From: Alphaproteobacteria bacterium
GTDB taxonomy: Bacteria; Pseudomonadota; Alphaproteobacteria; Micropepsales; Micropepsaceae
Direction: 5' to 3'
DNA: 64,000 nucleotides
Assembly (NCBI GenBank): GCA_016792565.1
Contig: JAEUMK010000104.1
Coordinates: 1-64,000, forward strand
A program made the position numbers and the translations under genes. Each line of letters opens with the position of its first letter. Within the stretch, counting starts at the first letter, position 1. The notes beneath the pieces are model-generated. The model ran no database searches. It worked only from the letters and a program-made list of their open reading frames with translations, and was not told where the DNA came from. Below are positions 1 through 64,000 of this stretch, piece after piece.

Positions 1-253
1 CGACCGCGATAAAGACCGCATCGGCGCGCCGGACTGCCTCGCGGCCTTCGATTTCGAAGGTCAGTCGATCCTGGCGCACATTGACTGCGATGAGGCCATC
101 AAGGCCCGGCTCGTAGATCGGCACCTCGCCCGCCCTGAGACGAGCGATCTTGTCGGCGTCCTTGTCGATGCAGACGACCGTGTGGCCGAAATCCGCAAAG
201 CAAGCGCCCGAAACCAGGCCCACATATCCGGTGCCGACCATCGCAATTCGCAT
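1..253 (-). CDS. ugd: UDP-glucose/GDP-mannose 6-dehydrogenase, N-terminal part (runs off window)
   Basis: The reverse strand from the ATG at 253 reads about 84 codons to the window edge without a stop. Residues 4-14 carry a Rossmann dinucleotide-binding motif (MVGTGYVGLVS), followed by CFADFGH, an acidic strand end (CIDKD) and IYEPGL. These features are typical of the NAD-binding domain of nucleotide-sugar dehydrogenases such as UDP-glucose 6-dehydrogenase, which make UDP-glucuronate for envelope polysaccharides. The catalytic cysteine region lies outside the window, so the substrate (UDP-glucose, UDP-ManNAc or GDP-mannose) cannot be decided. The end of the response-regulator gene lies about 40 bp upstream on the same strand. 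Confidence 0.85.
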   Translation of the reverse strand, partial: MRIAMVGTGYVGLVSGACFADFGHTVVCIDKDADKIARLRAGEVPIYEPGLDGLIAVNVRQDRLTFEIEGREAVRRADAVFIAV

Positions 254-293
254 GGCGCCGATATAGCGCGCCGGCCCGTCCTAGGCCAGCGTT

Positions 294-1823
<1,530 letters not shown>

Positions 1824-2017
1824 GTACCCGTCCGCCGCCCACCACTGCGCCGCCGCCGTTTTCGGCCGTGCGGACGCCCTGAAATGCACCAATTCGGGAC
1901 GACTATGCGGGCGAAACTCCTAATTCCGGGTTTATCCTCGGCGCTTGCGGGTCTAAGGCCCTGAAACCAAACGCTATCGCCCCTATCTACGCTTCAGCCA
2001 TGCCATCGGGAGACCCC

Positions 2018-3820
2018 ATGTCCGCCGCCGCGCCCCTCCGCGACACCCCTCCTGCCTGGGACCTCAGTGACCTCTACGCCGGCCCCGACGACCCGCAGAT
2101 CCCGGCTGACCTTAAGCGGGCGCTGGGGCTGGCGCGGGCCTTCGCCGGCCGCAAGGGCACGGTCTGCGGACTCGACGCGGACGGGCTGGCCGAGGCCATC
2201 GCCGACTACGAGGCGCTGGGCGACCTCAGCGGGCGGATCGGCTCGTATGCCGGCCTCGCCTTCGCGGCGCACGCCTCCGACCCGGCGATCGCCAAGTTCT
2301 ACGGCGACGTGCAGGAGCGGTTGTCGGAGATCGGCACCGAGACGCTTTTCTTCGAGCTGGAGCTGGCCCAGATCCCGGACGCCGAGCTGGAGGCGGCGCT
2401 CGCCGCCCATGGAGGGCTCGCCCGCTACCGGCCATGGCTGGAGACCGTGCGCGCCTTCCGCCCGCACCAGCTCGCCGAGGACATGGAGCGTCTGCTCTAC
2501 GAAAAGGACCTGACCGGGTCCGCCGCTTGGGGACGGCTGTTCGAGGAGACGGTGGCGAGCCTGCGCTACACCGTGCGCGGCGAGGCGCTGACCGGGCCGC
2601 AGGCGCTGAACCTGCTGTCGAGCTCCGACGCGGCGCTGAGGCGCGATGCGGCCGCCGCCCTGTCGGCGACGTTCGGCGATCAGGCGCGGACTTTCGCCTT
2701 CATCCTCAACACGCTCGCCAAGGACAAGGAGATCGACGATCGCTGGCGCGCCTATCCCGAGGCGACTTCGTTCCGGCACCTGATGAACCAGGTCGAGCCG
2801 GAGGTCGTGGAGGCGCTGCGCCGTTCGGTGGTCGCCGCCTTCCCGCAATTGTCGCACCGCTACTACAGGCTGAAGGCCCGCTGGCTCGGCCTGGAGAAGC
2901 TGAACGACTGGGACCGCAATGCGCCGCTGCCCCGCGCCTCCGACGAGGCGATCGGCTGGAACGCGGCCAAGGACATCGTGCTGGGCGCCTATGGCGGCTT
3001 CGCGCCCCGCATGGCCGAGATCGCCGGCCGCTTCTTCGAGAAGAACTGGATCGACGCCGAACCGCGCCCCGGCAAGTCGGGCGGCGCGTTCAGCCACGGC
3101 ACCGTGCCGAGCGCCCACCCCTATATCCTGATGAACTATCTCGGGAAGTCGCGCGACGTGATGACGCTGGCGCACGAGCTGGGCCACGGCGTGCACCAGA
3201 CGCTGGCGGCCAAGCAGGGCCTGCTGCTCGCCTCGACGCCGCTGACGCTGGCGGAGACGGCCTCGGTGTTCGGCGAGATGCTGACCTTCCGCGCCCTGCT
3301 CGCCGCCGCGCCGACGCCCCGCGACCGGGCGATCCTGCTCGCCAGCAAGGTCGAGGACATGCTGAACACCGTGGTGCGCCAGATCGCGTTCTACGAGTTC
3401 GAGCTGCGCTTCCACGCCAAGCGCCGGCAAGGCGAACTGACGCCTGAGGACATCGGCGCGATCTGGCTGGCGGTGCAGAAGGAGAGCCTCGGTCCCGCCT
3501 TCGACTTCTCGGCCGGCTACGCGAACTGGTGGTGCTACATCCCGCATTTCGTGCGCTCGCCCTTCTACGTCTATGCCTATGCGTTCGGCGATTGCCTGGT
3601 GAACTCGCTCTATGCGCTGCACGAGGAGGCGCATCCCGACTTCGTCGCCAAGTATTTCGCCATGCTGGAGGCCGGCGGCTCGAAGCGGCACAAGGCGCTG
3701 CTCGCGCCGTTCGGCCTCGACGCCTCCGATCCGGCGTTCTGGTCGCGCGGCGTGGCGATGATCTCGCGCTTCATCGACGAACTGGAGCGCGACGCGGCGC
3801 TGCTGGATGGCGGAGGCTGA
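2018..3820 (+). CDS. pepF: M3-family oligoendopeptidase F
   Basis: A 600-residue cytoplasmic zinc metallopeptidase of the M3 (thimet/PepF) family, which cuts short peptides. The zinc motif HELGH starts at residue 386 (TLAHELGHGVHQ), and ETASVFGE about 25 residues later supplies the third ligand. The C-terminal part has the aromatic WWCYIPHFVRSPFYVYAYAFG stretch typical of PepF. The ATG at 2018 is preferred because GGGAGA lies just upstream; an in-frame ATG at 2000 would add six residues. The UbiB-like kinase gene follows after 6 bp, so the two are probably cotranscribed, although no functional link is obvious. Confidence 0.93.
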   Translation: MSAAAPLRDTPPAWDLSDLYAGPDDPQIPADLKRALGLARAFAGRKGTVCGLDADGLAEAIADYEALGDLSGRIGSYAGLAFAAHASDPAIAKFYGDVQERLSEIGTETLFFELELAQIPDAELEAALAAHGGLARYRPWLETVRAFRPHQLAEDMERLLYEKDLTGSAAWGRLFEETVASLRYTVRGEALTGPQALNLLSSSDAALRRDAAAALSATFGDQARTFAFILNTLAKDKEIDDRWRAYPEATSFRHLMNQVEPEVVEALRRSVVAAFPQLSHRYYRLKARWLGLEKLNDWDRNAPLPRASDEAIGWNAAKDIVLGAYGGFAPRMAEIAGRFFEKNWIDAEPRPGKSGGAFSHGTVPSAHPYILMNYLGKSRDVMTLAHELGHGVHQTLAAKQGLLLASTPLTLAETASVFGEMLTFRALLAAAPTPRDRAILLASKVEDMLNTVVRQIAFYEFELRFHAKRRQGELTPEDIGAIWLAVQKESLGPAFDFSAGYANWWCYIPHFVRSPFYVYAYAFGDCLVNSLYALHEEAHPDFVAKYFAMLEAGGSKRHKALLAPFGLDASDPAFWSRGVAMISRFIDELERDAALLDGGG

Positions 3821-3826
3821 CAGGCG

Positions 3827-5200
3827 ATGGCGGACGGCGAGAAGCCTCCGAAGAAGCTGAAGGACGCCAACACGCTGGGCGGGCGGATGCGGCGTTATGC
3901 CAGCACCACGGCGAGCCTCGGCGGCTTCGCGGCCAAGACCGCCGTCAACCGGATGCTCGGCCGCGAGATGGACAACGCCAAGGCGGCGCTGGAGCTGAAA
4001 ACCGTGCTGGGCGGCCTCAAGGGGCCGGTGATGAAGGTGGCGCAATTGCTCGCCACGGTGCCCGACCTGCTGCCGCCCGAATTCGCGGAGGAACTGGCGA
4101 CGCTGCAGTCGAGCGCGCCGCCGATGGGCTGGCCGTTCGTGCGCCGCCGCATGGCCGCCGAACTCGGCCCCGACTGGACGGCGCGGTTCGAGAAATTCGA
4201 GCAGGAAGCGGCTGCCGCCGCCTCGCTCGGCCAAGTCCATCGCGCGGTGACCAAAGAGGGACGCCGCGTCGCCTGCAAGCTGCAATATCCCGACATGGCC
4301 TCGGCGGTCGAAGCCGATCTCGGCCAGCTCGATCTCGCCTTCGCGATCTATCGCCGCGCCGACCGGGCGATCGACGCCTCGGAGATGAAGGGCGAGATCG
4401 CCGCGCGGCTGCGCGAGGAACTCGACTACCGCCAGGAGGCGCGCCACATCGCGCTCTACCGGATCATGCTGGCGGAGCGGCCGGAGATCGCCGTGCCGGA
4501 GGTGTTCCCCGATCTTTCGACCGGCCGCTTGCTGACGATGAACTGGCTGGACGGGCGGCCGCTGCTCGACTTCAAGGGGGAGTCACTGGTGCGCCGCAAC
4601 GCCATCGCCGCCAACATGTTCGCCGCCTGGTGGCTGCCCTTCGTACGCTTCGGGGCGATTCACGGCGATCCGCACCTCGGCAACTACACGGTGCGCCCCG
4701 ATCTCGGCATCAACCTGCTGGACTATGGCTGCATCCGCACCTTCCGGCCGGGCTTTGTCGGCGGCGTGGTCGGGCTCTATCGCTCGCTGCTGTCGGACGA
4801 CCGCGCGGGGCAGGTCGCGGCCTACGAAAGCTGGGGCTTCCGCGACCTGTCGAACGATCTCATCGATACGCTGAACATCTGGGCGCGCTTCATCTACGCG
4901 CCGCTGCTCGACGACCGTGTGCGCACGATCGCCGACGGCGTCAGTCCGGCTCAGTACGGCCGCAAGGAGGCGTTCGCCGTACACCAGCGGCTGAAGACGC
5001 TGGGGCCGGTGAAGCCGCCGCGCGAGTTCGTCTTCATGGACCGCGCCGCGATCGGTCTCGGCGCGGTCTTCCTGCACCTGGGCGCCGAACTGAACTTCTA
5101 TGCCCTCTTCAACGAGGCGATGGGCGACTTCTCGCAGGAGGCGCTCGCCCGCCGCCAGCACGCGGCGTTCGCCGCGGCGGGCGTCGCACTGCCGGCCTAG
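3827..5200 (+). CDS. ABC1/AarF/UbiB-family atypical kinase
   Basis: A 457-residue member of the ABC1/UbiB (ADCK) protein-kinase-like family, which supports ubiquinone biosynthesis or lipid handling at membranes. The Ala-rich nucleotide loop AAAAASLGQVH (about 127-137) is present. The catalytic loop HGDPHLGN starts at 279 and the metal-binding segment reads LLDYGC near 300, with Tyr where kinases have Phe. The family's KxGQ motif appears degenerate here as MKVAQ (about 69-73). It follows pepF by 6 bp. A COQ9 gene at 22660-23325 is a second quinone-related gene in the window. No C-terminal transmembrane helices like those of E. coli UbiB are evident, so this is probably an ADCK-like paralogue rather than UbiB itself. 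Confidence 0.88.
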   Translation: MADGEKPPKKLKDANTLGGRMRRYASTTASLGGFAAKTAVNRMLGREMDNAKAALELKTVLGGLKGPVMKVAQLLATVPDLLPPEFAEELATLQSSAPPMGWPFVRRRMAAELGPDWTARFEKFEQEAAAAASLGQVHRAVTKEGRRVACKLQYPDMASAVEADLGQLDLAFAIYRRADRAIDASEMKGEIAARLREELDYRQEARHIALYRIMLAERPEIAVPEVFPDLSTGRLLTMNWLDGRPLLDFKGESLVRRNAIAANMFAAWWLPFVRFGAIHGDPHLGNYTVRPDLGINLLDYGCIRTFRPGFVGGVVGLYRSLLSDDRAGQVAAYESWGFRDLSNDLIDTLNIWARFIYAPLLDDRVRTIADGVSPAQYGRKEAFAVHQRLKTLGPVKPPREFVFMDRAAIGLGAVFLHLGAELNFYALFNEAMGDFSQEALARRQHAAFAAAGVALPA

Positions 5201-5394
5201 GCGGGCAATGCTGTTGACTTGGCTGCTCTCAACGGGGATTTGTGTCAGACGTGTGACGAACTTCGACGGATTCTTGCTGCCGCAGCGTTAACTTGCAGAT
5301 GGCAGGGCCGCCGCGGCGATCGCGGGGCAGGCTCAACAACGACGCGCGAAGCAGAAACGTGCCGCGCGCACCAGGAACGAGTGCCAGGGTGGAG

Positions 5395-6954
5395 ATGCAG
5401 CATCCCGATCCGACCTTTCCATCCAATGCCTGCGCCTACGGCATCTACGATACCGATACCTTTCGGCCGCTGAACGAAAGCACCCATGTCCGGCTCCTCG
5501 AACTGGGTTGGACACGCGACGAGTTCGAGGGCGCGCGGGTTCTAGACATCGGCAGCAGTTCGGGAGTCCTCTCCCTTCACGCTCACCAGCTTGGCGCGCG
5601 AGAGATTCTGGCGCGCGAGGTCCAGCAGCACCTTGTCGACTTCTTCGGCGGCGTGGTGGAGCGGCATCGATTGCCGATTTCAGTGGCGCGCAAGGCGTTC
5701 TGGGATCTCGATCCGGCGACGGAGCAGGCGGACATCGTTCTGTTCATGGAGGTGCTGCACTGGATCGTCGATCAGGGCGGCGAAATCGCGCCGGCGATCG
5801 CCCATGTGGCCTCGCTGACCGGGCGGACGCTCTATCTTGAGACGCCGTGGGATATCAACGAGCCCTCGCTGACCGGGCGGGGCGTCAGCGCCGAACGCTA
5901 CAATATCGAGCTGATCGTGCGGGAACTCTCCAAGCATTTCGCCGATGTCAGCGTCCTGAAGTTCATGACCTATTTCGGCCGGATGCCAGGGTCGAAGCGC
6001 GTGCTGCTGCGCGCCAGCGGACGGCGCGCCGGCGCCGACGCGTTGGCGGTCATGGAGCACGCCAACATCGTTCGCCACGCTCTGCGCCGCTCATCCAACG
6101 ACATCGATCTGTTGACGACGCCGGACGGACCGCGTGTCCTGAAGTCCGTGCCGGCCTATTCCATTCTGCATGGCATGGACGACGCTCCCTTCGAGCGGCT
6201 GTGCGCGTTTCTCGGCTCGATCGAGACGCCGATCATTGCGCCGCCATTGCGGATCGGCGAGGGCTTCCGCCATCGCGCCAGCGGCCAGGTCCAGATGCTC
6301 TTCCCTTTCGTCGGTCAGTTGGCGACGGTCATGCCTGTCAATACCGCGCCCTGGCCGGTGCCGCGCGAGGTGATCGGCACCGTCATGACCATGCGCCGCC
6401 AGATGGCAGCCGCTCCGCCGGATCTGATCGCCGAACTCCGCGCTGCCTGCCCGCCTGTCAGCTTTCCCCGAATCGACTACGGCCGGGCCTGTCAGGCTTT
6501 CATAGAAATCCCCGACGCCATCTCGCTGATGTCGGATCCGGAAATCGTGGCGTTGTGGCGTGACGTGGAGCAACGGCTTCGGGTCTACGATCGCGCTCAG
6601 GAGGATGCGATCTGCCATTGTGACGTCCAGCGCGGGAACTTCGTCACTGACGATTCGGGCCGGCTGCATATGGTGGATATCGACCTGATCCGGACCGGCC
6701 CGGCCTTCGCCGACGCTCTGACGGCCTGCGCCTATGACGGTCTCGACGCCGAGGCGATGCGTTCGGTTGTCGCGAACCTGGAGCAGGCGCTTGACCGGTC
6801 GTTGACCCAGTTCGATCTGGATTTCGCGGTCTGGCAAGTCGCCGGATGGTTCGGTGCAATCCTCGATCTGGGAGTCGAAGCCGCCAGAGGCATGCATGAT
6901 GAATTGGCGCGCGTCCTGATCGGTATGAAGGCGATGGCGGCGTTGCGACTCTGA
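5395..6954 (+). CDS. Methyltransferase / APH-like phosphotransferase fusion protein
   Basis: A 519-residue two-domain protein. The N-terminal part (about 45-220) is a class I SAM-dependent methyltransferase with motif I VLDIGSSSG at 49-57 and an acidic post-II/IV segment (ADIVLFMEVLHW). The C-terminal part (about 240-519) resembles aminoglycoside/choline phosphotransferases: a catalytic CHCDVQRGN (Asp410, Asn415) followed about 15 residues later by MVDIDLI for metal binding. The ATG at 5395, with AGGGTGGAG just upstream, is preferred over one at 5293 whose extra residues look non-coding. Codon use is less GC-biased than in its neighbours. Substrates are unknown. A convergent small gene follows 9 bp downstream. 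Possible roles include modification of a sugar, lipid headgroup or small metabolite; this is inference. Confidence 0.8.
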   Translation: MQHPDPTFPSNACAYGIYDTDTFRPLNESTHVRLLELGWTRDEFEGARVLDIGSSSGVLSLHAHQLGAREILAREVQQHLVDFFGGVVERHRLPISVARKAFWDLDPATEQADIVLFMEVLHWIVDQGGEIAPAIAHVASLTGRTLYLETPWDINEPSLTGRGVSAERYNIELIVRELSKHFADVSVLKFMTYFGRMPGSKRVLLRASGRRAGADALAVMEHANIVRHALRRSSNDIDLLTTPDGPRVLKSVPAYSILHGMDDAPFERLCAFLGSIETPIIAPPLRIGEGFRHRASGQVQMLFPFVGQLATVMPVNTAPWPVPREVIGTVMTMRRQMAAAPPDLIAELRAACPPVSFPRIDYGRACQAFIEIPDAISLMSDPEIVALWRDVEQRLRVYDRAQEDAICHCDVQRGNFVTDDSGRLHMVDIDLIRTGPAFADALTACAYDGLDAEAMRSVVANLEQALDRSLTQFDLDFAVWQVAGWFGAILDLGVEAARGMHDELARVLIGMKAMAALRL

Positions 6955-6963
6955 CGCGGCCTC

Positions 6964-7320
6964 TCAGGACAGGCCGAGGTCGAGCAGTGCGAAGGACAGA
7001 TCGCGCCGGTCCTCACCGCGTTCGATGACCCTGTGTGCGCACATCAGCGTGATGGAAAACTCCTGCCCGGGCAGAAGGTCGACAGGCGACTCGATCTCAG
7101 CCGGCTGACCGACCGGTATCCTGAAGGCGATACCGGGGGCTTCCTGTATCTTGAACAGACCATCGACAGCCTCGACGCCCGGCTCCGGCTTGATCCACAC
7201 CACGGCGGACGCCTTCGACGCGTTGTTCAACGCCCGCGCCGTTGCCCTGACCAGCGGATGGCACCACCCGTCTTCATGGTAGCCATCGATCGCCATGATC
7301 TGCATACCCCGAGATTTCAT
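6964..7320 (-). CDS. Small uncharacterized protein, possible beta-sandwich sugar-binding domain
   Basis: An open frame of 118 residues, convergent with the methyltransferase-kinase fusion and separated from it by 9 bp. It opens with a G-Y-H-E-D-G-W motif followed by strand-like alternation (SAVVWIKPE, EFSITLMC). That layout recalls the small beta-sandwich domains with a GxxxxEG.W signature found beside polysaccharide and glycosyltransferase genes; this resemblance is from memory and weak. There are no transmembrane segments or signal peptide. The ATG at 7320 is chosen; an upstream in-frame start at 7374 would add a low-complexity lead, and an internal ATG at 7305 is possible. Coding status is probable rather than certain. 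Confidence 0.55.
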   Translation of the reverse strand: MKSRGMQIMAIDGYHEDGWCHPLVRATARALNNASKASAVVWIKPEPGVEAVDGLFKIQEAPGIAFRIPVGQPAEIESPVDLLPGQEFSITLMCAHRVIERGEDRRDLSFALLDLGLS

Positions 7321-7519
7321 GCACCGGTCCCTGTCGCGACTACCTGGATGCAACCCTTGCGGGTGCAGCGACACCCTGACCTAGATCACACACATCGCAG
7401 CTGCGGCAAATTTTCGCATACGCAGCATACTCCAGACCGTACTGACATGAGCCGGAACAGCCACCGGACCATCTGGCTCAAAGCGGAATCCCGCTGAGTC
7501 AATGCACGGCCAGCAACCC

Positions 7520-7969
7520 CTAGCCCGGCACCTTCAACATGCGGGCGGCGAGGAGGGGGCGGATTTCGGCGGGGATGCCGCTGCCGTCCTCGCCTTTCAC
7601 GACGATGGTCGCTTCATGGGTCGCCAGGCACTGGCCGCTCTGGAAGGCCGCGGCCGCCATGGCGAAGGAGGCGTTGCCGATGCTGCTGACGCCGATGCCG
7701 ATGCGCACCGGCGGACCGTAATGCCCCTCGCGCAGATAGGAGATGGCGACGGAGGCGACCATGATCCGGTGATGCTTCAGCGCCGGCAGGCGGTGGCCGC
7801 GATCGGTCAGCAGGCCATCGCTGTTGAAGGTGACGCGGGCCTCCTCGAAATAGCGCGCGTAGGCGACGTTGTTGAGGTGATGATTGACGTCCATGTCGCC
7901 GAAGCGCGTCGTGATCTCGATGGCATAGGGATAGATCGCGGCATCGAGGCGGGCGGGATCGGGCTTCAT
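7520..7969 (-). CDS. Acyl-CoA thioesterase, 4HBT hotdog fold
   Basis: A 149-residue hotdog-fold thioesterase of the 4-hydroxybenzoyl-CoA/YbgC type. The signature RFGDMDVNHHLNNVAYARYFEEAR holds the catalytic Asp and the characteristic helix start. The rest has the strand pattern expected for the family (HHRIMVASVAISYLR, HEATIVVKG). It probably hydrolyses acyl-CoA or aryl-CoA esters in the cytoplasm. The ATG at 7969 is preferred over a TTG at 7975. It diverges from the DUF2332 gene, leaving 73 bp between the two starts. The 200 bp upstream of the neighbouring small gene (7321-7519) holds nothing I can identify. Confidence 0.87.
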   Translation of the reverse strand: MKPDPARLDAAIYPYAIEITTRFGDMDVNHHLNNVAYARYFEEARVTFNSDGLLTDRGHRLPALKHHRIMVASVAISYLREGHYGPPVRIGIGVSSIGNASFAMAAAAFQSGQCLATHEATIVVKGEDGSGIPAEIRPLLAARMLKVPG

Positions 7970-8042
7970 GGACAAGGCTCGTCAAGATTGAAGGGTCGGG
8001 ACGGACCATGCCCCAATGGCCGGGACCCAAGGAAGGCCTGCC

Positions 8043-9146
8043 ATGACGGAACCCGCCGGAGAAAACAGGCTGAGCGTCAAGCCGGAATACTGGCGCTATT
8101 TCGCCGGCGAGGCAGCGAAGGGCGGCGACTGCCCGCTCTACGAGCACCTGGCGAGCGCCGTCGCCGACGACCCGGCGATGCAGGCGGTGACAGCGACGGC
8201 GCGGAGCGGCCAGCCGCCGGCCAACATGCTGTTCGCGGCCGTCCACTATGTCTTGCTCGGCGGCGCCGAGCACGGACTGCGGCGCTACTACAGCCATCTC
8301 CTGCAGCCGGGCGAGAGCGAGGCGCCGATCGGACCGCCGACCTATGGGCTGTTCCGCGACTTCGTGGCGGCGCATCGCGCCCAGATCGATCCGCTCGTCG
8401 CCGCGCGGGTGACCAACACCAACGAGGTGCGGCGCTCGTCCTATCTGAGGGCGGGCTATGCCGAGATCGCGCGGCTGACCGGCCGGGCGTTGCACATCGT
8501 GGAACTGGGGCCGAGCGCCGGGCTCAATCTCAACTGGGACCGCTATGGCTATCGCTATGTCCATGCCGACGGACGCGTGCTGGAGGGCGGGCCGGCGTCG
8601 CGCCTCGTCATCGAGAGCGAATGGCGGGGCGAGGTGCCGCCGCCGGTCCCCGCCTCGCCGCCCTTGGTCGCTGCCCGGGCCGGGCTGGAGCTGAACCCGG
8701 TCGATCCGGCCTCGCCGGAAGACCGGCGCTGGCTGGTGGCGTTGCTCTGGCCCGGGCAGCCCGAACGGATCGCCCGGATGGAGGCGGCGCTCGCCATAGC
8801 CGCCGACCATCCGCCGCCGATCCGCGCCTGCGACGCGCTCGCCCACCTGCCGGGAGAGCTTGCGCAGGTCGCGCCGGAGAGCGCGGCGGTCGTCAGCCAT
8901 TCGATGGTCACCTATCAGTGGAGCGAGGCGATGTGGGCGCGGCTGGAGGAGATTCTGCTGGCGGCGTCGGCGACGCGGCCGGTCTACCGGCTGTTCCAGG
9001 ACACGATCGCGCGGACGGGCGATGCGACGAGATACACGCTTAGGCTGAGAATCTATGACAAGGGCGTCATGAGCGAGCGCCTGCTGGCTGAGGTCCACCA
9101 CCACGGCGCCTGGATCCGCTGGCTGGGCCAGGCGCCGCCGGACTGA
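8043..9146 (+). CDS. DUF2332 family protein
   Basis: A 367-residue protein of the uncharacterized DUF2332 family. Its hallmarks are HIVELGPSAGLNLNWDRY (about 155-172) and a C-terminal HSMVTYQWSE segment. The Gly-rich VELGPSAGLNL stretch resembles a SAM-binding loop, so a methyltransferase-like fold is possible, but no activity is established. Translation starts at the ATG at 8043, which has AAGGAAGG upstream. The next gene (a PaaI-type thioesterase) follows after 69 bp on the same strand, with two genes in ATGA overlap after it. Confidence 0.85.
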   Translation: MTEPAGENRLSVKPEYWRYFAGEAAKGGDCPLYEHLASAVADDPAMQAVTATARSGQPPANMLFAAVHYVLLGGAEHGLRRYYSHLLQPGESEAPIGPPTYGLFRDFVAAHRAQIDPLVAARVTNTNEVRRSSYLRAGYAEIARLTGRALHIVELGPSAGLNLNWDRYGYRYVHADGRVLEGGPASRLVIESEWRGEVPPPVPASPPLVAARAGLELNPVDPASPEDRRWLVALLWPGQPERIARMEAALAIAADHPPPIRACDALAHLPGELAQVAPESAAVVSHSMVTYQWSEAMWARLEEILLAASATRPVYRLFQDTIARTGDATRYTLRLRIYDKGVMSERLLAEVHHHGAWIRWLGQAPPD

Positions 9147-9215
9147 CGTTGCGTCGGCTTGCAGGCGAGCGATGCAAGTGGGACTTAGGGCGCTTCACTT
9201 CACAACGAGCGCCCG

Positions 9216-9689
9216 ATGACCGACGACCTGCTGGAAGAGCGCCTGCCGACCATCCCCGAGGGCTACCGGCAGATGAACTGGACCCAGGGCTTCGGCCGCC
9301 AGATCGGTCCGCTGTACGAGCGCAACGGGCCGGGCGACAGCTATGCCCGCGCCTTCCTGGTCTCCGAGCACCACACAAACGGCATGCGCAACTGCCATGG
9401 CGGGATGTTGATGGCCTTCGCCGACATGGCGTTTGGCCATGCGATCACCCAGAGGGCGCACCGCTACTGGGTGACGGTGCGGCTGCTGACCGACTTCCTC
9501 TCCTCGGCGGCGGTCGGGGAGTTCGTGGAGGGGACGGCGGAGGTGGTCGGCGAAGAAGACGATCTCTACACGGTGCGCGGCCGCATCTGGACCGGAGCCC
9601 GTACGATTATGACCGGCACCGGGGTCTTCAAGGCGCTGGGCGCGCGCCCGGCGCGGCCCCTCGCCGCCGTCGCGGACGCCGCGGAATGA
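9216..9689 (+). CDS. PaaI-family thioesterase
   Basis: A 157-residue hotdog-fold protein of the PaaI/YdiI type. The conserved [19 protein letters not shown] block is the family's substrate-binding helix and loop, and the strand-rich C-terminal half ([23 protein letters not shown]) completes the fold. It likely hydrolyses acyl- or aryl-CoA thioesters. Its stop codon overlaps the start of the following alpha/beta hydrolase (ATGA at 9686-9689), so the two are translationally coupled and probably act on related esters. Confidence 0.87.
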
Positions 9690-10660
9690 GCGGCGAGATC
9701 AACCTCCGGCACGACGAGGGCGGCAAGACCGGGCCGCTGACCCCCTATGAGGGGCGCGAGCCGCCCGCGCCGCGCTGGTTCGAGCACATGATCGCCCAGG
9801 CGCCCGAGCGTCTGACGGCGATGTGCGGCGGCGTCAGGCTCAACGTGCTGCGCTGGGGCGACCGGGCCAAGCCCGGACTTGTGCTGATCCACGGCAATGG
9901 GGCCCACGCCTGGTGGTGGGCCTTCGTCGCGCCCTATCTGGCAGAGGACTACAATGTCGCCGCCTTCGACCTGTCGGGCATGGGCGACAGCGCCTGGCGC
10001 GACTCCTACGCCATGGCGGCCTACGCGGACGAGCCCATCGCCGTGGCCGAGGCCTGCGGCATGTTCGAGCATGTCGAGCCGCCGGTCATCGTCGGGCACA
10101 GTTTCGGCGGCTTCGTCACCATGATGTGCGGCGCCCGGCACGGCGCGCGGCTGGCGGGGACGATCCTGGTCGATTCGCCGGTCAATCCGCCGGGCCGGCC
10201 GGGCGGTCCGCCGCACCGGGAGATGCGGCCGCACCGGGTCTATCCGACGCTGAACGCGGCGCTGGCGCGGTTCCGCCTGGCGCCCGAGCAGAAATGCGAG
10301 AATCACTTCCTGATCGACTATGTCGCGCGGCGTTCGCTGAAGGAGGTCGAGGGCGGCTGGACGTGGAAATTCGACCCGGCGATCTGGCAGCGCTTCGAAT
10401 CGGGCGACGCAGCGGCAAGCCTGAGGGCGATTTCGTGTCGCGTCGCCATCCTGCGCGGCGACCGCTCGGTGCTGATGCCGCCGGAGATCGGCGACTACAT
10501 GTTCGAACTGCTGCACAGGGCCGTGCCTGTGGTCGGCATTCCCCAGGCCCGCCACCACGTCATGCTCGACCAGCCGCTCGCCTTCGTGGCGGCGCTGAGG
10601 GCTTTGCTGGCCGACTGGAACCATTCGCGGCCCTCGCGCCGGGGTCCGGCGCCCGCCTGA
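9686..10660 (+). CDS. Alpha/beta hydrolase
   Basis: A 324-residue alpha/beta-hydrolase-fold enzyme. It shows the oxyanion segment [12 protein letters not shown] (about 74-85), the nucleophile elbow GHSFGG, a strand followed by VDSPV, and a C-terminal [10 protein letters not shown] that supplies the catalytic His. The acid residue probably lies in RGDRSV. It starts within the stop of the thioesterase gene (ATGA). Substrate unknown; closest by pattern to esterases or epoxide-hydrolase-like enzymes. Confidence 0.88.
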
Positions 10661-10672
10661 CGCAGGCGCGGC

Positions 10673-10700
10673 TTGTCGGGGCGGGGGGCTTTGCTATAAC
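10673..10700 (+). promoter_or_regulatory. Probable sigma-70 promoter of the cox subunit IV-pnt operon
   Basis: TTGTCG at 10673-10678 and TATAAC at 10695-10700 are separated by 16 bp, a good match to a housekeeping promoter. It lies 41 bp upstream of the first gene of the operon and just after the preceding hydrolase gene ends. Confidence 0.55.
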
Positions 10701-10741
10701 CCAGCCTCGCGCGGGCGGGCCGCGCGTGCAGAGGGCAGACC

Positions 10742-10975
10742 ATGGCCGACCACGGCGATTACGTTCCGGGCTCGATGGACATCCATGAGCAGAAGGCCAC
10801 GTTCGGCCTGTTCTGGGCGCTGACCAAGTGGGGCGGCATCGCGGTCGTGGCCTTCGTGGCCCTTCTGGCCCTGACCCGGACGAACGCCGTCGACTGCAAG
10901 AACGCCGAGCAGGCGGCCGCGAACATCAACGCCTGCGGCAAGCTCCCCGCCCACGGCGAAGGCGGCGCGCACTGA
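10742..10975 (+). CDS. aa3-type cytochrome c oxidase subunit IV
   Basis: A 77-residue protein with one transmembrane helix (about 28-45). It matches the short bacterial aa3 oxidase subunit IV family: the N-terminal Y-V-P-G-S-M-D-I-H-E-Q-K-A-T-F-x2-FW motif is its signature. The family member sits beside the oxidase core in Paracoccus and Rhodobacter structures. No other oxidase subunit is in the window. Its stop overlaps the pntAA start (TGATG at 10973-10977), so the gene is coupled to the transhydrogenase. Oxidase accessory and transhydrogenase in one transcript links two proton-motive-force enzymes. Confidence 0.92.
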   Translation: MADHGDYVPGSMDIHEQKATFGLFWALTKWGGIAVVAFVALLALTRTNAVDCKNAEQAAANINACGKLPAHGEGGAH

Positions 10976-12105
10976 TGAAAATCGCGGTCCTTCGCGAACG
11001 GCGGCCTCACGAGAAGCGGGTCGCCGCCTCTCCCGAGACCGTCAAGAAACTCATCGCCCTGGGCGCCAGCGTCTCGATCGAAACGGGGGCGGGCGAGGGC
11101 TCGCGCATCCCCGACGCGCTGTTCGCGGCGGCCGGCGCGACCATGGCGGCAGACGCTGAAGCCGCCATCGCCGATGCCGACGTCGTCTTCTGCGTGCAGC
11201 GCCCGGAAGCCGCGGCACTGAACGGGGCGAAGGCCGGGGCGGTAGTGATCGGTCTCTTCGCGCCTTACGGCGACAGGGACGGGCTGGCGGCGCTCGCCGC
11301 GAACGGCCGCGCCGTGATGGCGATGGAATTCGTGCCGCGCATCAGCCGCGCCCAGGCGATGGACGCTCTGTCCAGCCAGGCCAATCTCGCCGGCTACAAG
11401 GCCGTGATCGACGCCGCGGCCGAGTTCAGCCGCGCCATGCCCATGATGATGACCGCTGCCGGAACCGTCGCGCCGGCCCGCGTGCTGGTATTCGGGGCGG
11501 GCGTCGCCGGGCTCCAGGCGATCGCCACGGCGCGTCGCCTGGGCGCCATCGTCTCGGCGACCGACGTGCGCCCCGCCGCCAAGGAGCAGGTGGAATCGCT
11601 GGGCGCGACCTTCGTCGCGGTCATCGACGATGAGTTCAAGCAGGCCGAGACGGCCGCCGGCTACGCCAAGCCGATGAGCGCCGACTACCAGGCCAAGCAG
11701 GCCGCGCTGATCGCCGAGACGATCAAGAAGCAGGACATCGCCATCTGCACGGCGCTGATCCCCGGCCGCAAGGCGCCGGTGCTGATCACCGAGGAGATGG
11801 TGGCGACGATGAAGCCAGGCTCGATCATCGTCGACCTGGCGGTGGAGCAGGGCGGCAACTGCCCGCTGTCGAAACCAGGCGAGGTCGTGGAGGTCGGCGG
11901 GGTCACGCTGATGGGGCATCTCAACGTGCCCAGCCGTATCGCCCAGGACTCCTCGAACCTCTACGCCAAGAACCTTCTGAACCTCGTCACGCTGCTGGTC
12001 GACAAGGGCACGAAGGAACTGAACGTGCCGTGGGACGACGAGATCGTGAAGGGCGCGCTGGTCGCCCGCGACGGCGCGGTCGTGCATCCGCAGCTTCAGG
12101 GATAG
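10975..12105 (+). CDS. pntAA: NAD(P)+ transhydrogenase subunit alpha 1, NAD-binding
   Basis: A 376-residue soluble domain I of the proton-translocating transhydrogenase, which passes hydride from NADH to NADP+ and uses the proton gradient to make NADPH. The N-terminus (MKIAVLRERRPHEKRVAASPE) and the Rossmann motif VFGAGVAGLQAIATA are typical, as is the RPAAKEQVESLGA segment. The absence of membrane helices, with these in separate genes, is the three-subunit arrangement of Rhodospirillum rubrum. It overlaps the upstream gene by 1 bp and is followed by pntAB after 11 bp. Confidence 0.96.
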   Translation: MKIAVLRERRPHEKRVAASPETVKKLIALGASVSIETGAGEGSRIPDALFAAAGATMAADAEAAIADADVVFCVQRPEAAALNGAKAGAVVIGLFAPYGDRDGLAALAANGRAVMAMEFVPRISRAQAMDALSSQANLAGYKAVIDAAAEFSRAMPMMMTAAGTVAPARVLVFGAGVAGLQAIATARRLGAIVSATDVRPAAKEQVESLGATFVAVIDDEFKQAETAAGYAKPMSADYQAKQAALIAETIKKQDIAICTALIPGRKAPVLITEEMVATMKPGSIIVDLAVEQGGNCPLSKPGEVVEVGGVTLMGHLNVPSRIAQDSSNLYAKNLLNLVTLLVDKGTKELNVPWDDEIVKGALVARDGAVVHPQLQG

Positions 12106-12116
12106 GATACGGCGCC

Positions 12117-12416
12117 ATGGACCACTTCGTCTCCTTCTTCTCGCTGTTCGTGCTGGCGATCTTCGTCGGCTACTTCGTGGTGTGGAGCGTGACGCCCGCC
12201 CTGCATACGCCGCTGATGGCGGTCACAAACGCGATCTCGTCGGTAATCATCGTCGGCGCGCTCATCGCGCTCGCGGTGCCGGCGCTCGGCGCGGTGTCGT
12301 GGGTGTCCAAGATCTTCGGCTTCCTGGCGGTCGTTCTCGCCAGCGTCAACATTTTCGGCGGCTTCCTGGTCACCCAGCGCATGCTCGCCATGTACAAGTC
12401 GAAGGCGAAACACTGA
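12117..12416 (+). CDS. pntAB: NAD(P)+ transhydrogenase subunit alpha 2, membrane
   Basis: A 99-residue integral membrane protein with three transmembrane helices. It corresponds to the domain II segment of the alpha chain. VTNAISSVIIVGAL and the C-terminal NIFGGFLVTQRMLAMYK are strongly conserved in the family; the Asn/Ser-rich first segment lines the proton path. The ATG at 12117 is 11 bp after pntAA. Confidence 0.95.
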   Translation: MDHFVSFFSLFVLAIFVGYFVVWSVTPALHTPLMAVTNAISSVIIVGALIALAVPALGAVSWVSKIFGFLAVVLASVNIFGGFLVTQRMLAMYKSKAKH

Positions 12417-12427
12417 AGGAGGCGGCC

Positions 12428-12712
12428 ATGGGCGGTATTCCGGCGCAGGATCTGGCGTTCTACGTGATCGTGGGCGCGGGGGCGCTGAGCCTCCTGCTCG
12501 CGCTGCTGAGCCTGGGGCGCATGATGCGCGCGGCCGGCTTCATCGTGCTGGCGGTCGGCATCGCGCTTCTGGCGCTGTGGATCCAGAACCAGGCGCAGAC
12601 CCTTTTCCTGATCGCTGCCGCGGTCGCGGCCGGCGTCGCCTTCCTGTTCATGGTGTCGGGGCGCGCGGTGACGCCCTCCGACATGAAGGGCCTGAGCACC
12701 TCGGGCCGATAG
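12428..12712 (+). CDS. Small membrane protein inserted between pntAB and pntB
   Basis: A 94-residue hydrophobic protein with three predicted transmembrane helices (about 10-27, 32-49 and 56-76) and a short C-terminal tail. It starts 11 bp after pntAB and ends about 40 bp before pntB, so it is inside the operon. PntB at 12752 already begins with its usual N-terminus, so this is not a split-off piece of PntB. I recognise no family. It may be a transhydrogenase accessory subunit or assembly factor; this is inference from position only. Confidence 0.75.
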   Translation: MGGIPAQDLAFYVIVGAGALSLLLALLSLGRMMRAAGFIVLAVGIALLALWIQNQAQTLFLIAAAVAAGVAFLFMVSGRAVTPSDMKGLSTSGR

Positions 12713-12751
12713 TTTGCAAGGTCCGTACAGGGCCTTGAGGGGGAGTAGACG

Positions 12752-14164
12752 ATGAACGCCAATCTTGCGGCGCTGTTGTATCTTGCGGCCGGCGTTCTGT
12801 TCATTCTGGCGCTGCGCGGGCTGTCCAGCCCGGCGTCGAGCCGGCGCGGCAATTTCTACGGCATGCTGGGCATGGGAATCGCCGTCGGCACCACGCTGAT
12901 CGCCGCCACGGCGGCGGCCGGATGGTTCACCTGGTTCCTCATCGTGCTCGGCATCGCCATCGGCGGCGGCGCGGGCGCCTTCATCGCCCGCCGCATCGCC
13001 ATGACGCAGATGCCGCAGCTGGTCGCCGCGTTCCACAGCCTCGTCGGCCTCGCCGCGGTTTTCGTGGCGGCCGGCGCGGTCTACAGCCCCGCCGCCTTCG
13101 GCATCGGGCCGAAGCTCGGCATGGTGCGCATCGAGAGCCTGCTGGAAATGGCGATCGGCGTCGCGATCGGCGCGGTCACCTTCTCCGGCTCGGTCATCGC
13201 CTTCGCCAAGCTGGACGGGCGCATGTCGGGCGCGCCGATCATCCTGCCCTTCCGCCACCTCATCAATATCGGCCTGGCGCTCGCCATCGGCCTCCTGATC
13301 TGGGCCTTCGCCTCGGGCGGCGGCGCGAACGCCGGCTGGATCTTCTGGATCATCACGCTGCTGTCGCTGACGATCGGCGTGACGCTGATCATCCCCATCG
13401 GCGGCGCCGACATGCCGGTCGTCGTCTCGATGCTGAACTCTTATTCGGGCTGGGCCGCGGCGGCGCTGGGCTTCACGCTGCACAACGAGGCGCTGCTGAT
13501 CACCGGCGCGCTGGTCGGCTCGTCCGGTGCGATCCTGAGCTACATCATGTGCAAAGGCATGAACCGCAGCTTCATTTCGGTGATCCTCGGCGGCTTCGGC
13601 GGCGAGAGCGGGCCAGCGAGCGGCGCGGTCGAGACCCGCCCCGTGAAGCAGGGTTCGGCCGACGACGCCGCCTTCATCATGAAGAATGCCGGATCCGTCA
13701 TCATCGTGCCCGGCTACGGCATGGCGGTCGCCCAGGCGCAGCACGCGGTGCGCGAGATGGCCGACAAGCTGAAGGCCGAGGGCGTCAAGGTCTCCTACGC
13801 CATCCATCCGGTGGCGGGGCGCATGCCGGGCCACATGAACGTGCTGCTCGCCGAGGCCAGCGTTCCCTATGACGAGGTCTTCGAACTGGAGGACATCAAC
13901 AGCCAGTTCCCGCAAGCCGACGTCGCCTACGTCATCGGCGCCAACGACGTGACCAACCCTTCGGCCAAGACCGATCCGAAGTCGCCGATCTTCGGCATGC
14001 CCATCCTCGACGTGGAGAAGGCCAAGACGGTGCTGTTCATCAAGCGCGGCATGGGGTCGGGCTATGCCGGCGTCGAGAACGAGCTGTTCTTCCGCGACAA
14101 TACGATGATGCTCTTCGCGGACGCCAAGAAGATGACCGAGGAGATCGTCAAGGCGCTCGGCTGA
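12752..14164 (+). CDS. pntB: NAD(P)+ transhydrogenase subunit beta
   Basis: A 470-residue protein with an N-terminal membrane part of eight or nine helices and a C-terminal NADP(H)-binding domain III. The start MNANLAALLYLAAGVLFILALRG fits the family. The conserved membrane segment GGADMPVVVSMLNSYSGWAAAALGF, the NADP-binding GYGMAVAQAQHAVREM, and the C-terminal VIGANDVTNPSAK followed by KRGMGSGYAG are all present. A GC-rich stem-loop (14181-14199) without a T run follows 16 bp after the stop and may end the operon. Confidence 0.96.
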   Translation: MNANLAALLYLAAGVLFILALRGLSSPASSRRGNFYGMLGMGIAVGTTLIAATAAAGWFTWFLIVLGIAIGGGAGAFIARRIAMTQMPQLVAAFHSLVGLAAVFVAAGAVYSPAAFGIGPKLGMVRIESLLEMAIGVAIGAVTFSGSVIAFAKLDGRMSGAPIILPFRHLINIGLALAIGLLIWAFASGGGANAGWIFWIITLLSLTIGVTLIIPIGGADMPVVVSMLNSYSGWAAAALGFTLHNEALLITGALVGSSGAILSYIMCKGMNRSFISVILGGFGGESGPASGAVETRPVKQGSADDAAFIMKNAGSVIIVPGYGMAVAQAQHAVREMADKLKAEGVKVSYAIHPVAGRMPGHMNVLLAEASVPYDEVFELEDINSQFPQADVAYVIGANDVTNPSAKTDPKSPIFGMPILDVEKAKTVLFIKRGMGSGYAGVENELFFRDNTMMLFADAKKMTEEIVKALG

Positions 14165-14275
14165 CCCGCGACGGGCGATCCCGGCGCCTCGCGCGCCGGT
14201 GCGGCGCTTGGTCCCAAGTTCGGCGGGGACCGGTCCTGATAGGGTCCGGCCCTCGGTCTTTTCGTGGAGGATACG

Positions 14276-14767
14276 ATGCGGTTTCCGGTGAGCGTCCTGC
14301 TGGCGAGCCTGATGCTGGGGAGCGCCGCGCTCGCCAATATGGCGCCGCCTCCCGATCTGCCCAACACGCAGGCGGCCGAGGCGGTTCAGGCCTTCATGGA
14401 GAACTTCAACGCCGGGAATATCGAGGGAATCGAGTCGGTGCTCGCCGACCGGACCGACTTTCTGTGGCCCGAGAACGGCGTCCTGCGCAACGAGGGCGAG
14501 GCGGCGACGGTTGCCGACATCAAGGCGGCGCTGGAGGCGGGGCAGGGCCTCAGGCTGGAGACCGGCGGGATGAGCGTCCTGCTGCTCGGGCCCTCGCAGG
14601 AGGCGGCCGAAGTGGTCGCGCAGATCACGCTCTACGGCAAGGATCCCGCGGGCGCGGAAGCCGTGCTGCTGAAAGGCGTGATGAGCTTCGCAGTCGCCAA
14701 GGACGGCGCGGACGGCGTGTGGCGGATCGCGGCTGCCCATACCAGCACGCAGCAGGCCGGCGACTAG
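14276..14767 (+). CDS. Exported NTF2/SnoaL-like protein
   Basis: A 163-residue protein with an N-terminal signal peptide (about 1-20, ending ALA). The mature part fits the SnoaL/DUF4440 NTF2-like fold: an N-terminal helix (AEAVQAFMENFNAGNIEGIESVLA) and then strands ending in GVWRIAAAHTS, the characteristic last strand. The ATG at 14276 has GTGGAGG upstream. It is a single gene about 110 bp after pntB. Function unknown; members bind small ligands or act as isomerases. Confidence 0.72.
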   Translation: MRFPVSVLLASLMLGSAALANMAPPPDLPNTQAAEAVQAFMENFNAGNIEGIESVLADRTDFLWPENGVLRNEGEAATVADIKAALEAGQGLRLETGGMSVLLLGPSQEAAEVVAQITLYGKDPAGAEAVLLKGVMSFAVAKDGADGVWRIAAAHTSTQQAGD

Positions 14768-14851
14768 AGGGGCCCCGGCGGGCATTTTTGCGGCCGGTCA
14801 TGGTGCCGCCATCATCGTCGGGCTGAATGGCGGGAGGTCGATGGAGGCATC

Positions 14852-15610
14852 ATGGCCCGCTCCAATTGCGAACCCGACGACGGTCTGCCGGGCAAGGCCG
14901 CCAAGATCGTGCAGCGCCGCCCGGCAGCGGCGAAGCCGCCGGCGAACTCCGGCCCAGCCAAGCCGTCCTACTTTCCCGGCGGCCAGTCGAAGGCCGGCTT
15001 CGAGCTTGAATCGACGCCCCAGGAGTTCGAGGCCCTGAAGAAGCGCATCGTGGCGATCCTGAGGTCGTCCGAATGCGCCATGATGAATTTCGCCGTCGGC
15101 CGCGTGATGGTGACCGGGCGCGGCTATGCCGCTGTCGCGGACGCCGTCGAGACCGGCAAGATCGCCGTCACCCTTGCGACAGCCGCGGGCTATGAGGCGT
15201 CCTATTCGCCCTCAACCCGCACGTTCCAGTTTCCCAAGATCGGCTATGGCGTGCTGCGCAAGGAGCGCGGCTCGATCGTCCATGAAGCGACCCACGCGCT
15301 GATCGACATCTATCTGAACATGAACCCGGGAAGCGGCGAGGCGCTGTCGTCGAGCGACGAGGAGCCGGTCTGCTACATCGCCGAGTGCGTGTTCTATGCC
15401 CTCAATGTCCGGGAGTCGGCGACGCAGATGGAAACGCCCGAGAGCGCGCATGTCCTCGCCATGCGCCGACAAGCGGAACTGATCGGCAACCGCATCGCGC
15501 TCGATATTCTGAACAACCGCAGCAGGCTGCTGAAGGTGCCGCCCCAGGCCAACCTTGCCGATCTCGGATTGCTCAGCCACCTCATCGCGACGCATCCCGA
15601 ATACCAGTAG
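14852..15610 (+). CDS. Hypothetical protein with HEXXH metallopeptidase-like motif
   Basis: A 252-residue protein I do not recognise. It has a basic, Pro/Ala-rich N-terminus (about 15-40) and then a globular domain. Residues 143-149 read VHEATHA, an HEXXH motif on a helix with hydrophobic flanks (SIVHEATHALIDIY). EEP near 170-172 or AECV (Glu178) could give the third zinc ligand. No signal peptide or transmembrane segment is visible. A GGAGG Shine-Dalgarno precedes the ATG. It converges with the ABC exporter gene, with only 6 bp between stops. Zincin activity is inferred from the motif alone. Confidence 0.75.
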   Translation: MARSNCEPDDGLPGKAAKIVQRRPAAAKPPANSGPAKPSYFPGGQSKAGFELESTPQEFEALKKRIVAILRSSECAMMNFAVGRVMVTGRGYAAVADAVETGKIAVTLATAAGYEASYSPSTRTFQFPKIGYGVLRKERGSIVHEATHALIDIYLNMNPGSGEALSSSDEEPVCYIAECVFYALNVRESATQMETPESAHVLAMRRQAELIGNRIALDILNNRSRLLKVPPQANLADLGLLSHLIATHPEYQ

Positions 15611-15616
15611 CGTGCC

Positions 15617-17488
15617 TCAGCCTTCGATGAAGCCGCCCACCTGCCGGTTCCAGAGCGCGGCATAGGCCCCGCCCTTCGCCAGAAGCTCGGCATGACTTCC
15701 GTCCTCGACGATGCGGCCGTCCTCCAGGAGGATGATGCGGTCCATGCCGGCGATGGTCGACAGGCGGTGGGCGATGGCGATGACGGTGCGTCCTTCCATC
15801 AGTTCCAGCAGCGCCTGCTGGATGAGATGCTCGCTTTCGCTGTCGAGCGAGGAGGTCGCCTCGTCGAGGACGAGGATCCGCGCGTCCTTCACCAGCGCGC
15901 GGGCAATGGCGACGCGCTGGCGCTCACCGCCCGAGAGCTTGAGGCCCTGTTCGCCGACGATCGTGTCGTAGCCCTCGTCGCGGCGGACGATGAAGTCGTG
16001 CGCGAAGGCCTTGCGAGCGCTGTCCTCGACGACGGCCTGACTCGCCATGTGATCGGCATAGCGGATGTTCTCGCGGATCGGACGATGGAAGACGCCCGGC
16101 ATCTGCTGGACCTCTGCGACGGCGAGATTGAGCGAGTCCCAGGTGACGCGCGAGATGTCCTGGCCGTCGATCTCGACCGTGCCGCTCTGCGGCTCGAACT
16201 GGCGGCGCAGCAGCTTGATGAGCGTCGACTTGCCGGCCCCCGACTTGCCGACCAGCCCGACCTTCTCGCCCGGGCGGATGACGAGATCGAGATCGCGGAA
16301 GACGGGATGTCCGTCCCCATGTGCGAAGGTGACCCTGCGAAAGGCGATCTCGCCCCTGGTGACGACGAGCGGTACGGCGCCCGGCGCATCGACGATTTCG
16401 TGCGGCCTGGTGACGAGGGCGAGGGCCTCGTCCAGCGTCCCGAGCTGCTCGAAGAAGTCGAGCATGCGGAAGGAGAGATCCTGCACCGAGCGGGCGATCA
16501 TGTTGCCGAGGAAGAAGATCATCGTGAAGGCGCCGAGCGTGATGCGGCCCTCGACCGTGTCGGTGACGGCCATCCAGATGAGCGCCAGCTGCAGGCCAAG
16601 CATGGCGGTGGCCATGAACAGCTTCATCCACATCAGGAAAAGGCGGAGCCTGCGCGAGGCGTCCATCTCGTCCGCGAGGAAGCGCGAGAGGTATTTGCGC
16701 TCGAACGCGGACTTGGCGAAGGCACGCACCAGATCGACATTCGTGATCGCGTCGATCAGCCGGCCTGTCGAGGTGGAAACCTCCTCGGAGAAGGCTTTCG
16801 ACAGCCGCACCGAGCGGCGGGCGAGACGCTGCACGACCGCCAGATAGAGCAGCGTCCAGCCCAGCAGAAGCCCGGCATAGAAGGGCGACTGAAAGGCGAG
16901 GAGCGCGGTGCCGGCGATCAGCAGTACGACGATGCGGGTGATATCGAAGGTGCACAGATAGAGGAGGCCGATCGCCGCCTGGCCGGCCTGCTTGATCTTC
17001 TGCCCGAGCTTGCCGGCGAAGTTCTCCTGGAAGTAGCGCGCGGAGTGTCCGAGCAGCCACGCGAACAGGTATTTCTGCGCGAGGCCGCGCAGGCGCGGGC
17101 TAAGCGAGCGGTCGATCGCATCGTGCAGGCGATAGAGCAGCGACGGTGCGAACCAGAGCGCGCCCAGGGCGGCGAACCAGAATGCGATGCCGGCATAGTC
17201 GTGCGGCGCCGGTGCGGCCGCCCCTGCGGTGACAGCATTGACCAGGCGTCCGAGCGCGAAAGGCCCGAGCGACTCGAGCACGGTCGCCACCGCCGCGACA
17301 GCGACCAGCGCGGCGGCCCTGGCGCGGAAGTGGCGCCCGACCAGAAAGCCGATGAAGGCGAAGGGCGACGAGGGTGGGCGGACCCCGGCCTCGGCCTCGG
17401 CCAGTTGCTCGATCTCGTCCAGCGGAGGCAGGCCCTCCGCCGGCCCGGACGGCGCCGTGCGATCACGGCCGTTTCCAAGCGCGTTCAT
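15617..17488 (-). CDS. ABC exporter, fused permease/ATPase
   Basis: A 623-residue half-transporter of the MsbA/ABCB type. The N-terminal ABC type 1 transmembrane domain (about 60-330) has six helices. The ATPase domain has Walker A GKSGAGKST, signature LSGGERQR, Walker B ILVLDEAT and the H-loop IAIAHRLST. It would function as a homodimer exporting a lipid, peptide or drug; the substrate cannot be told. The ATG at 17488 is preferred; an in-frame start at 17560 adds a weak lead. The rpsU terminator lies between this gene and rpsU upstream. Confidence 0.93.
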   Translation of the reverse strand: MNALGNGRDRTAPSGPAEGLPPLDEIEQLAEAEAGVRPPSSPFAFIGFLVGRHFRARAAALVAVAAVATVLESLGPFALGRLVNAVTAGAAAPAPHDYAGIAFWFAALGALWFAPSLLYRLHDAIDRSLSPRLRGLAQKYLFAWLLGHSARYFQENFAGKLGQKIKQAGQAAIGLLYLCTFDITRIVVLLIAGTALLAFQSPFYAGLLLGWTLLYLAVVQRLARRSVRLSKAFSEEVSTSTGRLIDAITNVDLVRAFAKSAFERKYLSRFLADEMDASRRLRLFLMWMKLFMATAMLGLQLALIWMAVTDTVEGRITLGAFTMIFFLGNMIARSVQDLSFRMLDFFEQLGTLDEALALVTRPHEIVDAPGAVPLVVTRGEIAFRRVTFAHGDGHPVFRDLDLVIRPGEKVGLVGKSGAGKSTLIKLLRRQFEPQSGTVEIDGQDISRVTWDSLNLAVAEVQQMPGVFHRPIRENIRYADHMASQAVVEDSARKAFAHDFIVRRDEGYDTIVGEQGLKLSGGERQRVAIARALVKDARILVLDEATSSLDSESEHLIQQALLELMEGRTVIAIAHRLSTIAGMDRIILLEDGRIVEDGSHAELLAKGGAYAALWNRQVGGFIEG

Positions 17489-17579
17489 GATGCGTCTCGT
17501 TTCGATTCCCCGGATGGACGCTACGACGGCGGGCGGCGGTGTCCAGCAGGGCAGGAGCAACAGTGGCAGACAAACGAAA

Positions 17580-17603
17580 AAGCCGCGGGCGGACCCGCGG
17601 CTT
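17580..17603 (-). terminator. Intrinsic terminator of rpsU
   Basis: A perfect 10-bp stem (17580-17589 with 17594-17603) encloses a 4-nt loop. On the minus strand it is followed by TTTTCG. It lies 28 bp after the rpsU stop. Confidence 0.9.
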
Positions 17604-17630
17604 GCGTCAACGCAAGACTGAATCCGATGG

Positions 17631-17855
17631 CTACTTCTTGGCCGCGGCCGGAAGCAGGCCTTCGCGCTGCAGGCGCTTGCGGGCGAGCTTGCGGGCGCGG
17701 CGGATCGATTCAGCCTTCTCGCGCGCGCGCTTCACGCTCGGCTTTTCGTAGTGGTTGCGCAGCTTCATCTCGCGGAAAAGACCCTCGCGCTGCATCTTCT
17801 TCTTGAGCGCCTTCAGGGCCTGATCGACGTTGTTGTCGCGGACGATGATCTGCAC
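17631..17855 (-). CDS. rpsU: 30S ribosomal protein S21
   Basis: A 74-residue basic protein matching bS21. It begins [20 protein letters not shown], with the central [12 protein letters not shown] and a Lys/Arg-rich C-terminal helix. It binds the 30S subunit near the 16S 3' end and assists initiation. The start codon is GTG (17855-17853), preceded by AAGAAGG at a 6-nt spacing. It has its own promoter and terminator. Confidence 0.96.
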
Positions 17856-17919
17856 GGATGACCTTCTTAGGAGTCAAAAATATCGGGACGGACGGCGCGC
17901 AGCCGTTCCGGGAGGCGGC

Positions 17920-17948
17920 GAAATAGCAAAAGCGGGGATGCATGTCCA
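17920..17948 (-). promoter_or_regulatory. Probable promoter of rpsU
   Basis: On the minus strand TGGACA (17948-17943) and TATTTC (17925-17920) are separated by exactly 17 bp, with TGC before the -10. The leader to the GTG is about 60 nt and contains a GC-rich imperfect hairpin. Confidence 0.5.
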
Positions 17949-17980
17949 CCCCGGCTGCCAAAAGGGGTGTTAATAAATCA

Positions 17981-18028
17981 AAGCCCCCGCAGCCGCTGGC
18001 GCAACATGCGCCAGTGGCCCGAGGGCTT
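17981..18028 (-). terminator. Stem-loop terminator after the DUF465 gene
   Basis: A long imperfect hairpin: outer arms AAGCCC/GGGCTT (17981-17986, 18023-18028) and an inner 10-bp stem (CCGCTGGCGC with GCGCCAGTGG, one wobble) around AACAT. On the minus strand it is followed by TGATTTATTAA. It sits 27 bp after the stop of the upstream minus-strand gene. Confidence 0.6.
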
Positions 18029-18054
18029 CAAACGCGCTGACGAAGCGCTGCGGC

Positions 18055-18231
18055 CTAGTGGGCCGTTTCGAAGCGGAGCCTTTCCAGCTCCTCCTTGATC
18101 CGCAGCTTCTGGCGCTTCATGGCGGAGATCTTCAGTTCGTCGTGGCCGGGGTGCGCCGTCTCCTCGGCGATGGTCTCCTCCAGGCGCCGGTGCTTGTCCG
18201 AAAGCTGCTGGATGTGCGACTCAAGTCCCAT
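18055..18231 (-). CDS. DUF465 (YdcH-type) small protein
   Basis: A 58-residue, helical, charged protein beginning MGLESHIQQLSDKHRRLEE and ending in a KRQKLRIKEELERL helix, the layout of DUF465. These short coiled-coil-like proteins are common in alphaproteobacteria and have no firm function. It diverges from a second DUF465 gene at 18453, with about 220 bp between the starts. Confidence 0.85.
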   Translation of the reverse strand: MGLESHIQQLSDKHRRLEETIAEETAHPGHDELKISAMKRQKLRIKEELERLRFETAH

Positions 18232-18452
18232 AGGAACTCGCCTCCTTTCCTGTCTTCAGGATGAGCAAGTCCACCACGGATTCACCGATCTGTCACGCCG
18301 GATGACGCCGCCTGACGGCGAATTCATGTGCTGCGGCGCGGCAATTCCGCGGTCAGTCTTTCCGGGGCGTTAAGGTGCACGCAAGGCAAGACAGGGTTTG
18401 CGCCGCCCGCTATGGTCGGCGCGGGGACAAGGCGCAGGGAATCAGCCTCGGC

Positions 18453-18677
18453 ATGTCAGCGTTCGAGCCGGACGAGAGCGAGGAAGACAGGGCGGTCCGC
18501 ATCAAGCTGGGGCTGCTGCGACAGGAGCACCGCGATCTCGACAGCGCGATCCAGGCGCTGTCCGATGCGTCCGCCCGCGACCAGTTGCTGCTGGCTCGTC
18601 TGAAGAAGAAGAAACTGGCCCTGAAGGACCAAATTCTCCAGATGGAAAACCAGCTTATTCCCGACATCATCGCCTGA
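18453..18677 (+). CDS. DUF465 family protein, second copy
   Basis: A 74-residue helical protein: an acidic N-terminus (MSAFEPDESEED) followed by RIKLGLLRQEHRDLDSAI and the Lys-rich RLKKKKLALKDQI, which is the DUF465 pattern. The ATG at 18453 is chosen; an earlier in-frame start at 18375 lacks family similarity. Two DUF465 genes near purE/purK are a recurrent alphaproteobacterial arrangement. Confidence 0.85.
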   Translation: MSAFEPDESEEDRAVRIKLGLLRQEHRDLDSAIQALSDASARDQLLLARLKKKKLALKDQILQMENQLIPDIIA

Positions 18678-18761
18678 CGCGGCGATGCGCCGCGTCGCGC
18701 GGCGGCCGCGGCGGCGCTAGTCAGGCTGGCGGGGGGCGGAAACCTCAACGGAGCCGCCGAC

Positions 18762-19535
18762 ATGACGCTACTGTGGAACGGCGACGTCCTGCCGACCGTC
18801 GCTACATCGCAAATCCTGATGCGGCGGCACCGGCCGCAGACGCTGATCACGACCGACGGTCATTTCGGTCCGAAAACCGGCAATGCGGTCTGGAAATTCC
18901 AGGACCACCACACGCTGAGCCGCGACCAGATCATCGGCCCCATCACCTGGCACAAGCTGGAGGATGTGAGCCGTCTGCGCACGCTCGACGTGGTCGACGG
19001 CACCGACTCATCGCTGGTGCAGCTGGAAGCGAACGATCTGCGCCGGGCGGGCTTCGATCCCATCGTTCTGTTCGGCATGTCGAACGGGCTTGAGGTCGCC
19101 ATGAACGAGATCGCGGCGCGCGGCGGCAACGGCCAGACGATGCTGCTGCGCTTCCATGGGCACGGCAACAACGGTCTGCAGAACGTCACCGGCGGCGAGA
19201 TCAACGGGGCGCCGCATCTGGCGGCTATCTCGCTGTCGAACTACGGCCAGATCGAGCATCTGCTGGTCCGCATCAAGCGGATCTTCGTCGAGTTCGGCGC
19301 CGTGCAGCTGCTGGGCTGCGACGTCGGCGGCGGCAAGGGCACCGGCCTGGTGGAGCGGCTGGCCCAGACCTGGGGCGTGCCGGTCACCGCCGGCATCCAT
19401 ACCCAGTTCGGCGGCGGCAGGGCGACGTTCCGCTTCGAGGGGGCGACGGTCAGCAAGTTTCCCGGCGGCGATTCGCTGAAGGGCTGGTCGGCCGCCATGG
19501 AGCAGCGGCACGGCATGCAGTCGGAGAACAGCTAG
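18762..19535 (+). CDS. Peptidoglycan-binding domain fused to a His-Cys (caspase-like/DUF4347-like) domain
   Basis: A 257-residue protein with two recognisable parts. Residues 1-68 are a peptidoglycan-binding-1-like repeat (TTDGHFGPKTGNAVWKFQ). Residues about 95-235 have a strand ending in LLRFHGHGN (His132, His134), then 50 residues later VQLLGCDVGGG (Cys186) and LAQTWGVPVTAG. A strand-HGH ... strand-GCD order with these spacings is what clan CD cysteine peptidases and the DUF4347 domain show, so a His-Cys dyad is plausible. No signal peptide is visible, which is odd for a peptidoglycan-binding protein. The end is 5 bp from the convergent GGDEF gene. Function is inferred from motifs only. Confidence 0.75.
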   Translation: MTLLWNGDVLPTVATSQILMRRHRPQTLITTDGHFGPKTGNAVWKFQDHHTLSRDQIIGPITWHKLEDVSRLRTLDVVDGTDSSLVQLEANDLRRAGFDPIVLFGMSNGLEVAMNEIAARGGNGQTMLLRFHGHGNNGLQNVTGGEINGAPHLAAISLSNYGQIEHLLVRIKRIFVEFGAVQLLGCDVGGGKGTGLVERLAQTWGVPVTAGIHTQFGGGRATFRFEGATVSKFPGGDSLKGWSAAMEQRHGMQSENS

Positions 19536-19540
19536 ACGCT

Positions 19541-20275
19541 CTAGCGCCGGGCGGCGCGGGCCTGGACCTTGCGCTCGTACATCGCCTGGTCGGCGCGAGC
19601 CATCGCCTCGGCCGGGTTCTCGCCGGGGCGGAACTCGTAGGCGCCGGTGGTAAAGGCGAGCTGGATCGCCTTGCCGTTCCAGACCAGCGGGCAGGCCTTG
19701 ATGATCTGGGCCATCAGTTCGGCCTTGGTGTCGGCCTCGGCCTGGTTCGCCTTGGCGAGAATGATGCCGAACTCGTCGCCGCCCAGGCGGCCGAGCAGGT
19801 CCGATTCCCGGATGTGGCCCTTGAGGACCTCGCAGACCTGCAGCAGCGCCGCGTCGCCGGCGGCGTGGCCGTGCTGGTCGTTGATGTCCTTGAAATTGTC
19901 GAGGTCGAGGTAGACGAGGCTGGCGGGCAGGCCGTAGCGCTCGACGAAGGAGAGGATGCGCGACATTTCGCGCACGAAGGCCCGGCGGTTGAGGCAGGGC
20001 ACGAGGACATCCTGGTCGGCGTCGGCCTCGAGCTGCGTCATGCGCTTGCGCTGGTTCTGGAGCTCCTGGCGCAGATGGTCGACCTCGCCCATCAGCTTCA
20101 TGATGGCGTCGCGGACCCGGGGCGTGAATTCGTGGGCGGGAATGCCGAGGACGCTCTGAGCGTCGGCGACACCGCGCGGGCTCGCCGTCGCGGGCGCGCC
20201 GGGCCGGGGTGCGACCGGGCGGGCCGGCGTCGCGCCGAGGATACCCCCGGGCTGCATGGTGCCTGCAACGCGCAT
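19541..20275 (-). CDS. Diguanylate cyclase (GGDEF)
   Basis: A 244-residue protein. It starts with a Pro/Ala-rich segment (1-35), has a coiled coil about 60-88 ([15 protein letters not shown]), and then a GGDEF domain with the intact active site GGDEF at 165-169. An I-site RESD (156-159) lies five residues before it, so product inhibition by c-di-GMP is expected. There is no transmembrane or sensory domain, so it is a soluble cyclase. The ATG at 20275 is chosen; the open frame extends to 20605 but overlaps purE. It diverges from purE with 148 bp between starts. Confidence 0.9.
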
Positions 20276-20423
20276 GAGTCCGAGACGTCTCCAAGTGAGG
20301 CGGACAGTCTGCGGCGGGAGTCGGAACCAAACCGTTAATTCTCCTTCGCCAAGACTGGCACGGCGGTTGCGCCGCTCGGGCGTCCGCCATATACCGCGCG
20401 TTTCCTCAACGAGGACCGGTCCC

Positions 20424-20972
20424 ATGGCCGCCGCGCCCAAGCGTTCCCCGCGCCGTACCAAGCCGCCCGCGCCGCCGCTGGTCGGCGTCATCATGGGCAG
20501 CCAGTCCGACTGGTCGATCATGCGCCATGCGGCCGAGACGCTGGCGGCGCTCGGCGTGCCGCACGAGACGCGGATCGTCTCGGCGCACCGCACGCCCGAG
20601 CGCATGTACGCCTATGCCGACAGCGCGCAGGAGCGGGGCCTCAAGGTCATCATCGCCTGCGCCGGCGGCGCCGCCCACCTGCCCGGCATGACGGCCGCGC
20701 TGACGCCGCTGCCGGTGCTGGGCGTGCCGGCCTCGGCGACCGGCCTGCAGGGCTTCGACAGCCTGCTCTCGATCGTGCAGATGCCGGCCGGCATTCCGGT
20801 CGGCACGCTGGCGATCGGCCGGGCGGGGGCGGTGAACGCCGCGCTGCTGGCCGCCGCCATCCTGGGCACCGGCGATGCGAAGCTGATGAAGCGGCTGGAG
20901 GAGTATCGCAAGCGCCAGACCGCCGCCGTGGCGCTGGAGCCGAAGGACGACGCCGCCGGCCATGGCGGGTGA
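20424..20972 (+). CDS. purE: 5-(carboxyamino)imidazole ribonucleotide mutase
   Basis: A 182-residue class I PurE, which converts N5-CAIR to CAIR in purine synthesis. The conserved [21 protein letters not shown] and [10 protein letters not shown] motifs are present. A 15-residue basic N-terminal extension precedes the usual start. It overlaps purK by 11 bp, as is normal for this pair. Confidence 0.96.
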
Positions 20973-22059
20973 GGCCATGTCCATGCTGCCGCCCGGATCG
21001 ACCATCGGCATCCTGGGCGGCGGTCAACTGGGGCGGATGATGGCGCTGGCCGCCGCCCCGCTCGGCCTTCGCGTGCACGTCTACGCGCCCGAGGACGAGA
21101 GCCCGGCGGCCGAGGTGGCGGCGCGCCACACGCGGGGCGGCTATGACGACCGGCCGGCGCTCGCCGCCTTCGCGGCGTCGGTCGATGCGATCACCTACGA
21201 GTTCGAGAACGTCCCGGCGGCCTGCGCGGCGCTGCTGGCGGGCCTCAAGCCGGTGCGGCCGGGACCCAAGGCGCTGGAGGTGGCGCAGGACCGCCTGACC
21301 GAGAAGGATTTCGTCCGGGCGCTCGGCATCGGGACCGCGCCCTATGCCGCCGCCGCAACCGCCGAGGAGGCGCGCGCCGCCTTCGCCGCGCTGGGGGCCA
21401 AGGCGGCGATCGTGAAGACCCGGCGGCTCGGCTATGACGGCAAGGGGCAGGCGCGGGTCGCCAGCGCCGAGGAGGCCGCCGCCGCCGTCGCCGCCTTCGC
21501 CGCGCCCTGCATCCTGGAGGGCCTCGTCGCCTTCCGGCAGGAGATATCGGTGGTGGCGGCGCGCGGCGCGGACGGACGCATCGAGGCCTACGATCCGGTC
21601 GAGAACCGCCACCGCGAGGGCATCCTGCGCGAGACGCTGGCCCCGGCCCGCCTCGGCGCGGGCGCCGGCGCCGAGGCCTGGCGGATCGCCGGGGCGATCC
21701 TGGAGGCGCTGGACTATGTCGGCGTCATCGGCGTGGAGATGTTCGCGCTGCCCGGCGGCGGCCTGCTGGTCAACGAGCTGGCGCCGCGCGTTCACAATTC
21801 CGGGCACTGGACGATGGATGCCTGCGCCGTCAGCCAGTTCGAGCAGCATGTCCGCGCGGTCGCGGGCTGGCCGCTGAAGCCGGCGCTGCGCTTCGCCGAC
21901 TGCGCGATGGAGAACCTGATCGGCGACGAGGTGGAGCGCTGGCCGGCGATCGCCGCCGAGCCGAACGCGGCGCTGCATCTCTACGGCAAGGGCGAAGCGC
22001 GGCCGGGGCGCAAGATGGGCCACGTCAACCGCCTCTTCCCGATGGGCGGGCGGCCCTGA
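20962..22059 (+). CDS. purK: 5-(carboxyamino)imidazole ribonucleotide synthase
   Basis: A 365-residue ATP-grasp enzyme that carboxylates AIR using ATP and bicarbonate, supplying PurE. The N-terminal [16 protein letters not shown], the ATP-grasp segment [23 protein letters not shown] and [14 protein letters not shown] are diagnostic. It overlaps the purE end. The ATG at 20962 could be replaced by ATGs at 20977 or 20983, closer to the conserved domain. paiB follows after 1 bp. Confidence 0.96.
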
Positions 22060-22060
22060 G

Positions 22061-22681
22061 ATGTACCGTCCGGCGCATTTCCGGCCGGGCGACGAGGCGG
22101 CCGCCTTCGAGGCGATCGACGCCTGGCCGCTGGCGCTGCTGGTGACGGAGGGCCTCGAGGCGACGCACGTGCCCCTGCTGCGCGACGGCGACGGCCTTGC
22201 CGGGCATATCGCCAAGCCCAATCCGCACTGGCAGCAGACGCTGGACGGCGCGCCGGCGCTGGCGGTGTTCGGCGGGCCGTCGGCCTATGTCTCGCCCGGC
22301 TTCTACGCGACCAAGGCCGAGCACGGACGGGTGGTGCCGACCTGGAACTACGTGGCGGTGCATGTCCGCGGCCGCCTGAGGTGGCTGCACGGCGCCGACG
22401 AGAAGCGCGCCATCGTCCGCAGGCTGACGGACAGGTTCGAGGCGGGCGAGGCGAAACCCTGGTCAATTGACGATGCGCCGGCGGATTATGTCGAGGCGAT
22501 GCTGGGCGGGATCGTCGGCGTCCGCCTGACGATCGAGCGGATCGAGGCGCAGTTCAAGCTGAGCCAGAACCGCACCGAGGACGACCGCTCGGGCGTCGAG
22601 CTGGGCCTGGCGGCGCGCGAGGATTCCGGCAGCCGGGCGATCGCCCGGCTGATGCGCCGTCACTTTCCCTTCGAGGGATAG
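22061..22681 (+). CDS. PaiB-type FMN-binding protein
   Basis: A 206-residue protein of the PaiB/FMN-binding family, a split-barrel flavin fold. MYRPAHF, VTEGLEATHVPLL, GHIAKPNPHW and the VPTWNYVAVHVRG signature are present. Bacillus PaiB is described as a negative regulator of sporulation and protease genes; in alphaproteobacteria the role is unclear and a flavin-dependent reductase-like activity is possible. It starts 1 bp after purK and converges with the COQ9 gene, overlapping it by 22 bp. Confidence 0.88.
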   Translation: MYRPAHFRPGDEAAAFEAIDAWPLALLVTEGLEATHVPLLRDGDGLAGHIAKPNPHWQQTLDGAPALAVFGGPSAYVSPGFYATKAEHGRVVPTWNYVAVHVRGRLRWLHGADEKRAIVRRLTDRFEAGEAKPWSIDDAPADYVEAMLGGIVGVRLTIERIEAQFKLSQNRTEDDRSGVELGLAAREDSGSRAIARLMRRHFPFEG

Positions 22682-23325
22682 CGCAGGCCGCCGAGGATGC
22701 GGAACGGGTCGGGCAGCTTCGCGGCGAAGTCCTTGAGGCCCGCCTTCGCCTTCTCGATGCCCATCACGTTCTCGATGCGGCGGTTGAGGAAGGCCCAGGT
22801 GTCTGCGGCGCCCTCGCTCTCGTCGGCGAACCAGTAGAGCAGAGTCGCGGCGACGACGCCCGAGAGCAGGATGCGCTTGGTGTAGTAGTTGAAGTCGGTC
22901 GAGGTATCGCCGATGCCGCGCCAGATCGCGTCGGCGGTGCGGAACTGGAGCTCGGCCCCGAGCGGCGCGTTGAAGGGGAGCGCGAGGAAGGCGGCGGCGC
23001 GCCGCGCCGCGATCTTGTGCGCCATCATCTTTTCGATGCGCAGCCGCGCGCCTTTGGTCACGCGCGCCCGGATCTTCATATCCTTGAGGCCGGCGGCCTC
23101 GAGCTCGGCCCGCGTCTCGTCGTCGAGCTTCTCGCTCCAGGCGCGCAGGAGGTCCTTCGGCCCGCCGGGAAAGGCGAGGGCGGCGATCTCGGGCGCGATC
23201 TTCAGCTGGCGCGCCGCTTCCTCGAGCGCCTTCGGCGTGAAGCCGTCGAAGGCGGCGTGTTCGATGGCGGCGTCGAGCAGCGCGGCGCGTGCCTTCTCGA
23301 CCGTGGCGTCGGTCCTGGCGGTCAT
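22660..23325 (-). CDS. COQ9 family protein
   Basis: A 221-residue protein of the COQ9 family, a TetR-like fold that binds lipid and supports COQ7-type hydroxylation in ubiquinone synthesis. The first half has LLDAAIEHAAFDGFTPKALEEAA, a degenerate HTH-like helix set. The C-terminal half has DFNYYTKRILLSGVVAATLLYW, the characteristic lipid-binding helix region. Its start overlaps the stop of def by 4 bp (ATGA at 23322-23325). The 3' end overlaps paiB by 22 bp on the opposite strand. Confidence 0.92.
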   Translation of the reverse strand: MTARTDATVEKARAALLDAAIEHAAFDGFTPKALEEAARQLKIAPEIAALAFPGGPKDLLRAWSEKLDDETRAELEAAGLKDMKIRARVTKGARLRIEKMMAHKIAARRAAAFLALPFNAPLGAELQFRTADAIWRGIGDTSTDFNYYTKRILLSGVVAATLLYWFADESEGAADTWAFLNRRIENVMGIEKAKAGLKDFAAKLPDPFRILGGLRYPSKGK

Positions 23326-23879
23326 GCGCCGTCCTCGCGCCGCAGGTGGTGGCGGGCCTCGCTCTCGAAGATCAGGCGGGTCAGGTCTTCCATGCGCTGG
23401 GGATACAGCATCCCGTCGAGATGGTCGAACTCGTGCTGCACGACGCGGGCGTGAAAGCCGCGCGCGACGCGGGTGAGGCGGGCGCCGTCGAGGGTGAGGC
23501 CGGTGTAGCGGATATGGGCGGGGCGGGCGACGAGGCCGCGCAGCCCCGGCACCGAGAGGCAGCCCTCCCAGCCGGCCTCGCGCACCTCGGACAGTACCTC
23601 GATCTCGGGATTGGCGAGGATGGTGAGCGGCGCGGTGTGGTCGAAGCGCTCGTCCTCGGCGAGGCCCGGATCGGCGCGTTCGCCGGGCGCCTGGAAGACG
23701 ACGAGGCGCAGCGGCACATGGACCTGAGGGGCGGCGAGGCCGGCGCCGTTGGCGTCGATCATGGTCTCGATCATGTCCTCGGCGAGCCTGCGGATCTCGG
23801 GCGCGGTCGGGTCGGCGACCGGGTCGGCGCGGCGGGCGAGGACGGGGTGGCCCATGCGGGCGATCTTGAGGATGGTCAT
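23322..23879 (-). CDS. def: Peptide deformylase
   Basis: A 185-residue metalloenzyme that removes the formyl group from nascent proteins. All three motifs are there: GAGLAAPQ at 45-52, EGCLSVPG at 106-113 (metal-ligand Cys108) and QHEFDHLDG from 148 (His149, His153, with Glu150 as base). The sequence is at the long end of alphaproteobacterial PDFs. The coupled COQ9 gene is an unusual partner, since def is more often beside fmt. A 250-bp gap (23880-24131) follows upstream with no gene that I can see. Confidence 0.95.
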   Translation of the reverse strand: MTILKIARMGHPVLARRADPVADPTAPEIRRLAEDMIETMIDANGAGLAAPQVHVPLRLVVFQAPGERADPGLAEDERFDHTAPLTILANPEIEVLSEVREAGWEGCLSVPGLRGLVARPAHIRYTGLTLDGARLTRVARGFHARVVQHEFDHLDGMLYPQRMEDLTRLIFESEARHHLRREDGA

Positions 23880-24131
23880 GGCCTATTGGAACGTCTGTAC
23901 CCTGGAAAGCGGCGGAAAACCGGGACTCCGCCCCCATTCGAACGGCAGAAAAGGGTGGGGGCGTTTGGGTGCCGGCATTCGAACGTCGGCCTGACGATAT
24001 TGTTCAGAATTGACGCGGACGGAAAGGGCGCCGACTCGTTTTCGGACTTGCCCGCCCATGATGATCCCCCCGCCCCGTGCCCTTCGCCGATATAGGATAG
24101 TAGTCCTCAACCTGCAAGTGCCGGCCGCGCC

Positions 24132-25301
24132 TCAGGCGAGGGCGAGGACCTCGCGCGGGTCGTCGAAGCCGCGCAGCGCGTGGCGGCCGAGGGGGACGAG
24201 GCGGGCCCGCCAGGCCGGCGGCGCGGCGGCCGCAAGCGCGCCGGAGACGAGGATCGGCCGGCCGAGCACGCCGCAGAGCGATTCCAGCCGCGCCGCCTCG
24301 TTGACGGCCGGTCCGATGGCGGTGAAGTCGAGCCGTCCGGCGGCGCCGATATTGCCGTAATGCACCTCGCCGATATTGAGGCCGATATCGACCGCGACGC
24401 CGTCCGGCAGCGCGCCCTGGATCGCCTCGGCCGCCGCCAGCGCCGCAGCCGCCGCCCCGGCTTCGCCGCGGCCCTCCAGCAGGAAGATGGCGAGCACGCC
24501 GTCGCCGATGAATTTCAGGACATGGCCGCCCGCGGCGCCGACCGCGATCGCGATGCGGTCGAAGCAGTCGTTGAGGCGGGCCACCACCTCGCCGATCGGG
24601 CGGGTGTTGCTGAGCCGGGTGAAGCCCTTGAGGTCGGCCATCATCACGACGGCCGGCATCTGCGCGACGCCGCCGCGCGTGATGGCGCCCGAGAGGACGC
24701 GCTGCGCGGCGTCGGTCCCGATATAGGCCGAGAGCACGTCGCGGGCGACGGTGCCGACGAAATGGGTCTTCACCGCCGCGGCGATCGGCTGGACGAGGGC
24801 GAGAAGGCCGGGCATCTCGGCGTCGTCGAAGCCGCCGGGGCGGCGGGTGGCCAGCGAGGCGATGACGCCGAACTGCCCGCCGGGCACCGACGACGAGTTC
24901 CAGTCGAAGCCCTCGCGGAAGGCGATCCATTCGGTCATGCCCTCGCCGGCCAGTTCCTCGAAGACCGGGAAGGCGAAGGGCGCATTGGCGCGGTCGAGCC
25001 GCTGGCGCATCGCCGGGAGGTTGGCGTCGAGCATGTGCAGGAGCGGGCTCTCGCGCCAGGCCTTGCCTTCCGGATCGTCGTGGCCGCGCTCGGAGCGCAC
25101 GGCGGGACCGCCCGGCCGCCAGTTGACCATGAAGGCACTGACCATCGGATGCAGCGTGGCGCCGGAGACATGGGCGCGGGCGATGTCGAGCCCGCTCTCG
25201 TTAAGCCGCTCGCCGAGGCCGCCGACGAGGTCCTCGACCGGTGCGTCGCAGAGCGATTGTCCGGCCAGCCAGACGAAAAGGGGTGTGAGATCCGCCGCCA
25301 T
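24132..25301 (-). CDS. Class III adenylate/guanylate cyclase
   Basis: A 389-residue protein with a C-terminal class III nucleotide cyclase domain (about 195-370). The metal-binding aspartates occur in MMADLKGFTRLSN and KFIGDGVLAIF, and AIGPAVNEAARLE is the transition-state segment. The N-terminal 190 residues lack transmembrane helices and probably form a regulatory domain, not recognised as GAF or CHASE. It is probably a soluble cAMP synthase. The ATG at 25301 is preferred over a longer frame to 25394. It diverges from the SDR gene by about 95 bp. Confidence 0.87.
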   Translation of the reverse strand: MAADLTPLFVWLAGQSLCDAPVEDLVGGLGERLNESGLDIARAHVSGATLHPMVSAFMVNWRPGGPAVRSERGHDDPEGKAWRESPLLHMLDANLPAMRQRLDRANAPFAFPVFEELAGEGMTEWIAFREGFDWNSSSVPGGQFGVIASLATRRPGGFDDAEMPGLLALVQPIAAAVKTHFVGTVARDVLSAYIGTDAAQRVLSGAITRGGVAQMPAVVMMADLKGFTRLSNTRPIGEVVARLNDCFDRIAIAVGAAGGHVLKFIGDGVLAIFLLEGRGEAGAAAAALAAAEAIQGALPDGVAVDIGLNIGEVHYGNIGAAGRLDFTAIGPAVNEAARLESLCGVLGRPILVSGALAAAAPPAWRARLVPLGRHALRGFDDPREVLALA

Positions 25302-25396
25302 GCTCCGCCCGACCGCCGCGGCGCCCTGTTGCCCTGCCGCCCAAGGGGGATAGCATCGCCCAGGCAAGAGCAAAAAGACACCGGAGGAGACCAAGG

Positions 25397-26296
25397 ATGG
25401 CGGGACTATGCGAAGGCCGGGTGGCGATCGTCACCGGCGGCGGGCGGGGCATCGGCCGCGAATACTGCCTGATGCTGGCGGCCGAGGGCGCGAAAGTCGT
25501 GGTCAACGACCTCGGCGCGGCGCGTGACGGGGTCGGGGCGGACGCCTCGCCCGCCCAGCAGGTGGTGGACGAGATCCGGGCGGCGGGCGGCGAGGCGGTG
25601 GCGAACGGCGCCGACGTCAGCGACTGGGCCGGCGCCAAGGGGATGATCGACCAGGCGATCTCCGCCTTCGGGCGGCTGGACGTCCTCATCAACAATGCCG
25701 GCATCCTGCGCGACCGGATGCTGGTCAACATGACCGAGGCGGAATGGGATGCGGTGATCAAGGTGCACCTGAAGGGCACCTTCGCGCCCACCCATCATGC
25801 CGCGAACTACTGGCGCGACCTCACCAAGGCGACCGGCGAGCCGGCCAACGCGCGCGTCATCAACACCTCGTCGGTGTCGGGCATCTACGGCAATATCGGA
25901 CAGACGAACTACGGCGCCGCCAAGCAGGGCATCGCCGCCTTCACGATCATCGCGGCGCGCGAGCTGCGCCGCTATGGCGTGACGGTGAACGCGATCGCGC
26001 CGGGGGCGCTGACCCGGCTGACCGAGGATCTCGGCGTCGTGACCGAGGAACGCAAGGCCAGCGGCGATCCCAAATGGGTCGCGCCGATCGCGGTGTGGCT
26101 GGCAAGCGCGGAGTCGAAGGACGTGTCGGGCCGCATGTTCGAGGCGAGCGGCACGGTGCTCGGCATCGCCGAGGGCTGGCATCGCGGGCCGACGGCGACG
26201 CCGGTGAAGGACCCCAAGGCGCTGGGTCCGATCGTCGCCGACCTGGTGGCGCGGGCGCGCAAGAACGCCGGCATGGACGGCCAGGACCTCGACTGA
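25397..26296 (+). CDS. SDR family oxidoreductase (3-hydroxyacyl-CoA dehydrogenase type)
   Basis: A 299-residue NAD(P)-dependent short-chain dehydrogenase. The TGGGRGIG motif is at 13-20, NNAG near 100, catalytic Ser in NTSSVSG, and Tyr/Lys in NYGAAKQG. The GREYCLMLAAEGAKVVVNDLG start resembles HSD17B4-type SDRs that act on acyl-CoA chains. AGGAGA precedes the start. It is first in an operon with an enoyl-CoA hydratase, a CMD-family protein and a flavoprotein. Confidence 0.9.
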   Translation: MAGLCEGRVAIVTGGGRGIGREYCLMLAAEGAKVVVNDLGAARDGVGADASPAQQVVDEIRAAGGEAVANGADVSDWAGAKGMIDQAISAFGRLDVLINNAGILRDRMLVNMTEAEWDAVIKVHLKGTFAPTHHAANYWRDLTKATGEPANARVINTSSVSGIYGNIGQTNYGAAKQGIAAFTIIAARELRRYGVTVNAIAPGALTRLTEDLGVVTEERKASGDPKWVAPIAVWLASAESKDVSGRMFEASGTVLGIAEGWHRGPTATPVKDPKALGPIVADLVARARKNAGMDGQDLD

Positions 26297-26391
26297 GCGC
26301 GGCTGCCGGGTGCTTTCGCCGGCGCGGCGTTCGGGGGTAGGCTGCGGCCATCGCAATCCGGCATCACGACAAGAGACAGGCGAGGAAACCC

Positions 26392-27222
26392 ATGTCACAG
26401 GCGATCAAGGCGGCCCCCGATCAGGGCGACGAGGTGCTCTACGAGGTCTCGGAGCACATCGCGACGATCACGCTGAACCGGCCGGCGCGCATGAACACGA
26501 TCTCGCGCACCATGCTGGACCAGCTGACCACGCTGCTGCTGAAGGCCGAGGCCGACCGGGAGGTGCGCTGCGTCGTCCTCACCGGCACCGGCCGGGCCTT
26601 CTGCGCCGGGCTCGACCTTGCCGAGGCGACCGGCGGCGGCCAGGGCAAGGACGGCATCACCACCGGCGCGGGCCAGGCGGTGACGCTGAACCTGCGCCAT
26701 ACGCCGCCGACCGTGCTCTACAACATGGAGACGCCGACGATCTGCGCCCTCAACGGCTCGGCCGCCGGCTATGGCATGGACACCGCGCTCGGCTGCGACA
26801 TCCGCGTGATGGCCGAAGGCGCCAAGATGGCCGCCGCCTTCACCAAGCGCGGCATCGTGCCGGAAAGCGGCGGCACCTGGTTCCTGCCGCGTCTGCTGGG
26901 CTGGGCGAAGGCGGCGGAACTCATCTTCACCGGGCGGACGCTGAGGGCCGCCGAGTGCCAGGCGATGGGCCTCGCCAACCATGTCGTGCCGGACGCCGAT
27001 CTGCCGGCCGCGGCGCGGGCGCTGGCGAAGGAGATCGCCTCCAACGCGCCGCTCGCCGTCCAGGCGGCCAAGCGCATGATGCGCATCGGCATGGACGAGA
27101 CCTTCGGCGACCATGTGCATCACGTCTTCCTGCAGCTTCTGCCGCTGCTGAAGACCGCCGATGCGCGCGAGGGCATGGTCGCCTTCATGGAGAAGCGCGA
27201 GCCGAAGTTCGAGGGGCGCTGA
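26392..27222 (+). CDS. Enoyl-CoA hydratase/isomerase family protein
   Basis: A 276-residue crotonase-fold enzyme. The oxyanion-hole motif AFCAGLDLAEAT and the second loop CALNGSAAGYGMDTALGCD are clear, as is GIVPESGGTWFLPRLLGW with the conserved Glu. It likely acts on acyl-CoA in an oxidation route together with the upstream dehydrogenase; the exact substrate is unknown. The CMD-family gene starts 2 bp downstream. Confidence 0.92.
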   Translation: MSQAIKAAPDQGDEVLYEVSEHIATITLNRPARMNTISRTMLDQLTTLLLKAEADREVRCVVLTGTGRAFCAGLDLAEATGGGQGKDGITTGAGQAVTLNLRHTPPTVLYNMETPTICALNGSAAGYGMDTALGCDIRVMAEGAKMAAAFTKRGIVPESGGTWFLPRLLGWAKAAELIFTGRTLRAAECQAMGLANHVVPDADLPAAARALAKEIASNAPLAVQAAKRMMRIGMDETFGDHVHHVFLQLLPLLKTADAREGMVAFMEKREPKFEGR

Positions 27223-27223
27223 G

Positions 27224-27757
27224 ATGGCGCGCATGCCGCTGGCGGAGCCGGAGACGCTGCCGCCCTATCTCAAGGCGATGCACGATGCGGTGCCGGAGGA
27301 GAACTACCTCGGCCGGCACTTCGCGCGGGTGTTCGCCGCCAATCCGCAGCTGGTCGAGGACTACCAGAAGTTCTACGGCCCCTGGCACGTCGGCGGCGCG
27401 GGCCTGCTGGAGCCGCGGCTGAAGGAGCTGGTGCGGCTGCGCATCGCGACGCTGAACGGCTGCGTCCTCTGCAAGAGCGTGCGCATGGCGCCCGCCGTGG
27501 TGCGCGAGGACGAAGCGGCGTCGGGGGTCGACGACGCCGACGGCGCCGCCTTCAGCCCGCGCGAACGGGCGGCGATCCACTTCGCCGAACGCATGGCGCT
27601 GGACCACCACAACATCGGCGACGACGACGTGGCGGAGATGCGCCGCCACTTCAGCGACGGCGAGTTCCTGGAACTGGCGATGATGGCCGGCCAGTATATC
27701 GGTTTCGGCCGGGTGCTCGCGATGCTGCAGCTGGAAGTCGCCGCCTGTCCGATCTGA
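27224..27757 (+). CDS. Carboxymuconolactone decarboxylase (AhpD-like) family protein
   Basis: A 177-residue alpha-helical protein of the CMD/AhpD superfamily. The CxxC pair in LNGCVLCKSV (about 80-89), followed by a long helix with ERAAIHFAERMALDHHN, is the family's redox site. Such proteins act as alkylhydroperoxidase-type reductases or decarboxylases. It starts 2 bp after the hydratase stop and is followed 6 bp later by a flavoprotein gene, so all three are one unit. Confidence 0.85.
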   Translation: MARMPLAEPETLPPYLKAMHDAVPEENYLGRHFARVFAANPQLVEDYQKFYGPWHVGGAGLLEPRLKELVRLRIATLNGCVLCKSVRMAPAVVREDEAASGVDDADGAAFSPRERAAIHFAERMALDHHNIGDDDVAEMRRHFSDGEFLELAMMAGQYIGFGRVLAMLQLEVAACPI

Positions 27758-27762
27758 AGGCC

Positions 27763-28971
27763 GTGCAGGGCGGACGCACCGCCGCCATCGTCGGCGGCGG
27801 ACCGGCGGGGCTGATCGCCGCCGAGCGCCTGAGCGCGGCCGGGGCGCGCGTGACGGTCTACGACCGCATGCCCTCGCTCGCCCGCAAGCTGCTGATCGCC
27901 GGGCGCGGCGGGCTGAATCTCACCCATGCCGAGCCGTTCGAGGCCTTCGCGGCGCGCTACGGCGCGGCGCGCGACTGGCTGCGGCCGATGCTGGAGGCGC
28001 ATCCGCCGGCTGCGCTCGTCGCCTGGGCCGAGGGCCTGGGGCAGGCGATGTTCACCGGCTCGTCGGGACGGGTGTTTCCCAAGGCGATGAAGGCCTCGCC
28101 GCTGCTGCGCGCCTGGCTGGCGCGTCTGGCGGCGCAGGGCGTGACGCTGAAGACGCGGCACGCATGGCGCGGCTGGGACGGCGAGGGCGCGCTGGTCTTC
28201 GCCGCGCCCGAGGGCGAGGTTCGCGTGCGCGCCGACGCGACGCTGCTGGCGCTCGGCGGCGCGAGCTGGCCGAAGCTCGGCTCGGACGGCGCCTGGACGC
28301 CGCTGCTGGCGGCGCGGGGCGTGCTGCTGGCTCCGCTCAGGCCCGCGAACATGGGCATCGACATCGCCTGGAGCGCGCCGATGCGGGCGCTGGCGGGGAC
28401 GCCGCTGAAGAACGTGACGCTGGCGGCCTGCGGTTTCGAGGCGCGCGGCGAAGCGGTGGCGACGGCCTACGGCCTGGAAGGGGGCGCGGTCTATCCGCTG
28501 TCGGCGGCGATCCGCGACGCGGTGGCGGCGGAAGGGCGCGCGGCGCTGACGATCGACCTGCGCCCCGGCATGGAGGCGGGCGATCTGGCGCGGCGGCTTG
28601 AGGCGCGAAGCGGGGCGTCGATCGCGACGCGGCTGCGCAAGGCGGGCTTCTCGAAGCTGGAGGCCGCCCTGCTGCGCGAAGGCGCGGGGCGCGAGCTGCC
28701 GCAGGACGCGGCGGCGCTTGCGGCGGCGGCGAAGGCGGTGCGCCTCGACGTCCATGGCGTCGAGGGCCTGGCGCGGGCGATCTCGTCGGCGGGCGGCGTC
28801 TCGCGGCATGCGCTGGACGGGCGGCTGATGCTGGCCGCGCTGCCCGGGGTCTTCGCGGCCGGCGAGATGCTCGACTGGGAAGCCCCGACCGGGGGCTATC
28901 TGCTGCAGGCCTGCTTCGCCACCGGCCTCGCGGCGGCCGAGGGGATGCGGGCCTACCTGAGGGCGCGATAG
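27763..28971 (+). CDS. NAD(P)/FAD-dependent oxidoreductase (HI0933-like, TIGR03862-type)
   Basis: A 402-residue flavoprotein. The N-terminal AIVGGGPAGLIAAERLSAAG is the FAD Rossmann motif, followed by KLLIAGRGGLNLTHAEPFEAF, which marks the TIGR03862/HI0933-like group. Near the C-terminus GVFAAGEMLDWEAPTGGYLLQACFATG completes FAD binding. The start is a GTG at 27763, 6 bp after the previous stop. The reaction is unknown. Confidence 0.9.
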   Translation: MQGGRTAAIVGGGPAGLIAAERLSAAGARVTVYDRMPSLARKLLIAGRGGLNLTHAEPFEAFAARYGAARDWLRPMLEAHPPAALVAWAEGLGQAMFTGSSGRVFPKAMKASPLLRAWLARLAAQGVTLKTRHAWRGWDGEGALVFAAPEGEVRVRADATLLALGGASWPKLGSDGAWTPLLAARGVLLAPLRPANMGIDIAWSAPMRALAGTPLKNVTLAACGFEARGEAVATAYGLEGGAVYPLSAAIRDAVAAEGRAALTIDLRPGMEAGDLARRLEARSGASIATRLRKAGFSKLEAALLREGAGRELPQDAAALAAAAKAVRLDVHGVEGLARAISSAGGVSRHALDGRLMLAALPGVFAAGEMLDWEAPTGGYLLQACFATGLAAAEGMRAYLRAR

Positions 28972-28981
28972 CCTCCGGGGG

Positions 28982-30121
28982 CTATTTCGGGGTGACTTTC
29001 AGGACCTTGCCGTTGTCCTCGTCGGTCAGCAGGTAGATCGCGCCGTCGGGGCCGACGCGGACGTCGCGGATGCGCTCGCCCAGTTCGGCGAAGAGGCGGG
29101 TCTCGCCCACCACCTTGCCCTCGGCGTCGAGGTCGAGGCGGGCGACCTGCGCCGCGGCGAGGCCGCCGGCGAGAAGGTCGCCGTCCCATTCGGGGAAGAG
29201 CGCGCCGCGATAGACGGCGAGCCCCGAGGGCGCGAAGCGTTCGGGCATCCACACCGCGAGCGGCTGCACCGTGCCCTCGACGTCCGTGTACGGAGAAATC
29301 ACCGAGCCGGAATAGTCGACCGAGTAGGTGGCGATCGGCCAGCCGTAATTGGCGCCCTTGACGATGACGTTGACCTCGTCGCCCGACAGCGCGCCGTGTT
29401 CGGTCTGATAGACCGTGCCGGTCGCCGGATCGACCGCGAGGCCCTGCTGGTTGCGATGGCCGTAGCTCCAGACCTCGGGCCTGGCGCCGCTCTCGGCGGC
29501 GAAGGGGTTGTCGGCGGGGATGCTGCCGTCGGCGGCGAGGCGCACGATCTTGCCGAGGCCGCTCGCCTTGTCCTGCGCCTGCTCGCGGTACTGGAAGCCG
29601 TCGCCGGTGGTGAGCAGCAGCGTGCCGTCGGCGAGGAAGGCGAGGCGGCCGCCGAAATGCGCGCCGGTGTCCTTGTCGGGGACGTTGCGGAAGATGACCG
29701 TCACGTCCTGCAGCGCCGAGCCGTCGAAGCGGCCGCGGGCGATCGCCGTGCGGTTGGCCTCGTCGGTGCCCTCGGCATAGGCGACATAGACGAGGCCGTT
29801 GGCGGCGAAGGCGGGATCCGTCACGACGTCGAAATAGCCGCCCTGGCCCTGCTTGTAGGCCTCGGGCAGGCCGCCGACGGGGGCCTCGGCGAGCCTGCCG
29901 TCGCGGATGAGGCGCAGGCCGCCATTGCGCTCGGTCACCAGCATCGCGCCATCGGGCAGCAGCGCCAGCGACCAGGGGTGGTCGAGGCCCGAAGCGATCT
30001 CGCTTACCTGGTAGGCGGCGGGGTCGGCGGCCGGCCCGGGCGCGAGGATCGGCGCGGCGGCGGCGGCGGCCGGAACGAAGACGGCGGCGCAGAGCGGCAG
30101 GGCGGCAAGACGGCGTTTCAT
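28982..30121 (-). CDS. PQQ-dependent sugar dehydrogenase (exported)
   Basis: A 379-residue protein with a signal peptide (about 1-24, ending AAA). The mature part is a six-bladed beta-propeller of the soluble GDH-B/YliI type: GLDHPWSLALLPDGAMLVTERNGGLRL, then AHFGGRLAFLADGTLLLTTGDG, and GHRNQQGLAVDP with the catalytic-region His. It would oxidise sugars in the periplasm with PQQ as cofactor and pass electrons to the respiratory chain. No PQQ synthesis genes are in the window. It is convergent with the flavoprotein gene. Confidence 0.9.
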   Translation of the reverse strand: MKRRLAALPLCAAVFVPAAAAAAPILAPGPAADPAAYQVSEIASGLDHPWSLALLPDGAMLVTERNGGLRLIRDGRLAEAPVGGLPEAYKQGQGGYFDVVTDPAFAANGLVYVAYAEGTDEANRTAIARGRFDGSALQDVTVIFRNVPDKDTGAHFGGRLAFLADGTLLLTTGDGFQYREQAQDKASGLGKIVRLAADGSIPADNPFAAESGARPEVWSYGHRNQQGLAVDPATGTVYQTEHGALSGDEVNVIVKGANYGWPIATYSVDYSGSVISPYTDVEGTVQPLAVWMPERFAPSGLAVYRGALFPEWDGDLLAGGLAAAQVARLDLDAEGKVVGETRLFAELGERIRDVRVGPDGAIYLLTDEDNGKVLKVTPK

Positions 30122-30208
30122 TCCAGTCTCCTGTCGAGGGGCCGCGAGGCGGCTTGTCTTTGCCGCATTATGTGGGACAGCTAGGGCCGGAACGCAAAGG
30201 GGCAGGAC

Positions 30209-30691
30209 ATGATCCGTATCCTCATCGCCTGGATCGCGGCGACGATCGCCGGCGTCCTCGCCGGCGGCGCGCTGCTGGCTTGGTTCGACCAGCAGAGCTT
30301 CCTGGCGGCGGCGGGGCCGGCGGCGACGCTGCCGATCGGCGAGCGGCTGGCCTGGTTCGGCCGCACGCTCTATGGCCTCGTCGTCATCGACGGCACGAAT
30401 CTGGGCTTCGGCCTCTACCCGGTGCTGGTCGCGGTGGCGCTGGCCATCGGGCTCGGCGTCGCCGGGCTGGTGCAGCGCCTCGCCCCGGGCCTGCGGTTCT
30501 GGTGGTATGCTGGGGCGGGCGCGGTGGCGCTGGTCGCGATCTTCATCGGGCTGAAGATGGCGCTCGGCATGATGGTGGTGCCCGGCGCGCGGACGGCCGC
30601 CGGCCTCGCGTCGCAGGGCATCGCCGGGTTCCTGGCGGGCGCGACGTTCGCCCTGCTGTCGAAGCGCGAGCCGAAGCGGCGGCGGCACTAG
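30209..30691 (+). CDS. Hypothetical membrane protein with four predicted helices
   Basis: A 160-residue, strongly hydrophobic protein with helices at about 4-22, 65-85, 96-115 and 130-150, and a basic C-terminus (KREPKRRRH). I do not recognise a family. It is divergent from the PQQ dehydrogenase (about 87 bp between starts), with nothing on its own strand nearby. Confidence 0.72.
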   Translation: MIRILIAWIAATIAGVLAGGALLAWFDQQSFLAAAGPAATLPIGERLAWFGRTLYGLVVIDGTNLGFGLYPVLVAVALAIGLGVAGLVQRLAPGLRFWWYAGAGAVALVAIFIGLKMALGMMVVPGARTAAGLASQGIAGFLAGATFALLSKREPKRRRH

Positions 30692-30731
30692 AGCGCTTCG
30701 CGTTCAGGCTGGCTTGGATGAGCCGGTCCTC

Positions 30732-30804
30732 ATGGCCGGGCCCGACCCGGCCATCCAGCATCGCGCCAAACGCCGCTCTGGATGGCCGCCTCAAGGGCGG
30801 CCAT
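30732..30804. repeat. Two adjacent palindromic elements (ATGGCC...GGCCAT)
   Basis: Two hairpins in the gap between convergent genes. The first has a perfect 9-bp stem (30732-30740 with 30746-30754, loop CCCGA). The second has a 9-bp stem (30782-30790 with 30796-30804, loop TCAAG). Both arms begin ATGGCC. They look like dispersed intergenic palindromes common in alphaproteobacteria, and may also act as a bidirectional terminator. Confidence 0.6.
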
Positions 30805-30846
30805 GAGGAAGAGGCTTGTTGCGTTTCGCCATGAACGCAAGTCGCA

Positions 30847-32499
30847 CTAGATCCCGATCGGGTGCGCCCGGTCGCGCAGCTTGAATTTCTGCACCTTGCC
30901 GGTCGAAGTCTTGGGCAGTTCGCCGAAGACGACCTTCTTGGGCGCCTTGTAGTGGGCGATCTCGCCGCGCACGAAGGCGATGAGCTCGGCCTCGCTCGCC
31001 GCGGCGCCCGGCTTCAGATTGACGAAGGCGATGGCGATCTCGCCCCATTTCTCGTCCGGGCGGCCGACGACGGCGGCTTCGAACACCGCCGGATGGCGGT
31101 AGAGCACGTCCTCGACCTCGATCGAGGAGATGTTCTCGCCGCCCGAGATGATGATGTCCTTGGAGCGGTCCTTGAGGCGGATATAGCCGTCTTCGTCCCA
31201 GACGCCGAGATCGCCGGAATGGAACCAGCCGTCCTTGAAGGCCGCCTGGGTGGCGGCGGGGTTCTTCAGATACCCCTTCATGACGACGTTGCCGCGGAAG
31301 AAGACCTCGCCCATCGTCTGGCCGTCCTTCGGCACCGGGACCATCGTCTCGGGGTCCATGACGGCGAGGTTTTCGAGCACGACATAGCGCACGCCCTGGC
31401 GCGCCTTCATCGTGGCGCGCTCGGCCGGGGGGAGCGCGTCCCAGTCGTCGTTCCAGGCGTTGATGACCGAGGGGCCGTAGGTCTCGGTGAGGCCGTAGAG
31501 GTGCGTGACGTGGAAGCCAGAGGCCTCCATCTTCTGCAGCACCGCGGCCGGCGGCGGCGCCGCGGCGGTGTAGAACTCGATGGTCCGCCCGCCGGTCGTG
31601 CGCATCCCGTCGGGGGCGTTGATCAGCATGTTCATGACGACCGGCGCGCCGCACATATGGGTGACGCCGTGGGCGGCGATGGCCTCGTAGATGCGCGCCG
31701 CCTCGGTCTTGCGCAGGCAGACATGGGTGCCCGCGACCGCCGAGATCGTCCAGGTGAAGCACCAGCCGTTGCAGTGGAACATCGGCAGCGTCCACAGATA
31801 GACCGGGTGCTGGCCCATCGCGGCGGTGACGGCGTTGCCCATCGCCAGCAGATAGGCGCCGCGATGATGGAAGACGACGCCCTTGGGATTGCCGGTCGTG
31901 CCCGAGGTGTAGTTGAGGGCGATGGCGTTCCATTCGTCGGCGACGCGCTCGCCCGCATAGGCCGCATCGCCCGGCGCGATGAAGTCCTCGTAGTCGATCT
32001 CTCCGACCGGCTCGCCGCCCTGGTGCTCGGCGTCGGCGACGCCGACGACGAAGGGCTTGGAGGCGCTGAGCGCGACGGCCGCTTTCGCCAGCGCGCCGAA
32101 CTCGTGGTCGGCGATCAGGATCTTCGCCTCGCCGTGGTCGAGGATGAAGGCGATCTCCTGGGCCGAGAGGCGGTAATTGATGGCGTTGACCACTGCGCCG
32201 GTCATCGGCACGCCGTAATGGCATTCGAGCTGCGCCGGGACGTTGGGCATCAGCGTCGCGACGGTGTCGCCGAGGCCGATGCCGCGCCCCTTCAGCACCG
32301 AGGCGAGGCGGCGGCAGCGGGCGTGGAATTCGCGATAGGTGAAGCGGCGGGCGCCATGGACGACGGCGAGCCGGTCCGGAAAGGTCCCGGCGGCGCGTTC
32401 GAGGAAGGAGAGCGGGGTGAGGGCCTGGTAGTTGGCCTCGCACTTGGGCAGGTCGAGGTCGTAGGGGTTACGCTGCGGCGACACGGGACATCCACCCAT
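30847..32499 (-). CDS. Acyl-CoA synthetase (AMP-binding)
   Basis: A 550-residue adenylate-forming ligase. The P-loop YTSGTTGNPKGV, the LYGLTETYGPS segment, the hinge GDLGVWDEDGYIRLKDRSKD and the C-terminal catalytic-Lys region KTSTGKVQKF are all present. Its N-terminus (NYQALTPLSFLERA) resembles medium-chain acyl-CoA and methylmercaptopropionate (DmdB-type) ligases. It makes acyl-CoA in the cytoplasm, and may feed the nearby hydratase/SDR operon. ATG at 32499; a GTG at 32484 with GGTGGA upstream is an alternative start. Confidence 0.92.
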   Translation of the reverse strand: MGGCPVSPQRNPYDLDLPKCEANYQALTPLSFLERAAGTFPDRLAVVHGARRFTYREFHARCRRLASVLKGRGIGLGDTVATLMPNVPAQLECHYGVPMTGAVVNAINYRLSAQEIAFILDHGEAKILIADHEFGALAKAAVALSASKPFVVGVADAEHQGGEPVGEIDYEDFIAPGDAAYAGERVADEWNAIALNYTSGTTGNPKGVVFHHRGAYLLAMGNAVTAAMGQHPVYLWTLPMFHCNGWCFTWTISAVAGTHVCLRKTEAARIYEAIAAHGVTHMCGAPVVMNMLINAPDGMRTTGGRTIEFYTAAAPPPAAVLQKMEASGFHVTHLYGLTETYGPSVINAWNDDWDALPPAERATMKARQGVRYVVLENLAVMDPETMVPVPKDGQTMGEVFFRGNVVMKGYLKNPAATQAAFKDGWFHSGDLGVWDEDGYIRLKDRSKDIIISGGENISSIEVEDVLYRHPAVFEAAVVGRPDEKWGEIAIAFVNLKPGAAASEAELIAFVRGEIAHYKAPKKVVFGELPKTSTGKVQKFKLRDRAHPIGI

Positions 32500-32636
32500 C
32501 GGCTTTTTTGCGGTTTCCCGTCACGTTGTCACGAGGCTCTCGATCCCTCAAGGCTCCGGCCTTGAATTCGGCCAAATTGAAGGCCATTCCCTTGCGTTCG
32601 TGCGCCCCGAGCGGCGCGTCGTTTGCGAGAACCGAT

Positions 32637-33524
32637 ATGGCCGTGTCGATGCCGAGCCGCGCCGCCGCGCTGATGGCGCTGGGACTTGTCCTGACGCCCC
32701 TGCCCGCGCTGGCGCAGGCCTACGATCCCTACAATCTGGAAGAGCGGCTGCAACGCATCGAGGAGACGCTGCGCGACTTGCAGGAGCAGGCGTATCAGGG
32801 CGGCGGCGGCGCCGACGCGGGCGGCCCCTCGGTGCAGCGTCTCAACGACCTGGAGGAATCGATCCGCACCCTGACCGGCCAGGTCGAGCAGCTCGGCTAC
32901 GACGTGCGCACGGTGAAGGACAAGCTGGACCGGCTGGAGACGGAGACCAATTTCCGCCTCAACCAGCTGGAGGGCAATCCGAACCCGCCGGGCGGCGGGG
33001 CCGGCGCCGATGCGGGCGGCGGTGCGGGCGGGCCGGCGCCGTCGGACGAGCCGGACGCCGGCGGCCCGGCGGCAGGCGGCGACGGGGGCCCGAAGCCGCC
33101 CGGCACGATCGGCGACATTCCCGCGCCGGAGGCCGGGTCGAGCGCCGAGGAGACCTACAACATCGCGATGGACCACCTGACCCGCGCCGAATACGACGAC
33201 GCGCTGCGGCTCTTCCGCGAGGTCGTGCAGTCCTATCCCGAGACCGACTACGCGGCGCAGGCGCAGTACTGGATCGCCGACATCCACTATGTCCGCAAGG
33301 ACTACGAGAAGGCGGCGCTCGCCTTCGCCGACGTGCTGAAGAAATACCCGCAGGCCGGACGCGGACCCGAGGCGATGCTGAAGCTGGGCCTGTCGCTGAT
33401 CAACCTGGAGAAGAAGAAGGAAGGCTGCACGACGCTGGCGGCGATCAAGCAGAAATATCCCAAGGCGAGCGATGCCATCCTCAGCCGCGCCGAGCGCGAG
33501 GCGAAGAAGGCCGGGTGCAGCTAG
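32637..33524 (+). CDS. cpoB: Tol-Pal system protein YbgF / cell division coordinator CpoB
   Basis: A 295-residue periplasmic protein. A signal peptide (1-24, ending ALA) is followed by a YbgF-type coiled coil (EERLQRIEETLRDLQEQ...LDRLETETNF, about 30-110). Next comes a Gly/Pro/Ala/Asp-rich linker (about 115-160) and then TPR repeats (about 168-290), with the family motif EETYNIAMDHLTRAEYDDA. It coordinates PBP1B and Tol-driven outer-membrane constriction. The ATG at 32637 is chosen because the signal peptide begins there. tilS follows after about 30 bp; tol and pal are not in the window. Confidence 0.92.
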   Translation: MAVSMPSRAAALMALGLVLTPLPALAQAYDPYNLEERLQRIEETLRDLQEQAYQGGGGADAGGPSVQRLNDLEESIRTLTGQVEQLGYDVRTVKDKLDRLETETNFRLNQLEGNPNPPGGGAGADAGGGAGGPAPSDEPDAGGPAAGGDGGPKPPGTIGDIPAPEAGSSAEETYNIAMDHLTRAEYDDALRLFREVVQSYPETDYAAQAQYWIADIHYVRKDYEKAALAFADVLKKYPQAGRGPEAMLKLGLSLINLEKKKEGCTTLAAIKQKYPKASDAILSRAEREAKKAGCS

Positions 33525-33554
33525 GATGAACCGGGGCGCGGACCTGACGGCGGC

Positions 33555-34604
33555 GTGAGCGGAGCGTCCGATCCGCAGGCCGCGTTCGATGCGGCGCTGG
33601 CGATCCTCGATCCGCCGCGGCCGTTCGCGCTCGCCGTCTCCGGCGGGCCGGACTCGACGGCGCTGATGCGCCTCGCGGCGCCGCTCGGCCCCGCCGTCTT
33701 CACCGTCGATCACGGATTGCGCAAAGACTCGGCGGCGGAGGCCGAGGCGGCCGGCGCCTGGGCGAAGGCGCTGGGCCTGAAGCACGAGGTGCTGCGCTGG
33801 ACCGGCGCGAAGCCCCAGTCCGGACTCCAGGCCGCGGCACGGGCGGCGCGCTATCGCCTGCTGGCGGAGGCCTGCCGCCGGACCGGCGCGGCGACGCTGA
33901 TGACCGGGCATACGCTCGACGACCAGGCCGAAACCGTGGCGATGCGCCGGGCCAAGGGCAGCGGCCCGGTGGGCCTTGCCGGGATGGCCTCGCAGAGCCT
34001 GCTGCCGGGGACGGCGATCCGCCTGGTGCGGCCGCTTATCGCGGTGCGCAAGGCGGCGCTGCTCGCCTATCTCGGCGCTCTGGGCCAGCCCTATTTCAGC
34101 GATCCCTCCAACGAAAACCCCCGCTTCGACCGGGCGCGCCTGCGCGAGGCAGGGGGGACGGACGTCGACGTCGCCGCGCTCGCCGAAGCGCAGCGGGCGC
34201 GGCTGGGGCTGGAACGGGCGGCGCTCGGCGTGCTGGAGCGAACGGCCAGCGTACGGGGCGAGGCCGTTTTCGTGCCGCAGGCGGCGCTGGCCGCCCTGAC
34301 GGACGAGGTGCTGGACGTCGTGCTGGCGGCCCTGCTGCGCCGGGCGGGCGGGCGGGCCTATCCGGGGACGGCGGCGGAGCGGGCGAGGCTGGGCGCCGCC
34401 ATCCGGACGGCAGATCCTTTTGCCGGCCGGACGCTGGCCGGCGCCGTCGTCCGCCCGGCGCGGCGGGCCGAGGCCGGGCCGGGCGCGGCGGCGCTGGCCT
34501 TCGCGCCGGAGGCGCCGGGCGGGCGGATCCTGGACGGCTGGTGGCTGCCCTTCGCGCTTTTTCCCCAGATCGGCCCTGACGGGCGGGCGGTAACCCAAAC
34601 ATGA
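33555..34604 (+). CDS. tilS: tRNA(Ile)-lysidine synthase
   Basis: A 349-residue N-type ATP pyrophosphatase that converts C34 to lysidine in tRNA-Ile(CAU). The P-loop SGGPDST (29-35), VDHGLRKDS, and the substrate region GHTLDDQAETVAMR are present. The protein is shorter than the E. coli enzyme (432 residues): it lacks much of the C-terminal subdomain, as seen in many alphaproteobacterial TilS. The start codon is GTG. The ftsH gene follows, the normal order cpoB-tilS-ftsH. Confidence 0.93.
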   Translation: MSGASDPQAAFDAALAILDPPRPFALAVSGGPDSTALMRLAAPLGPAVFTVDHGLRKDSAAEAEAAGAWAKALGLKHEVLRWTGAKPQSGLQAAARAARYRLLAEACRRTGAATLMTGHTLDDQAETVAMRRAKGSGPVGLAGMASQSLLPGTAIRLVRPLIAVRKAALLAYLGALGQPYFSDPSNENPRFDRARLREAGGTDVDVAALAEAQRARLGLERAALGVLERTASVRGEAVFVPQAALAALTDEVLDVVLAALLRRAGGRAYPGTAAERARLGAAIRTADPFAGRTLAGAVVRPARRAEAGPGAAALAFAPEAPGGRILDGWWLPFALFPQIGPDGRAVTQT

Positions 34605-34804
34605 AGTTTGCCGCCATGACGCCCGCGTGACTGGTAGTCGGGGCGCTTCGGCCCTATCTTTCCATCCGGATAGCCGTCGAAATGCGACCGCGCAGCGTAA
34701 TCAGGCGTTCAGCCTGGCGGGTGCAGAGTGGCATCCGGCAAAGGTGCTTTCATGTGCGGCGCGGGTTCCGTGGCTCGCTTCAGCTCGTTCAGGCGGATCG
34801 AAAC

Positions 34805-36718
<1,914 letters not shown>

Positions 36719-36748
36719 AGCGGCGCGCCCGATACGACGACAATGCGA

Positions 36749-36776
36749 AACCCCGGTGCACCGCGCCGGGGTTTTT
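36749..36776 (+). terminator. Intrinsic terminator after ftsH
   Basis: An 8-bp perfect stem (AACCCCGG, 36749-36756, with CCGGGGTT, 36766-36773) around a 9-nt loop, followed by a T run to 36776. It separates ftsH from folP. Confidence 0.85.
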
Positions 36777-36789
36777 CGTAGGCAGAGCG

Positions 36790-37593
36790 ATGACCCCCAG
36801 CCCGCAGATCCTCGGCATTCTCAACATCACGGCCGACTCGTTCTCGGACGGCGGGCGCTATCTGGAGCCGGCGGCGGCGCTGGCCCATGGGCGGGGGCTG
36901 GCGGCGGACGGGGCCGATGCGGTCGACGCCGGCGCGGCGTCGTCGAACCCCGATGCCGGGGCGGTCGGCGCGGCGACCGAGATCGCCCGCCTCGCGCCGG
37001 TCGTCCCCGCGCTGGTGGCCGAGGGGATCGCGGTGTCGGTCGACAGCTACGAGCCGGAGGTCCAGCTCTGGGCGCTGGATCAGGGCGTCGCCTTCCTCAA
37101 CGACATCCACGGCTTTCCCGATGCCGCGCTCTATCCCCGCCTCGCCGACAGCGCGGCCCGGCTGATCGTCATGCACGCGGTGCAGGATCGCGGCAAAGCC
37201 TCGCGCATCGACGTGCCGCCGGGCGAGATCATGGGGCGCATCTTCGCCTTCTTCGACGCCCGCGTCGCGGCGCTGGAGAGGGCGGGGATCGCGCGCTCGC
37301 GGCTGGTGCTGGACCCCGGCATGGGCTTCTTTCTGGGTACCGATCCGGAGACTTCGCTGGAGGCCTTGCGGCGGTTGCCGGAGCTGAAGGCGCGCTACGG
37401 CCTACCGGTGCTGGTCTCGGTGACGCGCAAGTCGTTCATCCGCAGGATCGCCGGGCGCGGCGTCGCCGACTCGCTGCCGGCGACGCTGGCGGCCGAACTC
37501 TTCGCGGCGGCGCAGGGCGCGGACATGATCCGCACCCACGAGCCGCGACCCCTGCGCGATGCGCTGAGGGTGACGGCGGCGCTGGCCGGCTAG
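36790..37593 (+). CDS. folP: Dihydropteroate synthase
   Basis: A 267-residue TIM-barrel enzyme joining pABA to dihydropterin pyrophosphate in folate synthesis. [16 protein letters not shown] is the N-terminal signature, and [23 protein letters not shown] and [10 protein letters not shown] follow. It is on the same strand as ftsH and glmM, but here a short minus-strand gene separates it from glmM. Confidence 0.93.
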
Positions 37594-38198
37594 GGCGCCG
37601 GGGGGAACTCGGCGTCGCAGAGGCCGCCCTTGGCCTCGACGAGCAGGAAGGCCTCCTGGTCGTCCTGGGCGCGGACGATGTCGGCGACCTTGCTGGGCGA
37701 ATCGTCCGTCGCCTCGCCGTCGCCGACCGCAAGGCCGCCGGGGTTGTCGAGACGGACCTTGCCGTCCGGGCGCTTCGTCAGCGTGAAGGAGCCGCCATCG
37801 CCCTCGACGCCGCAGTCGAGGCGGTTGGGGTCTTCGGATTGGGTGCAGTAGATGCCGGCCAGCAGGGTCTTGGTGTGGCCCTTCATGGTGACCGCGAGGA
37901 TCGCGCTGAAGGCCGGGGCAGCGCTGTAGGGGTCCCACATCGGCACCGGGTCGGGCTGCTCGGGATAGGTCTTCTCGACCACATAGCTGACCGCGATGGC
38001 CGTCACCTTTTGTTTCGGATGCGCAGTCATGTGGGCGGCGTCGTAACTGCGCGCCCAGCACTGGGGCTTCGCCGCGTCAAGGAATCCAACGACCGGCGGG
38101 CTGGTGCGGGGCGGGTAGGGCAGTTCGTCGGCCGTCGCCGTCCCGGCGAGGGCGAAGATCGCGGCGACACAAAATTTCGCGAGGTGCGGACGGTTCAT
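37590..38198 (-). CDS. Hypothetical exported protein
   Basis: A 202-residue protein with a signal peptide (about 1-23, ending TATA) and four Cys residues in the mature part (near 47, 120, 128 and 194), suggesting disulfides. I recognise no family. It lies between folP and glmM on the opposite strand, overlapping the folP stop by 4 bp. Its start faces the glmM start with 51 bp between. Confidence 0.7.
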
Positions 38199-38249
38199 GC
38201 TAGACACTCTCCCAATTCCAGCGCGCAAGGACCACAGGACGAGGACGAC

Positions 38250-39593
38250 GTGACGCGCAGCTTTTTCGGCACAGACGGCATACGCGGGACCGCCAACCGC
38301 GGCAACATGACGGCGGACGTGGCGCTCAAGGTCGGCCAGGCGGCCGGACGCATCTTCAAGCGCAGCGATGGCGTCCACCGCGTGGTGATCGGCAAGGATA
38401 CGCGCCTGTCGGGCTACATGATCGAGAACGCGCTGACCGCGGGTTTCACCTCGGTCGGCATGGACGTCTTCCTGTTCGGACCGCTGCCGACCCCGGCCGT
38501 CGCCATGCTGACGCGCAGCCTGCGCGCCGATCTGGGCGTCATGATCTCGGCCTCGCACAATCCCTACCACGACAACGGCATCAAGCTGTTCGGACCGGAC
38601 GGCTACAAGCTGTCGGATGCGGTGGAGAAGGAGATCGAGGCCGGGATCACGGGCGATCTGACGGACGCGCTGGCCGAGCCGACCAAGATCGGCCGCGCCA
38701 AGCGCATCGACGACAGCCAGGCGCGCTATATCGAGTTCGTGAAGCGCACCTTCCCCAGGCACCTCAGGCTCGACGGGCTGCGCATCGTCGTCGATTGCGC
38801 CAACGGCGCGGCCTACAAGGTGGCGCCCAGCGTCTTCTGGGAACTGGGCGCGGAAGTCATCGCGATGGGCGTGGCTCCCGACGGCTTCAACATCAACGAG
38901 GATGTCGGCTCGACGGCGCCGGAAGCGCTGCAGGCCAAGGTACGCGAGGCGCGGGCCGATCTGGGCGTCGCGCTGGACGGCGACGCCGACCGCGTGGTGA
39001 TCGTCGACGAGAAGGGCCGCGTCGTGGACGGCGACCAGATCCTCGGCCTCATCGCCAAACGCTGGGCGGCCGACGGCGAGCTGAAGGGCGGCGGCGTGGT
39101 CGCCACCATCATGTCCAATCTCGGGCTCGAACGCATGCTGGCGGCGGCCGGCGTCGAGCTGGTGCGGGCCGGCGTCGGCGACCGCTACGTGATGGAGCAG
39201 ATGAAGGCGCGGGGCATGAATCTCGGCGGCGAGCAGTCCGGCCACATCATCCTCAGCGACTTCTCGACGACCGGCGACGGCCTGATCGCGGCGCTGCAGG
39301 TCTGCGCCGCGCTGGTGGAGACCGGCAGGCGGGCCAGCGAGGTCTGCGACGCCTTCCGGCCGCTGCCGCAGCTTCTGAAGAACGTGCGCTACCACAACGG
39401 CTCGCCGCTGGATGTGCCCGCGGTCAAGTCGGAGATCGAGCGGATCGAGAAGGAACTGGGCGCCAAGGGCCGCATCGTCATCCGCAAGTCAGGCACCGAG
39501 CCGGTCATCCGCGTGATGGCCGAGGGCGACGACGAGAAGCTGGTCAAGAGCGTCGTCGGCTCGATCGTCTCGGTGATCGAGAAGGCGGCCTGA
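38250..39593 (+). CDS. glmM: Phosphoglucosamine mutase
   Basis: A 447-residue enzyme converting glucosamine-6-P to glucosamine-1-P for peptidoglycan and LPS precursors. The N-terminus ([17 protein letters not shown]), the phosphoserine site ISASHNPY (Ser102), the metal loop DGDADRV and the C-terminal [12 protein letters not shown] are diagnostic. The start codon is GTG. thiD follows after 4 bp. Confidence 0.96.
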
Positions 39594-39597
39594 TCCC

Positions 39598-40401
39598 ATG
39601 AAACGGTTGCTGATCGTCGCCGGATCGGATTCCGGCGGCGGCGCGGGGCTTCAGGCCGACATCAAGACGGCGACCGCCTATGGCGTCTACGCCACCACCG
39701 CCGTCACCGCCGTCACCGTGCAGGACACAAGAGGCGTGCACGGCGTCCACGCGATCCCCGACGAGACCATCGCGGCGCAGATGCGCGTCGTGCTGGAGGA
39801 CATCGGCACGGATGCGGTGAAGACCGGCATGCTGCACAGCGCCGGGACCATCGAGGCGGTGGCCGCGATGCTTGCCGCGCACGCGCCGGCGGCGACGCTG
39901 GTCGCCGATCCGGTGATGGTGGCCAAGGGCGGGGCGCGGCTGATCGACGACACGGCGGTCGCCGCGATGAAGGCGCTGCTGATCCCGCGCGCCGCGCTGC
40001 TGACCCCGAACGCGCCGGAAGCCTCGGCCCTGCTCGGCATCGGCGAGTTGCGCTCGGTGGAGGATCTGATCCTCGCGGGCCGCGAGCTGCGCGCTCTGGG
40101 CGCCGCCGCCGTGCTGATGAAGGGCGGGCATCTCGCCGGCGAGACGGTCGCCGACGTGCTGATCGGCCCCGACGGCGAGGAGGTGTTCTCCGGGACCCGC
40201 ATCCACACCGAACACACGCACGGCACCGGCTGCACCCTCGCCTCGGCGATCGCTTCGGGCCTGGCGCTCGGCTGGGATCTGCGCGACGCGGTGGAGACGG
40301 CGCGCGCCTTTGTGACGAAAGCCATTGAGACCGCGCCCGGCCTCGGCCATGGACACGGTCCTCTCAACCACATGTTCGGAATCGGGCGGCCATGGACCTG
40401 A
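39598..40401 (+). CDS. thiD: Bifunctional hydroxymethylpyrimidine kinase/phosphomethylpyrimidine kinase
   Basis: A 267-residue ribokinase-fold kinase that phosphorylates HMP and HMP-P in thiamine synthesis. The motifs IVAGSDSGGGAGLQADIKT near the start, VADPVMVAKGG, LTPNAPEAS and the anion hole HTHGTGCTLASAIAS are typical. It overlaps the next gene by 10 bp. Confidence 0.95.
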   Translation: MKRLLIVAGSDSGGGAGLQADIKTATAYGVYATTAVTAVTVQDTRGVHGVHAIPDETIAAQMRVVLEDIGTDAVKTGMLHSAGTIEAVAAMLAAHAPAATLVADPVMVAKGGARLIDDTAVAAMKALLIPRAALLTPNAPEASALLGIGELRSVEDLILAGRELRALGAAAVLMKGGHLAGETVADVLIGPDGEEVFSGTRIHTEHTHGTGCTLASAIASGLALGWDLRDAVETARAFVTKAIETAPGLGHGHGPLNHMFGIGRPWT

Positions 40402-41210
40402 AGCAATGGACGATCGACGCCTTCGCGGCGCAGGTCTTTGAAGGCAATCCGGCGGCCGTCGTGCCGCTGGCCGACTGGCTGGACGACGGCCTGATGCAGG
40501 CGATCGCGCAGGAGAACAATCTGTCGGAGACGGCGTTCTTCGTGGAGTCAGCTCCCGGCCGCTACGGCCTGCGCTGGTTCACGCCGCAGATGGAGGTCGA
40601 TCTCTGCGGCCATGCGACGCTGGCCTCGGCCTATGTGGTGTTCAGCCATGTCGCGCCCGGCCTCAACGCGGTGACCTTCGACACGCGCTCCGGTCCCCTG
40701 ACCGTGACCCGCGCGGCGGGTGGCCTGCTGGAGATGGACTTCCCGGCGATTGCCGCGAAGGTGCCGGACGGCGCAGCCGAGATCGGCCGGCGCCTCGCCG
40801 CGATCATGGGCTGCCCGGAATCTGATGAGGTCTATGCCGCGCCGGACCTGATGGCGGTGTTCGCCGAGGCGCGGGCCGTGCGGGCGCTGTCGCCGCAGGC
40901 AGGGCTCGGGCCGCTGCTGAGCGAATTGGGGATGCGGGGGCTCATCGCCACCGCACCCTCCGACGATCCGGCGTTCGACTTCGTCTCGCGCTTCTTCGCG
41001 CCCAATCACGGCATTCCCGAAGACCCGGTGACCGGATCGGCGCACTGCAAGCTGGCACCCTACTGGGCGCAACGTCTGGGCAAGACGCGGATGACGGCGC
41101 GGCAGATCAGTCCGCGCGGCGGCACGGTGGTGTGCGAGGTGGCGGGGAGCCGGGTGAAGCTGGCCGGGACCTGCGCGCCATTCGCGCAAGGGGTCATCCG
41201 GGTTTCCTGA
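40392..41210 (+). CDS. PhzF family isomerase/epimerase
   Basis: A 272-residue protein of the PhzF/YddE family, related to diaminopimelate epimerase folds. The N-terminal IDAFAAQVFEGNPAAVVPL, the catalytic-Glu region NNLSETAFF (E about 47), and the second-half motif DPVTGSAHCKLAPYW are characteristic. Substrate unknown. It overlaps thiD and is the last gene before the serC leader. Confidence 0.92.
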   Translation: MDLKQWTIDAFAAQVFEGNPAAVVPLADWLDDGLMQAIAQENNLSETAFFVESAPGRYGLRWFTPQMEVDLCGHATLASAYVVFSHVAPGLNAVTFDTRSGPLTVTRAAGGLLEMDFPAIAAKVPDGAAEIGRRLAAIMGCPESDEVYAAPDLMAVFAEARAVRALSPQAGLGPLLSELGMRGLIATAPSDDPAFDFVSRFFAPNHGIPEDPVTGSAHCKLAPYWAQRLGKTRMTARQISPRGGTVVCEVAGSRVKLAGTCAPFAQGVIRVS

Positions 41211-41272
41211 CGTCAGGCGCGGGCAGCGGATTCGCGCCGCCCGCGAAAGACGCAATGTTGCGCAGTTGCCGC

Positions 41273-41301
41273 TTGCCGGGTCCGGGAGGCCGCCCTATAT
41301 G
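41273..41301 (+). promoter_or_regulatory. Probable promoter of serC-serA
   Basis: TTGCCG (41273-41278) and TATATG (41296-41301) are separated by 17 bp. A start about 6-8 bp downstream would place the transcript start immediately before the leader hairpin at 41315. Confidence 0.6.
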
Positions 41302-41308
41302 CGTCGGC

Positions 41309-41356
41309 GGGCCACACCTCCCCAACGAGGTGCTTTGATCTGGAAGGATCACTGAT
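41309..41356 (+). promoter_or_regulatory. serC RNA motif leader (Rfam serC type)
   Basis: The leader holds the hairpin CACCTC-CCCAAC-GAGGTG (41315-41332), then TTTGATCTGGAAGGATCACTGAT directly ahead of the serC ATG, with AAGGA as ribosome-binding site. This matches, as I recall it, the conserved serC motif found upstream of serC in alphaproteobacteria. It is likely an RNA regulatory element of the serine pathway; the ligand or mechanism is not established. Confidence 0.78.
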
Positions 41357-42511
41357 ATGACCGGCACTGCGCCGGCCGTGCGCCCCGCACGGCCTTTTTT
41401 TTCGTCCGGACCCTGCGCCAAGCGCCCCGGATGGACCCCCGAAACCCTGAACGACGCCGTCCTCGGCCGCTCGCACCGCTCCAAGGCGGGCAAGGCGAAG
41501 CTGCAGGAAGCGATCGACCGCACGCGGAGCCTGCTGGGCGTGCCGGCGGACTATCGCATCGGCATCGTGCCCGCCTCCGACACCGGCGCGGTGGAGATGG
41601 CGCTGTGGTCGCTGCTGGGGCCGCGCAAAGTCGACATGATCGCCTGGGAGAGCTTCGGCAAGGACTGGATCACCGACGTGGTGAAGCAGCTGAAGCTGGA
41701 GGCGCGCCAGATCACGGCGCCCTACGGCAAGCTGCCCGATCTGTCGACGGTCGATTTCACGCATGACGTCGTCTTCACCTGGAACGGCACGACGTCGGGC
41801 GTGCGGGTGCCGGACGGCGACTGGATCGCAGCGGACCGCGAAGGCCTGACGATCTGCGACGCGACGTCGGCTGCCTTCGCGCAGCGGCTCGACTGGCCCA
41901 AGCTCGATGTCGTAACCTTCTCGTGGCAGAAGGCGCTGGGCGGCGAGGCGGCGCACGGCATGCTGATCCTCTCGCCTCGCGCGGTCGAGCGGCTGGAGAG
42001 CTACAAGCCCGCCTGGCCGATGCCCAAGATCTTCCGCATGACCAAGGACGGCAAGCTGGTCGAAGGCATCTTCAAGGGCGAGACGATCAACACGCCCTCG
42101 ATGCTGTGCGTGGAGGATTATCTCGACGCGCTGAAATGGGCCGAGAGCCTGGGCGGCCTTGCCGCGCTCATCGAGCGCTCCGAGGCGAGCCTGCGCGCCG
42201 TCGCCAGGCATGTGAACCAGTCGGCGCTGTTCGGCTTCCTCGCCGAAGATCCGGCGACACGCTCCAACACCAGCGTCTGCCTGACGATCGCCGATCCCGA
42301 CATCGCATCGCGCCCGGCCGACGAGCAGGCGGCGTTCGCCAAGAAGGTCGCCGACATCCTGGAGAAGGAAGGCGTCGCGCTCGACGCGGGCGGCTATCGC
42401 GATGCGCCGCCGGGCCTTCGCATCTGGTGCGGCGCGACGGTCGAGACGGCCGACGTCGAGGCGCTGATGCCGTGGCTCGACTGGGCCGTGGCGAAGGCCA
42501 AGGCGTCGTAA
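41357..42511 (+). CDS. serC: Phosphoserine aminotransferase
   Basis: A 384-residue class V PLP enzyme converting 3-phosphohydroxypyruvate to phosphoserine. The N-terminal [27 protein letters not shown] and the PLP Lys192 in SWQKALGGE are typical of the alphaproteobacterial type. serA follows after a palindromic spacer of 66 bp, and the two form the operon for serine synthesis. The first codons contain a perfect terminator-like hairpin, annotated separately. Confidence 0.95.
41374..41402 (+). terminator. Terminator-like hairpin inside the first codons of serC
   Basis: A perfect 9-bp GC-rich stem (41374-41382 with 41386-41394, loop CCC) is followed by an uninterrupted run of eight T (41395-41402). 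It lies 17-45 nt after the serC ATG, encoding the conserved AVRPARPFF segment. It is a textbook intrinsic terminator in position for attenuation. Confidence 0.7.
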
Positions 42512-42535
42512 CCCTCTTTCACTTTTTCCCCCTCC

Positions 42536-42571
42536 GCCCCTTCGGGGCACCTCCCCCGCGGACGGGGGAGG
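42536..42571. repeat. Palindromic spacer between serC and serA
   Basis: Two hairpins in tandem: GCCCC-TTC-GGGGC (42536-42548) and a 9-bp stem CCTCCCCCG/CGGGGGAGG (42550-42558 with 42563-42571, loop CGGA). The 3' arm of the second is the Shine-Dalgarno of serA. It resembles a dispersed alphaproteobacterial palindrome. Confidence 0.7.
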
Positions 42572-42577
42572 AAAGAG

Positions 42578-44167
42578 ATGGAGTTTCCCATGCCCAAGGT
42601 TCTGATTTCCGATTCGCTGTCGCCCGCCGCCGTGCAGATCTTCAAGGATCGCGGCGTCGAGGTGGACGTGAAGCCCGGCCTCTCCAAGGACGAATTGCTG
42701 GCGATCATCGGCCAGTATGACGGCCTCGCCATCCGCTCCAACACCAAGGTGACGGCCGAAGTGCTGAAGGCGGCGGCCAACCTGAAGGTCGTCGGCCGGG
42801 CCGGCATCGGCGTCGACAATGTCGACATCCCCGCCGCCACGGCGCGCGGCGTCATCGTGATGAACACGCCGTTCGGCAACTCGATCACCACGGCCGAGCA
42901 TGCCATCGCGCTGATCTTCGCGCTCGCCCGCGACGTGCCCGCCGCCAACGCCTCGACCCATGCCGGCAAGTGGGAGAAGAACCGCTTCATGGGCGTGGAG
43001 CTGACCGGCAAGGTTCTGGGCCTCATCGGCTGCGGCAATATCGGCTCGATCGTCGCCGACCGGGCCCTGGGACTGAAGATGAAGGTCATCGCCTTCGATC
43101 CGTTCCTCAGCCCCGAACGGGCCAAGGAACTGGGCGTCGAAAAGGTCGAGCTGGACGACCTCCTGCCGCGCGCCGACTTCATCACGCTGCACACGCCCAT
43201 GACGGCGCAGACGCGCGGCATCCTGTCGGCCGAGGCGCTGGCCAAGACCAAGAAGGGCGTGCGCATCGTCAACTGCGCGCGCGGCGGTCTGATCGACGAG
43301 GCGGCGCTGAAGGCGGGTCTGGACAGCGGCCATATCGCCGGAGCGGCGCTCGACGTGTTCGAAACCGAGCCGGCCAAGGAGCACATCCTGTTCGGCAACG
43401 AGAAGGTGGTCGCGACGCCGCACCTGGGCGCCTCGACCGGCGAGGCGCAGGAGAACGTCGCGCTGCAGGTCGCCGAACAGATCAGCGACTACCTGCTGAC
43501 CGGCGCGGTGACCAACGCCATCAACATGCCCTCGATCAGCGCCGCCGACGCGGCCAAGATGAAGCCGTGGATCTCGCTCGCCGAGAAGCTGGGCGCCTTC
43601 GCGGGGCAGCTGACCGAGACCAGCATCCAGGCGGTCGAGATCGTCTATGCCGGCACGGTCGCCAGCCTCAATCTCAAGGCCCTGACCCAGGCGGCGCTCG
43701 CCGGGCTGCTGAAGCCGGCGCTGCCCGACGTCAACATGGTCAACGCGCCGGTCGTCGCCCGCGAGCGCGGCATCCAGGTGACGGAATCGCGCCGCGACGA
43801 GTGCGGCGTCTACGACGCGGTGATCACGCTGCGCGTCACGACGCCCGACTTTACGCGCGACGTGACCGGCACCGTCTTCGCCAACGGCGTGCCGCGCATC
43901 GTCGACGTGAAGGGCATCGCGCTGGAGGCGGCCTTCGCGCCGCACCTGCTCTACGTCACCAACGAGGACAAACCGGGCTTCATCGGCCGTCTCGGCACGC
44001 TGCTGGGCGATGCGAAGGTCAACATCGCCACCTTCAATCTCGGCCGCGCCGCGGCGGGGAGCGACGCGATCGCCCTCATCGAGGTCGATGGCGCGGTGCC
44101 GGACGCGGTGCTTCAGGCGATCCGCCAGATCCCGGCGGTCAAGCAGGCGAAGGCGCTGGCGTTCTGA
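42578..44167 (+). CDS. serA: D-3-phosphoglycerate dehydrogenase
   Basis: A 529-residue long-form PGDH, the first enzyme of serine synthesis. It has a substrate/NAD-binding region with the Rossmann motif LIGCGNIGSIVADRA, catalytic Arg in NCARGGLIDE, and His in TPHLGASTGEAQ. An intervening domain and a C-terminal ACT domain (YVTNEDKPGFIGRLGTLL, from about 455) follow, the layout that allows allosteric control. ATG at 42578 has GGGGGAGG upstream; a second ATG at 42590 could be used (MPKVLISD). Confidence 0.95.
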   Translation: MEFPMPKVLISDSLSPAAVQIFKDRGVEVDVKPGLSKDELLAIIGQYDGLAIRSNTKVTAEVLKAAANLKVVGRAGIGVDNVDIPAATARGVIVMNTPFGNSITTAEHAIALIFALARDVPAANASTHAGKWEKNRFMGVELTGKVLGLIGCGNIGSIVADRALGLKMKVIAFDPFLSPERAKELGVEKVELDDLLPRADFITLHTPMTAQTRGILSAEALAKTKKGVRIVNCARGGLIDEAALKAGLDSGHIAGAALDVFETEPAKEHILFGNEKVVATPHLGASTGEAQENVALQVAEQISDYLLTGAVTNAINMPSISAADAAKMKPWISLAEKLGAFAGQLTETSIQAVEIVYAGTVASLNLKALTQAALAGLLKPALPDVNMVNAPVVARERGIQVTESRRDECGVYDAVITLRVTTPDFTRDVTGTVFANGVPRIVDVKGIALEAAFAPHLLYVTNEDKPGFIGRLGTLLGDAKVNIATFNLGRAAAGSDAIALIEVDGAVPDAVLQAIRQIPAVKQAKALAF

Positions 44168-44252
44168 TATTCGGAGGGGCGGTCACGGATTCGTCGCCGA
44201 CACGACTCCGCATCGTCAGGTCCCTGTCATGCCGGAACCCTAGCGTTCCGGC

Positions 44253-45248
44253 ATGGAAACCGGATCGACTTCCCCGCCGCTCCTCTTCGAGCGTCCAGAC
44301 AGGCTGCGCGAGCCGCTCTATGTCGTCACCGTCGTCTTCAATCCGGTGCGCTTCCGGTCGCGCTGGCGGCTCTACCAGGAATTCGCCCGCCGGATCGAGC
44401 GGTCGGGAGCCATCCTGCAGACCGTGGAGGTCGCCTTCGGCGAGCGGCCGTTCGTGATGACGGAGGCGGGCAATCCCCGCCACGTCCAGCTGCGCACGAG
44501 CGACGAATTGTGGATCAAGGAAAACGCGCTCAATCTCGGCATCGCGCGGTTGCCGTGGAACTGGAAATACGTCGCCTGGATCGATGCCGACGTGGCGTTC
44601 TCGCGCGACGACTGGGTAGACGAGACGCTCCAGCAATTGCAGCACTACGACGTCGTGCAGCTGTTCTCGGATGCGATCGACCTGTCCAAGACCTACGAGT
44701 TCATGACGCTCTACAAGAGCTTCGCTTTCACCTATCTGAACACGGCGCGCGAGCGGGCGCTGATCCAGGACCCGAACGGCGGCGGCAACGGCAAGCCCGC
44801 CGGCCCTTATGCCTATCTCCATCACCCCGGATTCGCCTGGGCGGCGACCCGGCGGGCGGTCGACGGCCTCGGGGGCCTCTACGACCAGGCGATCATCGGC
44901 GAGGGCGACTACATCATGGCCAAGTGCCTGGTCGGCGAGGGCGAGGCGACGCTCAGGCCGGAGTGCTCGGCCGGTTTCCGCGAAAGCGTTGCGGTGTGGG
45001 AGCGCCGCGCGCAGACCGCCGTCCAGCGGCGGATCGGCTATGTCTCAGGCACGCTGCTGCACTATTGGCACGGGCCGAAGTCGAAGCGGCAATATTACCA
45101 CCGAACCAAGCTGATCGCTGACACGGGCTATGACCCCGCGCGCGACATCCAGCGCGACTGGCAGGGCCTCTATCACCTTTCTTCGGGCAACTGGACGCTG
45201 CGGGACGGCCTGAAGGCCTATTTCCGGCAGCGCGACGAGGACGAATAG
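44253..45248 (+). CDS. Glycosyltransferase-like protein (GT-A, DxD)
   Basis: A 331-residue protein with the outline of a GT-A glycosyltransferase: strand YVVTVVFNP near 23-31, a metal-binding D-A-D at 111-113 in YVAWIDADVAF, and a C-terminal YVSGTLLHYWHGPKSKRQYY in the acceptor half. No transmembrane helix is visible. I could not match it to a named family. It stands alone downstream of serA, and its target may be an envelope sugar or protein. Confidence 0.7.
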   Translation: METGSTSPPLLFERPDRLREPLYVVTVVFNPVRFRSRWRLYQEFARRIERSGAILQTVEVAFGERPFVMTEAGNPRHVQLRTSDELWIKENALNLGIARLPWNWKYVAWIDADVAFSRDDWVDETLQQLQHYDVVQLFSDAIDLSKTYEFMTLYKSFAFTYLNTARERALIQDPNGGGNGKPAGPYAYLHHPGFAWAATRRAVDGLGGLYDQAIIGEGDYIMAKCLVGEGEATLRPECSAGFRESVAVWERRAQTAVQRRIGYVSGTLLHYWHGPKSKRQYYHRTKLIADTGYDPARDIQRDWQGLYHLSSGNWTLRDGLKAYFRQRDEDE

Positions 45249-45333
45249 GCGACGTCGCCGCCCGGCCGATTTCTTCGGTCTCCTGCAAAGAATCTGGCCC
45301 CACCCGTTTCGCGTCGCTATAAGGCGTCGGAAC

Positions 45334-45365
45334 AGGCCCCCGCGGGATGCGTTCCGCGGGGGCCT
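45334..45365 (+). terminator. Strong hairpin in the purA leader
   Basis: A perfect 12-bp stem (45334-45345 with 45354-45365) around an 8-nt loop, followed by TTTGCG. It ends 27 bp before the purA ATG. TATAAG at 45318-45323 upstream could be the -10 of a weak purA promoter. It may be a terminator for the gene upstream or a leader structure of purA. Confidence 0.5.
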
Positions 45366-45392
45366 TTGCGTGCGTGGCATGGAGCAGGTGGC

Positions 45393-46685
<1,293 letters not shown>

Positions 46686-46726
46686 GCCGAAGCGGCCGGT
46701 GCGTCCCTGCCCGCCGGCCAGGGTGA

Positions 46727-47797
<1,071 letters not shown>

Positions 47798-47818
47798 AGC
47801 CGGCGCGGGAGGGCCGGC

Positions 47819-48280
47819 ATGGATCCGATCTGGCTGGACTTCGTGCTGGCCTCGCTCCACCACACGGCGGTGTTCGCGCTGTTCACGATCCTTGCGGTGG
47901 AGATCGTCTATGCGAAGCCGGGGCTGAGCGCCGCGACTTTGCGCCGGCTGGGAACGATCGACATGCTCTACGGCCTCAGCGCCGCCGCGGTGCTGATCGC
48001 CGGCATCGCGCGCGCGGTGTGGGGACTGAAGGGCTGGGACTATTACGCCGCCAATGCGCTGTTCTGGACGAAGATCGGCCTGTTCGCCGGGATCGGGCTT
48101 CTCAGCCTCGTCCCGACGCTCGCCTTCCTGCGCTGGAATGCGCGGCTGAGGGCCGATCCGGCCTATCTGCCGCCCGACGCCGAGGTGCAGGCCAACCGCA
48201 AGTGGATGCACATGGAGACGACGCTGCTCATCCTCATGCCGATCGTCGCGGCGGCGCTGGCGCGGGGCCTGGCCGACTGA
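47819..48280 (+). CDS. DUF2214 family membrane protein
   Basis: A 153-residue protein with four transmembrane helices. The conserved SLHHTAVFALFTILAVEI and the DMLYGLSAAAVLIAGIARAVWGLKGWDYY stretches match DUF2214. Function unknown. It is convergent with rpoH, leaving 3 bp between. Confidence 0.87.
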   Translation: MDPIWLDFVLASLHHTAVFALFTILAVEIVYAKPGLSAATLRRLGTIDMLYGLSAAAVLIAGIARAVWGLKGWDYYAANALFWTKIGLFAGIGLLSLVPTLAFLRWNARLRADPAYLPPDAEVQANRKWMHMETTLLILMPIVAAALARGLAD

Positions 48281-48283
48281 GCC

Positions 48284-49195
48284 TCAGGTCCGCGCGGCAG
48301 CGCTGACCGCGCCGGCCGCGTCGGAGCGCAGGCGCGACAGCCCCGCCTTCATCGCCTTCTGCAGCTTCTCGAAGGCCCGCACCTCGATCTGGCGGACGCG
48401 CTCGCGGCTGACGCCGAACTGGGCGGAGAGCTCCTCCAGCGTCGCGGGCTCCTCCTTCAGCCGGCGGGCCCGGATGATCGCCTGCTCGCGCTCGGTGAGG
48501 TCCGCCATGGCGTCCGTCAGCAGGGCGTGGCGTTCGTCCATCTCGTCGCGCTCGGCGAGCATGGTTTCCTGATCGGCGGAGTCGTCGGTCAGCCAGTCCT
48601 GCCACTCGCCCTCGCTGTCGGCCCGCAGCGGCGCGTTGAGCGATGAGTCGGGCGCCGACATGCGGCGGTTCATCGAGATGACTTCGTCCTCGGTCACGCC
48701 CAGCTTGGTGGCGATGGTGGTGACGTTCTCCGGCCGCAGGTCGCCTTCCTCCAGCGCCTTCATCTGGCCCTTCACCTTGCGCAGGTTGAAGAACAGCTTC
48801 TTCTGCGCCGCGGTCGTGCCCATCTTCACCAGGCTCCACGAGCGCAGGATGTATTCCTGGATCGAGGCGCGGATCCACCACATGGCGTAGGTCGCCAGGC
48901 GAAAGCCCTTTTCGGGGTCGAATTTCTTGACCGCCTGCATCAAGCCGACATTGCCCTCCGAGATCACCTCGCCCAGCGGCAGCCCGTAGCCGCGATAGCC
49001 CATGGCGATCTTGGCGACGAGGCGCAGATGCGATGTGACGAGCTTCTCGGCCGCGCCGGCGTCGCCGTGCTCGGCGAAGCGCTTGGCGAGCATGTACTCC
49101 TCGCCCTGTTCCAGCATCGGGAACTTGCGGATTTCGGTCAGATACCGGGAGAGCGAGCCTTCCGGTGACAATGCAGTCAGTGCGCGCGCAGCCAT
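48284..49195 (-). CDS. rpoH: RNA polymerase sigma-32 factor RpoH
   Basis: A 303-residue heat-shock sigma factor. Region 2 contains LKLVTSHLRLVAKIA-type sequence (KLVTSHLRLVAKIAMGYRGYG) and AMWWIRASIQEYIL. The RpoH box QKKLFFNLRK, absent from other group 2 and 3 sigmas, is present. Region 4.2 has FGVSRERVRQIEVRAFEKL. Alphaproteobacteria often have two RpoH proteins, and this one could be either. The ATG at 49195 is preferred to a longer frame at 49243. Confidence 0.95.
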   Translation of the reverse strand: MAARALTALSPEGSLSRYLTEIRKFPMLEQGEEYMLAKRFAEHGDAGAAEKLVTSHLRLVAKIAMGYRGYGLPLGEVISEGNVGLMQAVKKFDPEKGFRLATYAMWWIRASIQEYILRSWSLVKMGTTAAQKKLFFNLRKVKGQMKALEEGDLRPENVTTIATKLGVTEDEVISMNRRMSAPDSSLNAPLRADSEGEWQDWLTDDSADQETMLAERDEMDERHALLTDAMADLTEREQAIIRARRLKEEPATLEELSAQFGVSRERVRQIEVRAFEKLQKAMKAGLSRLRSDAAGAVSAAART

Positions 49196-49296
49196 GTGAT
49201 CCCTTCCCGCCGGGACGCCCGGATTTCCGGGTCGCCCAGGCATCGCCGGCGCGGTTCGGGGATTGGACTGGCCCCCCCTCCGGCGATCCGTCGAGT

Positions 49297-49326
49297 CATA
49301 TAGGAACGGTTGATGTTACATTTAAG
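49297..49326 (-). promoter_or_regulatory. Candidate promoter of rpoH
   Basis: On the minus strand CTTAAA (49326-49321) and TATATG (49302-49297) are separated by 18 bp, about 100 bp upstream of the rpoH start. The -35 is close to both sigma-70 and sigma-32 forms, so autoregulation is possible but not shown. Confidence 0.4.
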
Positions 49327-49540
49327 GGGGGCCCTTGGCGAGGCGCTTGGAGGTGCCCGCCATCACGGTTTCGGGACGTGCGCGACATTTTGTTTCGCGC
49401 AGGCGGAAGAAAGCATCTTCGTTCCGCACCCGCCCCGGGGAGGGGGAGGGGTCGTCGGCGGGCCGATGGGGGCTGTTTCCTTCCTCCGCTACTGCACCGC
49501 GGGGATGTAGGACTAAATTCCGGATTCCGCAAGGGTTCGT
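49327..49540. other. Intergenic stretch without a convincing gene
   Basis: This part of the 590-bp gap between rpoH and the DUF3299 operon has no ORF with protein-like composition. It contains a CGCACCCGCCCCGGGGAGGGGGAGGGG patch resembling the spacer palindrome at 42536. I see no RNA gene. Confidence 0.5.
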
Positions 49541-49784
49541 CCTTCGAGACAGGCGCTTGCAGCGCCCTCCTCAGGATGAGGAAGGTTAGGGAATCTGCGA
49601 GATCGGGGTGGTGGGGTTGTGGGTCCTTCGAGACGGGCGCTTGCAGCGCCCTCCTCAGGATGAGGAAGGTTAGGGAATCTGCGGGATAGGGGTGGTGGGG
49701 TTGTGGGTCCTTCGAGACGGGCGCTTGCAGCGCCCTCCTCAGGATGAGGAAGGTTTGAGACTTTTCGGGATCGGGGCGGGCGCT
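49541..49784. repeat. Tandem 84-bp palindromic repeat, three copies
   Basis: Copies start at CCTTCGAGAC at 49541, 49625 and 49709, an exact 84-bp period. Copies one and two differ at few positions; the third diverges after the core. Each core holds GGGCGC-TTGCA-GCGCCC and CCTC-AGGAT-GAGG hairpins (the first copy has one base changed). The core resembles a widespread alphaproteobacterial intergenic palindrome. The array ends at the 3' end of the DUF3299 gene. Confidence 0.92.
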
Positions 49785-50267
49785 TCAGGGGGCGGGGGCG
49801 GCGTTCTTGAGCTGGAAGAAGAGGCCCTGCTCGCCGTTGTCGATCAGCTCGAAGCGGCCGGTGAAGGCGGCGAGGTCGTAGGTCAGCTTGACCGGCTCGT
49901 CGCTCCAGACCTCGATCACCTCGTCGGGCTCGCCGGGCGGGCAGAAGGCGCAGACCGGGGTGTTGCGGGTCAGCAGGAAGTGGCGCGAGGTCTCGTCGGT
50001 GTCGAGCGGCATGGTGAAGCCGGCGATGGTGAGCGTCCGGCCGGCGAGCGCCTTGACCTCGGCCGGGTGGACGGCGGTGAAGAGGCCCTTGTCGGGGTCG
50101 ATGTCGATCTTCGTCGCGGCGAGGGTCGCCCAGATCTCGTCGGGCGAGCGGGGCAGCGCGGCCTGGGCGTCGCGCTCCTCGGCCGGCTGGCCGAGCGGCG
50201 GGTCCTCGGCCGAGGCCGCGCCGCAAAGCGTCAGCACGCAGGCGAGGGCGGCGAGCCGGGCGTTCAC
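49785..50267 (-). CDS. DUF3299 family exported protein
   Basis: A 160-residue protein with a signal peptide (1-21, ending ASA) and a DUF3299 domain: IAGFTMPLDTDETSRHFLLTRN followed by the Cys pair in CAFCPPGEPDEVIEV. It is probably periplasmic. It is the last gene of the operon and overlaps the paralogue upstream by 4 bp (ATGA at 50264-50267). Function unknown. Confidence 0.85.
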   Translation of the reverse strand: MNARLAALACVLTLCGAASAEDPPLGQPAEERDAQAALPRSPDEIWATLAATKIDIDPDKGLFTAVHPAEVKALAGRTLTIAGFTMPLDTDETSRHFLLTRNTPVCAFCPPGEPDEVIEVWSDEPVKLTYDLAAFTGRFELIDNGEQGLFFQLKNAAPAP

Positions 50268-50743
50268 AGGAGACGCTCCACGCGCGCATCGCGCAGGCGG
50301 TAGAACAGGCCCTCGGCGGAATCGGCGATCGTCTCGAAGATGCCCGAGACGACATATTCGTCGGCCGTGAAGGTGAGTTCCGAGAGGCTGAAGATCTCGA
50401 TCGCCTCGGTCAGCTCGTTGGGCGGGCAGAAGGAACAGGTCGTGTTGCGCCGGGTCAGAACGAAATGCGTGAAGCTGGTGCGCGCGTCGAGCGGCAGCAT
50501 GAAGCCGCCGATGCGGAAGGGCTTGCCTTCGAAGGCGCGGATCTCCGGCGTGAAGGCGGCGGTCATCAGGCCGCGTTCCGCGTCGATGTCGAGTTTCGCG
50601 CCGTTGAGGACGGCCCAGCCCGGATCGTCGTTCTGGATGTGCACCGGCGCGACGGGGTCGGGGATTTCCTGCTCCATGTAGGCGGCGAGCGGGAGGGTCG
50701 CGACCATCAGCGCACCGGCCTTGAGAAACGCGCGTCTGTCCAT
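50264..50743 (-). CDS. DUF3299 family exported protein, paralogue
   Basis: A 159-residue protein with a Tat-like or Sec signal (MDRRAFLKAGALMVATLPLAA). It aligns by eye with the downstream gene: IGGFMLPLDARTSFTHFVLTRRN and CSFCPPNELTEAIEI. The duplication is old, as sequences differ widely outside these motifs. An ATG at 50752 overlaps the permease stop (ATGA) and could be the coupled start instead. Confidence 0.85.
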   Translation of the reverse strand: MDRRAFLKAGALMVATLPLAAYMEQEIPDPVAPVHIQNDDPGWAVLNGAKLDIDAERGLMTAAFTPEIRAFEGKPFRIGGFMLPLDARTSFTHFVLTRRNTTCSFCPPNELTEAIEIFSLSELTFTADEYVVSGIFETIADSAEGLFYRLRDARVERLL

Positions 50744-50748
50744 GTGCC

Positions 50749-51957
50749 TCATCCCGACTTCAGCGTCTGAGCCGGGTCCAGTCTATAGGCGGCGAATGCG
50801 GGCGCGAATGAGGCGGCGAGGGCGAGGCCGGCCGCCGCGCCGAGGGCGGCGAGGTCGATGAGGCCGGGCGGGGCGATGGCGAGTTCCGGCCCGCCGCCGG
50901 AAGCCGCCGCAGCGCCGCCCAGCATCGCCATCGCGTGGCCGATGCCGATGCCGGCGAGGCCGCCCGCGAGGCCGAGCAGCAGCGCCTCCAGCAGCACCGC
51001 GCCGAAGAGCAGGACCGGCCGCGCGCCCAGCACGCGGAGCAGCGCCAGTTCGCGCCGCCGCTGCTGCACGGCGGCGAAGAGCGTGACGACGAAACCGAGC
51101 GCCGAGAGGCCGAGCAGGGCGAGGCCGAGCCAGCGCACGACATCCGCCCCGGCCCCGAGCAGGCTGCGCAGCCGCGCCGCCTCGACGGCCGGGATCGCCG
51201 CCTGCATGTCGGGCATGGCGTCGACCAGGCGCGGCAGGAGGATCGCGCCGGAGGCCGATTTGTAGCGGATGAGGAGGGCGGTCACTTCGCGCGGATGCGG
51301 CGCGGCGGCTTCGCCATGCTCGGCCGCGACCTCCTCCTCCTCGTGCTCGTGGATTTCCCAGACGCTTTCGGGGCCGGTGAGGACGAGGCGATCGACCACC
51401 GTACCCGAGGGCTCCAGGATGCCGACGACGCGATAGGGGAATTCGTCATGCGTCTCGCCGCCGCCGGCGAGGCCGTGCTGGCCGGCGAAGGTGCCGCCGA
51501 TGTCGAGGCCGAGCGTAGCCGCGGCGGTCGCGCCGAGCACCACCTCGAAGGGCGCGGACCAGAGCGCGCCGCGCGCCAGTTTCGCGCCGTAGAGGCCGAG
51601 ATAGGCCGGTGTCGTGCCGACGATGCGCAGGCCCTTCACGCTGTCGCCGAGCGAGAGCATGGCGGAGGCCGCGACCAGCGGATGGCCGGCGAGCTTCTCG
51701 GCCGCCGCGAGCGGGATGTTGCCGGTCGGTACGTCGACCTGGAACAGCGACGACATGATGAGCTGGAGCGGACTGCCCTTGGCGCCGACCACCAGATCGA
51801 CGCCGCCGAGATCGGCGGCGAAGCGGCGGTCGAGCGCCTGGCCGAGCAGCAGCACCGCGACCACCACGCCGACGCCGAGCGCCAGCGTGAGGACGTTGAA
51901 GGCCCACACCAGCGGATTGCGGCGCACGAAGGCGAGGACGAGTTTCGCCGTGTTCAT
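50749..51957 (-). CDS. ABC transporter permease, FtsX/MacB-like, with His/Glu-rich loop
   Basis: A 402-residue permease: an N-terminal helix (about 18-40), a large periplasmic domain (about 45-270) and three C-terminal helices (about 275-390), with the FtsX-like RRRELALLRVLGA segment. The periplasmic domain contains HGLAGGGETHDE (about 161-172) and a striking E-I-H-E-H-E-E-E-E-V stretch from 201, then EHGE and HPRE, which could bind metal. It forms a pair with the ATPase upstream (ATGA overlap). It is a LolCDE/MacB-type architecture; the substrate is unknown. Confidence 0.88.
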   Translation of the reverse strand: MNTAKLVLAFVRRNPLVWAFNVLTLALGVGVVVAVLLLGQALDRRFAADLGGVDLVVGAKGSPLQLIMSSLFQVDVPTGNIPLAAAEKLAGHPLVAASAMLSLGDSVKGLRIVGTTPAYLGLYGAKLARGALWSAPFEVVLGATAAATLGLDIGGTFAGQHGLAGGGETHDEFPYRVVGILEPSGTVVDRLVLTGPESVWEIHEHEEEEVAAEHGEAAAPHPREVTALLIRYKSASGAILLPRLVDAMPDMQAAIPAVEAARLRSLLGAGADVVRWLGLALLGLSALGFVVTLFAAVQQRRRELALLRVLGARPVLLFGAVLLEALLLGLAGGLAGIGIGHAMAMLGGAAAASGGGPELAIAPPGLIDLAALGAAAGLALAASFAPAFAAYRLDPAQTLKSG

Positions 51958-52592
51958 GGCAGCGCCTCGATGGCGACCTGGCGGGCGATGCGCTCGCGCA
52001 GGCGGCGGTCGTGGGTGGCGATGACGAGCGCCGCGCCGTTCGCCGCCGCCGCCGCGAGGAGCAGGTCGCAGACCGCGGCCGCGGCCTCGTCGTCGAGGCT
52101 GGCGGTCGGCTCGTCGGCGAGGATGAGCTTGGGCTTCTGCAGCACGGCGCGGGCGATGGCGACGCGCTGCGCCTGGCCGCGGCTGAGGCGGGCGGCGGCG
52201 GCGTGCGCCAGGCCGCCGAGGCCGAGTTCGCCGAGCAGCGCCAGGGCGCGGGCGCGGTCCTGCGGCGCGCCGGCGGCGTAGGGCGCGAGCAGGACATTGT
52301 CGAGGGCGCTGAGGCCGGTGACCAGGTGCAGGTCCTGAAAGACGAAGCCGATGCTGCGGCCGCGGAAGCGGTCGCGGCGGGCGGGCGGCAGATCGTGGAG
52401 ATCGATGCCGCCGACGGTCGCGCGCCCGGCATGGCGGCGGGCGAGGCCGGCGATGGCGAGCAGCAGCGTCGTCTTGCCCGAGCCGGAGGGGCCGGTGAGC
52501 AGCGCCGCCTCGCCGGGCGCGAGGGTGAGGTGGCCCAGGCGCGCGACCGGGCGCGCGCCATAGCCGCTGGCGAGGCCGTCTATGTCGAGCAT
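51954..52592 (-). CDS. ABC transporter ATP-binding protein (LolD/MacB-type)
   Basis: A 212-residue ATPase. Walker A GPSGSGKTT, Q-loop VFQDLHLV, signature LSRGQAQR (non-canonical in third position), Walker B LILADEPTASLD and the H-loop ATHDRRL are present. It partners with the permease gene, whose start overlaps its stop. The Trx-fold gene overlaps its start by 13 bp. Confidence 0.93.
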   Translation of the reverse strand: MLDIDGLASGYGARPVARLGHLTLAPGEAALLTGPSGSGKTTLLLAIAGLARRHAGRATVGGIDLHDLPPARRDRFRGRSIGFVFQDLHLVTGLSALDNVLLAPYAAGAPQDRARALALLGELGLGGLAHAAAARLSRGQAQRVAIARAVLQKPKLILADEPTASLDDEAAAAVCDLLLAAAAANGAALVIATHDRRLRERIARQVAIEALP

Positions 52593-53065
52593 CGGCGCGT
52601 CCAGTCCCTGGCGCGTTCGGTGCCGAGGAGGCCGAGATGGCGCGCGCAGATGCCGCCCGCGCCGTCGAGGGCGATGGCGTAGGGCAGGCGGCGGCCGCCT
52701 TCGGAGGCGGCGGCGAGCACGGCTTCGGCATCCGCCTCGCCGCCGGCCACGGCGTAGGCGCGCCCGGCTGCGAGGCCGAGATCTTCCAGCTTCGCGGCGG
52801 CGGCGGCGGCGGGTTCGAGCGCCACGGTGATGAGGCGGCCGGGCCGGGCGGCCTCGTCGAGCGCCGCGAGATGGGCGAGCTCGATCAGGCAGGGCGCGCA
52901 GTCCGAGCGCCAGAAGAGGACGATCGCCGGGCCGCCGCTGACCTCGGAAAGCGCAATTTCGGGGCCGCCGCCGAGCGGCGTCAGGCGCGGGTCGAAGGCA
53001 TCCGGCGGCGGGGCCGGGGCGGCGGCCAGCAGGATCGCGGTCAGGACGGCCATGGGGAGCGGCAT
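52580..53065 (-). CDS. Thioredoxin-fold exported protein
   Basis: A 161-residue protein with a hydrophobic signal segment (1-18) and a TlpA/thioredoxin-like domain. The redox motif is in FWRSDCAPCLIELAHLAAL (CAPC). Thioredoxin-fold proteins secreted with transporters often keep cysteines reduced or deliver metal. It is the first gene of the ABC/DUF3299 operon. The start is ATG 53065; a GTG at 53071 is possible. Confidence 0.8.
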   Translation of the reverse strand: MPLPMAVLTAILLAAAPAPPPDAFDPRLTPLGGGPEIALSEVSGGPAIVLFWRSDCAPCLIELAHLAALDEAARPGRLITVALEPAAAAAAKLEDLGLAAGRAYAVAGGEADAEAVLAAASEGGRRLPYAIALDGAGGICARHLGLLGTERARDWTRRCST

Positions 53066-53093
53066 GAACACGCCGGGACGAATAGCACAGGGT

Positions 53094-53108
53094 TGATACA
53101 GTGTAACA
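53094..53108. promoter_or_regulatory. Operator-like inverted repeat upstream of the ABC operon
   Basis: TGATACA-G-TGTAACA is a 7-1-7 inverted repeat with one mismatched pair, 29 bp upstream of the ATG at 53065. The position suits a repressor. The half-site does not let me name the family; a metalloregulator is plausible from the operon content. Confidence 0.5.
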
Positions 53109-53146
53109 GCCGCGGCGGAGGCGAACCCTTCGGCGAGGCGGCGCGG

Positions 53147-54148
53147 TCAGGCGCGCTTCAGGGCGGCTTCGAGGGCGGCCATGTCGACCGGGAGCGGGCT
53201 TTCGAAGCGCATGGTCTTGTGGGTCGTGGGGTGCTGGAAGCCCAGCACCGCGGCGTGCAAGGCCTGGCGCGGGAAGGCGTCGAGCGCCGCCGCGACCTCG
53301 GCAGGCAGGGCCTTGCGGGCCGCCGCCGCGGTGCGGGCGCGGCCATAGGCCGGGTCGCCGATCAGCGGATGGCCGATATGGGTCATGTGGACGCGGATCT
53401 GGTGGGTGCGGCCGGTCTCCAGCCGGCACTGGACCTTGGCGGCGACCGGGTTCAGCGCCGGGCCGTATTTCTCGATCACCTCGTAATGGGTGACGGCGTG
53501 CTTGCCGCCGGGGCGCACGACCATCTTGGTGCGCTCGAAATGCGAGCGGCCGATGTCGCCCTCGATGCGGCCCTCGCGCTTGAACGGCGCGCCCCAGACG
53601 AAGGCGATGTATTTGCGGTCGATGGCGTGGGCGGCGAACTGCTTGCCGAGGCTGGTCAGGGCCTTGTCGGTCTTGGCGGCGACGAGGAGGCCGGAGGTGT
53701 CCTTGTCGATGCGGTGGACGATGCCGGGCCGGATCTCGCCGCCGATGCCGGCGAGCTGGCCCTTGCAGTGATGCAGCAGGGCATTGACCAGCGTGCCGCC
53801 GGGATTGCCCGCCGCCGGATGGACGACGAGCCCGGCCGGCTTGTCGACGATGATGAGGGCGGCGTCCTCGTAGACGACGTGGAGCGGGATGTCCTCGGCC
53901 TGGGGCGCGGCGGGGACGGGGGCCGGGATGCGGACGATGAAGTCCTCGCCCGCTTTGACGCGCCGGGCGGCGTCTTCTATCACGCCCTCCGGGCCGCTGA
54001 CCGCGCCCGCGTCGATCAGCTGCTGGATGCGGGCGCGCGACAGTTCGGCGCCCGCGCCGCGCACCAGCACCCGGTCGAGGCGGTCGCCGGCATCGCCGGG
54101 CTGGCCGGTGACGGCCAGGATGCGGTCTTGAGGATCAGGAGAGGTCAT
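53147..54148 (-). CDS. rluD: RluA/RluD-family 23S rRNA pseudouridine synthase
   Basis: A 333-residue enzyme with an N-terminal S4 RNA-binding domain (DRLDRVLVR) and the catalytic pseudouridine synthase domain. The catalytic Asp is in VHRIDKDTSGLL, and GRTHQIRVHM is the second conserved motif. Likely RluD, which modifies helix 69 of 23S rRNA, but RluC-type activity cannot be excluded. The ATG at 54148 shares its CATG with the divergent gene, and a TTG at 54154 is an alternative. Confidence 0.92.
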   Translation of the reverse strand: MTSPDPQDRILAVTGQPGDAGDRLDRVLVRGAGAELSRARIQQLIDAGAVSGPEGVIEDAARRVKAGEDFIVRIPAPVPAAPQAEDIPLHVVYEDAALIIVDKPAGLVVHPAAGNPGGTLVNALLHHCKGQLAGIGGEIRPGIVHRIDKDTSGLLVAAKTDKALTSLGKQFAAHAIDRKYIAFVWGAPFKREGRIEGDIGRSHFERTKMVVRPGGKHAVTHYEVIEKYGPALNPVAAKVQCRLETGRTHQIRVHMTHIGHPLIGDPAYGRARTAAAARKALPAEVAAALDAFPRQALHAAVLGFQHPTTHKTMRFESPLPVDMAALEAALKRA

Positions 54149-54572
54149 GAGCAACCCTGCCGATACGCCGAACGGGGCGACGCCTCAAGCGGCGCCGCAG
54201 CCCGCCCCCCGCGGGGTCGTGCTGCTGGTCTATGCGATGGGCGGGGCGATCCTGGTGATGGTGGCGCTGCTGATCCTCGGCCTGTCGCTCGGCTGGCACA
54301 AGAAGGGCGGCGAGGCGCCGGCCGCCGCCGATCCGACGGCGCCCCTGGCGGCGGCTTCCGCCCCGGCCGAGGCGCCGGGCGGGGCGGTCGTGCCGCTGGA
54401 GGTCGAGACGGCGGCGGAATCGCGGCTCTACACCATCGCCGGCAGCGGCGACCGGGTGGCGCTGCATGTCGCCGCCCCGACCGGGGACGAGATCATCGTC
54501 ATCGATACGGCGGCGAACCGGGTGATCTCGCGCATCCTGCTGAAACCCAAGGGCGGGCCGGGGCCGCGCTGA
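54147..54572 (+). CDS. Small membrane protein, DUF6476-like
   Basis: A 141-residue protein with a Pro/Ala-rich N-terminus, one transmembrane helix (about 24-48), an Ala/Pro-rich linker and a C-terminal strand-rich part with GDEIIVIDTAANRVIS. This resembles the DUF6476-type proteins beside rluD in alphaproteobacteria. A strong AGGAGAGG Shine-Dalgarno precedes its ATG. It is divergent from rluD with start codons on the same CATG. Confidence 0.75.
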   Translation: MSNPADTPNGATPQAAPQPAPRGVVLLVYAMGGAILVMVALLILGLSLGWHKKGGEAPAAADPTAPLAAASAPAEAPGGAVVPLEVETAAESRLYTIAGSGDRVALHVAAPTGDEIIVIDTAANRVISRILLKPKGGPGPR

Positions 54573-54578
54573 GGCCGC

Positions 54579-54607
54579 TTGATCCGGACGGCCGCCTTCT
54601 CTATAGA
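54579..54607 (+). promoter_or_regulatory. Promoter of tRNA-Glu
   Basis: TTGATC (54579-54584), 17 bp, then TATAGA (54602-54607), 15 bp before the first tRNA base. Confidence 0.7.
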
Positions 54608-54622
54608 CGCGCCTTCCGGCAG

Positions 54623-54697
54623 GGGGCCTTCGTCTATCGGTTAGGACGGCAGCCTCTCACGTTGCAAAGACGGGTTCGATTCCCGTAGGCCCCGCCA
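54623..54697 (+). tRNA. tRNA-Glu (anticodon CUC)
   Basis: A 75-base cloverleaf with encoded CCA. The acceptor stem is GGGGCCT (54623-54629) with AGGCCCC (54687-54693). The T arm is ACGGG-TTCGATT-CCCGT. The anticodon loop CTCTCAC gives CUC, with an anticodon stem GCAGC/GTTGC. No obvious intrinsic terminator follows. Confidence 0.95.
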
Positions 54698-54821
54698 ACT
54701 CTCCCCATTCCATCTCGCGTCTTAAATCCGCCGCAACCCGGCGATTGCCTTCGCCCGGCGAAGTGCGGTTCCATGGAACCGCGCCCGCGCCCGGGCGTTG
54801 TTGGCGGCACAGGAGACCCTC

Positions 54822-55685
54822 ATGAAGACCCATCTGTTCTGCGCGACGCTCTCGGCGGCCCTGCTGCTCGCGCCCGCCGCCTTCGCCGCCTCCGCCGATC
54901 TGGAAGGCACCTGGGACAACGAGCGGCCGGCGCCGGGCGGGCTTGCCGAATTCGATCTCACCTTCGAAGGCTCGACCTTCAGCGTGCGCGCCGCGGCGAC
55001 CTGTTCGCCGCGCCCCTGCGACCTCGGCACGGCGACCGGCTTCTCGCTGCTGCCGCCGGGACGGCGCAACATCTCGCGCGACGTGATCGGCGTCTCCGCC
55101 GGCTTCGAGGGCGGCGACGCCTCGCGCCAGGTGATCGCGACGGTCGCCGGCCGCAACCGGCTGCAGATCGTCATGATCCAGAGCTATCGCGACGGCCGCC
55201 CGGCGGCCATCACCACCGAGACCTTCCGCCGGGCCGACCGCGCCGACGTCGTGGCGGCCGAGTGCGTGGCGGCCGGCCGGCTGCGCATCCGCTATGACGG
55301 CGGCGAATGGACCATCGCGGGCGATCCCGGAACGCTCGCGGCCTTCGACTCGCCCGAGGAAGCGGGCCTCGCGCGCTACCTGTTGCAGGCGCAGGGGCTC
55401 ACCACCTATTGCGCGATTCCGGACGGCGGCTTCTCCTACTGGACCAAGGCGGACGGCAGCCTGCCGCGCGGCGCGGTGGTGGGCGAATACTGCGCGGCGC
55501 TGGGGGCGATCTCGGTGCGGCGGCAGGGGCGGATGTGGCAGGTGCAGAGCGGCCGCAGCGTGCTCTATCAGTCGGAGGACCGGGCGGTCGCCGACGCCAT
55601 CGCCGCCACGCTGCTCGACACGCGCGCCGCCGCCCAGTGCTACGTCGGCGTGCCGGGGCGCGGCCTGACCTATTTCAGGCGCTGA
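54822..55685 (+). CDS. Hypothetical exported protein
   Basis: A 287-residue protein with a clear signal peptide (1-22, ending AFA). The mature part begins LEGTWDNERPA and has six Cys (including CSPRPC, YCAIPDG, EYCAAL and AQCY), suggesting disulfides. I recognise no family. The ATG at 54822 has AGGAG upstream. It is convergent with hrpB, with 13 bp between. Confidence 0.75.
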   Translation: MKTHLFCATLSAALLLAPAAFAASADLEGTWDNERPAPGGLAEFDLTFEGSTFSVRAAATCSPRPCDLGTATGFSLLPPGRRNISRDVIGVSAGFEGGDASRQVIATVAGRNRLQIVMIQSYRDGRPAAITTETFRRADRADVVAAECVAAGRLRIRYDGGEWTIAGDPGTLAAFDSPEEAGLARYLLQAQGLTTYCAIPDGGFSYWTKADGSLPRGAVVGEYCAALGAISVRRQGRMWQVQSGRSVLYQSEDRAVADAIAATLLDTRAAAQCYVGVPGRGLTYFRR

Positions 55686-55698
55686 GGTCGGCCCTCGC

Positions 55699-58209
55699 CT
55701 AGTCCTGCTCGCCCGGGCGCTTGGCGCGGGTGGTGGGGGCGGCGGCGAGGGGGTCGTCGGGCCAGCGGTGCTTGGGGTAGCGGCCCTTCAGGTCCTTCTT
55801 CACCTCGGCATAGGAGCCCTTCCAGAAGCCGGCGAGGTCGCGCGTCACCTGCACCGGGCGGCGGGCGGGCGAGAGCAGGTGCAGCGTCACCGGCAGGCGG
55901 CCGCGGGCGATCGCCGGGGTCGTCGCGAGGCCGAACATCTCCTGTAGACGCACCGCCAGCACCGGCTCGCCCGAGGCATAGTCGAGCGCGTGGCGCGCGC
56001 CGGTCGGCACCGTCATGTGGGTCGGGGCCTCGGCGTCGAGGCGGCGGACATTCTCCCAGCCGAGGCGGGCGTCGAGCGCCGCCCTGAGGTCCACGCGGGC
56101 GAGCTGCGCGGCGCGGCCGGCGCCGCCGAGGAAAGGTCCCAGCCAGTCGTCCAGCCCGGCCATGAGCGCCGCGTCCGACATGTCGGGGATCGTGGAGGCC
56201 TCGCCATCGAGACGGCGCAGCAGCGCGGCGCGGTGCTGAAGCTGGCGCAGATCGTCCGTCCACGGAAGTTTCGCAAGACCGAGCGCGCGCACGCCGTCGA
56301 GCATCGCCGCGGCGACGGCCTCGGGCGCGGCGTCGAGACGGCGTTCCTCCAGCACCAGCGCGCCGAGGCGGCGGAGGCGGCGGGCGGCGACGGCCTCGGT
56401 GCGCGCGTCCCACGCGACTTCCTCGACGGATTCGATCTGACCGGCGAAGAGGCGCTCGATCGCGGCGAGATCGATGGGCGCGGCGAGAAAGACGCGGGCG
56501 TTCTCCGCCCCCTGGTCGAGCGTCGCCACGGCGAGGAAATCCTCGCCGGCGAGCGCGTCGGTTTCGGCGATGAGCGCGCCGCGTCCGTTGCGCAGACGGA
56601 ACGCGCCGCGCGGGCCGCGCCGCTGGGCGAGGCGGTCGGGCCAGGCGAGGGCGGCGAGCGGACCCGCCTCGGAGGCCTCGATCCCGCCGGGGGCGAGCCT
56701 TGCCTGACGCGCCCATTGGCGGGCGTTCTCGCGGGCTCTCGCGAGCGCGCCGCGTTCGACATGCGCGCCGGGCGGGGCGGCGTCGCCGGCGAAGACGTGG
56801 AGGCGGGCGCGCAGATCGGCGTCGGGGCGGTCGCGGTCGAAGCGCAGCACGTCGCGCTCGGAGATAAGGCCGGCGAGGGCGGCGGCGGTGCGGCCCATGC
56901 CGAGCGCCTCGCCCTTCAGCATCATGTGCGCGAGGCGCGGGTGCAGGCCGAGCGCGTTGAGGGCGCGGCCATGGGCGGTGATGCGGCGGGCGGCGTCGAG
57001 GGCTTCCAGCTCGATCAGCAGGTCGAGCGCCTGGGCGTAGGCGGCGGCGGGCGGGCGGTCGAGCAGGGCATAGGCGGCAGGGTCGGCGTCGCCCCAGGCG
57101 GCGAGTTCCAGCGCCAGCGGCGCGAGATCGGCCGAGGCGATCTCCGGCGGCGCAAAAGGCGCAAGCGCGCGATGCTGTTCCTCGCTCCAGAGGCGGTAGC
57201 AGGTGCCCGGCGCGATGCGCCCGGCCCGGCCCCTGCGCTGGTCGGCCGAGGCGAGCGCGAGGCGTTGCGTCACCAGCCGCGTCATGCCGGTGGCCGGATC
57301 GAAGCGCGGCTGGCGGGCGAGGCCGCTGTCCACCACGACGCGGACATCGGGAATGGTGAGGCTGGTCTCGGCGATGGCGGTGGCGAGGACGACGCGGCGC
57401 AGGCCCGGCGGCGCGGGGGCGATGGCGGCGGCCTGCGCCTCGGCCGGCAGATTGCCGTAGAGCGGCGCGACCATGACGCCGGGCGGCAGGCCGGCGTCGA
57501 GGAGGTTGCGTTCGGCGCGGCGGATCTCGGCCTCGCCGGGCAGGAAGGCGAGGATGCCGCCCTCGCGCTCGCGCAGGGCCCGGCGGATGGCCGCGGCGAC
57601 GGCGGCCGCCGCGTCGCGGGGATCGGCGGGCGGGGCGTAGATCGTCTCGACCGGGAATTGCCGCCCCTCGGAGCGGATGACCGGCGCGCCGCCGAGCAGC
57701 GCCGCGACGCGGCCGCCGTCGAGCGTCGCCGACATGACGAGGAGGCGCAGGTCCGGGTTCAGCGCGCCTTGCGTTTCGAGGGCGAGCGCCAGGCCGAGAT
57801 CGGCGTCGAGGCTGCGTTCGTGGAACTCGTCGAAGATGACGAGGCCGATTCCGGCGAGGGCCGGGTCGTGCTGCAGGCGGCGGGTAAGCAGGGCCTCGGT
57901 CAGAACCTCGATGCGGGTGGCCGCCGAGACCTTCACGTCCTGGCGGACGCGGTAGCCGACCGTGCGGCCGACCTCCTCGCTGAGGAGGCTCGCCATGCGC
58001 TGCGCGGCGGCCCGGGCGGCGATGCGGCGCGGTTCGAGCATCACGATGGTGCGGCCGGCGAGCCAGGGCTCGTCGAGGAGCGCGAGCGGCACGAGGGTCG
58101 TCTTGCCGGCCCCGGGCGGGGCTTCCAGGACCGCGGCGCGGCCGGCCGCCAGCGCCGATTTCAGCGCCGGGAGCGCCTCGCGGACGGGCAGGTCCTCCCC
58201 TTGCGTCAT
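55699..58209 (-). CDS. hrpB: ATP-dependent helicase HrpB
   Basis: An 836-residue DEAH-type helicase of the HrpB family. Walker A APPGAGKTT (30-38), the DEFH motif in VIFDEFHERS (127-130), SATLDGG and QRRGRAGR (motif VI) are visible, followed by the HA2 domain. A long C-terminal HrpB-specific extension ends in FWKGSYAEVKKDLKGRYPKHRWPDDP. RNA target unknown. The ATG at 58209 is chosen. It diverges from secF, with 78 bp between. Confidence 0.93.
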   Translation of the reverse strand: MTQGEDLPVREALPALKSALAAGRAAVLEAPPGAGKTTLVPLALLDEPWLAGRTIVMLEPRRIAARAAAQRMASLLSEEVGRTVGYRVRQDVKVSAATRIEVLTEALLTRRLQHDPALAGIGLVIFDEFHERSLDADLGLALALETQGALNPDLRLLVMSATLDGGRVAALLGGAPVIRSEGRQFPVETIYAPPADPRDAAAAVAAAIRRALREREGGILAFLPGEAEIRRAERNLLDAGLPPGVMVAPLYGNLPAEAQAAAIAPAPPGLRRVVLATAIAETSLTIPDVRVVVDSGLARQPRFDPATGMTRLVTQRLALASADQRRGRAGRIAPGTCYRLWSEEQHRALAPFAPPEIASADLAPLALELAAWGDADPAAYALLDRPPAAAYAQALDLLIELEALDAARRITAHGRALNALGLHPRLAHMMLKGEALGMGRTAAALAGLISERDVLRFDRDRPDADLRARLHVFAGDAAPPGAHVERGALARARENARQWARQARLAPGGIEASEAGPLAALAWPDRLAQRRGPRGAFRLRNGRGALIAETDALAGEDFLAVATLDQGAENARVFLAAPIDLAAIERLFAGQIESVEEVAWDARTEAVAARRLRRLGALVLEERRLDAAPEAVAAAMLDGVRALGLAKLPWTDDLRQLQHRAALLRRLDGEASTIPDMSDAALMAGLDDWLGPFLGGAGRAAQLARVDLRAALDARLGWENVRRLDAEAPTHMTVPTGARHALDYASGEPVLAVRLQEMFGLATTPAIARGRLPVTLHLLSPARRPVQVTRDLAGFWKGSYAEVKKDLKGRYPKHRWPDDPLAAAPTTRAKRPGEQD

Positions 58210-58287
58210 GCCGGCCCTTGCGCGCCCCCCCGCCGTCATCTATCCCGAGCGCCCCATTCCGGCCATGGCCAGAGCGACCCGACCCGC

Positions 58288-59223
58288 ATGCGTCTTCTGC
58301 ACATCGTCCCGAAGAATACCAAGATCGATTTCGTCGGTCTGCGCTGGATCGGCTTCGCGATCACCGGCCTGTCGATGCTGGTCACCGTGGCGGCGCTGAG
58401 CCTGATGGGCTTCAACCTGGGCATCGACTTCACCGGCGGCGTGGTCATCGAGGCGCACAAGACGGACGGCGAGGTGCAGTTCGATTCGATGCGCGACGAG
58501 CTGACCGGCATGGGCTTCGGCGAGGTCGCGCTGCAGGAATTCGGCAGCGCCTCCGACGTCCTCATCCGGGTCAAGCCGAGCGCCGAGCGCGAGGGCCAGG
58601 AGCAGCAGATCGTCGCCGAGATCAAGGACAAGCTCGGCGCGTCCTACGAGTTCCGCAAGGTGGAGTCGGTCGGCCCGAAGATCTCGGACGAACTGTTCAC
58701 CAACGGCGTGATCGCCTGCCTCCTGTCGGTGCTGATGATCGCGCTCTATGTCGCGTTCCGCTTCGAGTGGCAGTTCGGCGTGGCGGCCTTCGTCGCGACC
58801 TTCCACGACGTGCTGATCACGGCAGGCCTGTTCTCGCTGACGCAGATGGACTTCAACCTGGCGTCCGTCGCCGCGCTGCTGACGCTGGCCGGCTATTCGA
58901 TCAACGATACCGTCGTCATCTTCGACCGCATCCGCGAGAACCGGCGCAAGTACAAGAAGATGCCGCTGGGCGAACTGATCAACCTGTCGACCAACCAGAC
59001 TTTGTCGCGCACCGTGATGACCTCGGTCTGCACCGCGATCTCGGTCATCCCGCTGGTGATCTTCGGCGGCGATGCGCTGTTCGGCTTCTCGGTGGCGATC
59101 CTCTTCGGGATCGTGGTCGGCACCTATTCGTCGATCTACGTCGCCTCGGCACTGCTGCTCTACATGCCGGCGATCGGCGCGATGGAGCCGGCCGCGGCGC
59201 GGGCGGCCGACGCGCGGCCCTGA
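58288..59223 (+). CDS. secF: Protein translocase subunit SecF
   Basis: A 311-residue membrane protein with six helices. GIDFTGGVVIE is the P1 signature, and SVGPKISDELFTNG, LTLAGYSINDTVVIFDRIRENRR and NQTLSRTVMTS are conserved SecD/SecF motifs. It pairs with SecD to drive late translocation with the proton gradient. SecD is not in the window; upstream is divergent hrpB. So secF is transcribed alone here. Confidence 0.96.
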   Translation: MRLLHIVPKNTKIDFVGLRWIGFAITGLSMLVTVAALSLMGFNLGIDFTGGVVIEAHKTDGEVQFDSMRDELTGMGFGEVALQEFGSASDVLIRVKPSAEREGQEQQIVAEIKDKLGASYEFRKVESVGPKISDELFTNGVIACLLSVLMIALYVAFRFEWQFGVAAFVATFHDVLITAGLFSLTQMDFNLASVAALLTLAGYSINDTVVIFDRIRENRRKYKKMPLGELINLSTNQTLSRTVMTSVCTAISVIPLVIFGGDALFGFSVAILFGIVVGTYSSIYVASALLLYMPAIGAMEPAAARAADARP

Positions 59224-59227
59224 AGGC

Positions 59228-59863
59228 TCAGAGCGGCACCCACTCGCGCTCGCGCGTGATATTGACGTAGCCGATATTGACGCCGGCCCTGGCGCCGACC
59301 CCGGTGCGCATCGGGGCCAGCGTCACCTCGCCGGCGCGCAGATAGTTCACCCCGATGCCGGCGATGAAGTAATAGCTGCCCTCGGCGCCGGGGAAGCGCC
59401 GGAAGAGCTCGTCGAGACTGCCGAGGTTGTAGACGAGCGTGAAGCACTTGGAGGCGTTGGCGCCGACATCGAAGCCGACCGAGGGTCCGGTCCAGAAGAC
59501 CTGGAGCGGGTCCTTGTTGCGGCGATAGAGCCAGCCCTCGCCGTAGCGCAGGCCGACCGCGACGGCGAGCGCCGCTTCCTCGCCCGCGATATAGGCATTG
59601 GGCCGGCCGAGGTCGCCGAACACGCGCTCCACCACTTCGGCCGCGCCCTGGGAGGTGACGCCGAAGAAATTCTCGACCGCGCCGGTGATCTCCTCCTGGC
59701 GGTATTGGTCGGTGACCGGCTCGTCGGCCGGGTAGCCCGAGCGGCCGTCGCGCGTGTCGACCTCGCGCCCCGTCGAGGACGAGGTGCAGGCGGCGGCGGC
59801 GAGGGCCGCAACGCCAGTCAGAACGCTGCGGCGGGAGGTCAGGCGGCGGATCAGATCGTCCAT
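59228..59863 (-). CDS. DUF1134 family protein (EipA-like)
   Basis: A 211-residue exported protein with an N-terminal Tat-like signal (RRSVLTGVAALAAAAC), whose Cys could be a lipobox. The mature domain includes ITGAVENFFGVTSQGAAEVVERVFGDLGRPNAYIAGEEA and VFWTGPSVGFDVGANASKCFTLVYNL, the DUF1134 signature. Brucella EipA in this family is a periplasmic envelope-integrity protein. The ATG at 59863 is chosen. It is convergent with secF, 4 bp apart. Confidence 0.88.
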   Translation of the reverse strand: MDDLIRRLTSRRSVLTGVAALAAAACTSSSTGREVDTRDGRSGYPADEPVTDQYRQEEITGAVENFFGVTSQGAAEVVERVFGDLGRPNAYIAGEEAALAVAVGLRYGEGWLYRRNKDPLQVFWTGPSVGFDVGANASKCFTLVYNLGSLDELFRRFPGAEGSYYFIAGIGVNYLRAGEVTLAPMRTGVGARAGVNIGYVNITREREWVPL

Positions 59864-60021
59864 TGGTCTCTTCCGTTCGAATCGAAGCGCCCCGCAAGGC
59901 CCATACTCTAGCGGGAAATCCAAGGCTTCTCACAGCCCTCGTTTGGGCGCATTTTGCCACTTCGATGCGACGCGGCGCCCGGCGGCGGTCGCCGGCGAAA
60001 CTCGGCTCGGGAGGGTTGTTC

Positions 60022-61032
60022 GTGGAAGACGAATATATTTTCTACATCGTACTGGCGGTGCTGGCGCTGATCGTCGTTTTCAGCTTCGTGAAGACCGTGC
60101 CGCAGGGCCAGGAATGGACCGTCGAGCGCTTCGGCCGCTACACCCGCACGCTGCAGCCCGGCCTCAACCTGATCGTTCCCATCTACGACCGCGTCGGCCA
60201 GAAGCTGACAATGATGGAGCAGGTGCTGGAAATCCCGCGCCAGGACGTCATCACCAAGGACAACGCCATGGTGACGACGGACGGCATCGCCTTCTACCAG
60301 GTGATCGACGCGGCCCGCGCCGCCTACGAGGTCAAGGACCTGCAGCGCGCCGTCGCCAACCTGACGCTGACCAATATCCGCACGGTGATCGGCTCGATGG
60401 ATCTCGACGAGGTTCTGTCGAAGCGCGACGAGATCAACGAGCGGCTGCTGCGCATCATGGACGCCGCAACGGGTCCGTGGGGCATCAAGATCATGCGCAT
60501 CGAGATCAAGGACCTGACGCCGCCGTCGGACATCACGGACTCGATGGCCCGCCAGATGAAGGCCGAGCGCGAACGCCGCGCCGAGGTCATCACGGCGGAA
60601 GGCGAGAAGCAGGCCGCGGTGCTGCGCGCCGAAGGCCAGAAGCAGGCGCAGATCCTGGAGGCCGAAGGACGCCGCGAAGCCGCCTTCCGCGACGCCGAGG
60701 CGCGCGAGCGCTCGGCCGAGGCCGAGGCGAAGGCGACCGAGATGGTGTCGGCGGCGATCGCGGCCGGCGACGTGCAGGCGATCAACTACTTCATCGCGCA
60801 GAAATACGTCGAGGCGTTCAAGGCGCTGGCGATGGCGCCGAACCAGAAATTCGTGGTCGTGCCGGCCGAGATGTCGGGCCTGCTCGGCTCGATCGCCGGG
60901 ATCGGTGAGCTGGCGAAGTCGGCGCTGGGCGGCGGCGATACGCCCTCGCCCACGCCGCCGGGGCGCGGCGGCCAGCGCGGCCGCGTCCAGTGGGCGTCGG
61001 GCGAGAGCGGCGGCAGCGTACCGAGCACGTGA
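60022..61032 (+). CDS. SPFH/band 7 membrane protein (QmcA/stomatin-like)
   Basis: A 336-residue protein: an N-terminal transmembrane helix (about 8-25), a band-7/SPFH domain (VPQGQEWTVERFGRYTRTLQPGLNLIVP, then IPRQDVITKDNAMVTTDG) and a long Ala/Glu-rich coiled coil (about 180-250). A Gly/Pro tail follows. The start GTG at 60022 has GGGAGGG upstream; the frame is open from 59863 but that lead is not protein-like. It is followed 13 bp later by an NfeD gene, the usual partner. Confidence 0.92.
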   Translation: MEDEYIFYIVLAVLALIVVFSFVKTVPQGQEWTVERFGRYTRTLQPGLNLIVPIYDRVGQKLTMMEQVLEIPRQDVITKDNAMVTTDGIAFYQVIDAARAAYEVKDLQRAVANLTLTNIRTVIGSMDLDEVLSKRDEINERLLRIMDAATGPWGIKIMRIEIKDLTPPSDITDSMARQMKAERERRAEVITAEGEKQAAVLRAEGQKQAQILEAEGRREAAFRDAEARERSAEAEAKATEMVSAAIAAGDVQAINYFIAQKYVEAFKALAMAPNQKFVVVPAEMSGLLGSIAGIGELAKSALGGGDTPSPTPPGRGGQRGRVQWASGESGGSVPST

Positions 61033-61045
61033 GGGGCATCCCGCA

Positions 61046-61510
61046 ATGGACCAGCTGACCGACTTCCTCGGCGCGATGACCTACTGGCACTGGTTCGCAC
61101 TCGGCGCCGTGCTGCTGATCGTCGAGATCCTGACGCCGACCTTCTTCTTCGTCTGGTTCGGCATCGCCGCCGTGCTGGTCGGGCTGCTGCACCTGGCGAT
61201 GCCCGGTCTCTCGTGGCAGATCAGCCTGACGGTGTTCGGGGCGCTCTCGATCGTCTCCACCGTCGTCTGGCACGCCTTCTACAAGAAGAACGGCGGGCCG
61301 ACGCCGGACAGCGACCTCAACCAGCGGGCGCGGCGCTATCTGGGCCGCCGGGCGGTGGTCGCCGAGGGCTTCCGCAACGGCCGCGGCCCGATCCTGCTCG
61401 ACGACACGCGCTGGCAGGCGGTGAGCGAGGGCGAGGCCGACCTCGCGCCCGGCGCCTCGGTCGAGATCGTCGGCGCGGACGGCGCGACGCTGCGCGTCCG
61501 GGCGATCTGA
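61046..61510 (+). CDS. NfeD family protein
   Basis: A 154-residue protein with two or three N-terminal helices (WFALGAVLLIVEILTPTFFFVWFGIAAVLVGLL) and a C-terminal OB-fold domain (GRRAVVAEGFRNGRGPILLDD...WQAVSE) typical of short NfeD proteins. It works with the upstream SPFH protein in membrane microdomain organisation. The next gene starts 3 bp downstream. Confidence 0.9.
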   Translation: MDQLTDFLGAMTYWHWFALGAVLLIVEILTPTFFFVWFGIAAVLVGLLHLAMPGLSWQISLTVFGALSIVSTVVWHAFYKKNGGPTPDSDLNQRARRYLGRRAVVAEGFRNGRGPILLDDTRWQAVSEGEADLAPGASVEIVGADGATLRVRAI

Positions 61511-61513
61511 GGG

Positions 61514-61756
61514 GTGGGCCGGGCCGCGCTGCTCCTCGCCATGGCCGTCCTGCTGGGCGGCGCGGGGATCTGGGCGGGCTGGGTCTGGGTCAGCCTCGGC
61601 GATGCCGAGATCAGCGGCCACGGCATCGCGGCGCTGGTGCTGGGCGTCGTCTTTTCGCTGATCGTCGGCTGCGGGCTGATGGCGCTGGTCTTCTTCTCGT
61701 CGCGGCGCGGCTATGACGAACGCGTCGATCACGGCCAGGACGGGCCGCCGGTCTAG
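61514..61756 (+). CDS. Small hypothetical membrane protein
   Basis: An 80-residue protein with two transmembrane helices (about 4-26 and 38-62) and a charged C-terminal tail. GTG start, 3 bp after the NfeD gene. No recognised family; it may belong with the SPFH/NfeD pair by position. Confidence 0.65.
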   Translation: MGRAALLLAMAVLLGGAGIWAGWVWVSLGDAEISGHGIAALVLGVVFSLIVGCGLMALVFFSSRRGYDERVDHGQDGPPV

Positions 61757-61773
61757 GGGCCGGCGACGGGGGG

Positions 61774-62865
61774 ATGACGCCGGTGCGCATCGGGCTGCTC
61801 AACTATGCCGACGTGCTGAATTTCGGCGACGTCCTCTTTCCTCTCCTCGCCGAGAGGGAACTGCAGGCGCGGCTGCCGAAGGCGTCGTTCGCGTTCATTT
61901 CACCGAGCGGCGCGGAGGTCGCGGGGCGCAAGGCGGTGCGCTACGACCGGGCGATGCTGGAGGACCATGACGCGCTGCTGATGTGCGGTGGCGAGATCGT
62001 CCACCGCTTCGACGCCATGCTGAGCGGCATCTACGAGCGCTTCGGCCTTGGCGCGATCGCGCAGCCGACCGATCTGGTGTTCGGGTGGACGCGGACGCCG
62101 GGTCCCTTCAAGGCCTGGGTGGGGCTTGGCGTCCCTGCGCCGACGCCGGAGGCCGGAGCGGCGATCGGCGCGGCGCTGCCGGGCCTCGATTTCGTGGCGG
62201 CCCGGGGCTCGCGCTCGCGCGCGCGACTCGAGGCCTGCGGCGCGGCCGGCGGGTCCGTCAGGCAGTGCCGGGATATCGGCTGGCTGTTCCCCCGCCTGCT
62301 GCGCGGCCGCCCGGCGCCGCCCCCGCCGGCCGGCGGCAAACCCTACCTCGCGGTCCAGGCCTTCACGATTCCCGACCCCGACGCCCTGGCGCGCCGGCTG
62401 GAGGCCGTCGCCGGGCGACTGGGCGTCGCAATCGTGCTCGTGCCGCTGACGACCTGCTGGGCGGACGAGGCGAGCCTCGAGCGCCTGCGCCAGGCCTCCG
62501 GCGGCGCCTTCGCCGTGGTCGACTACCGCATGGATGTCCTGGACAAGCTGGCGATTCTCGGCGGGGCGGCCGGCTATATCGGCCAGAGCATGCATGGCTT
62601 CATCGGCGCGGCCGCCCAAGGCCGTCCGGCCGGCATCTGGGCCGCCGACGGCGACGACAAGTTCGCTGAGCTGCTGGGCGATGCCGGGCTGGGCGACCTG
62701 AGGACGGGCGATGCAGCCGGGATCGAGCGCCTCGCCGGCCAGATCTTTGCGGCGGGCGGCGCAAGGTTCCTCGCCGCGGCGGCGGAGGCCGAGGCGAACG
62801 TCGATGCCCTGTTCGACGCGCTGGCCGCCGCGATCGCGTCTCATGGGCCCCGACGACATGGCTAG
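61774..62865 (+). CDS. Polysaccharide pyruvyl transferase family protein
   Basis: A 363-residue protein of the PS_pyruv_trans type. The N-terminal NYADVLNFGDVLFPLLAE recalls the family's N-x-GD motif, and SMHGFIGAAAQGRPAGIW near the C-terminus is its conserved SMHG segment. Such enzymes add pyruvate ketals to envelope sugars. The substrate is unknown. It is separated from the neighbours by short gaps. Confidence 0.83.
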   Translation: MTPVRIGLLNYADVLNFGDVLFPLLAERELQARLPKASFAFISPSGAEVAGRKAVRYDRAMLEDHDALLMCGGEIVHRFDAMLSGIYERFGLGAIAQPTDLVFGWTRTPGPFKAWVGLGVPAPTPEAGAAIGAALPGLDFVAARGSRSRARLEACGAAGGSVRQCRDIGWLFPRLLRGRPAPPPPAGGKPYLAVQAFTIPDPDALARRLEAVAGRLGVAIVLVPLTTCWADEASLERLRQASGGAFAVVDYRMDVLDKLAILGGAAGYIGQSMHGFIGAAAQGRPAGIWAADGDDKFAELLGDAGLGDLRTGDAAGIERLAGQIFAAGGARFLAAAAEAEANVDALFDALAAAIASHGPRRHG

Positions 62866-62964
62866 TGCAGTCCTGCGTGTGCGGGCTACACTCCGCATCC
62901 CAAGGGCGGTCGGGGCGGCGCGGCGACAAGCGGCGCCTGCGGCGACGGGAAGGTGAGCGTTCGG

Positions 62965-63732
62965 ATGGATGAGAACTCGGCCATTGCGATGCCTGCGGCG
63001 CCGGAGGCGCCCGCTCCCTGCGCCCATGCCCATGGCCGCGGCGGCATTCCCGATTCGGTCTGCGCCGCCTGCCGGGTGCGCAGCGTCAGCGTCTGCTCGG
63101 CGCTGGAACCGGACGAGCTGCGCGACCTGGCGGCGATCGCCGACGACGTGCAGTTCGCGCAGCGCACCGAGATCGTGAGCGAAGGCGAGGCCGTCAATAC
63201 GATCTACAACATCACCGAAGGGACGGTGCGGACCTATCGGCTGCTGCCGGACGGACGGCGGCAGATCTTCGGGTTCCTGATGGCCGGCGACTTCCTGGGC
63301 CTGTCGCTGCCGGAAACCTACGGCTTCTCGGCCGATGCGATCACGCCGGTCAGGACTTGCCGCTTCACGCGCAGCCGCTTCGAGGCGTTCCTGGAGAGCA
63401 AGCCGCGCCTGCTGCGACGCCTGCACGATGCGGCCGGACACGAGATCGCGCTGGCGCAGGATCACATGGTGCTGCTGGGGCGGCGGACGGCCGAGGAAAA
63501 GGTCGCAGGCTTCCTCGTCGGACTGCGCGACCGGCTGCAGCGCATCGGCGGCGGCGCGGTGATGATCCCGCTGCCGATGACCCGCGAGGACATCGCCGAT
63601 CACCTGGGTCTCACGATCGAGACGGTGAGCCGCATCTTCACCAAGCTGGTGCGCCAGCGGGCGCTGATCATCGTGCCGGGCGGGGTGCGCCTGCTGGGCG
63701 CCGAGGCGCTGGACCGGCTGGCCGAGGGCTAA
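62965..63732 (+). CDS. FNR/FixK-type CRP-family regulator with iron-sulfur cysteines
   Basis: A 255-residue regulator. An N-terminal cysteine set, VCAACRVRSVSVC (C-x2-C-x7-C at 33, 36 and 44), and a fourth Cys at about 132 are the ligands of an FNR-type [4Fe-4S] oxygen sensor. The cNMP-like barrel follows, and the C-terminal HTH has TREDIADHLGLTIETVSRIFTKL, whose E-TVSR is the FNR recognition helix for TTGAT half-sites. ATG at 62965 has AGGTGAG upstream; a GTG at 62953 is the alternative. It is convergent with a universal stress protein gene. Confidence 0.92.
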   Translation: MDENSAIAMPAAPEAPAPCAHAHGRGGIPDSVCAACRVRSVSVCSALEPDELRDLAAIADDVQFAQRTEIVSEGEAVNTIYNITEGTVRTYRLLPDGRRQIFGFLMAGDFLGLSLPETYGFSADAITPVRTCRFTRSRFEAFLESKPRLLRRLHDAAGHEIALAQDHMVLLGRRTAEEKVAGFLVGLRDRLQRIGGGAVMIPLPMTREDIADHLGLTIETVSRIFTKLVRQRALIIVPGGVRLLGAEALDRLAEG

Positions 63733-63750
63733 CCCCCGGCCAACGCGAGG

Positions 63751-64000
63751 TCAGTGGACGAACAGCACCGGGATGCCGGCGTGGTCGAGCAGATCGCGCG
63801 TCACGCCGCCGAACACCCATTGCCGCATGCGGCTGTGGCCGAACGCGCCGGTGACGATGAGGTCGGCATTGACCCGCTGGGCGATGCGCAGAAGGGCGGT
63901 GGCCGGACGCCCGTCCGTCAGGGCCTCGACGACCGGCTTGGCGACGATCCCGTAGCGGGCGAGATAGGAAGCGACGTCCTGCACCGTGGCGAGCGGCGTC
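63751..64000 (-). CDS. Universal stress protein, C-terminal part (runs off window)
   Basis: The reverse strand from the window edge reads about 83 residues of a UspA-type domain. The ATP-binding signature appears as VTGAFGHSRMRQWVFGGVTRDLL (G-x2-G-x9-G-(S/T) type). UspA-family genes next to FNR are common in facultative alphaproteobacteria. The N-terminal part is outside the window. Confidence 0.88.
   Translation of the reverse strand, partial: TPLATVQDVASYLARYGIVAKPVVEALTDGRPATALLRIAQRVNADLIVTGAFGHSRMRQWVFGGVTRDLLDHAGIPVLFVH

What the first reader, a model, noticed from the sequence alone, without database searches (positions are those of the whole stretch)
18762..19535. Peptidoglycan-binding domain fused to a candidate His-Cys (clan CD-like) domain
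The 257-residue protein joins a PG-binding repeat to a segment with FHGHGN and LLGCDVGG 50 residues apart, the layout of caspase-like and DUF4347 folds. No signal peptide is visible. It could be a small enzyme that acts on or near the cell wall, or an intracellular effector.
Basis: partly seen in the sequence, partly recalled or inferred. Interest (0 to 1): 0.62.

Follow-up and report, generated by a model that had tools for sequence, protein, structure and literature searches.

The report
Likely injected wall-binding cysteine protease
This bacterial gene makes a protein with a wall-binding front half and a caspase-like protease back half, most likely a cargo that the cell's type VI injection machine shoots into neighbours; each half is known, but the pairing appears new.

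Summary
In detail: 18762-19535 (+) encodes a leaderless 257-aa protein with one PG_binding_1 domain and a C-terminal His/Cys domain. The likely dyad is His134 (not His132) and Cys186, the only columns identical in 32 of 32 aligned relatives. The domain is a divergent DUF4347 (hhalign E 1e-11). A DUF4347 proxy model matches best the solved Hcp3-Tce1 complex, a T6SS-loaded cysteine protease (Z 13.5), then CHAT and caspases; the protein's own model failed. The gene is a single-gene insert under purifying selection, shared with soil isolate SO-S41 and absent from the same site in two sister species. A relative about a third identical sits in a tight operon inside a T6SS cluster. All five genomes with small relatives carry TssB, against 5 of 96 in the order. 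T6SS-bearing genus members hold 20 leaderless N-terminal PG_binding_1 proteins with varied C-terminal domains; the one T6SS-less member holds none. Best reading: an orphan, Tce1-like T6SS cargo peptidase. Secretion, activity and target are untested.

The parts
18762..19535 (+). The gene: 257-aa leaderless PG_binding_1 + Tce1/DUF4347-like cysteine peptidase candidate (P0001)
   Evidence: ortholog L004:5001-5774
18750..18753 (+). GGAG, likely ribosome-binding site
   Evidence: sequence printed
18846..18959 (+). PG_binding_1 domain, residues 29-66 (whole domain probably residues 12-66)
   Evidence: Pfam 23.5 bits, cut-off 23; ortholog 12-66, 31.7 bits
18987..19532 (+). C-terminal divergent DUF4347, clan CD-like domain (residues 76-257)
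19161..19163 (+). His134, predicted catalytic histidine
   Evidence: identical in 32 of 32 rows, 20 of 20 rows
19317..19319 (+). Cys186, predicted nucleophile
   Evidence: identical in 32 of 32 rows, 20 of 20 rows
18375..18677 (+). DUF465 (YdcH-like) gene, left border of the insert
   Evidence: Pfam 50.2 bits; directly next to the GGDEF gene in G013 and G014
19541..20605 (-). GGDEF gene, right border of the insert
   Evidence: Pfam 120.9 bits

Best explanation
[quoted passage not shown] The C-terminal domain (residues about 76-257) is a clan CD-like cysteine peptidase of the DUF4347/Tce1 kind, acting through Cys186 with His134. The N-terminal PG_binding_1 domain is the trafficking module: most likely it helps loading onto the VgrG/Hcp tube, as proposed in print for PG_binding_1 in vgrG loci. 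The protein has no signal peptide because the T6SS tube carries it. Shown: both domains, conserved dyad residues, homology to DUF4347, fold match of a DUF4347 proxy to Tce1, T6SS in the genome, a relative in a T6SS operon, clean presence/absence at the site. Inferred: proteolytic activity, secretion, role of the PG-binding domain, target.
For: Domains. His134 and Cys186 are the only fully conserved columns, 32 of 32. Homology to DUF4347: the family profile finds DUF4347 domains of large frames, best E 2.3e-9; hhalign 97.4%, E 1e-11. Joint profile against PDB sequences: top hit 9qpe_G, Tce1, E 3.5e-5. Proxy model: Foldseek top hit 9qpe_G, E 6.4e-4; VIA Z 13.5 over 147 aligned residues, next row 8.9, with CHAT and caspases following. 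Tce1 is loaded in Hcp3 and its dyad was aligned with a clostridial toxin protease domain in PMC13323088 (passages read). Relative P0004 lies 3 nt after TagH and overlaps a Phage_base_V OB gene by 4 nt, beside VgrG, Hcp, ClpV, TssK, TssL and TssM. Own genome has a T6SS cluster. TssB in 5 of 5 genomes with small relatives but in 5 of 96 of the order. PG_binding_1 is one of six domain families found stand-alone, on VgrG C-termini or on toxin N-termini in vgrG loci (PMC10673891, passages read). Clean insert, dN/dS 0.20.
Against: The window gene is not near any T6SS gene; its genome's T6SS is on another contig. P0005 and the G611 relative are not near T6SS genes in the stretches read either. The protein's own model failed (pLDDT 32). 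A profile of the four family members alone did not find Tce1 in PDB sequences. The DUF4347 score is below cut-off for this protein. No immunity gene is visible. Most DUF4347 matches are domains of very large open frames, not small effectors. One of six viral-contig DUF4347 domains has Asn for His. Co-occurrence with T6SS rests on few, partly related genomes. The vgrG survey reported PG_binding_1 only in gammaproteobacteria.
Confidence: 0.6

Rival explanations
1. T6SS cargo whose PG_binding_1 domain is a true wall anchor: after injection it holds the peptidase in the periplasm of bacterial prey, where it cuts envelope proteins or wall peptides. This differs from the best explanation only in the job of the N-terminal domain and the compartment.
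For: PG_binding_1 over cut-off, with the DG-FGPKT and IIGPxTW stretches kept in the ortholog; one other leaderless PG_binding_1 protein carries a GH19 match (G324:C150).
Against: No immunity gene beside it, though a periplasm-active enzyme would threaten siblings. Several partner domains of the same module (C70, M35-like) are protein proteases rather than wall hydrolases. Tce1 and Tce2 are likewise reported without visible immunity genes, and Tce2 as active in yeast.
Confidence: 0.2
2. Not secreted: an intracellular or envelope housekeeping peptidase that happens to carry a PG_binding_1 domain, for example in wall turnover or in regulation with the neighbouring DUF465 or GGDEF genes.
For: It stands among housekeeping genes (DUF465, GGDEF, purE, purK) in two species; no T6SS gene nearby.
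Against: Absent from the same site in two sister species and, as a full-length gene, from 94 of 96 genomes of the order; no visible route to the wall (no signal peptide). P0004 sits inside a T6SS operon.
Confidence: 0.15
3. A self-processing domain, as proposed for caspase-like domains of large toxins: it cuts only itself, for example releasing the PG_binding_1 part after delivery.
For: Most DUF4347 matches found here are in very large open frames; caspase-like domains often act as releasing peptidases in polymorphic toxins (PMC3482391, passages read).
Against: Nothing else would be released: the protein has only these two domains, and the peptidase is the last one, the place that the same paper ties to toxin rather than processing use.
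Confidence: 0.05

Closest known systems
Tce1 (PA0256), H3-T6SS cargo of Pseudomonas aeruginosa, DUF4347, PDB 9qpe
   Same: Two domains, DUF4347-type C-terminal domain, no visible immunity gene; joint profile hit E 3.5e-5, proxy model Z 13.5. Published His186-Cys240 spacing 54, here 52.
   Different: Tce1's N-terminal domain is a predicted beta-sandwich, here PG_binding_1. Hcp binding shown there, untested here. Missed by the four-member family profile.
Tce2 (PA2372), H3-T6SS cargo, 190 aa
   Same: Same predicted fold and dyad in print; relative P0005 (184 aa) has similar size and only the peptidase domain.
   Different: No N-terminal extension; its sequence was not compared here.
DUF4347 domains of very large proteins (PF14252)
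   Same: Homologous domain, same conserved His and Cys.
   Different: There one domain in a very large open frame; here a two-domain leaderless 257-aa protein whose score is below the Pfam cut-off.
PG_binding_1 proteins of vgrG loci (PMC10673891)
   Same: PG_binding_1 at the N-terminus of a candidate toxin domain.
   Different: Reported there as limited to gammaproteobacteria and within vgrG loci; here Alphaproteobacteria and mostly orphan genes.
Clan CD peptidases: caspases (C14), legumain (C13), CHAT, C80 toxin protease domains
   Same: Fold class by the proxy model; His then Cys after hydrophobic strands.
   Different: No Pfam match of the protein to those families at E up to 10.

Membership tests
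PG_binding_1 (PF01471) | Score over the curated cut-off | tested here: met
   23.5 of 23 bits; ortholog 31.7. The relative P0004 is below it (17.9).
DUF4347 (PF14252) | Score over the curated cut-off | tested here: not met
   19.4 of 24.6 bits for this protein and 20.5 for the ortholog; met by P0004, 29.8. So it is called a divergent relative, not a member by Pfam's rule.
DUF4347 (PF14252) | Homology by profile comparison | tested here: met
   hhalign 97.4%, E 1e-11; DUF4347 matched by 4 of 4 members scanned, best E 2.1e-7
Clan CD cysteine peptidase | Conserved His-Gly and Cys after hydrophobic strands (motif recalled) | tested here: met
   LLRFHGHG and VQLLGC; His134 and Cys186 32 of 32
Clan CD cysteine peptidase | Caspase-like fold with His and Cys in one site | tested here: inconclusive
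   Own model pLDDT 32. A DUF4347 proxy model matches Tce1, CHAT and caspases; no coordinates were available to measure the distance.
Clan CD cysteine peptidase | Peptidase activity lost with Cys186 changed | not testable with these tools
   needs a bench assay
Tce1-type T6SS cargo | Sequence relation to Tce1 | tested here: met
   family plus DUF4347 profile: 9qpe_G top hit, E 3.5e-5; the four-member profile alone missed it
Tce1-type T6SS cargo | Beta-sandwich N-terminal domain (as predicted for Tce1) | tested here: not met
   PG_binding_1 instead; Tce1 feature
Tce1-type T6SS cargo | Binds inside Hcp | not testable with these tools
   needs co-purification
T6SS effector | Genome carries a T6SS | tested here: met
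   VipA E 2.6e-54; VgrG, Hcp, ClpV
T6SS effector | Gene lies in a T6SS or vgrG locus | tested here: not met
   window gene stands among housekeeping genes; met for relative P0004 in G324
T6SS effector | No signal peptide | tested here: met
   (crude hydropathy test) and reading of the frame
T6SS effector | T6SS-dependent secretion | not testable with these tools
   needs a secretion assay
Peptidase C14 and C80 | Sequence match to those Pfam families | tested here: not met
   no match at E up to 10; HMMER filters drop most weak matches

The most novel reading that the evidence does not exclude
PG_binding_1 is the constant N-terminal module of a polymorphic, mostly orphan T6SS effector set in Alphaproteobacteria: single-gene cassettes dropped between housekeeping genes, each pairing this module with a different enzyme (Tce1-like clan CD, AvrRpt2-like C70, M35-like zinc peptidase, GH19, unknown). 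A leaderless protein that starts with this module would then be predicted T6SS cargo even far from any vgrG gene.
Probability: 0.4. Interest if true: 0.72.

Novelty: new variant of a known kind. Interest (0 to 1): 0.55.

Why it matters
T6SS effectors far from T6SS genes are hard to find. If the pattern holds, a simple rule (leaderless, N-terminal PG_binding_1, enzyme behind it) picks them out in Alphaproteobacteria, where PG_binding_1 in vgrG loci was not reported. It also gives Tce1, described in a gammaproteobacterium, a distant relative with another N-terminal module, in a cultured soil strain where loading can be tested.

Tried and rejected
His132 as catalytic residue: present in only 4 of 32 rows, rejected.

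Phage or plasmid origin: phages and plasmids gave only PG_binding_1 matches; the C-terminal domain gave none; P0004 none in plasmids; the DNA around the gene matched plasmids only in the DUF465 gene.

Own structure: the two-sequence AlphaFold model has pLDDT 32 and was not used. A deeper alignment headed by this protein from sequences allowed for folding was tried seven times: in six the histidines fell out of register, and the one in register covered only the front half, so none was folded. Dehydrogenase-like and imine reductase rows at Z 6.7-7.6 are taken as a common arrangement only.

Weak hits (L010 to L014; E 0.002-0.006) look like chance or wrong-frame readings and were dropped. In that script several '-' loci were read on the wrong strand; later scripts took the strand into account. 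The first read-out of the PG_binding_1 loci had the same fault and was replaced.

A search in the order of G324 covered the same 23 genomes as and added nothing.

That the combination is not in print rests only; subscription papers are mostly not held.

Full report
What is there. The 257-aa frame at 18762-19535 (+) is real and as described. PG_binding_1 covers residues 29-66 at 23.5 bits (cut-off 23); DUF4347 covers residues 156-211 below its cut-off. The window is bases 1-64000 of contig C31 of a 3.07 Mb genome in 114 contigs. An 82% identical protein of equal length lies in Alphaproteobacteria bacterium SO-S41, in the same order: DUF465, this gene, GGDEF, purE, purK (purE and purK named by reading). 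SO-S41 is a forest-soil isolate (PMC8297455, title and start of abstract in the search listing). Between the two copies NG86 gives dN/dS 0.20, with similar rates in both halves, so both halves are kept.

A cassette. In two sister species, G013 and G014, the DUF465 and GGDEF genes stand next to each other with no copy between them; in G014 some 15 bases separate them. The GGDEF gene is 77% identical between the window genome and SO-S41, but 68-69% to those two, so one gain before the split of the first two is the simplest history. In the order, 3 of 96 genomes have any match at E up to 1e-4; the full-length gene is in 2 of 96, the third being only a PG_binding_1 match.

The C-terminal domain. 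In 385 genomes of the class a search with residues 76-257 gave 8 genomes with matches at E up to 0.01; besides the own genome only two are credible: P0004 in G324 (270 aa, E 3.3e-22) and P0005 in G344 (184 aa, no PG_binding_1, E 5.1e-7). A profile of the four sequences then found DUF4347 domains, mostly of very large open frames; 33 of 398 genomes of the phylum had a match, the own genome and G344 included. Of the 30 loci fetched, all 30 were found again and 28 (the other two repeat family members) were aligned with the four: His134 and Cys186 are the only columns identical in 32 of 32, while His132 is in 4 of 32. The rows were chosen by a profile, which favours conservation; among six DUF4347 domains fetched later from viral contigs, 5 of 6 keep the His and 6 of 6 the Cys. 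hhalign of the family against 14 DUF4347 domains gives 97.4%, E 1e-11.

Fold. The protein with its ortholog alone did not fold (pLDDT 32). A proxy, the DUF4347 domain of L136 with five relatives, folded well (pLDDT 87.5, pTM 0.85). Its first Foldseek match among 350,542 PDB chains is 9qpe_G, the Hcp3-Tce1 complex, E 6.4e-4. VIA-align gives 9qpe_G Z 13.5, rmsd 2.8, 147 residues; then SAVED-CHAT 8.9 and caspase-3 7.7, with unrelated imine reductase chains from 7.6 down. By sequence, a profile of 20 family and DUF4347 rows has 9qpe_G as top PDB hit, E 3.5e-5, listed as a DUF4347 domain-containing protein; the four family members alone had not found it. Tce1 is PA0256; the paper reports it bound within Hcp3, with His186 and Cys240 lying where the dyad of a clostridial toxin protease domain lies, and no obvious immunity gene nearby (PMC13323088, passages read). 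An earlier paper named PA0256 as a putative antibacterial Hcp3 cargo with a DUF4347 domain (PMC8262886, passages read); the later one saw no marked effect in E. coli and toxicity of Tce2, not Tce1, in yeast.

T6SS links. The gene of P0004 in G324 lies between a TagH gene (3 nt before it; TIGR03354 249.7 bits) and a 93-aa Phage_base_V OB gene that overlaps it by 4 nt, in a cluster with VgrG, Hcp, ClpV, TssK, TssL and TssM (ClpV by reading of a Clp-type AAA match). The own genome has a T6SS cluster on contig C51. VipA (TssB) is found in 5 of 96 genomes of the order (G000, G007, G011, G013, G014). All five genomes with small relatives have it: G000, G011, G324, G344, G611; of the two others with DUF4347 matches that were tested, G534 has it and G201 has not. 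The class-wide rate was not measured. Leaving out the own genome, matches to the full-length protein at E up to 1e-4 occur in 2 of 4 T6SS-bearing and 0 of 91 T6SS-less genomes of the order; worked out by hand the chance of that is about 0.001, but both are of one genus.

The N-terminal module. PG_binding_1 has 39 matches in six genomes. By reading each frame, leaderless proteins with the domain at the N-terminus number 5 of 8 in G000, 10 of 13 in G011 (two of them short, without a visible enzyme), 2 of 4 in G013, 3 of 6 in G014, 3 of 6 in G324, and 0 of 2 in G012, which has no VipA; its two are transglycosylase-like proteins with the domain at the end. The leader test is crude hydropathy and some frames were cut by locus ends. 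Partner domains: Peptidase_C70 over cut-off in four (G000:C93, G011:346155, G013:C253, G014:C271); Aspzincin_M35 at the cut-off in G014:C6 (30.4 of 30), below it in G011:2876070 (25.1), and weaker in G000:C27 and G324:C448; GH19 in G324:C150; the rest unknown. None of the orphan genes whose surroundings were read (G000:C27, C39, C41, C93; G011 2876070 to 2889838) has a T6SS gene nearby by reading. A tree of the 72-aa domains puts this protein's domain with those of C70 and other partners and apart from the transglycosylase and AmpD-like ones; it is short and no support values were read. A survey of vgrG loci lists PG_binding_1 among six domain families found alone, on VgrG or on toxin N-termini, and says it is limited to gammaproteobacteria there (PMC10673891, passages read).

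Verdict. A Tce1-like clan CD cysteine peptidase candidate with a PG_binding_1 module, most likely an orphan T6SS cargo. The peptidase fold is well supported through relatives; T6SS delivery is inferred from a relative's operon, co-occurrence and architecture. What the N-terminal domain does, and the target, stay open.

Noticed in passing
14852-15610 (+): Leaderless 252-aa ORF with HEATH (HExxH, zinc peptidase-like) and no Pfam or NCBIfam match. SO-S41 has at the same site, before the ABC transporter gene, a PG_binding_1 protein (L004:1061-1852): a possible second effector hot spot 3 kb from the finding.
   Followed up: partly
L088; L121; L119; L118 (G000:C39, C93, C27, C41): Four more leaderless N-terminal PG_binding_1 proteins in the window's own genome, with C70, M35-like or unknown C-terminal domains, among housekeeping genes.
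   Followed up: partly
L130:6539-9978 (G011:C1:2888538-2891977): Two tandem PG_binding_1 paralogs with proline-rich linkers and a similar unknown C-terminal domain, followed by an unrelated 354-aa ORF and then a further PG-binding-like 189-aa ORF.
   Followed up: no
L057:8964-10001 (G611): Stand-alone 346-aa DUF4347 protein (25.6 bits, cut-off 24.6) in a genome with two VipA genes, not next to them.
   Followed up: no
L018:430-711 (-): Stand-alone 93-aa Phage_base_V OB domain gene overlapping P0004 by 4 nt; could be an adaptor or a spike part.
   Followed up: no
L137:123-575: A DUF4347 domain with Asn in place of the conserved His, likely inactive.
   Followed up: no

Follow-up and report, generated by a model that had tools for sequence, protein, structure and literature searches.

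A five-gene operon on the minus strand, at positions 53065-49785 of the window (the whole 64,000-nucleotide stretch of alphaproteobacterial DNA that was analysed), probably encodes a Zur-repressed machine of zinc starvation, i.e., a type VII (MacB/LolCDE-like) ABC transporter that handles periplasmic zinc together with periplasmic partners. The layout of the operon, the homology of its products, their conserved residues and a predicted Zur box are all supported by sequence comparison, and are presented below together with the alternative substrates that have to be weighed.

Organization of the operon

An earlier note on this DNA had described five genes overlapping by 4-13 bp that encode a thioredoxin (Trx)-fold protein, a LolD-type ATPase, an FtsX-like permease with a HEHEEEE patch and two DUF3299 paralogues. 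Both parts of this description hold: the list of open reading frames and their translations give a minus-strand run with overlaps of 13, 4, 4 and 4 bp, and the ATPase, the permease and the second DUF3299 protein (DUF3299-b) are confirmed by Pfam. The Trx-fold protein and the first DUF3299 protein (DUF3299-a) score under the Pfam cut-offs, the latter being assigned through the match of its branch alignment to the solved structure 4hsp (see below). The features are as follows.

53095-53107, minus strand: predicted Zur operator GTTACACTGTATC, within a 15-bp imperfect palindrome TGTTACACTGTATCA, its center 36 bp from the Trx ATG
52580-53065, minus strand: Trx-fold protein (TlpA/Redoxin-like, periplasmic) with the motif WRSDCAPC, of which CAPC lies at 52889-52900, plus Cys140 and Cys159
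51954-52592, minus strand: LolD/MacB-type ABC ATPase (Pfam ABC_tran, 108 bits)
50749-51957, minus strand: FtsX/MacB_PCD permease (type VII ABC), the ZrgB/PA4065 equivalent (MacB_PCD, 53 bits; FtsX, 52 bits)
51448-51477, minus strand: His161 (51475-51477) and His170 (51448-51450) of the permease periplasmic domain, conserved and, with His203, forming a candidate metal site
51295-51351, minus strand: His/Glu-rich periplasmic loop of the permease, residues 203-221, beginning at the invariant His203
about 51351-51331, minus strand: HEHEEEE patch of the permease, residues 203-209
50264-50752, minus strand: DUF3299-a, with a Tat-type signal (DRRAFLKAG) and CSFC at 50426-50437
49785-50267, minus strand: DUF3299-b (Pfam, 27.5 bits), with CAFC at 49941-49952 and a predicted OB-type fold

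The start of the Trx gene is placed at the ATG at 53065, which agrees better than the GTG at 53071 with the corresponding gene of a Caulobacter metagenome-assembled genome (MAG; L039).

A predicted Zur operator precedes the operon

Zur sites of Caulobacter crescentus follow the pattern GTTA-N5-TAAC (PMC4176598). With one mismatch allowed, this pattern has a single match in the 64-kb window, at 53095-53107. This box lies in the gap that separates the Trx start from the pseudouridine-synthase gene upstream, and it differs at one base from the consensus of Caulobacter. At this stringency 0.72 matches are expected per 64 kb, and about 0.001 in a gap of such size. Additionally, the pattern GTTAYANTRTATC has exactly two matches in the 3.07-Mb genome, one before this operon and one before znuCB-COG0523, a count that is suggestive rather than an unbiased test because the degenerate R position was picked with the window site in view; the reversed control of the pattern has no match in the same genome. 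The strict consensus GTTATANTATAAC, with two mismatches allowed, does not recover the window site, which has three. The second half-site in the host genus seems as a rule to be TATC, since the box before znuCB-COG0523 reads GTTATAATATATC in one genome (G000) and GTTACATTATATC in two others (G003 and G004).

The closest full operon (permease, 60%) is that of the Caulobacter MAG, in which the same five genes are preceded by a perfect box, CGTTATAATATAACG, located 38 bp from the Trx ATG as compared with 36 bp in the window, and in which zur is divergent from the operon. The regulator at this locus shows strong matches only to E. coli Zur and to one further member of the Fur family, as does the Zur candidate of the window genome, and the best PDB match of the Bacteroidota regulator tested is likewise E. 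coli Zur, though with only a modest margin over Fur. A survey of upstream boxes across loci relied on a rough automatic detection of operon starts, which missed the perfect Caulobacter site through a wrong start codon, so that its counts are only indicative. Regulation of the operon by Zur is well supported at the level of sequence, through the predicted operator.

The Zur box before znuC-znuB-COG0523 was seen in all three loci inspected (G000:C8, i.e., L154 2106-4980; L179; L180), and the box of the host znuCB overlaps the start of a His-rich ORF of ~50 aa.

Distribution and zinc-related neighborhood

A scan of the genome collection with the window permease alone gave no matches, and a search with an alignment of three permeases gave 570 candidates, 80 of which were kept. 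The window permease falls in a well-separated and well-supported clade, apart from the permeases linked to ZrgA and marked by the hallmarks VVGAKGSPLQL and PTGNI. This branch spans Alpha-, Beta- and Gammaproteobacteria, Bacteroidota, Rhodothermota and one Latescibacterota MAG. A survey of the neighborhoods of 97 branch loci, which are not mutually independent, found DUF3299 in 91, a Zur-like Fur in 32, COG0523 in 24, ZnuA in 4, ZnuB in 3 and ZrgA in none. About two thirds of these loci lack a Zur gene nearby, which weighs against the zinc reading; three Fur-family genes were found in each of three genomes, from which we estimate that such a gene would be a neighbor by chance at ~1 locus in a hundred. 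The placement of the Zur gene differs between groups: it lies downstream in Pedobacter but upstream in betaproteobacteria, and it is convergent at L033 and divergent in the Caulobacter MAG. At two loci (L162 and L167) znuA stands in front of the ATPase gene.

The earlier note had guessed at a metal role and proposed a DUF3299 neighborhood survey as a check, with non-metal partners as the outcome that would speak against it. Such partners did not occur as a pattern in the surveyed loci; the survey returned a zinc-starvation context (Zur, COG0523, ZnuA and ZnuB), which, together with the operon's own Zur-type operator, supports the guess and makes zinc the best-supported metal for this predicted system.

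Of the five host-genus genomes, only that of the window contains a close permease match, and among the other host-family genomes searched a single one (G006) has another, at 48%; the operon therefore looks either horizontally acquired or often lost. According to Pfam, all five host-genus genomes, one of them a single contig, have ZnuB and no ZnuA, the ZnuB of the window genome lying on another contig than the operon. Substitution for the missing ZnuA was considered and rejected as a general reason for the presence of the operon, since the other four genomes without ZnuA are also without a close permease match.

Relationship to Zrg-type and other zinc systems

In Vibrio and P. aeruginosa, Zrg-type systems help to sustain growth when zinc is limiting. 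The zrgABCDE operon of Vibrio and PA4063-4066 of P. aeruginosa are both Zur-regulated, and each includes a DUF3299 gene: zrgE in V. parahaemolyticus (PMC9817125) and PA4066, whose product is the solved DUF3299 structure, PDB 4hsp (PMC8561739). In V. cholerae, ZrgA is treated as a zinc-binding protein critical to the system, and zrgE knockouts show no growth phenotype (PMC9820375), which weighs against a zinc role of DUF3299 operons.

The window operon shares with ZrgABCDE (V. parahaemolyticus VP_RS01455-01475; V. cholerae) the combination of a split ATPase, a MacB-like permease and DUF3299 in one operon, Zur regulation (here by way of the predicted operator) and the permease His triad, which is common to the ZrgA-linked permeases of L035, L036 and L037. 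It differs in the absence of ZrgA, in the presence of the Trx protein, in a permease of a separate clade and in having two CxxC DUF3299 proteins as opposed to one of the CIHxPPPP type in ZrgE/PA4066. Similarly, PA4063-PA4066 has the same transporter class and a DUF3299 structure that is the only significant match of the DUF3299-b model, but the window operon lacks a PA4063 (ZrgA) and carries the CxxC motif, the Trx protein and the His/Glu loop of the permease. The ZrgA profile, PF10986, has no match anywhere in the window genome, although it did match in the positive controls (G037, G044 and G057). ZrgA-linked operons are found in alphaproteobacterial genomes (L035-L037, with PF10986 confirmed), and their DUF3299 motif is CIHVPPPPPNQ or a close variant. 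The link between DUF3299 and Zrg loci that the earlier note had drawn is documented, but it does not extend to membership: without ZrgA, the operon does not belong among Zrg systems in the strict sense, and is better described as a ZrgA-less sister variant of the Zrg/PA4063-4066 kind.

The operon is also distinct from ZnuABC, as Pfam finds neither a PF00950 permease nor a PF01297 binding protein in it. The znuGHI genes of Caulobacter crescentus likewise form a Zur-repressed ABC system in an alphaproteobacterium, but were rejected as the same system because their permeases are annotated as ABC-2 type, another permease family (PMC4176598).

The permease and its possible substrates

The AlphaFold model of the permease (pLDDT 92.6) has MacB (5gko, 7e-18) as its best Foldseek match, followed by a Streptococcus MacB-like transporter and LolCDE, in line with a fold and ATPase class shared with the MacB/LolCDE type VII transporters. 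The permease carries a conserved triad of histidines: His161 is present in 41/41, His170 in 40/41 and His203 in 41/41 aligned branch permeases, and all three are also kept in the four ZrgB-type permeases compared and in L038, whereas they are absent from six generic MacB-like permeases (antisense ORFs among these controls were disregarded). The loop that follows His203, HEHEEEEVAAEH in the window, varies but recurs across the branch, in most cases with many His and acidic residues. Literature searches found no described His-rich FtsX/Zur system.

The main rival to zinc handling is that, when zinc is scarce, the machine exports a metallophore, free or in complex with a metal. Such a role, instead of zinc handling, has been proposed for PA4064-4065, a MacB-type exporter whose cargo may be pyochelin-cobalt (PMC11481552). 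This would fit the type VII/MacB fold found by Foldseek and the buildup of pyochelin and cobalt in PA4065 mutants (PMC11481552). However, the operon lacks a MacA-like adaptor, and a branch that spans phyla is unlikely to serve one metallophore substrate. We therefore consider metallophore export unlikely, if less so than the alternatives that follow. The operon is also unlike MacAB-TolC, in which ATPase and permease are fused in MacB and a MacA gene is adjacent; here the two are encoded by separate genes.

A further alternative, which we judge improbable, is a machine akin to LolCDE or YbbAP, extracting lipids or lipoproteins for envelope repair under zinc starvation. LolF is the best match of the permease by sequence profile, with LolCDE also among the matches and again near the top of the Foldseek results, and YbbAP-TesA provides a precedent for such an activity (PMC12646458). 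The His triad, the acidic/His loop and the CxxC OB-fold partners argue against it, as do the zinc-gene neighbors and NCBIfam scores far under the Lol equivalog cut-offs (lolCE, 30 bits vs. 362 for the permease; LolD, 144 vs. 308 for the ATPase), which exclude the permease from LolC/E; the ATPase falls under the cut-off of every NCBIfam family among those listed.

Two variants of the permease locus deserve mention. In a 1.4-Mb alphaproteobacterium (L033, 5280-6686) the related permease has a greatly enlarged loop with 19 His, and behind its gene come DUF3299 and a Zur-like gene in convergent orientation. At L038 (5833-7712) the permease/ATPase pair adjoins pstS- and phoX-like genes, and the three His are kept despite these phosphate-related-looking neighbors.

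The DUF3299 pair and the Trx protein

DUF3299-b scores above the Pfam cut-off of 22 bits, and its AlphaFold model (pLDDT 90) has PA4066/4hsp as its sole significant Foldseek match, with weak OB-fold matches that include CusF. DUF3299-a, at 17.3 bits, is under the same cut-off; despite this low score it can be taken as a DUF3299 homologue, because the alignment of the branch DUF3299 proteins matches 4hsp at 7e-10. The CxxC motif is present in 109/115 aligned DUF3299 proteins and its first Cys is invariant. The Tat-type signal of DUF3299-a reaches TIGR01409 at its cut-off, suggesting that this protein may be exported already folded. Each of the two proteins has its own counterpart in the Caulobacter MAG, which places the duplication before the split between the two operons. 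The two-copy set that the earlier note had found distinctive is thus real and old, but it is less distinctive than claimed, since between two and four DUF3299 genes are present at 22 of the 97 branch loci.

The score of the Trx protein falls just short of the Pfam cut-offs for AhpC-TSA/Redoxin, and all four of its Cys are invariant across three genomes (window, L039 and L040). As its gene was found in only three related loci, any role would be lineage-specific at best. A copper or other thiophilic-metal system, in which Trx and CxxC proteins resemble copper-site assembly, would suit the CAPC Trx-fold protein adjoining CxxC proteins and the weak resemblance to CusF, but is very improbable given that the Zur-type box and the Zur/COG0523/ZnuA neighbors point to zinc.

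Betaproteobacterial loci have, between the permease and DUF3299, an extra Cys/His protein of ~80-130 aa with endings such as CGMKHKH (L075 7240-7515, L094 7139-7534, L110 7125-7373 and L118 7251-7538); the one tested has no Pfam match.

A proposed mechanism

For the zinc-handling machine favored here, we infer metal binding, ATP-driven transfer, the role of the Trx protein and the direction of movement from the features described above. When zinc is scarce, Zur would leave the operator and the five genes would be made together. The ATPase would then drive the permease dimer, moving its large periplasmic domain, and the candidate three-His site and flexible His/Glu loop may do the metal-capture job of ZrgA. 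The two CxxC DUF3299 OB-fold proteins could exchange zinc, or a ligand carrying it, with the permease in one direction or the other, and the Trx-like protein may keep their cysteines reduced in the oxidizing periplasm, just as TlpA keeps copper-site cysteines reduced. MacB and LolCDE act on the periplasmic side, with no passage of small ions through a central channel; periplasmic zinc handling is therefore favored over direct import, with the permease loop and the CxxC DUF3299 pair taking the place of ZrgA. In its most specific form, which we put forward only tentatively, this machine would be widespread and would serve zinc starvation independently of ZrgA. Its permease would have its own metal-capture loop and three-His site, and a CxxC OB-fold pair, one member Tat-exported and both held in the reduced state by a Trx protein of their own, would replace the soluble binding protein.

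That a multi-phylum branch keeps the transporter, DUF3299 and zinc-gene neighbors without ZrgA suggests that ZrgA is not part of a universal core. His161, His170 and His203 of the permease and the first Cys of DUF3299, which are kept in both branches, offer a testable common mechanism.

Immediately downstream of the operon lie three tandem 84-nt direct repeats that are 82-100% identical (window 49539-49790). Also near the operon, but outside it, a gene for a DUF2214 membrane protein is found next to one for an RpoH-like sigma factor (window 47819-48280).
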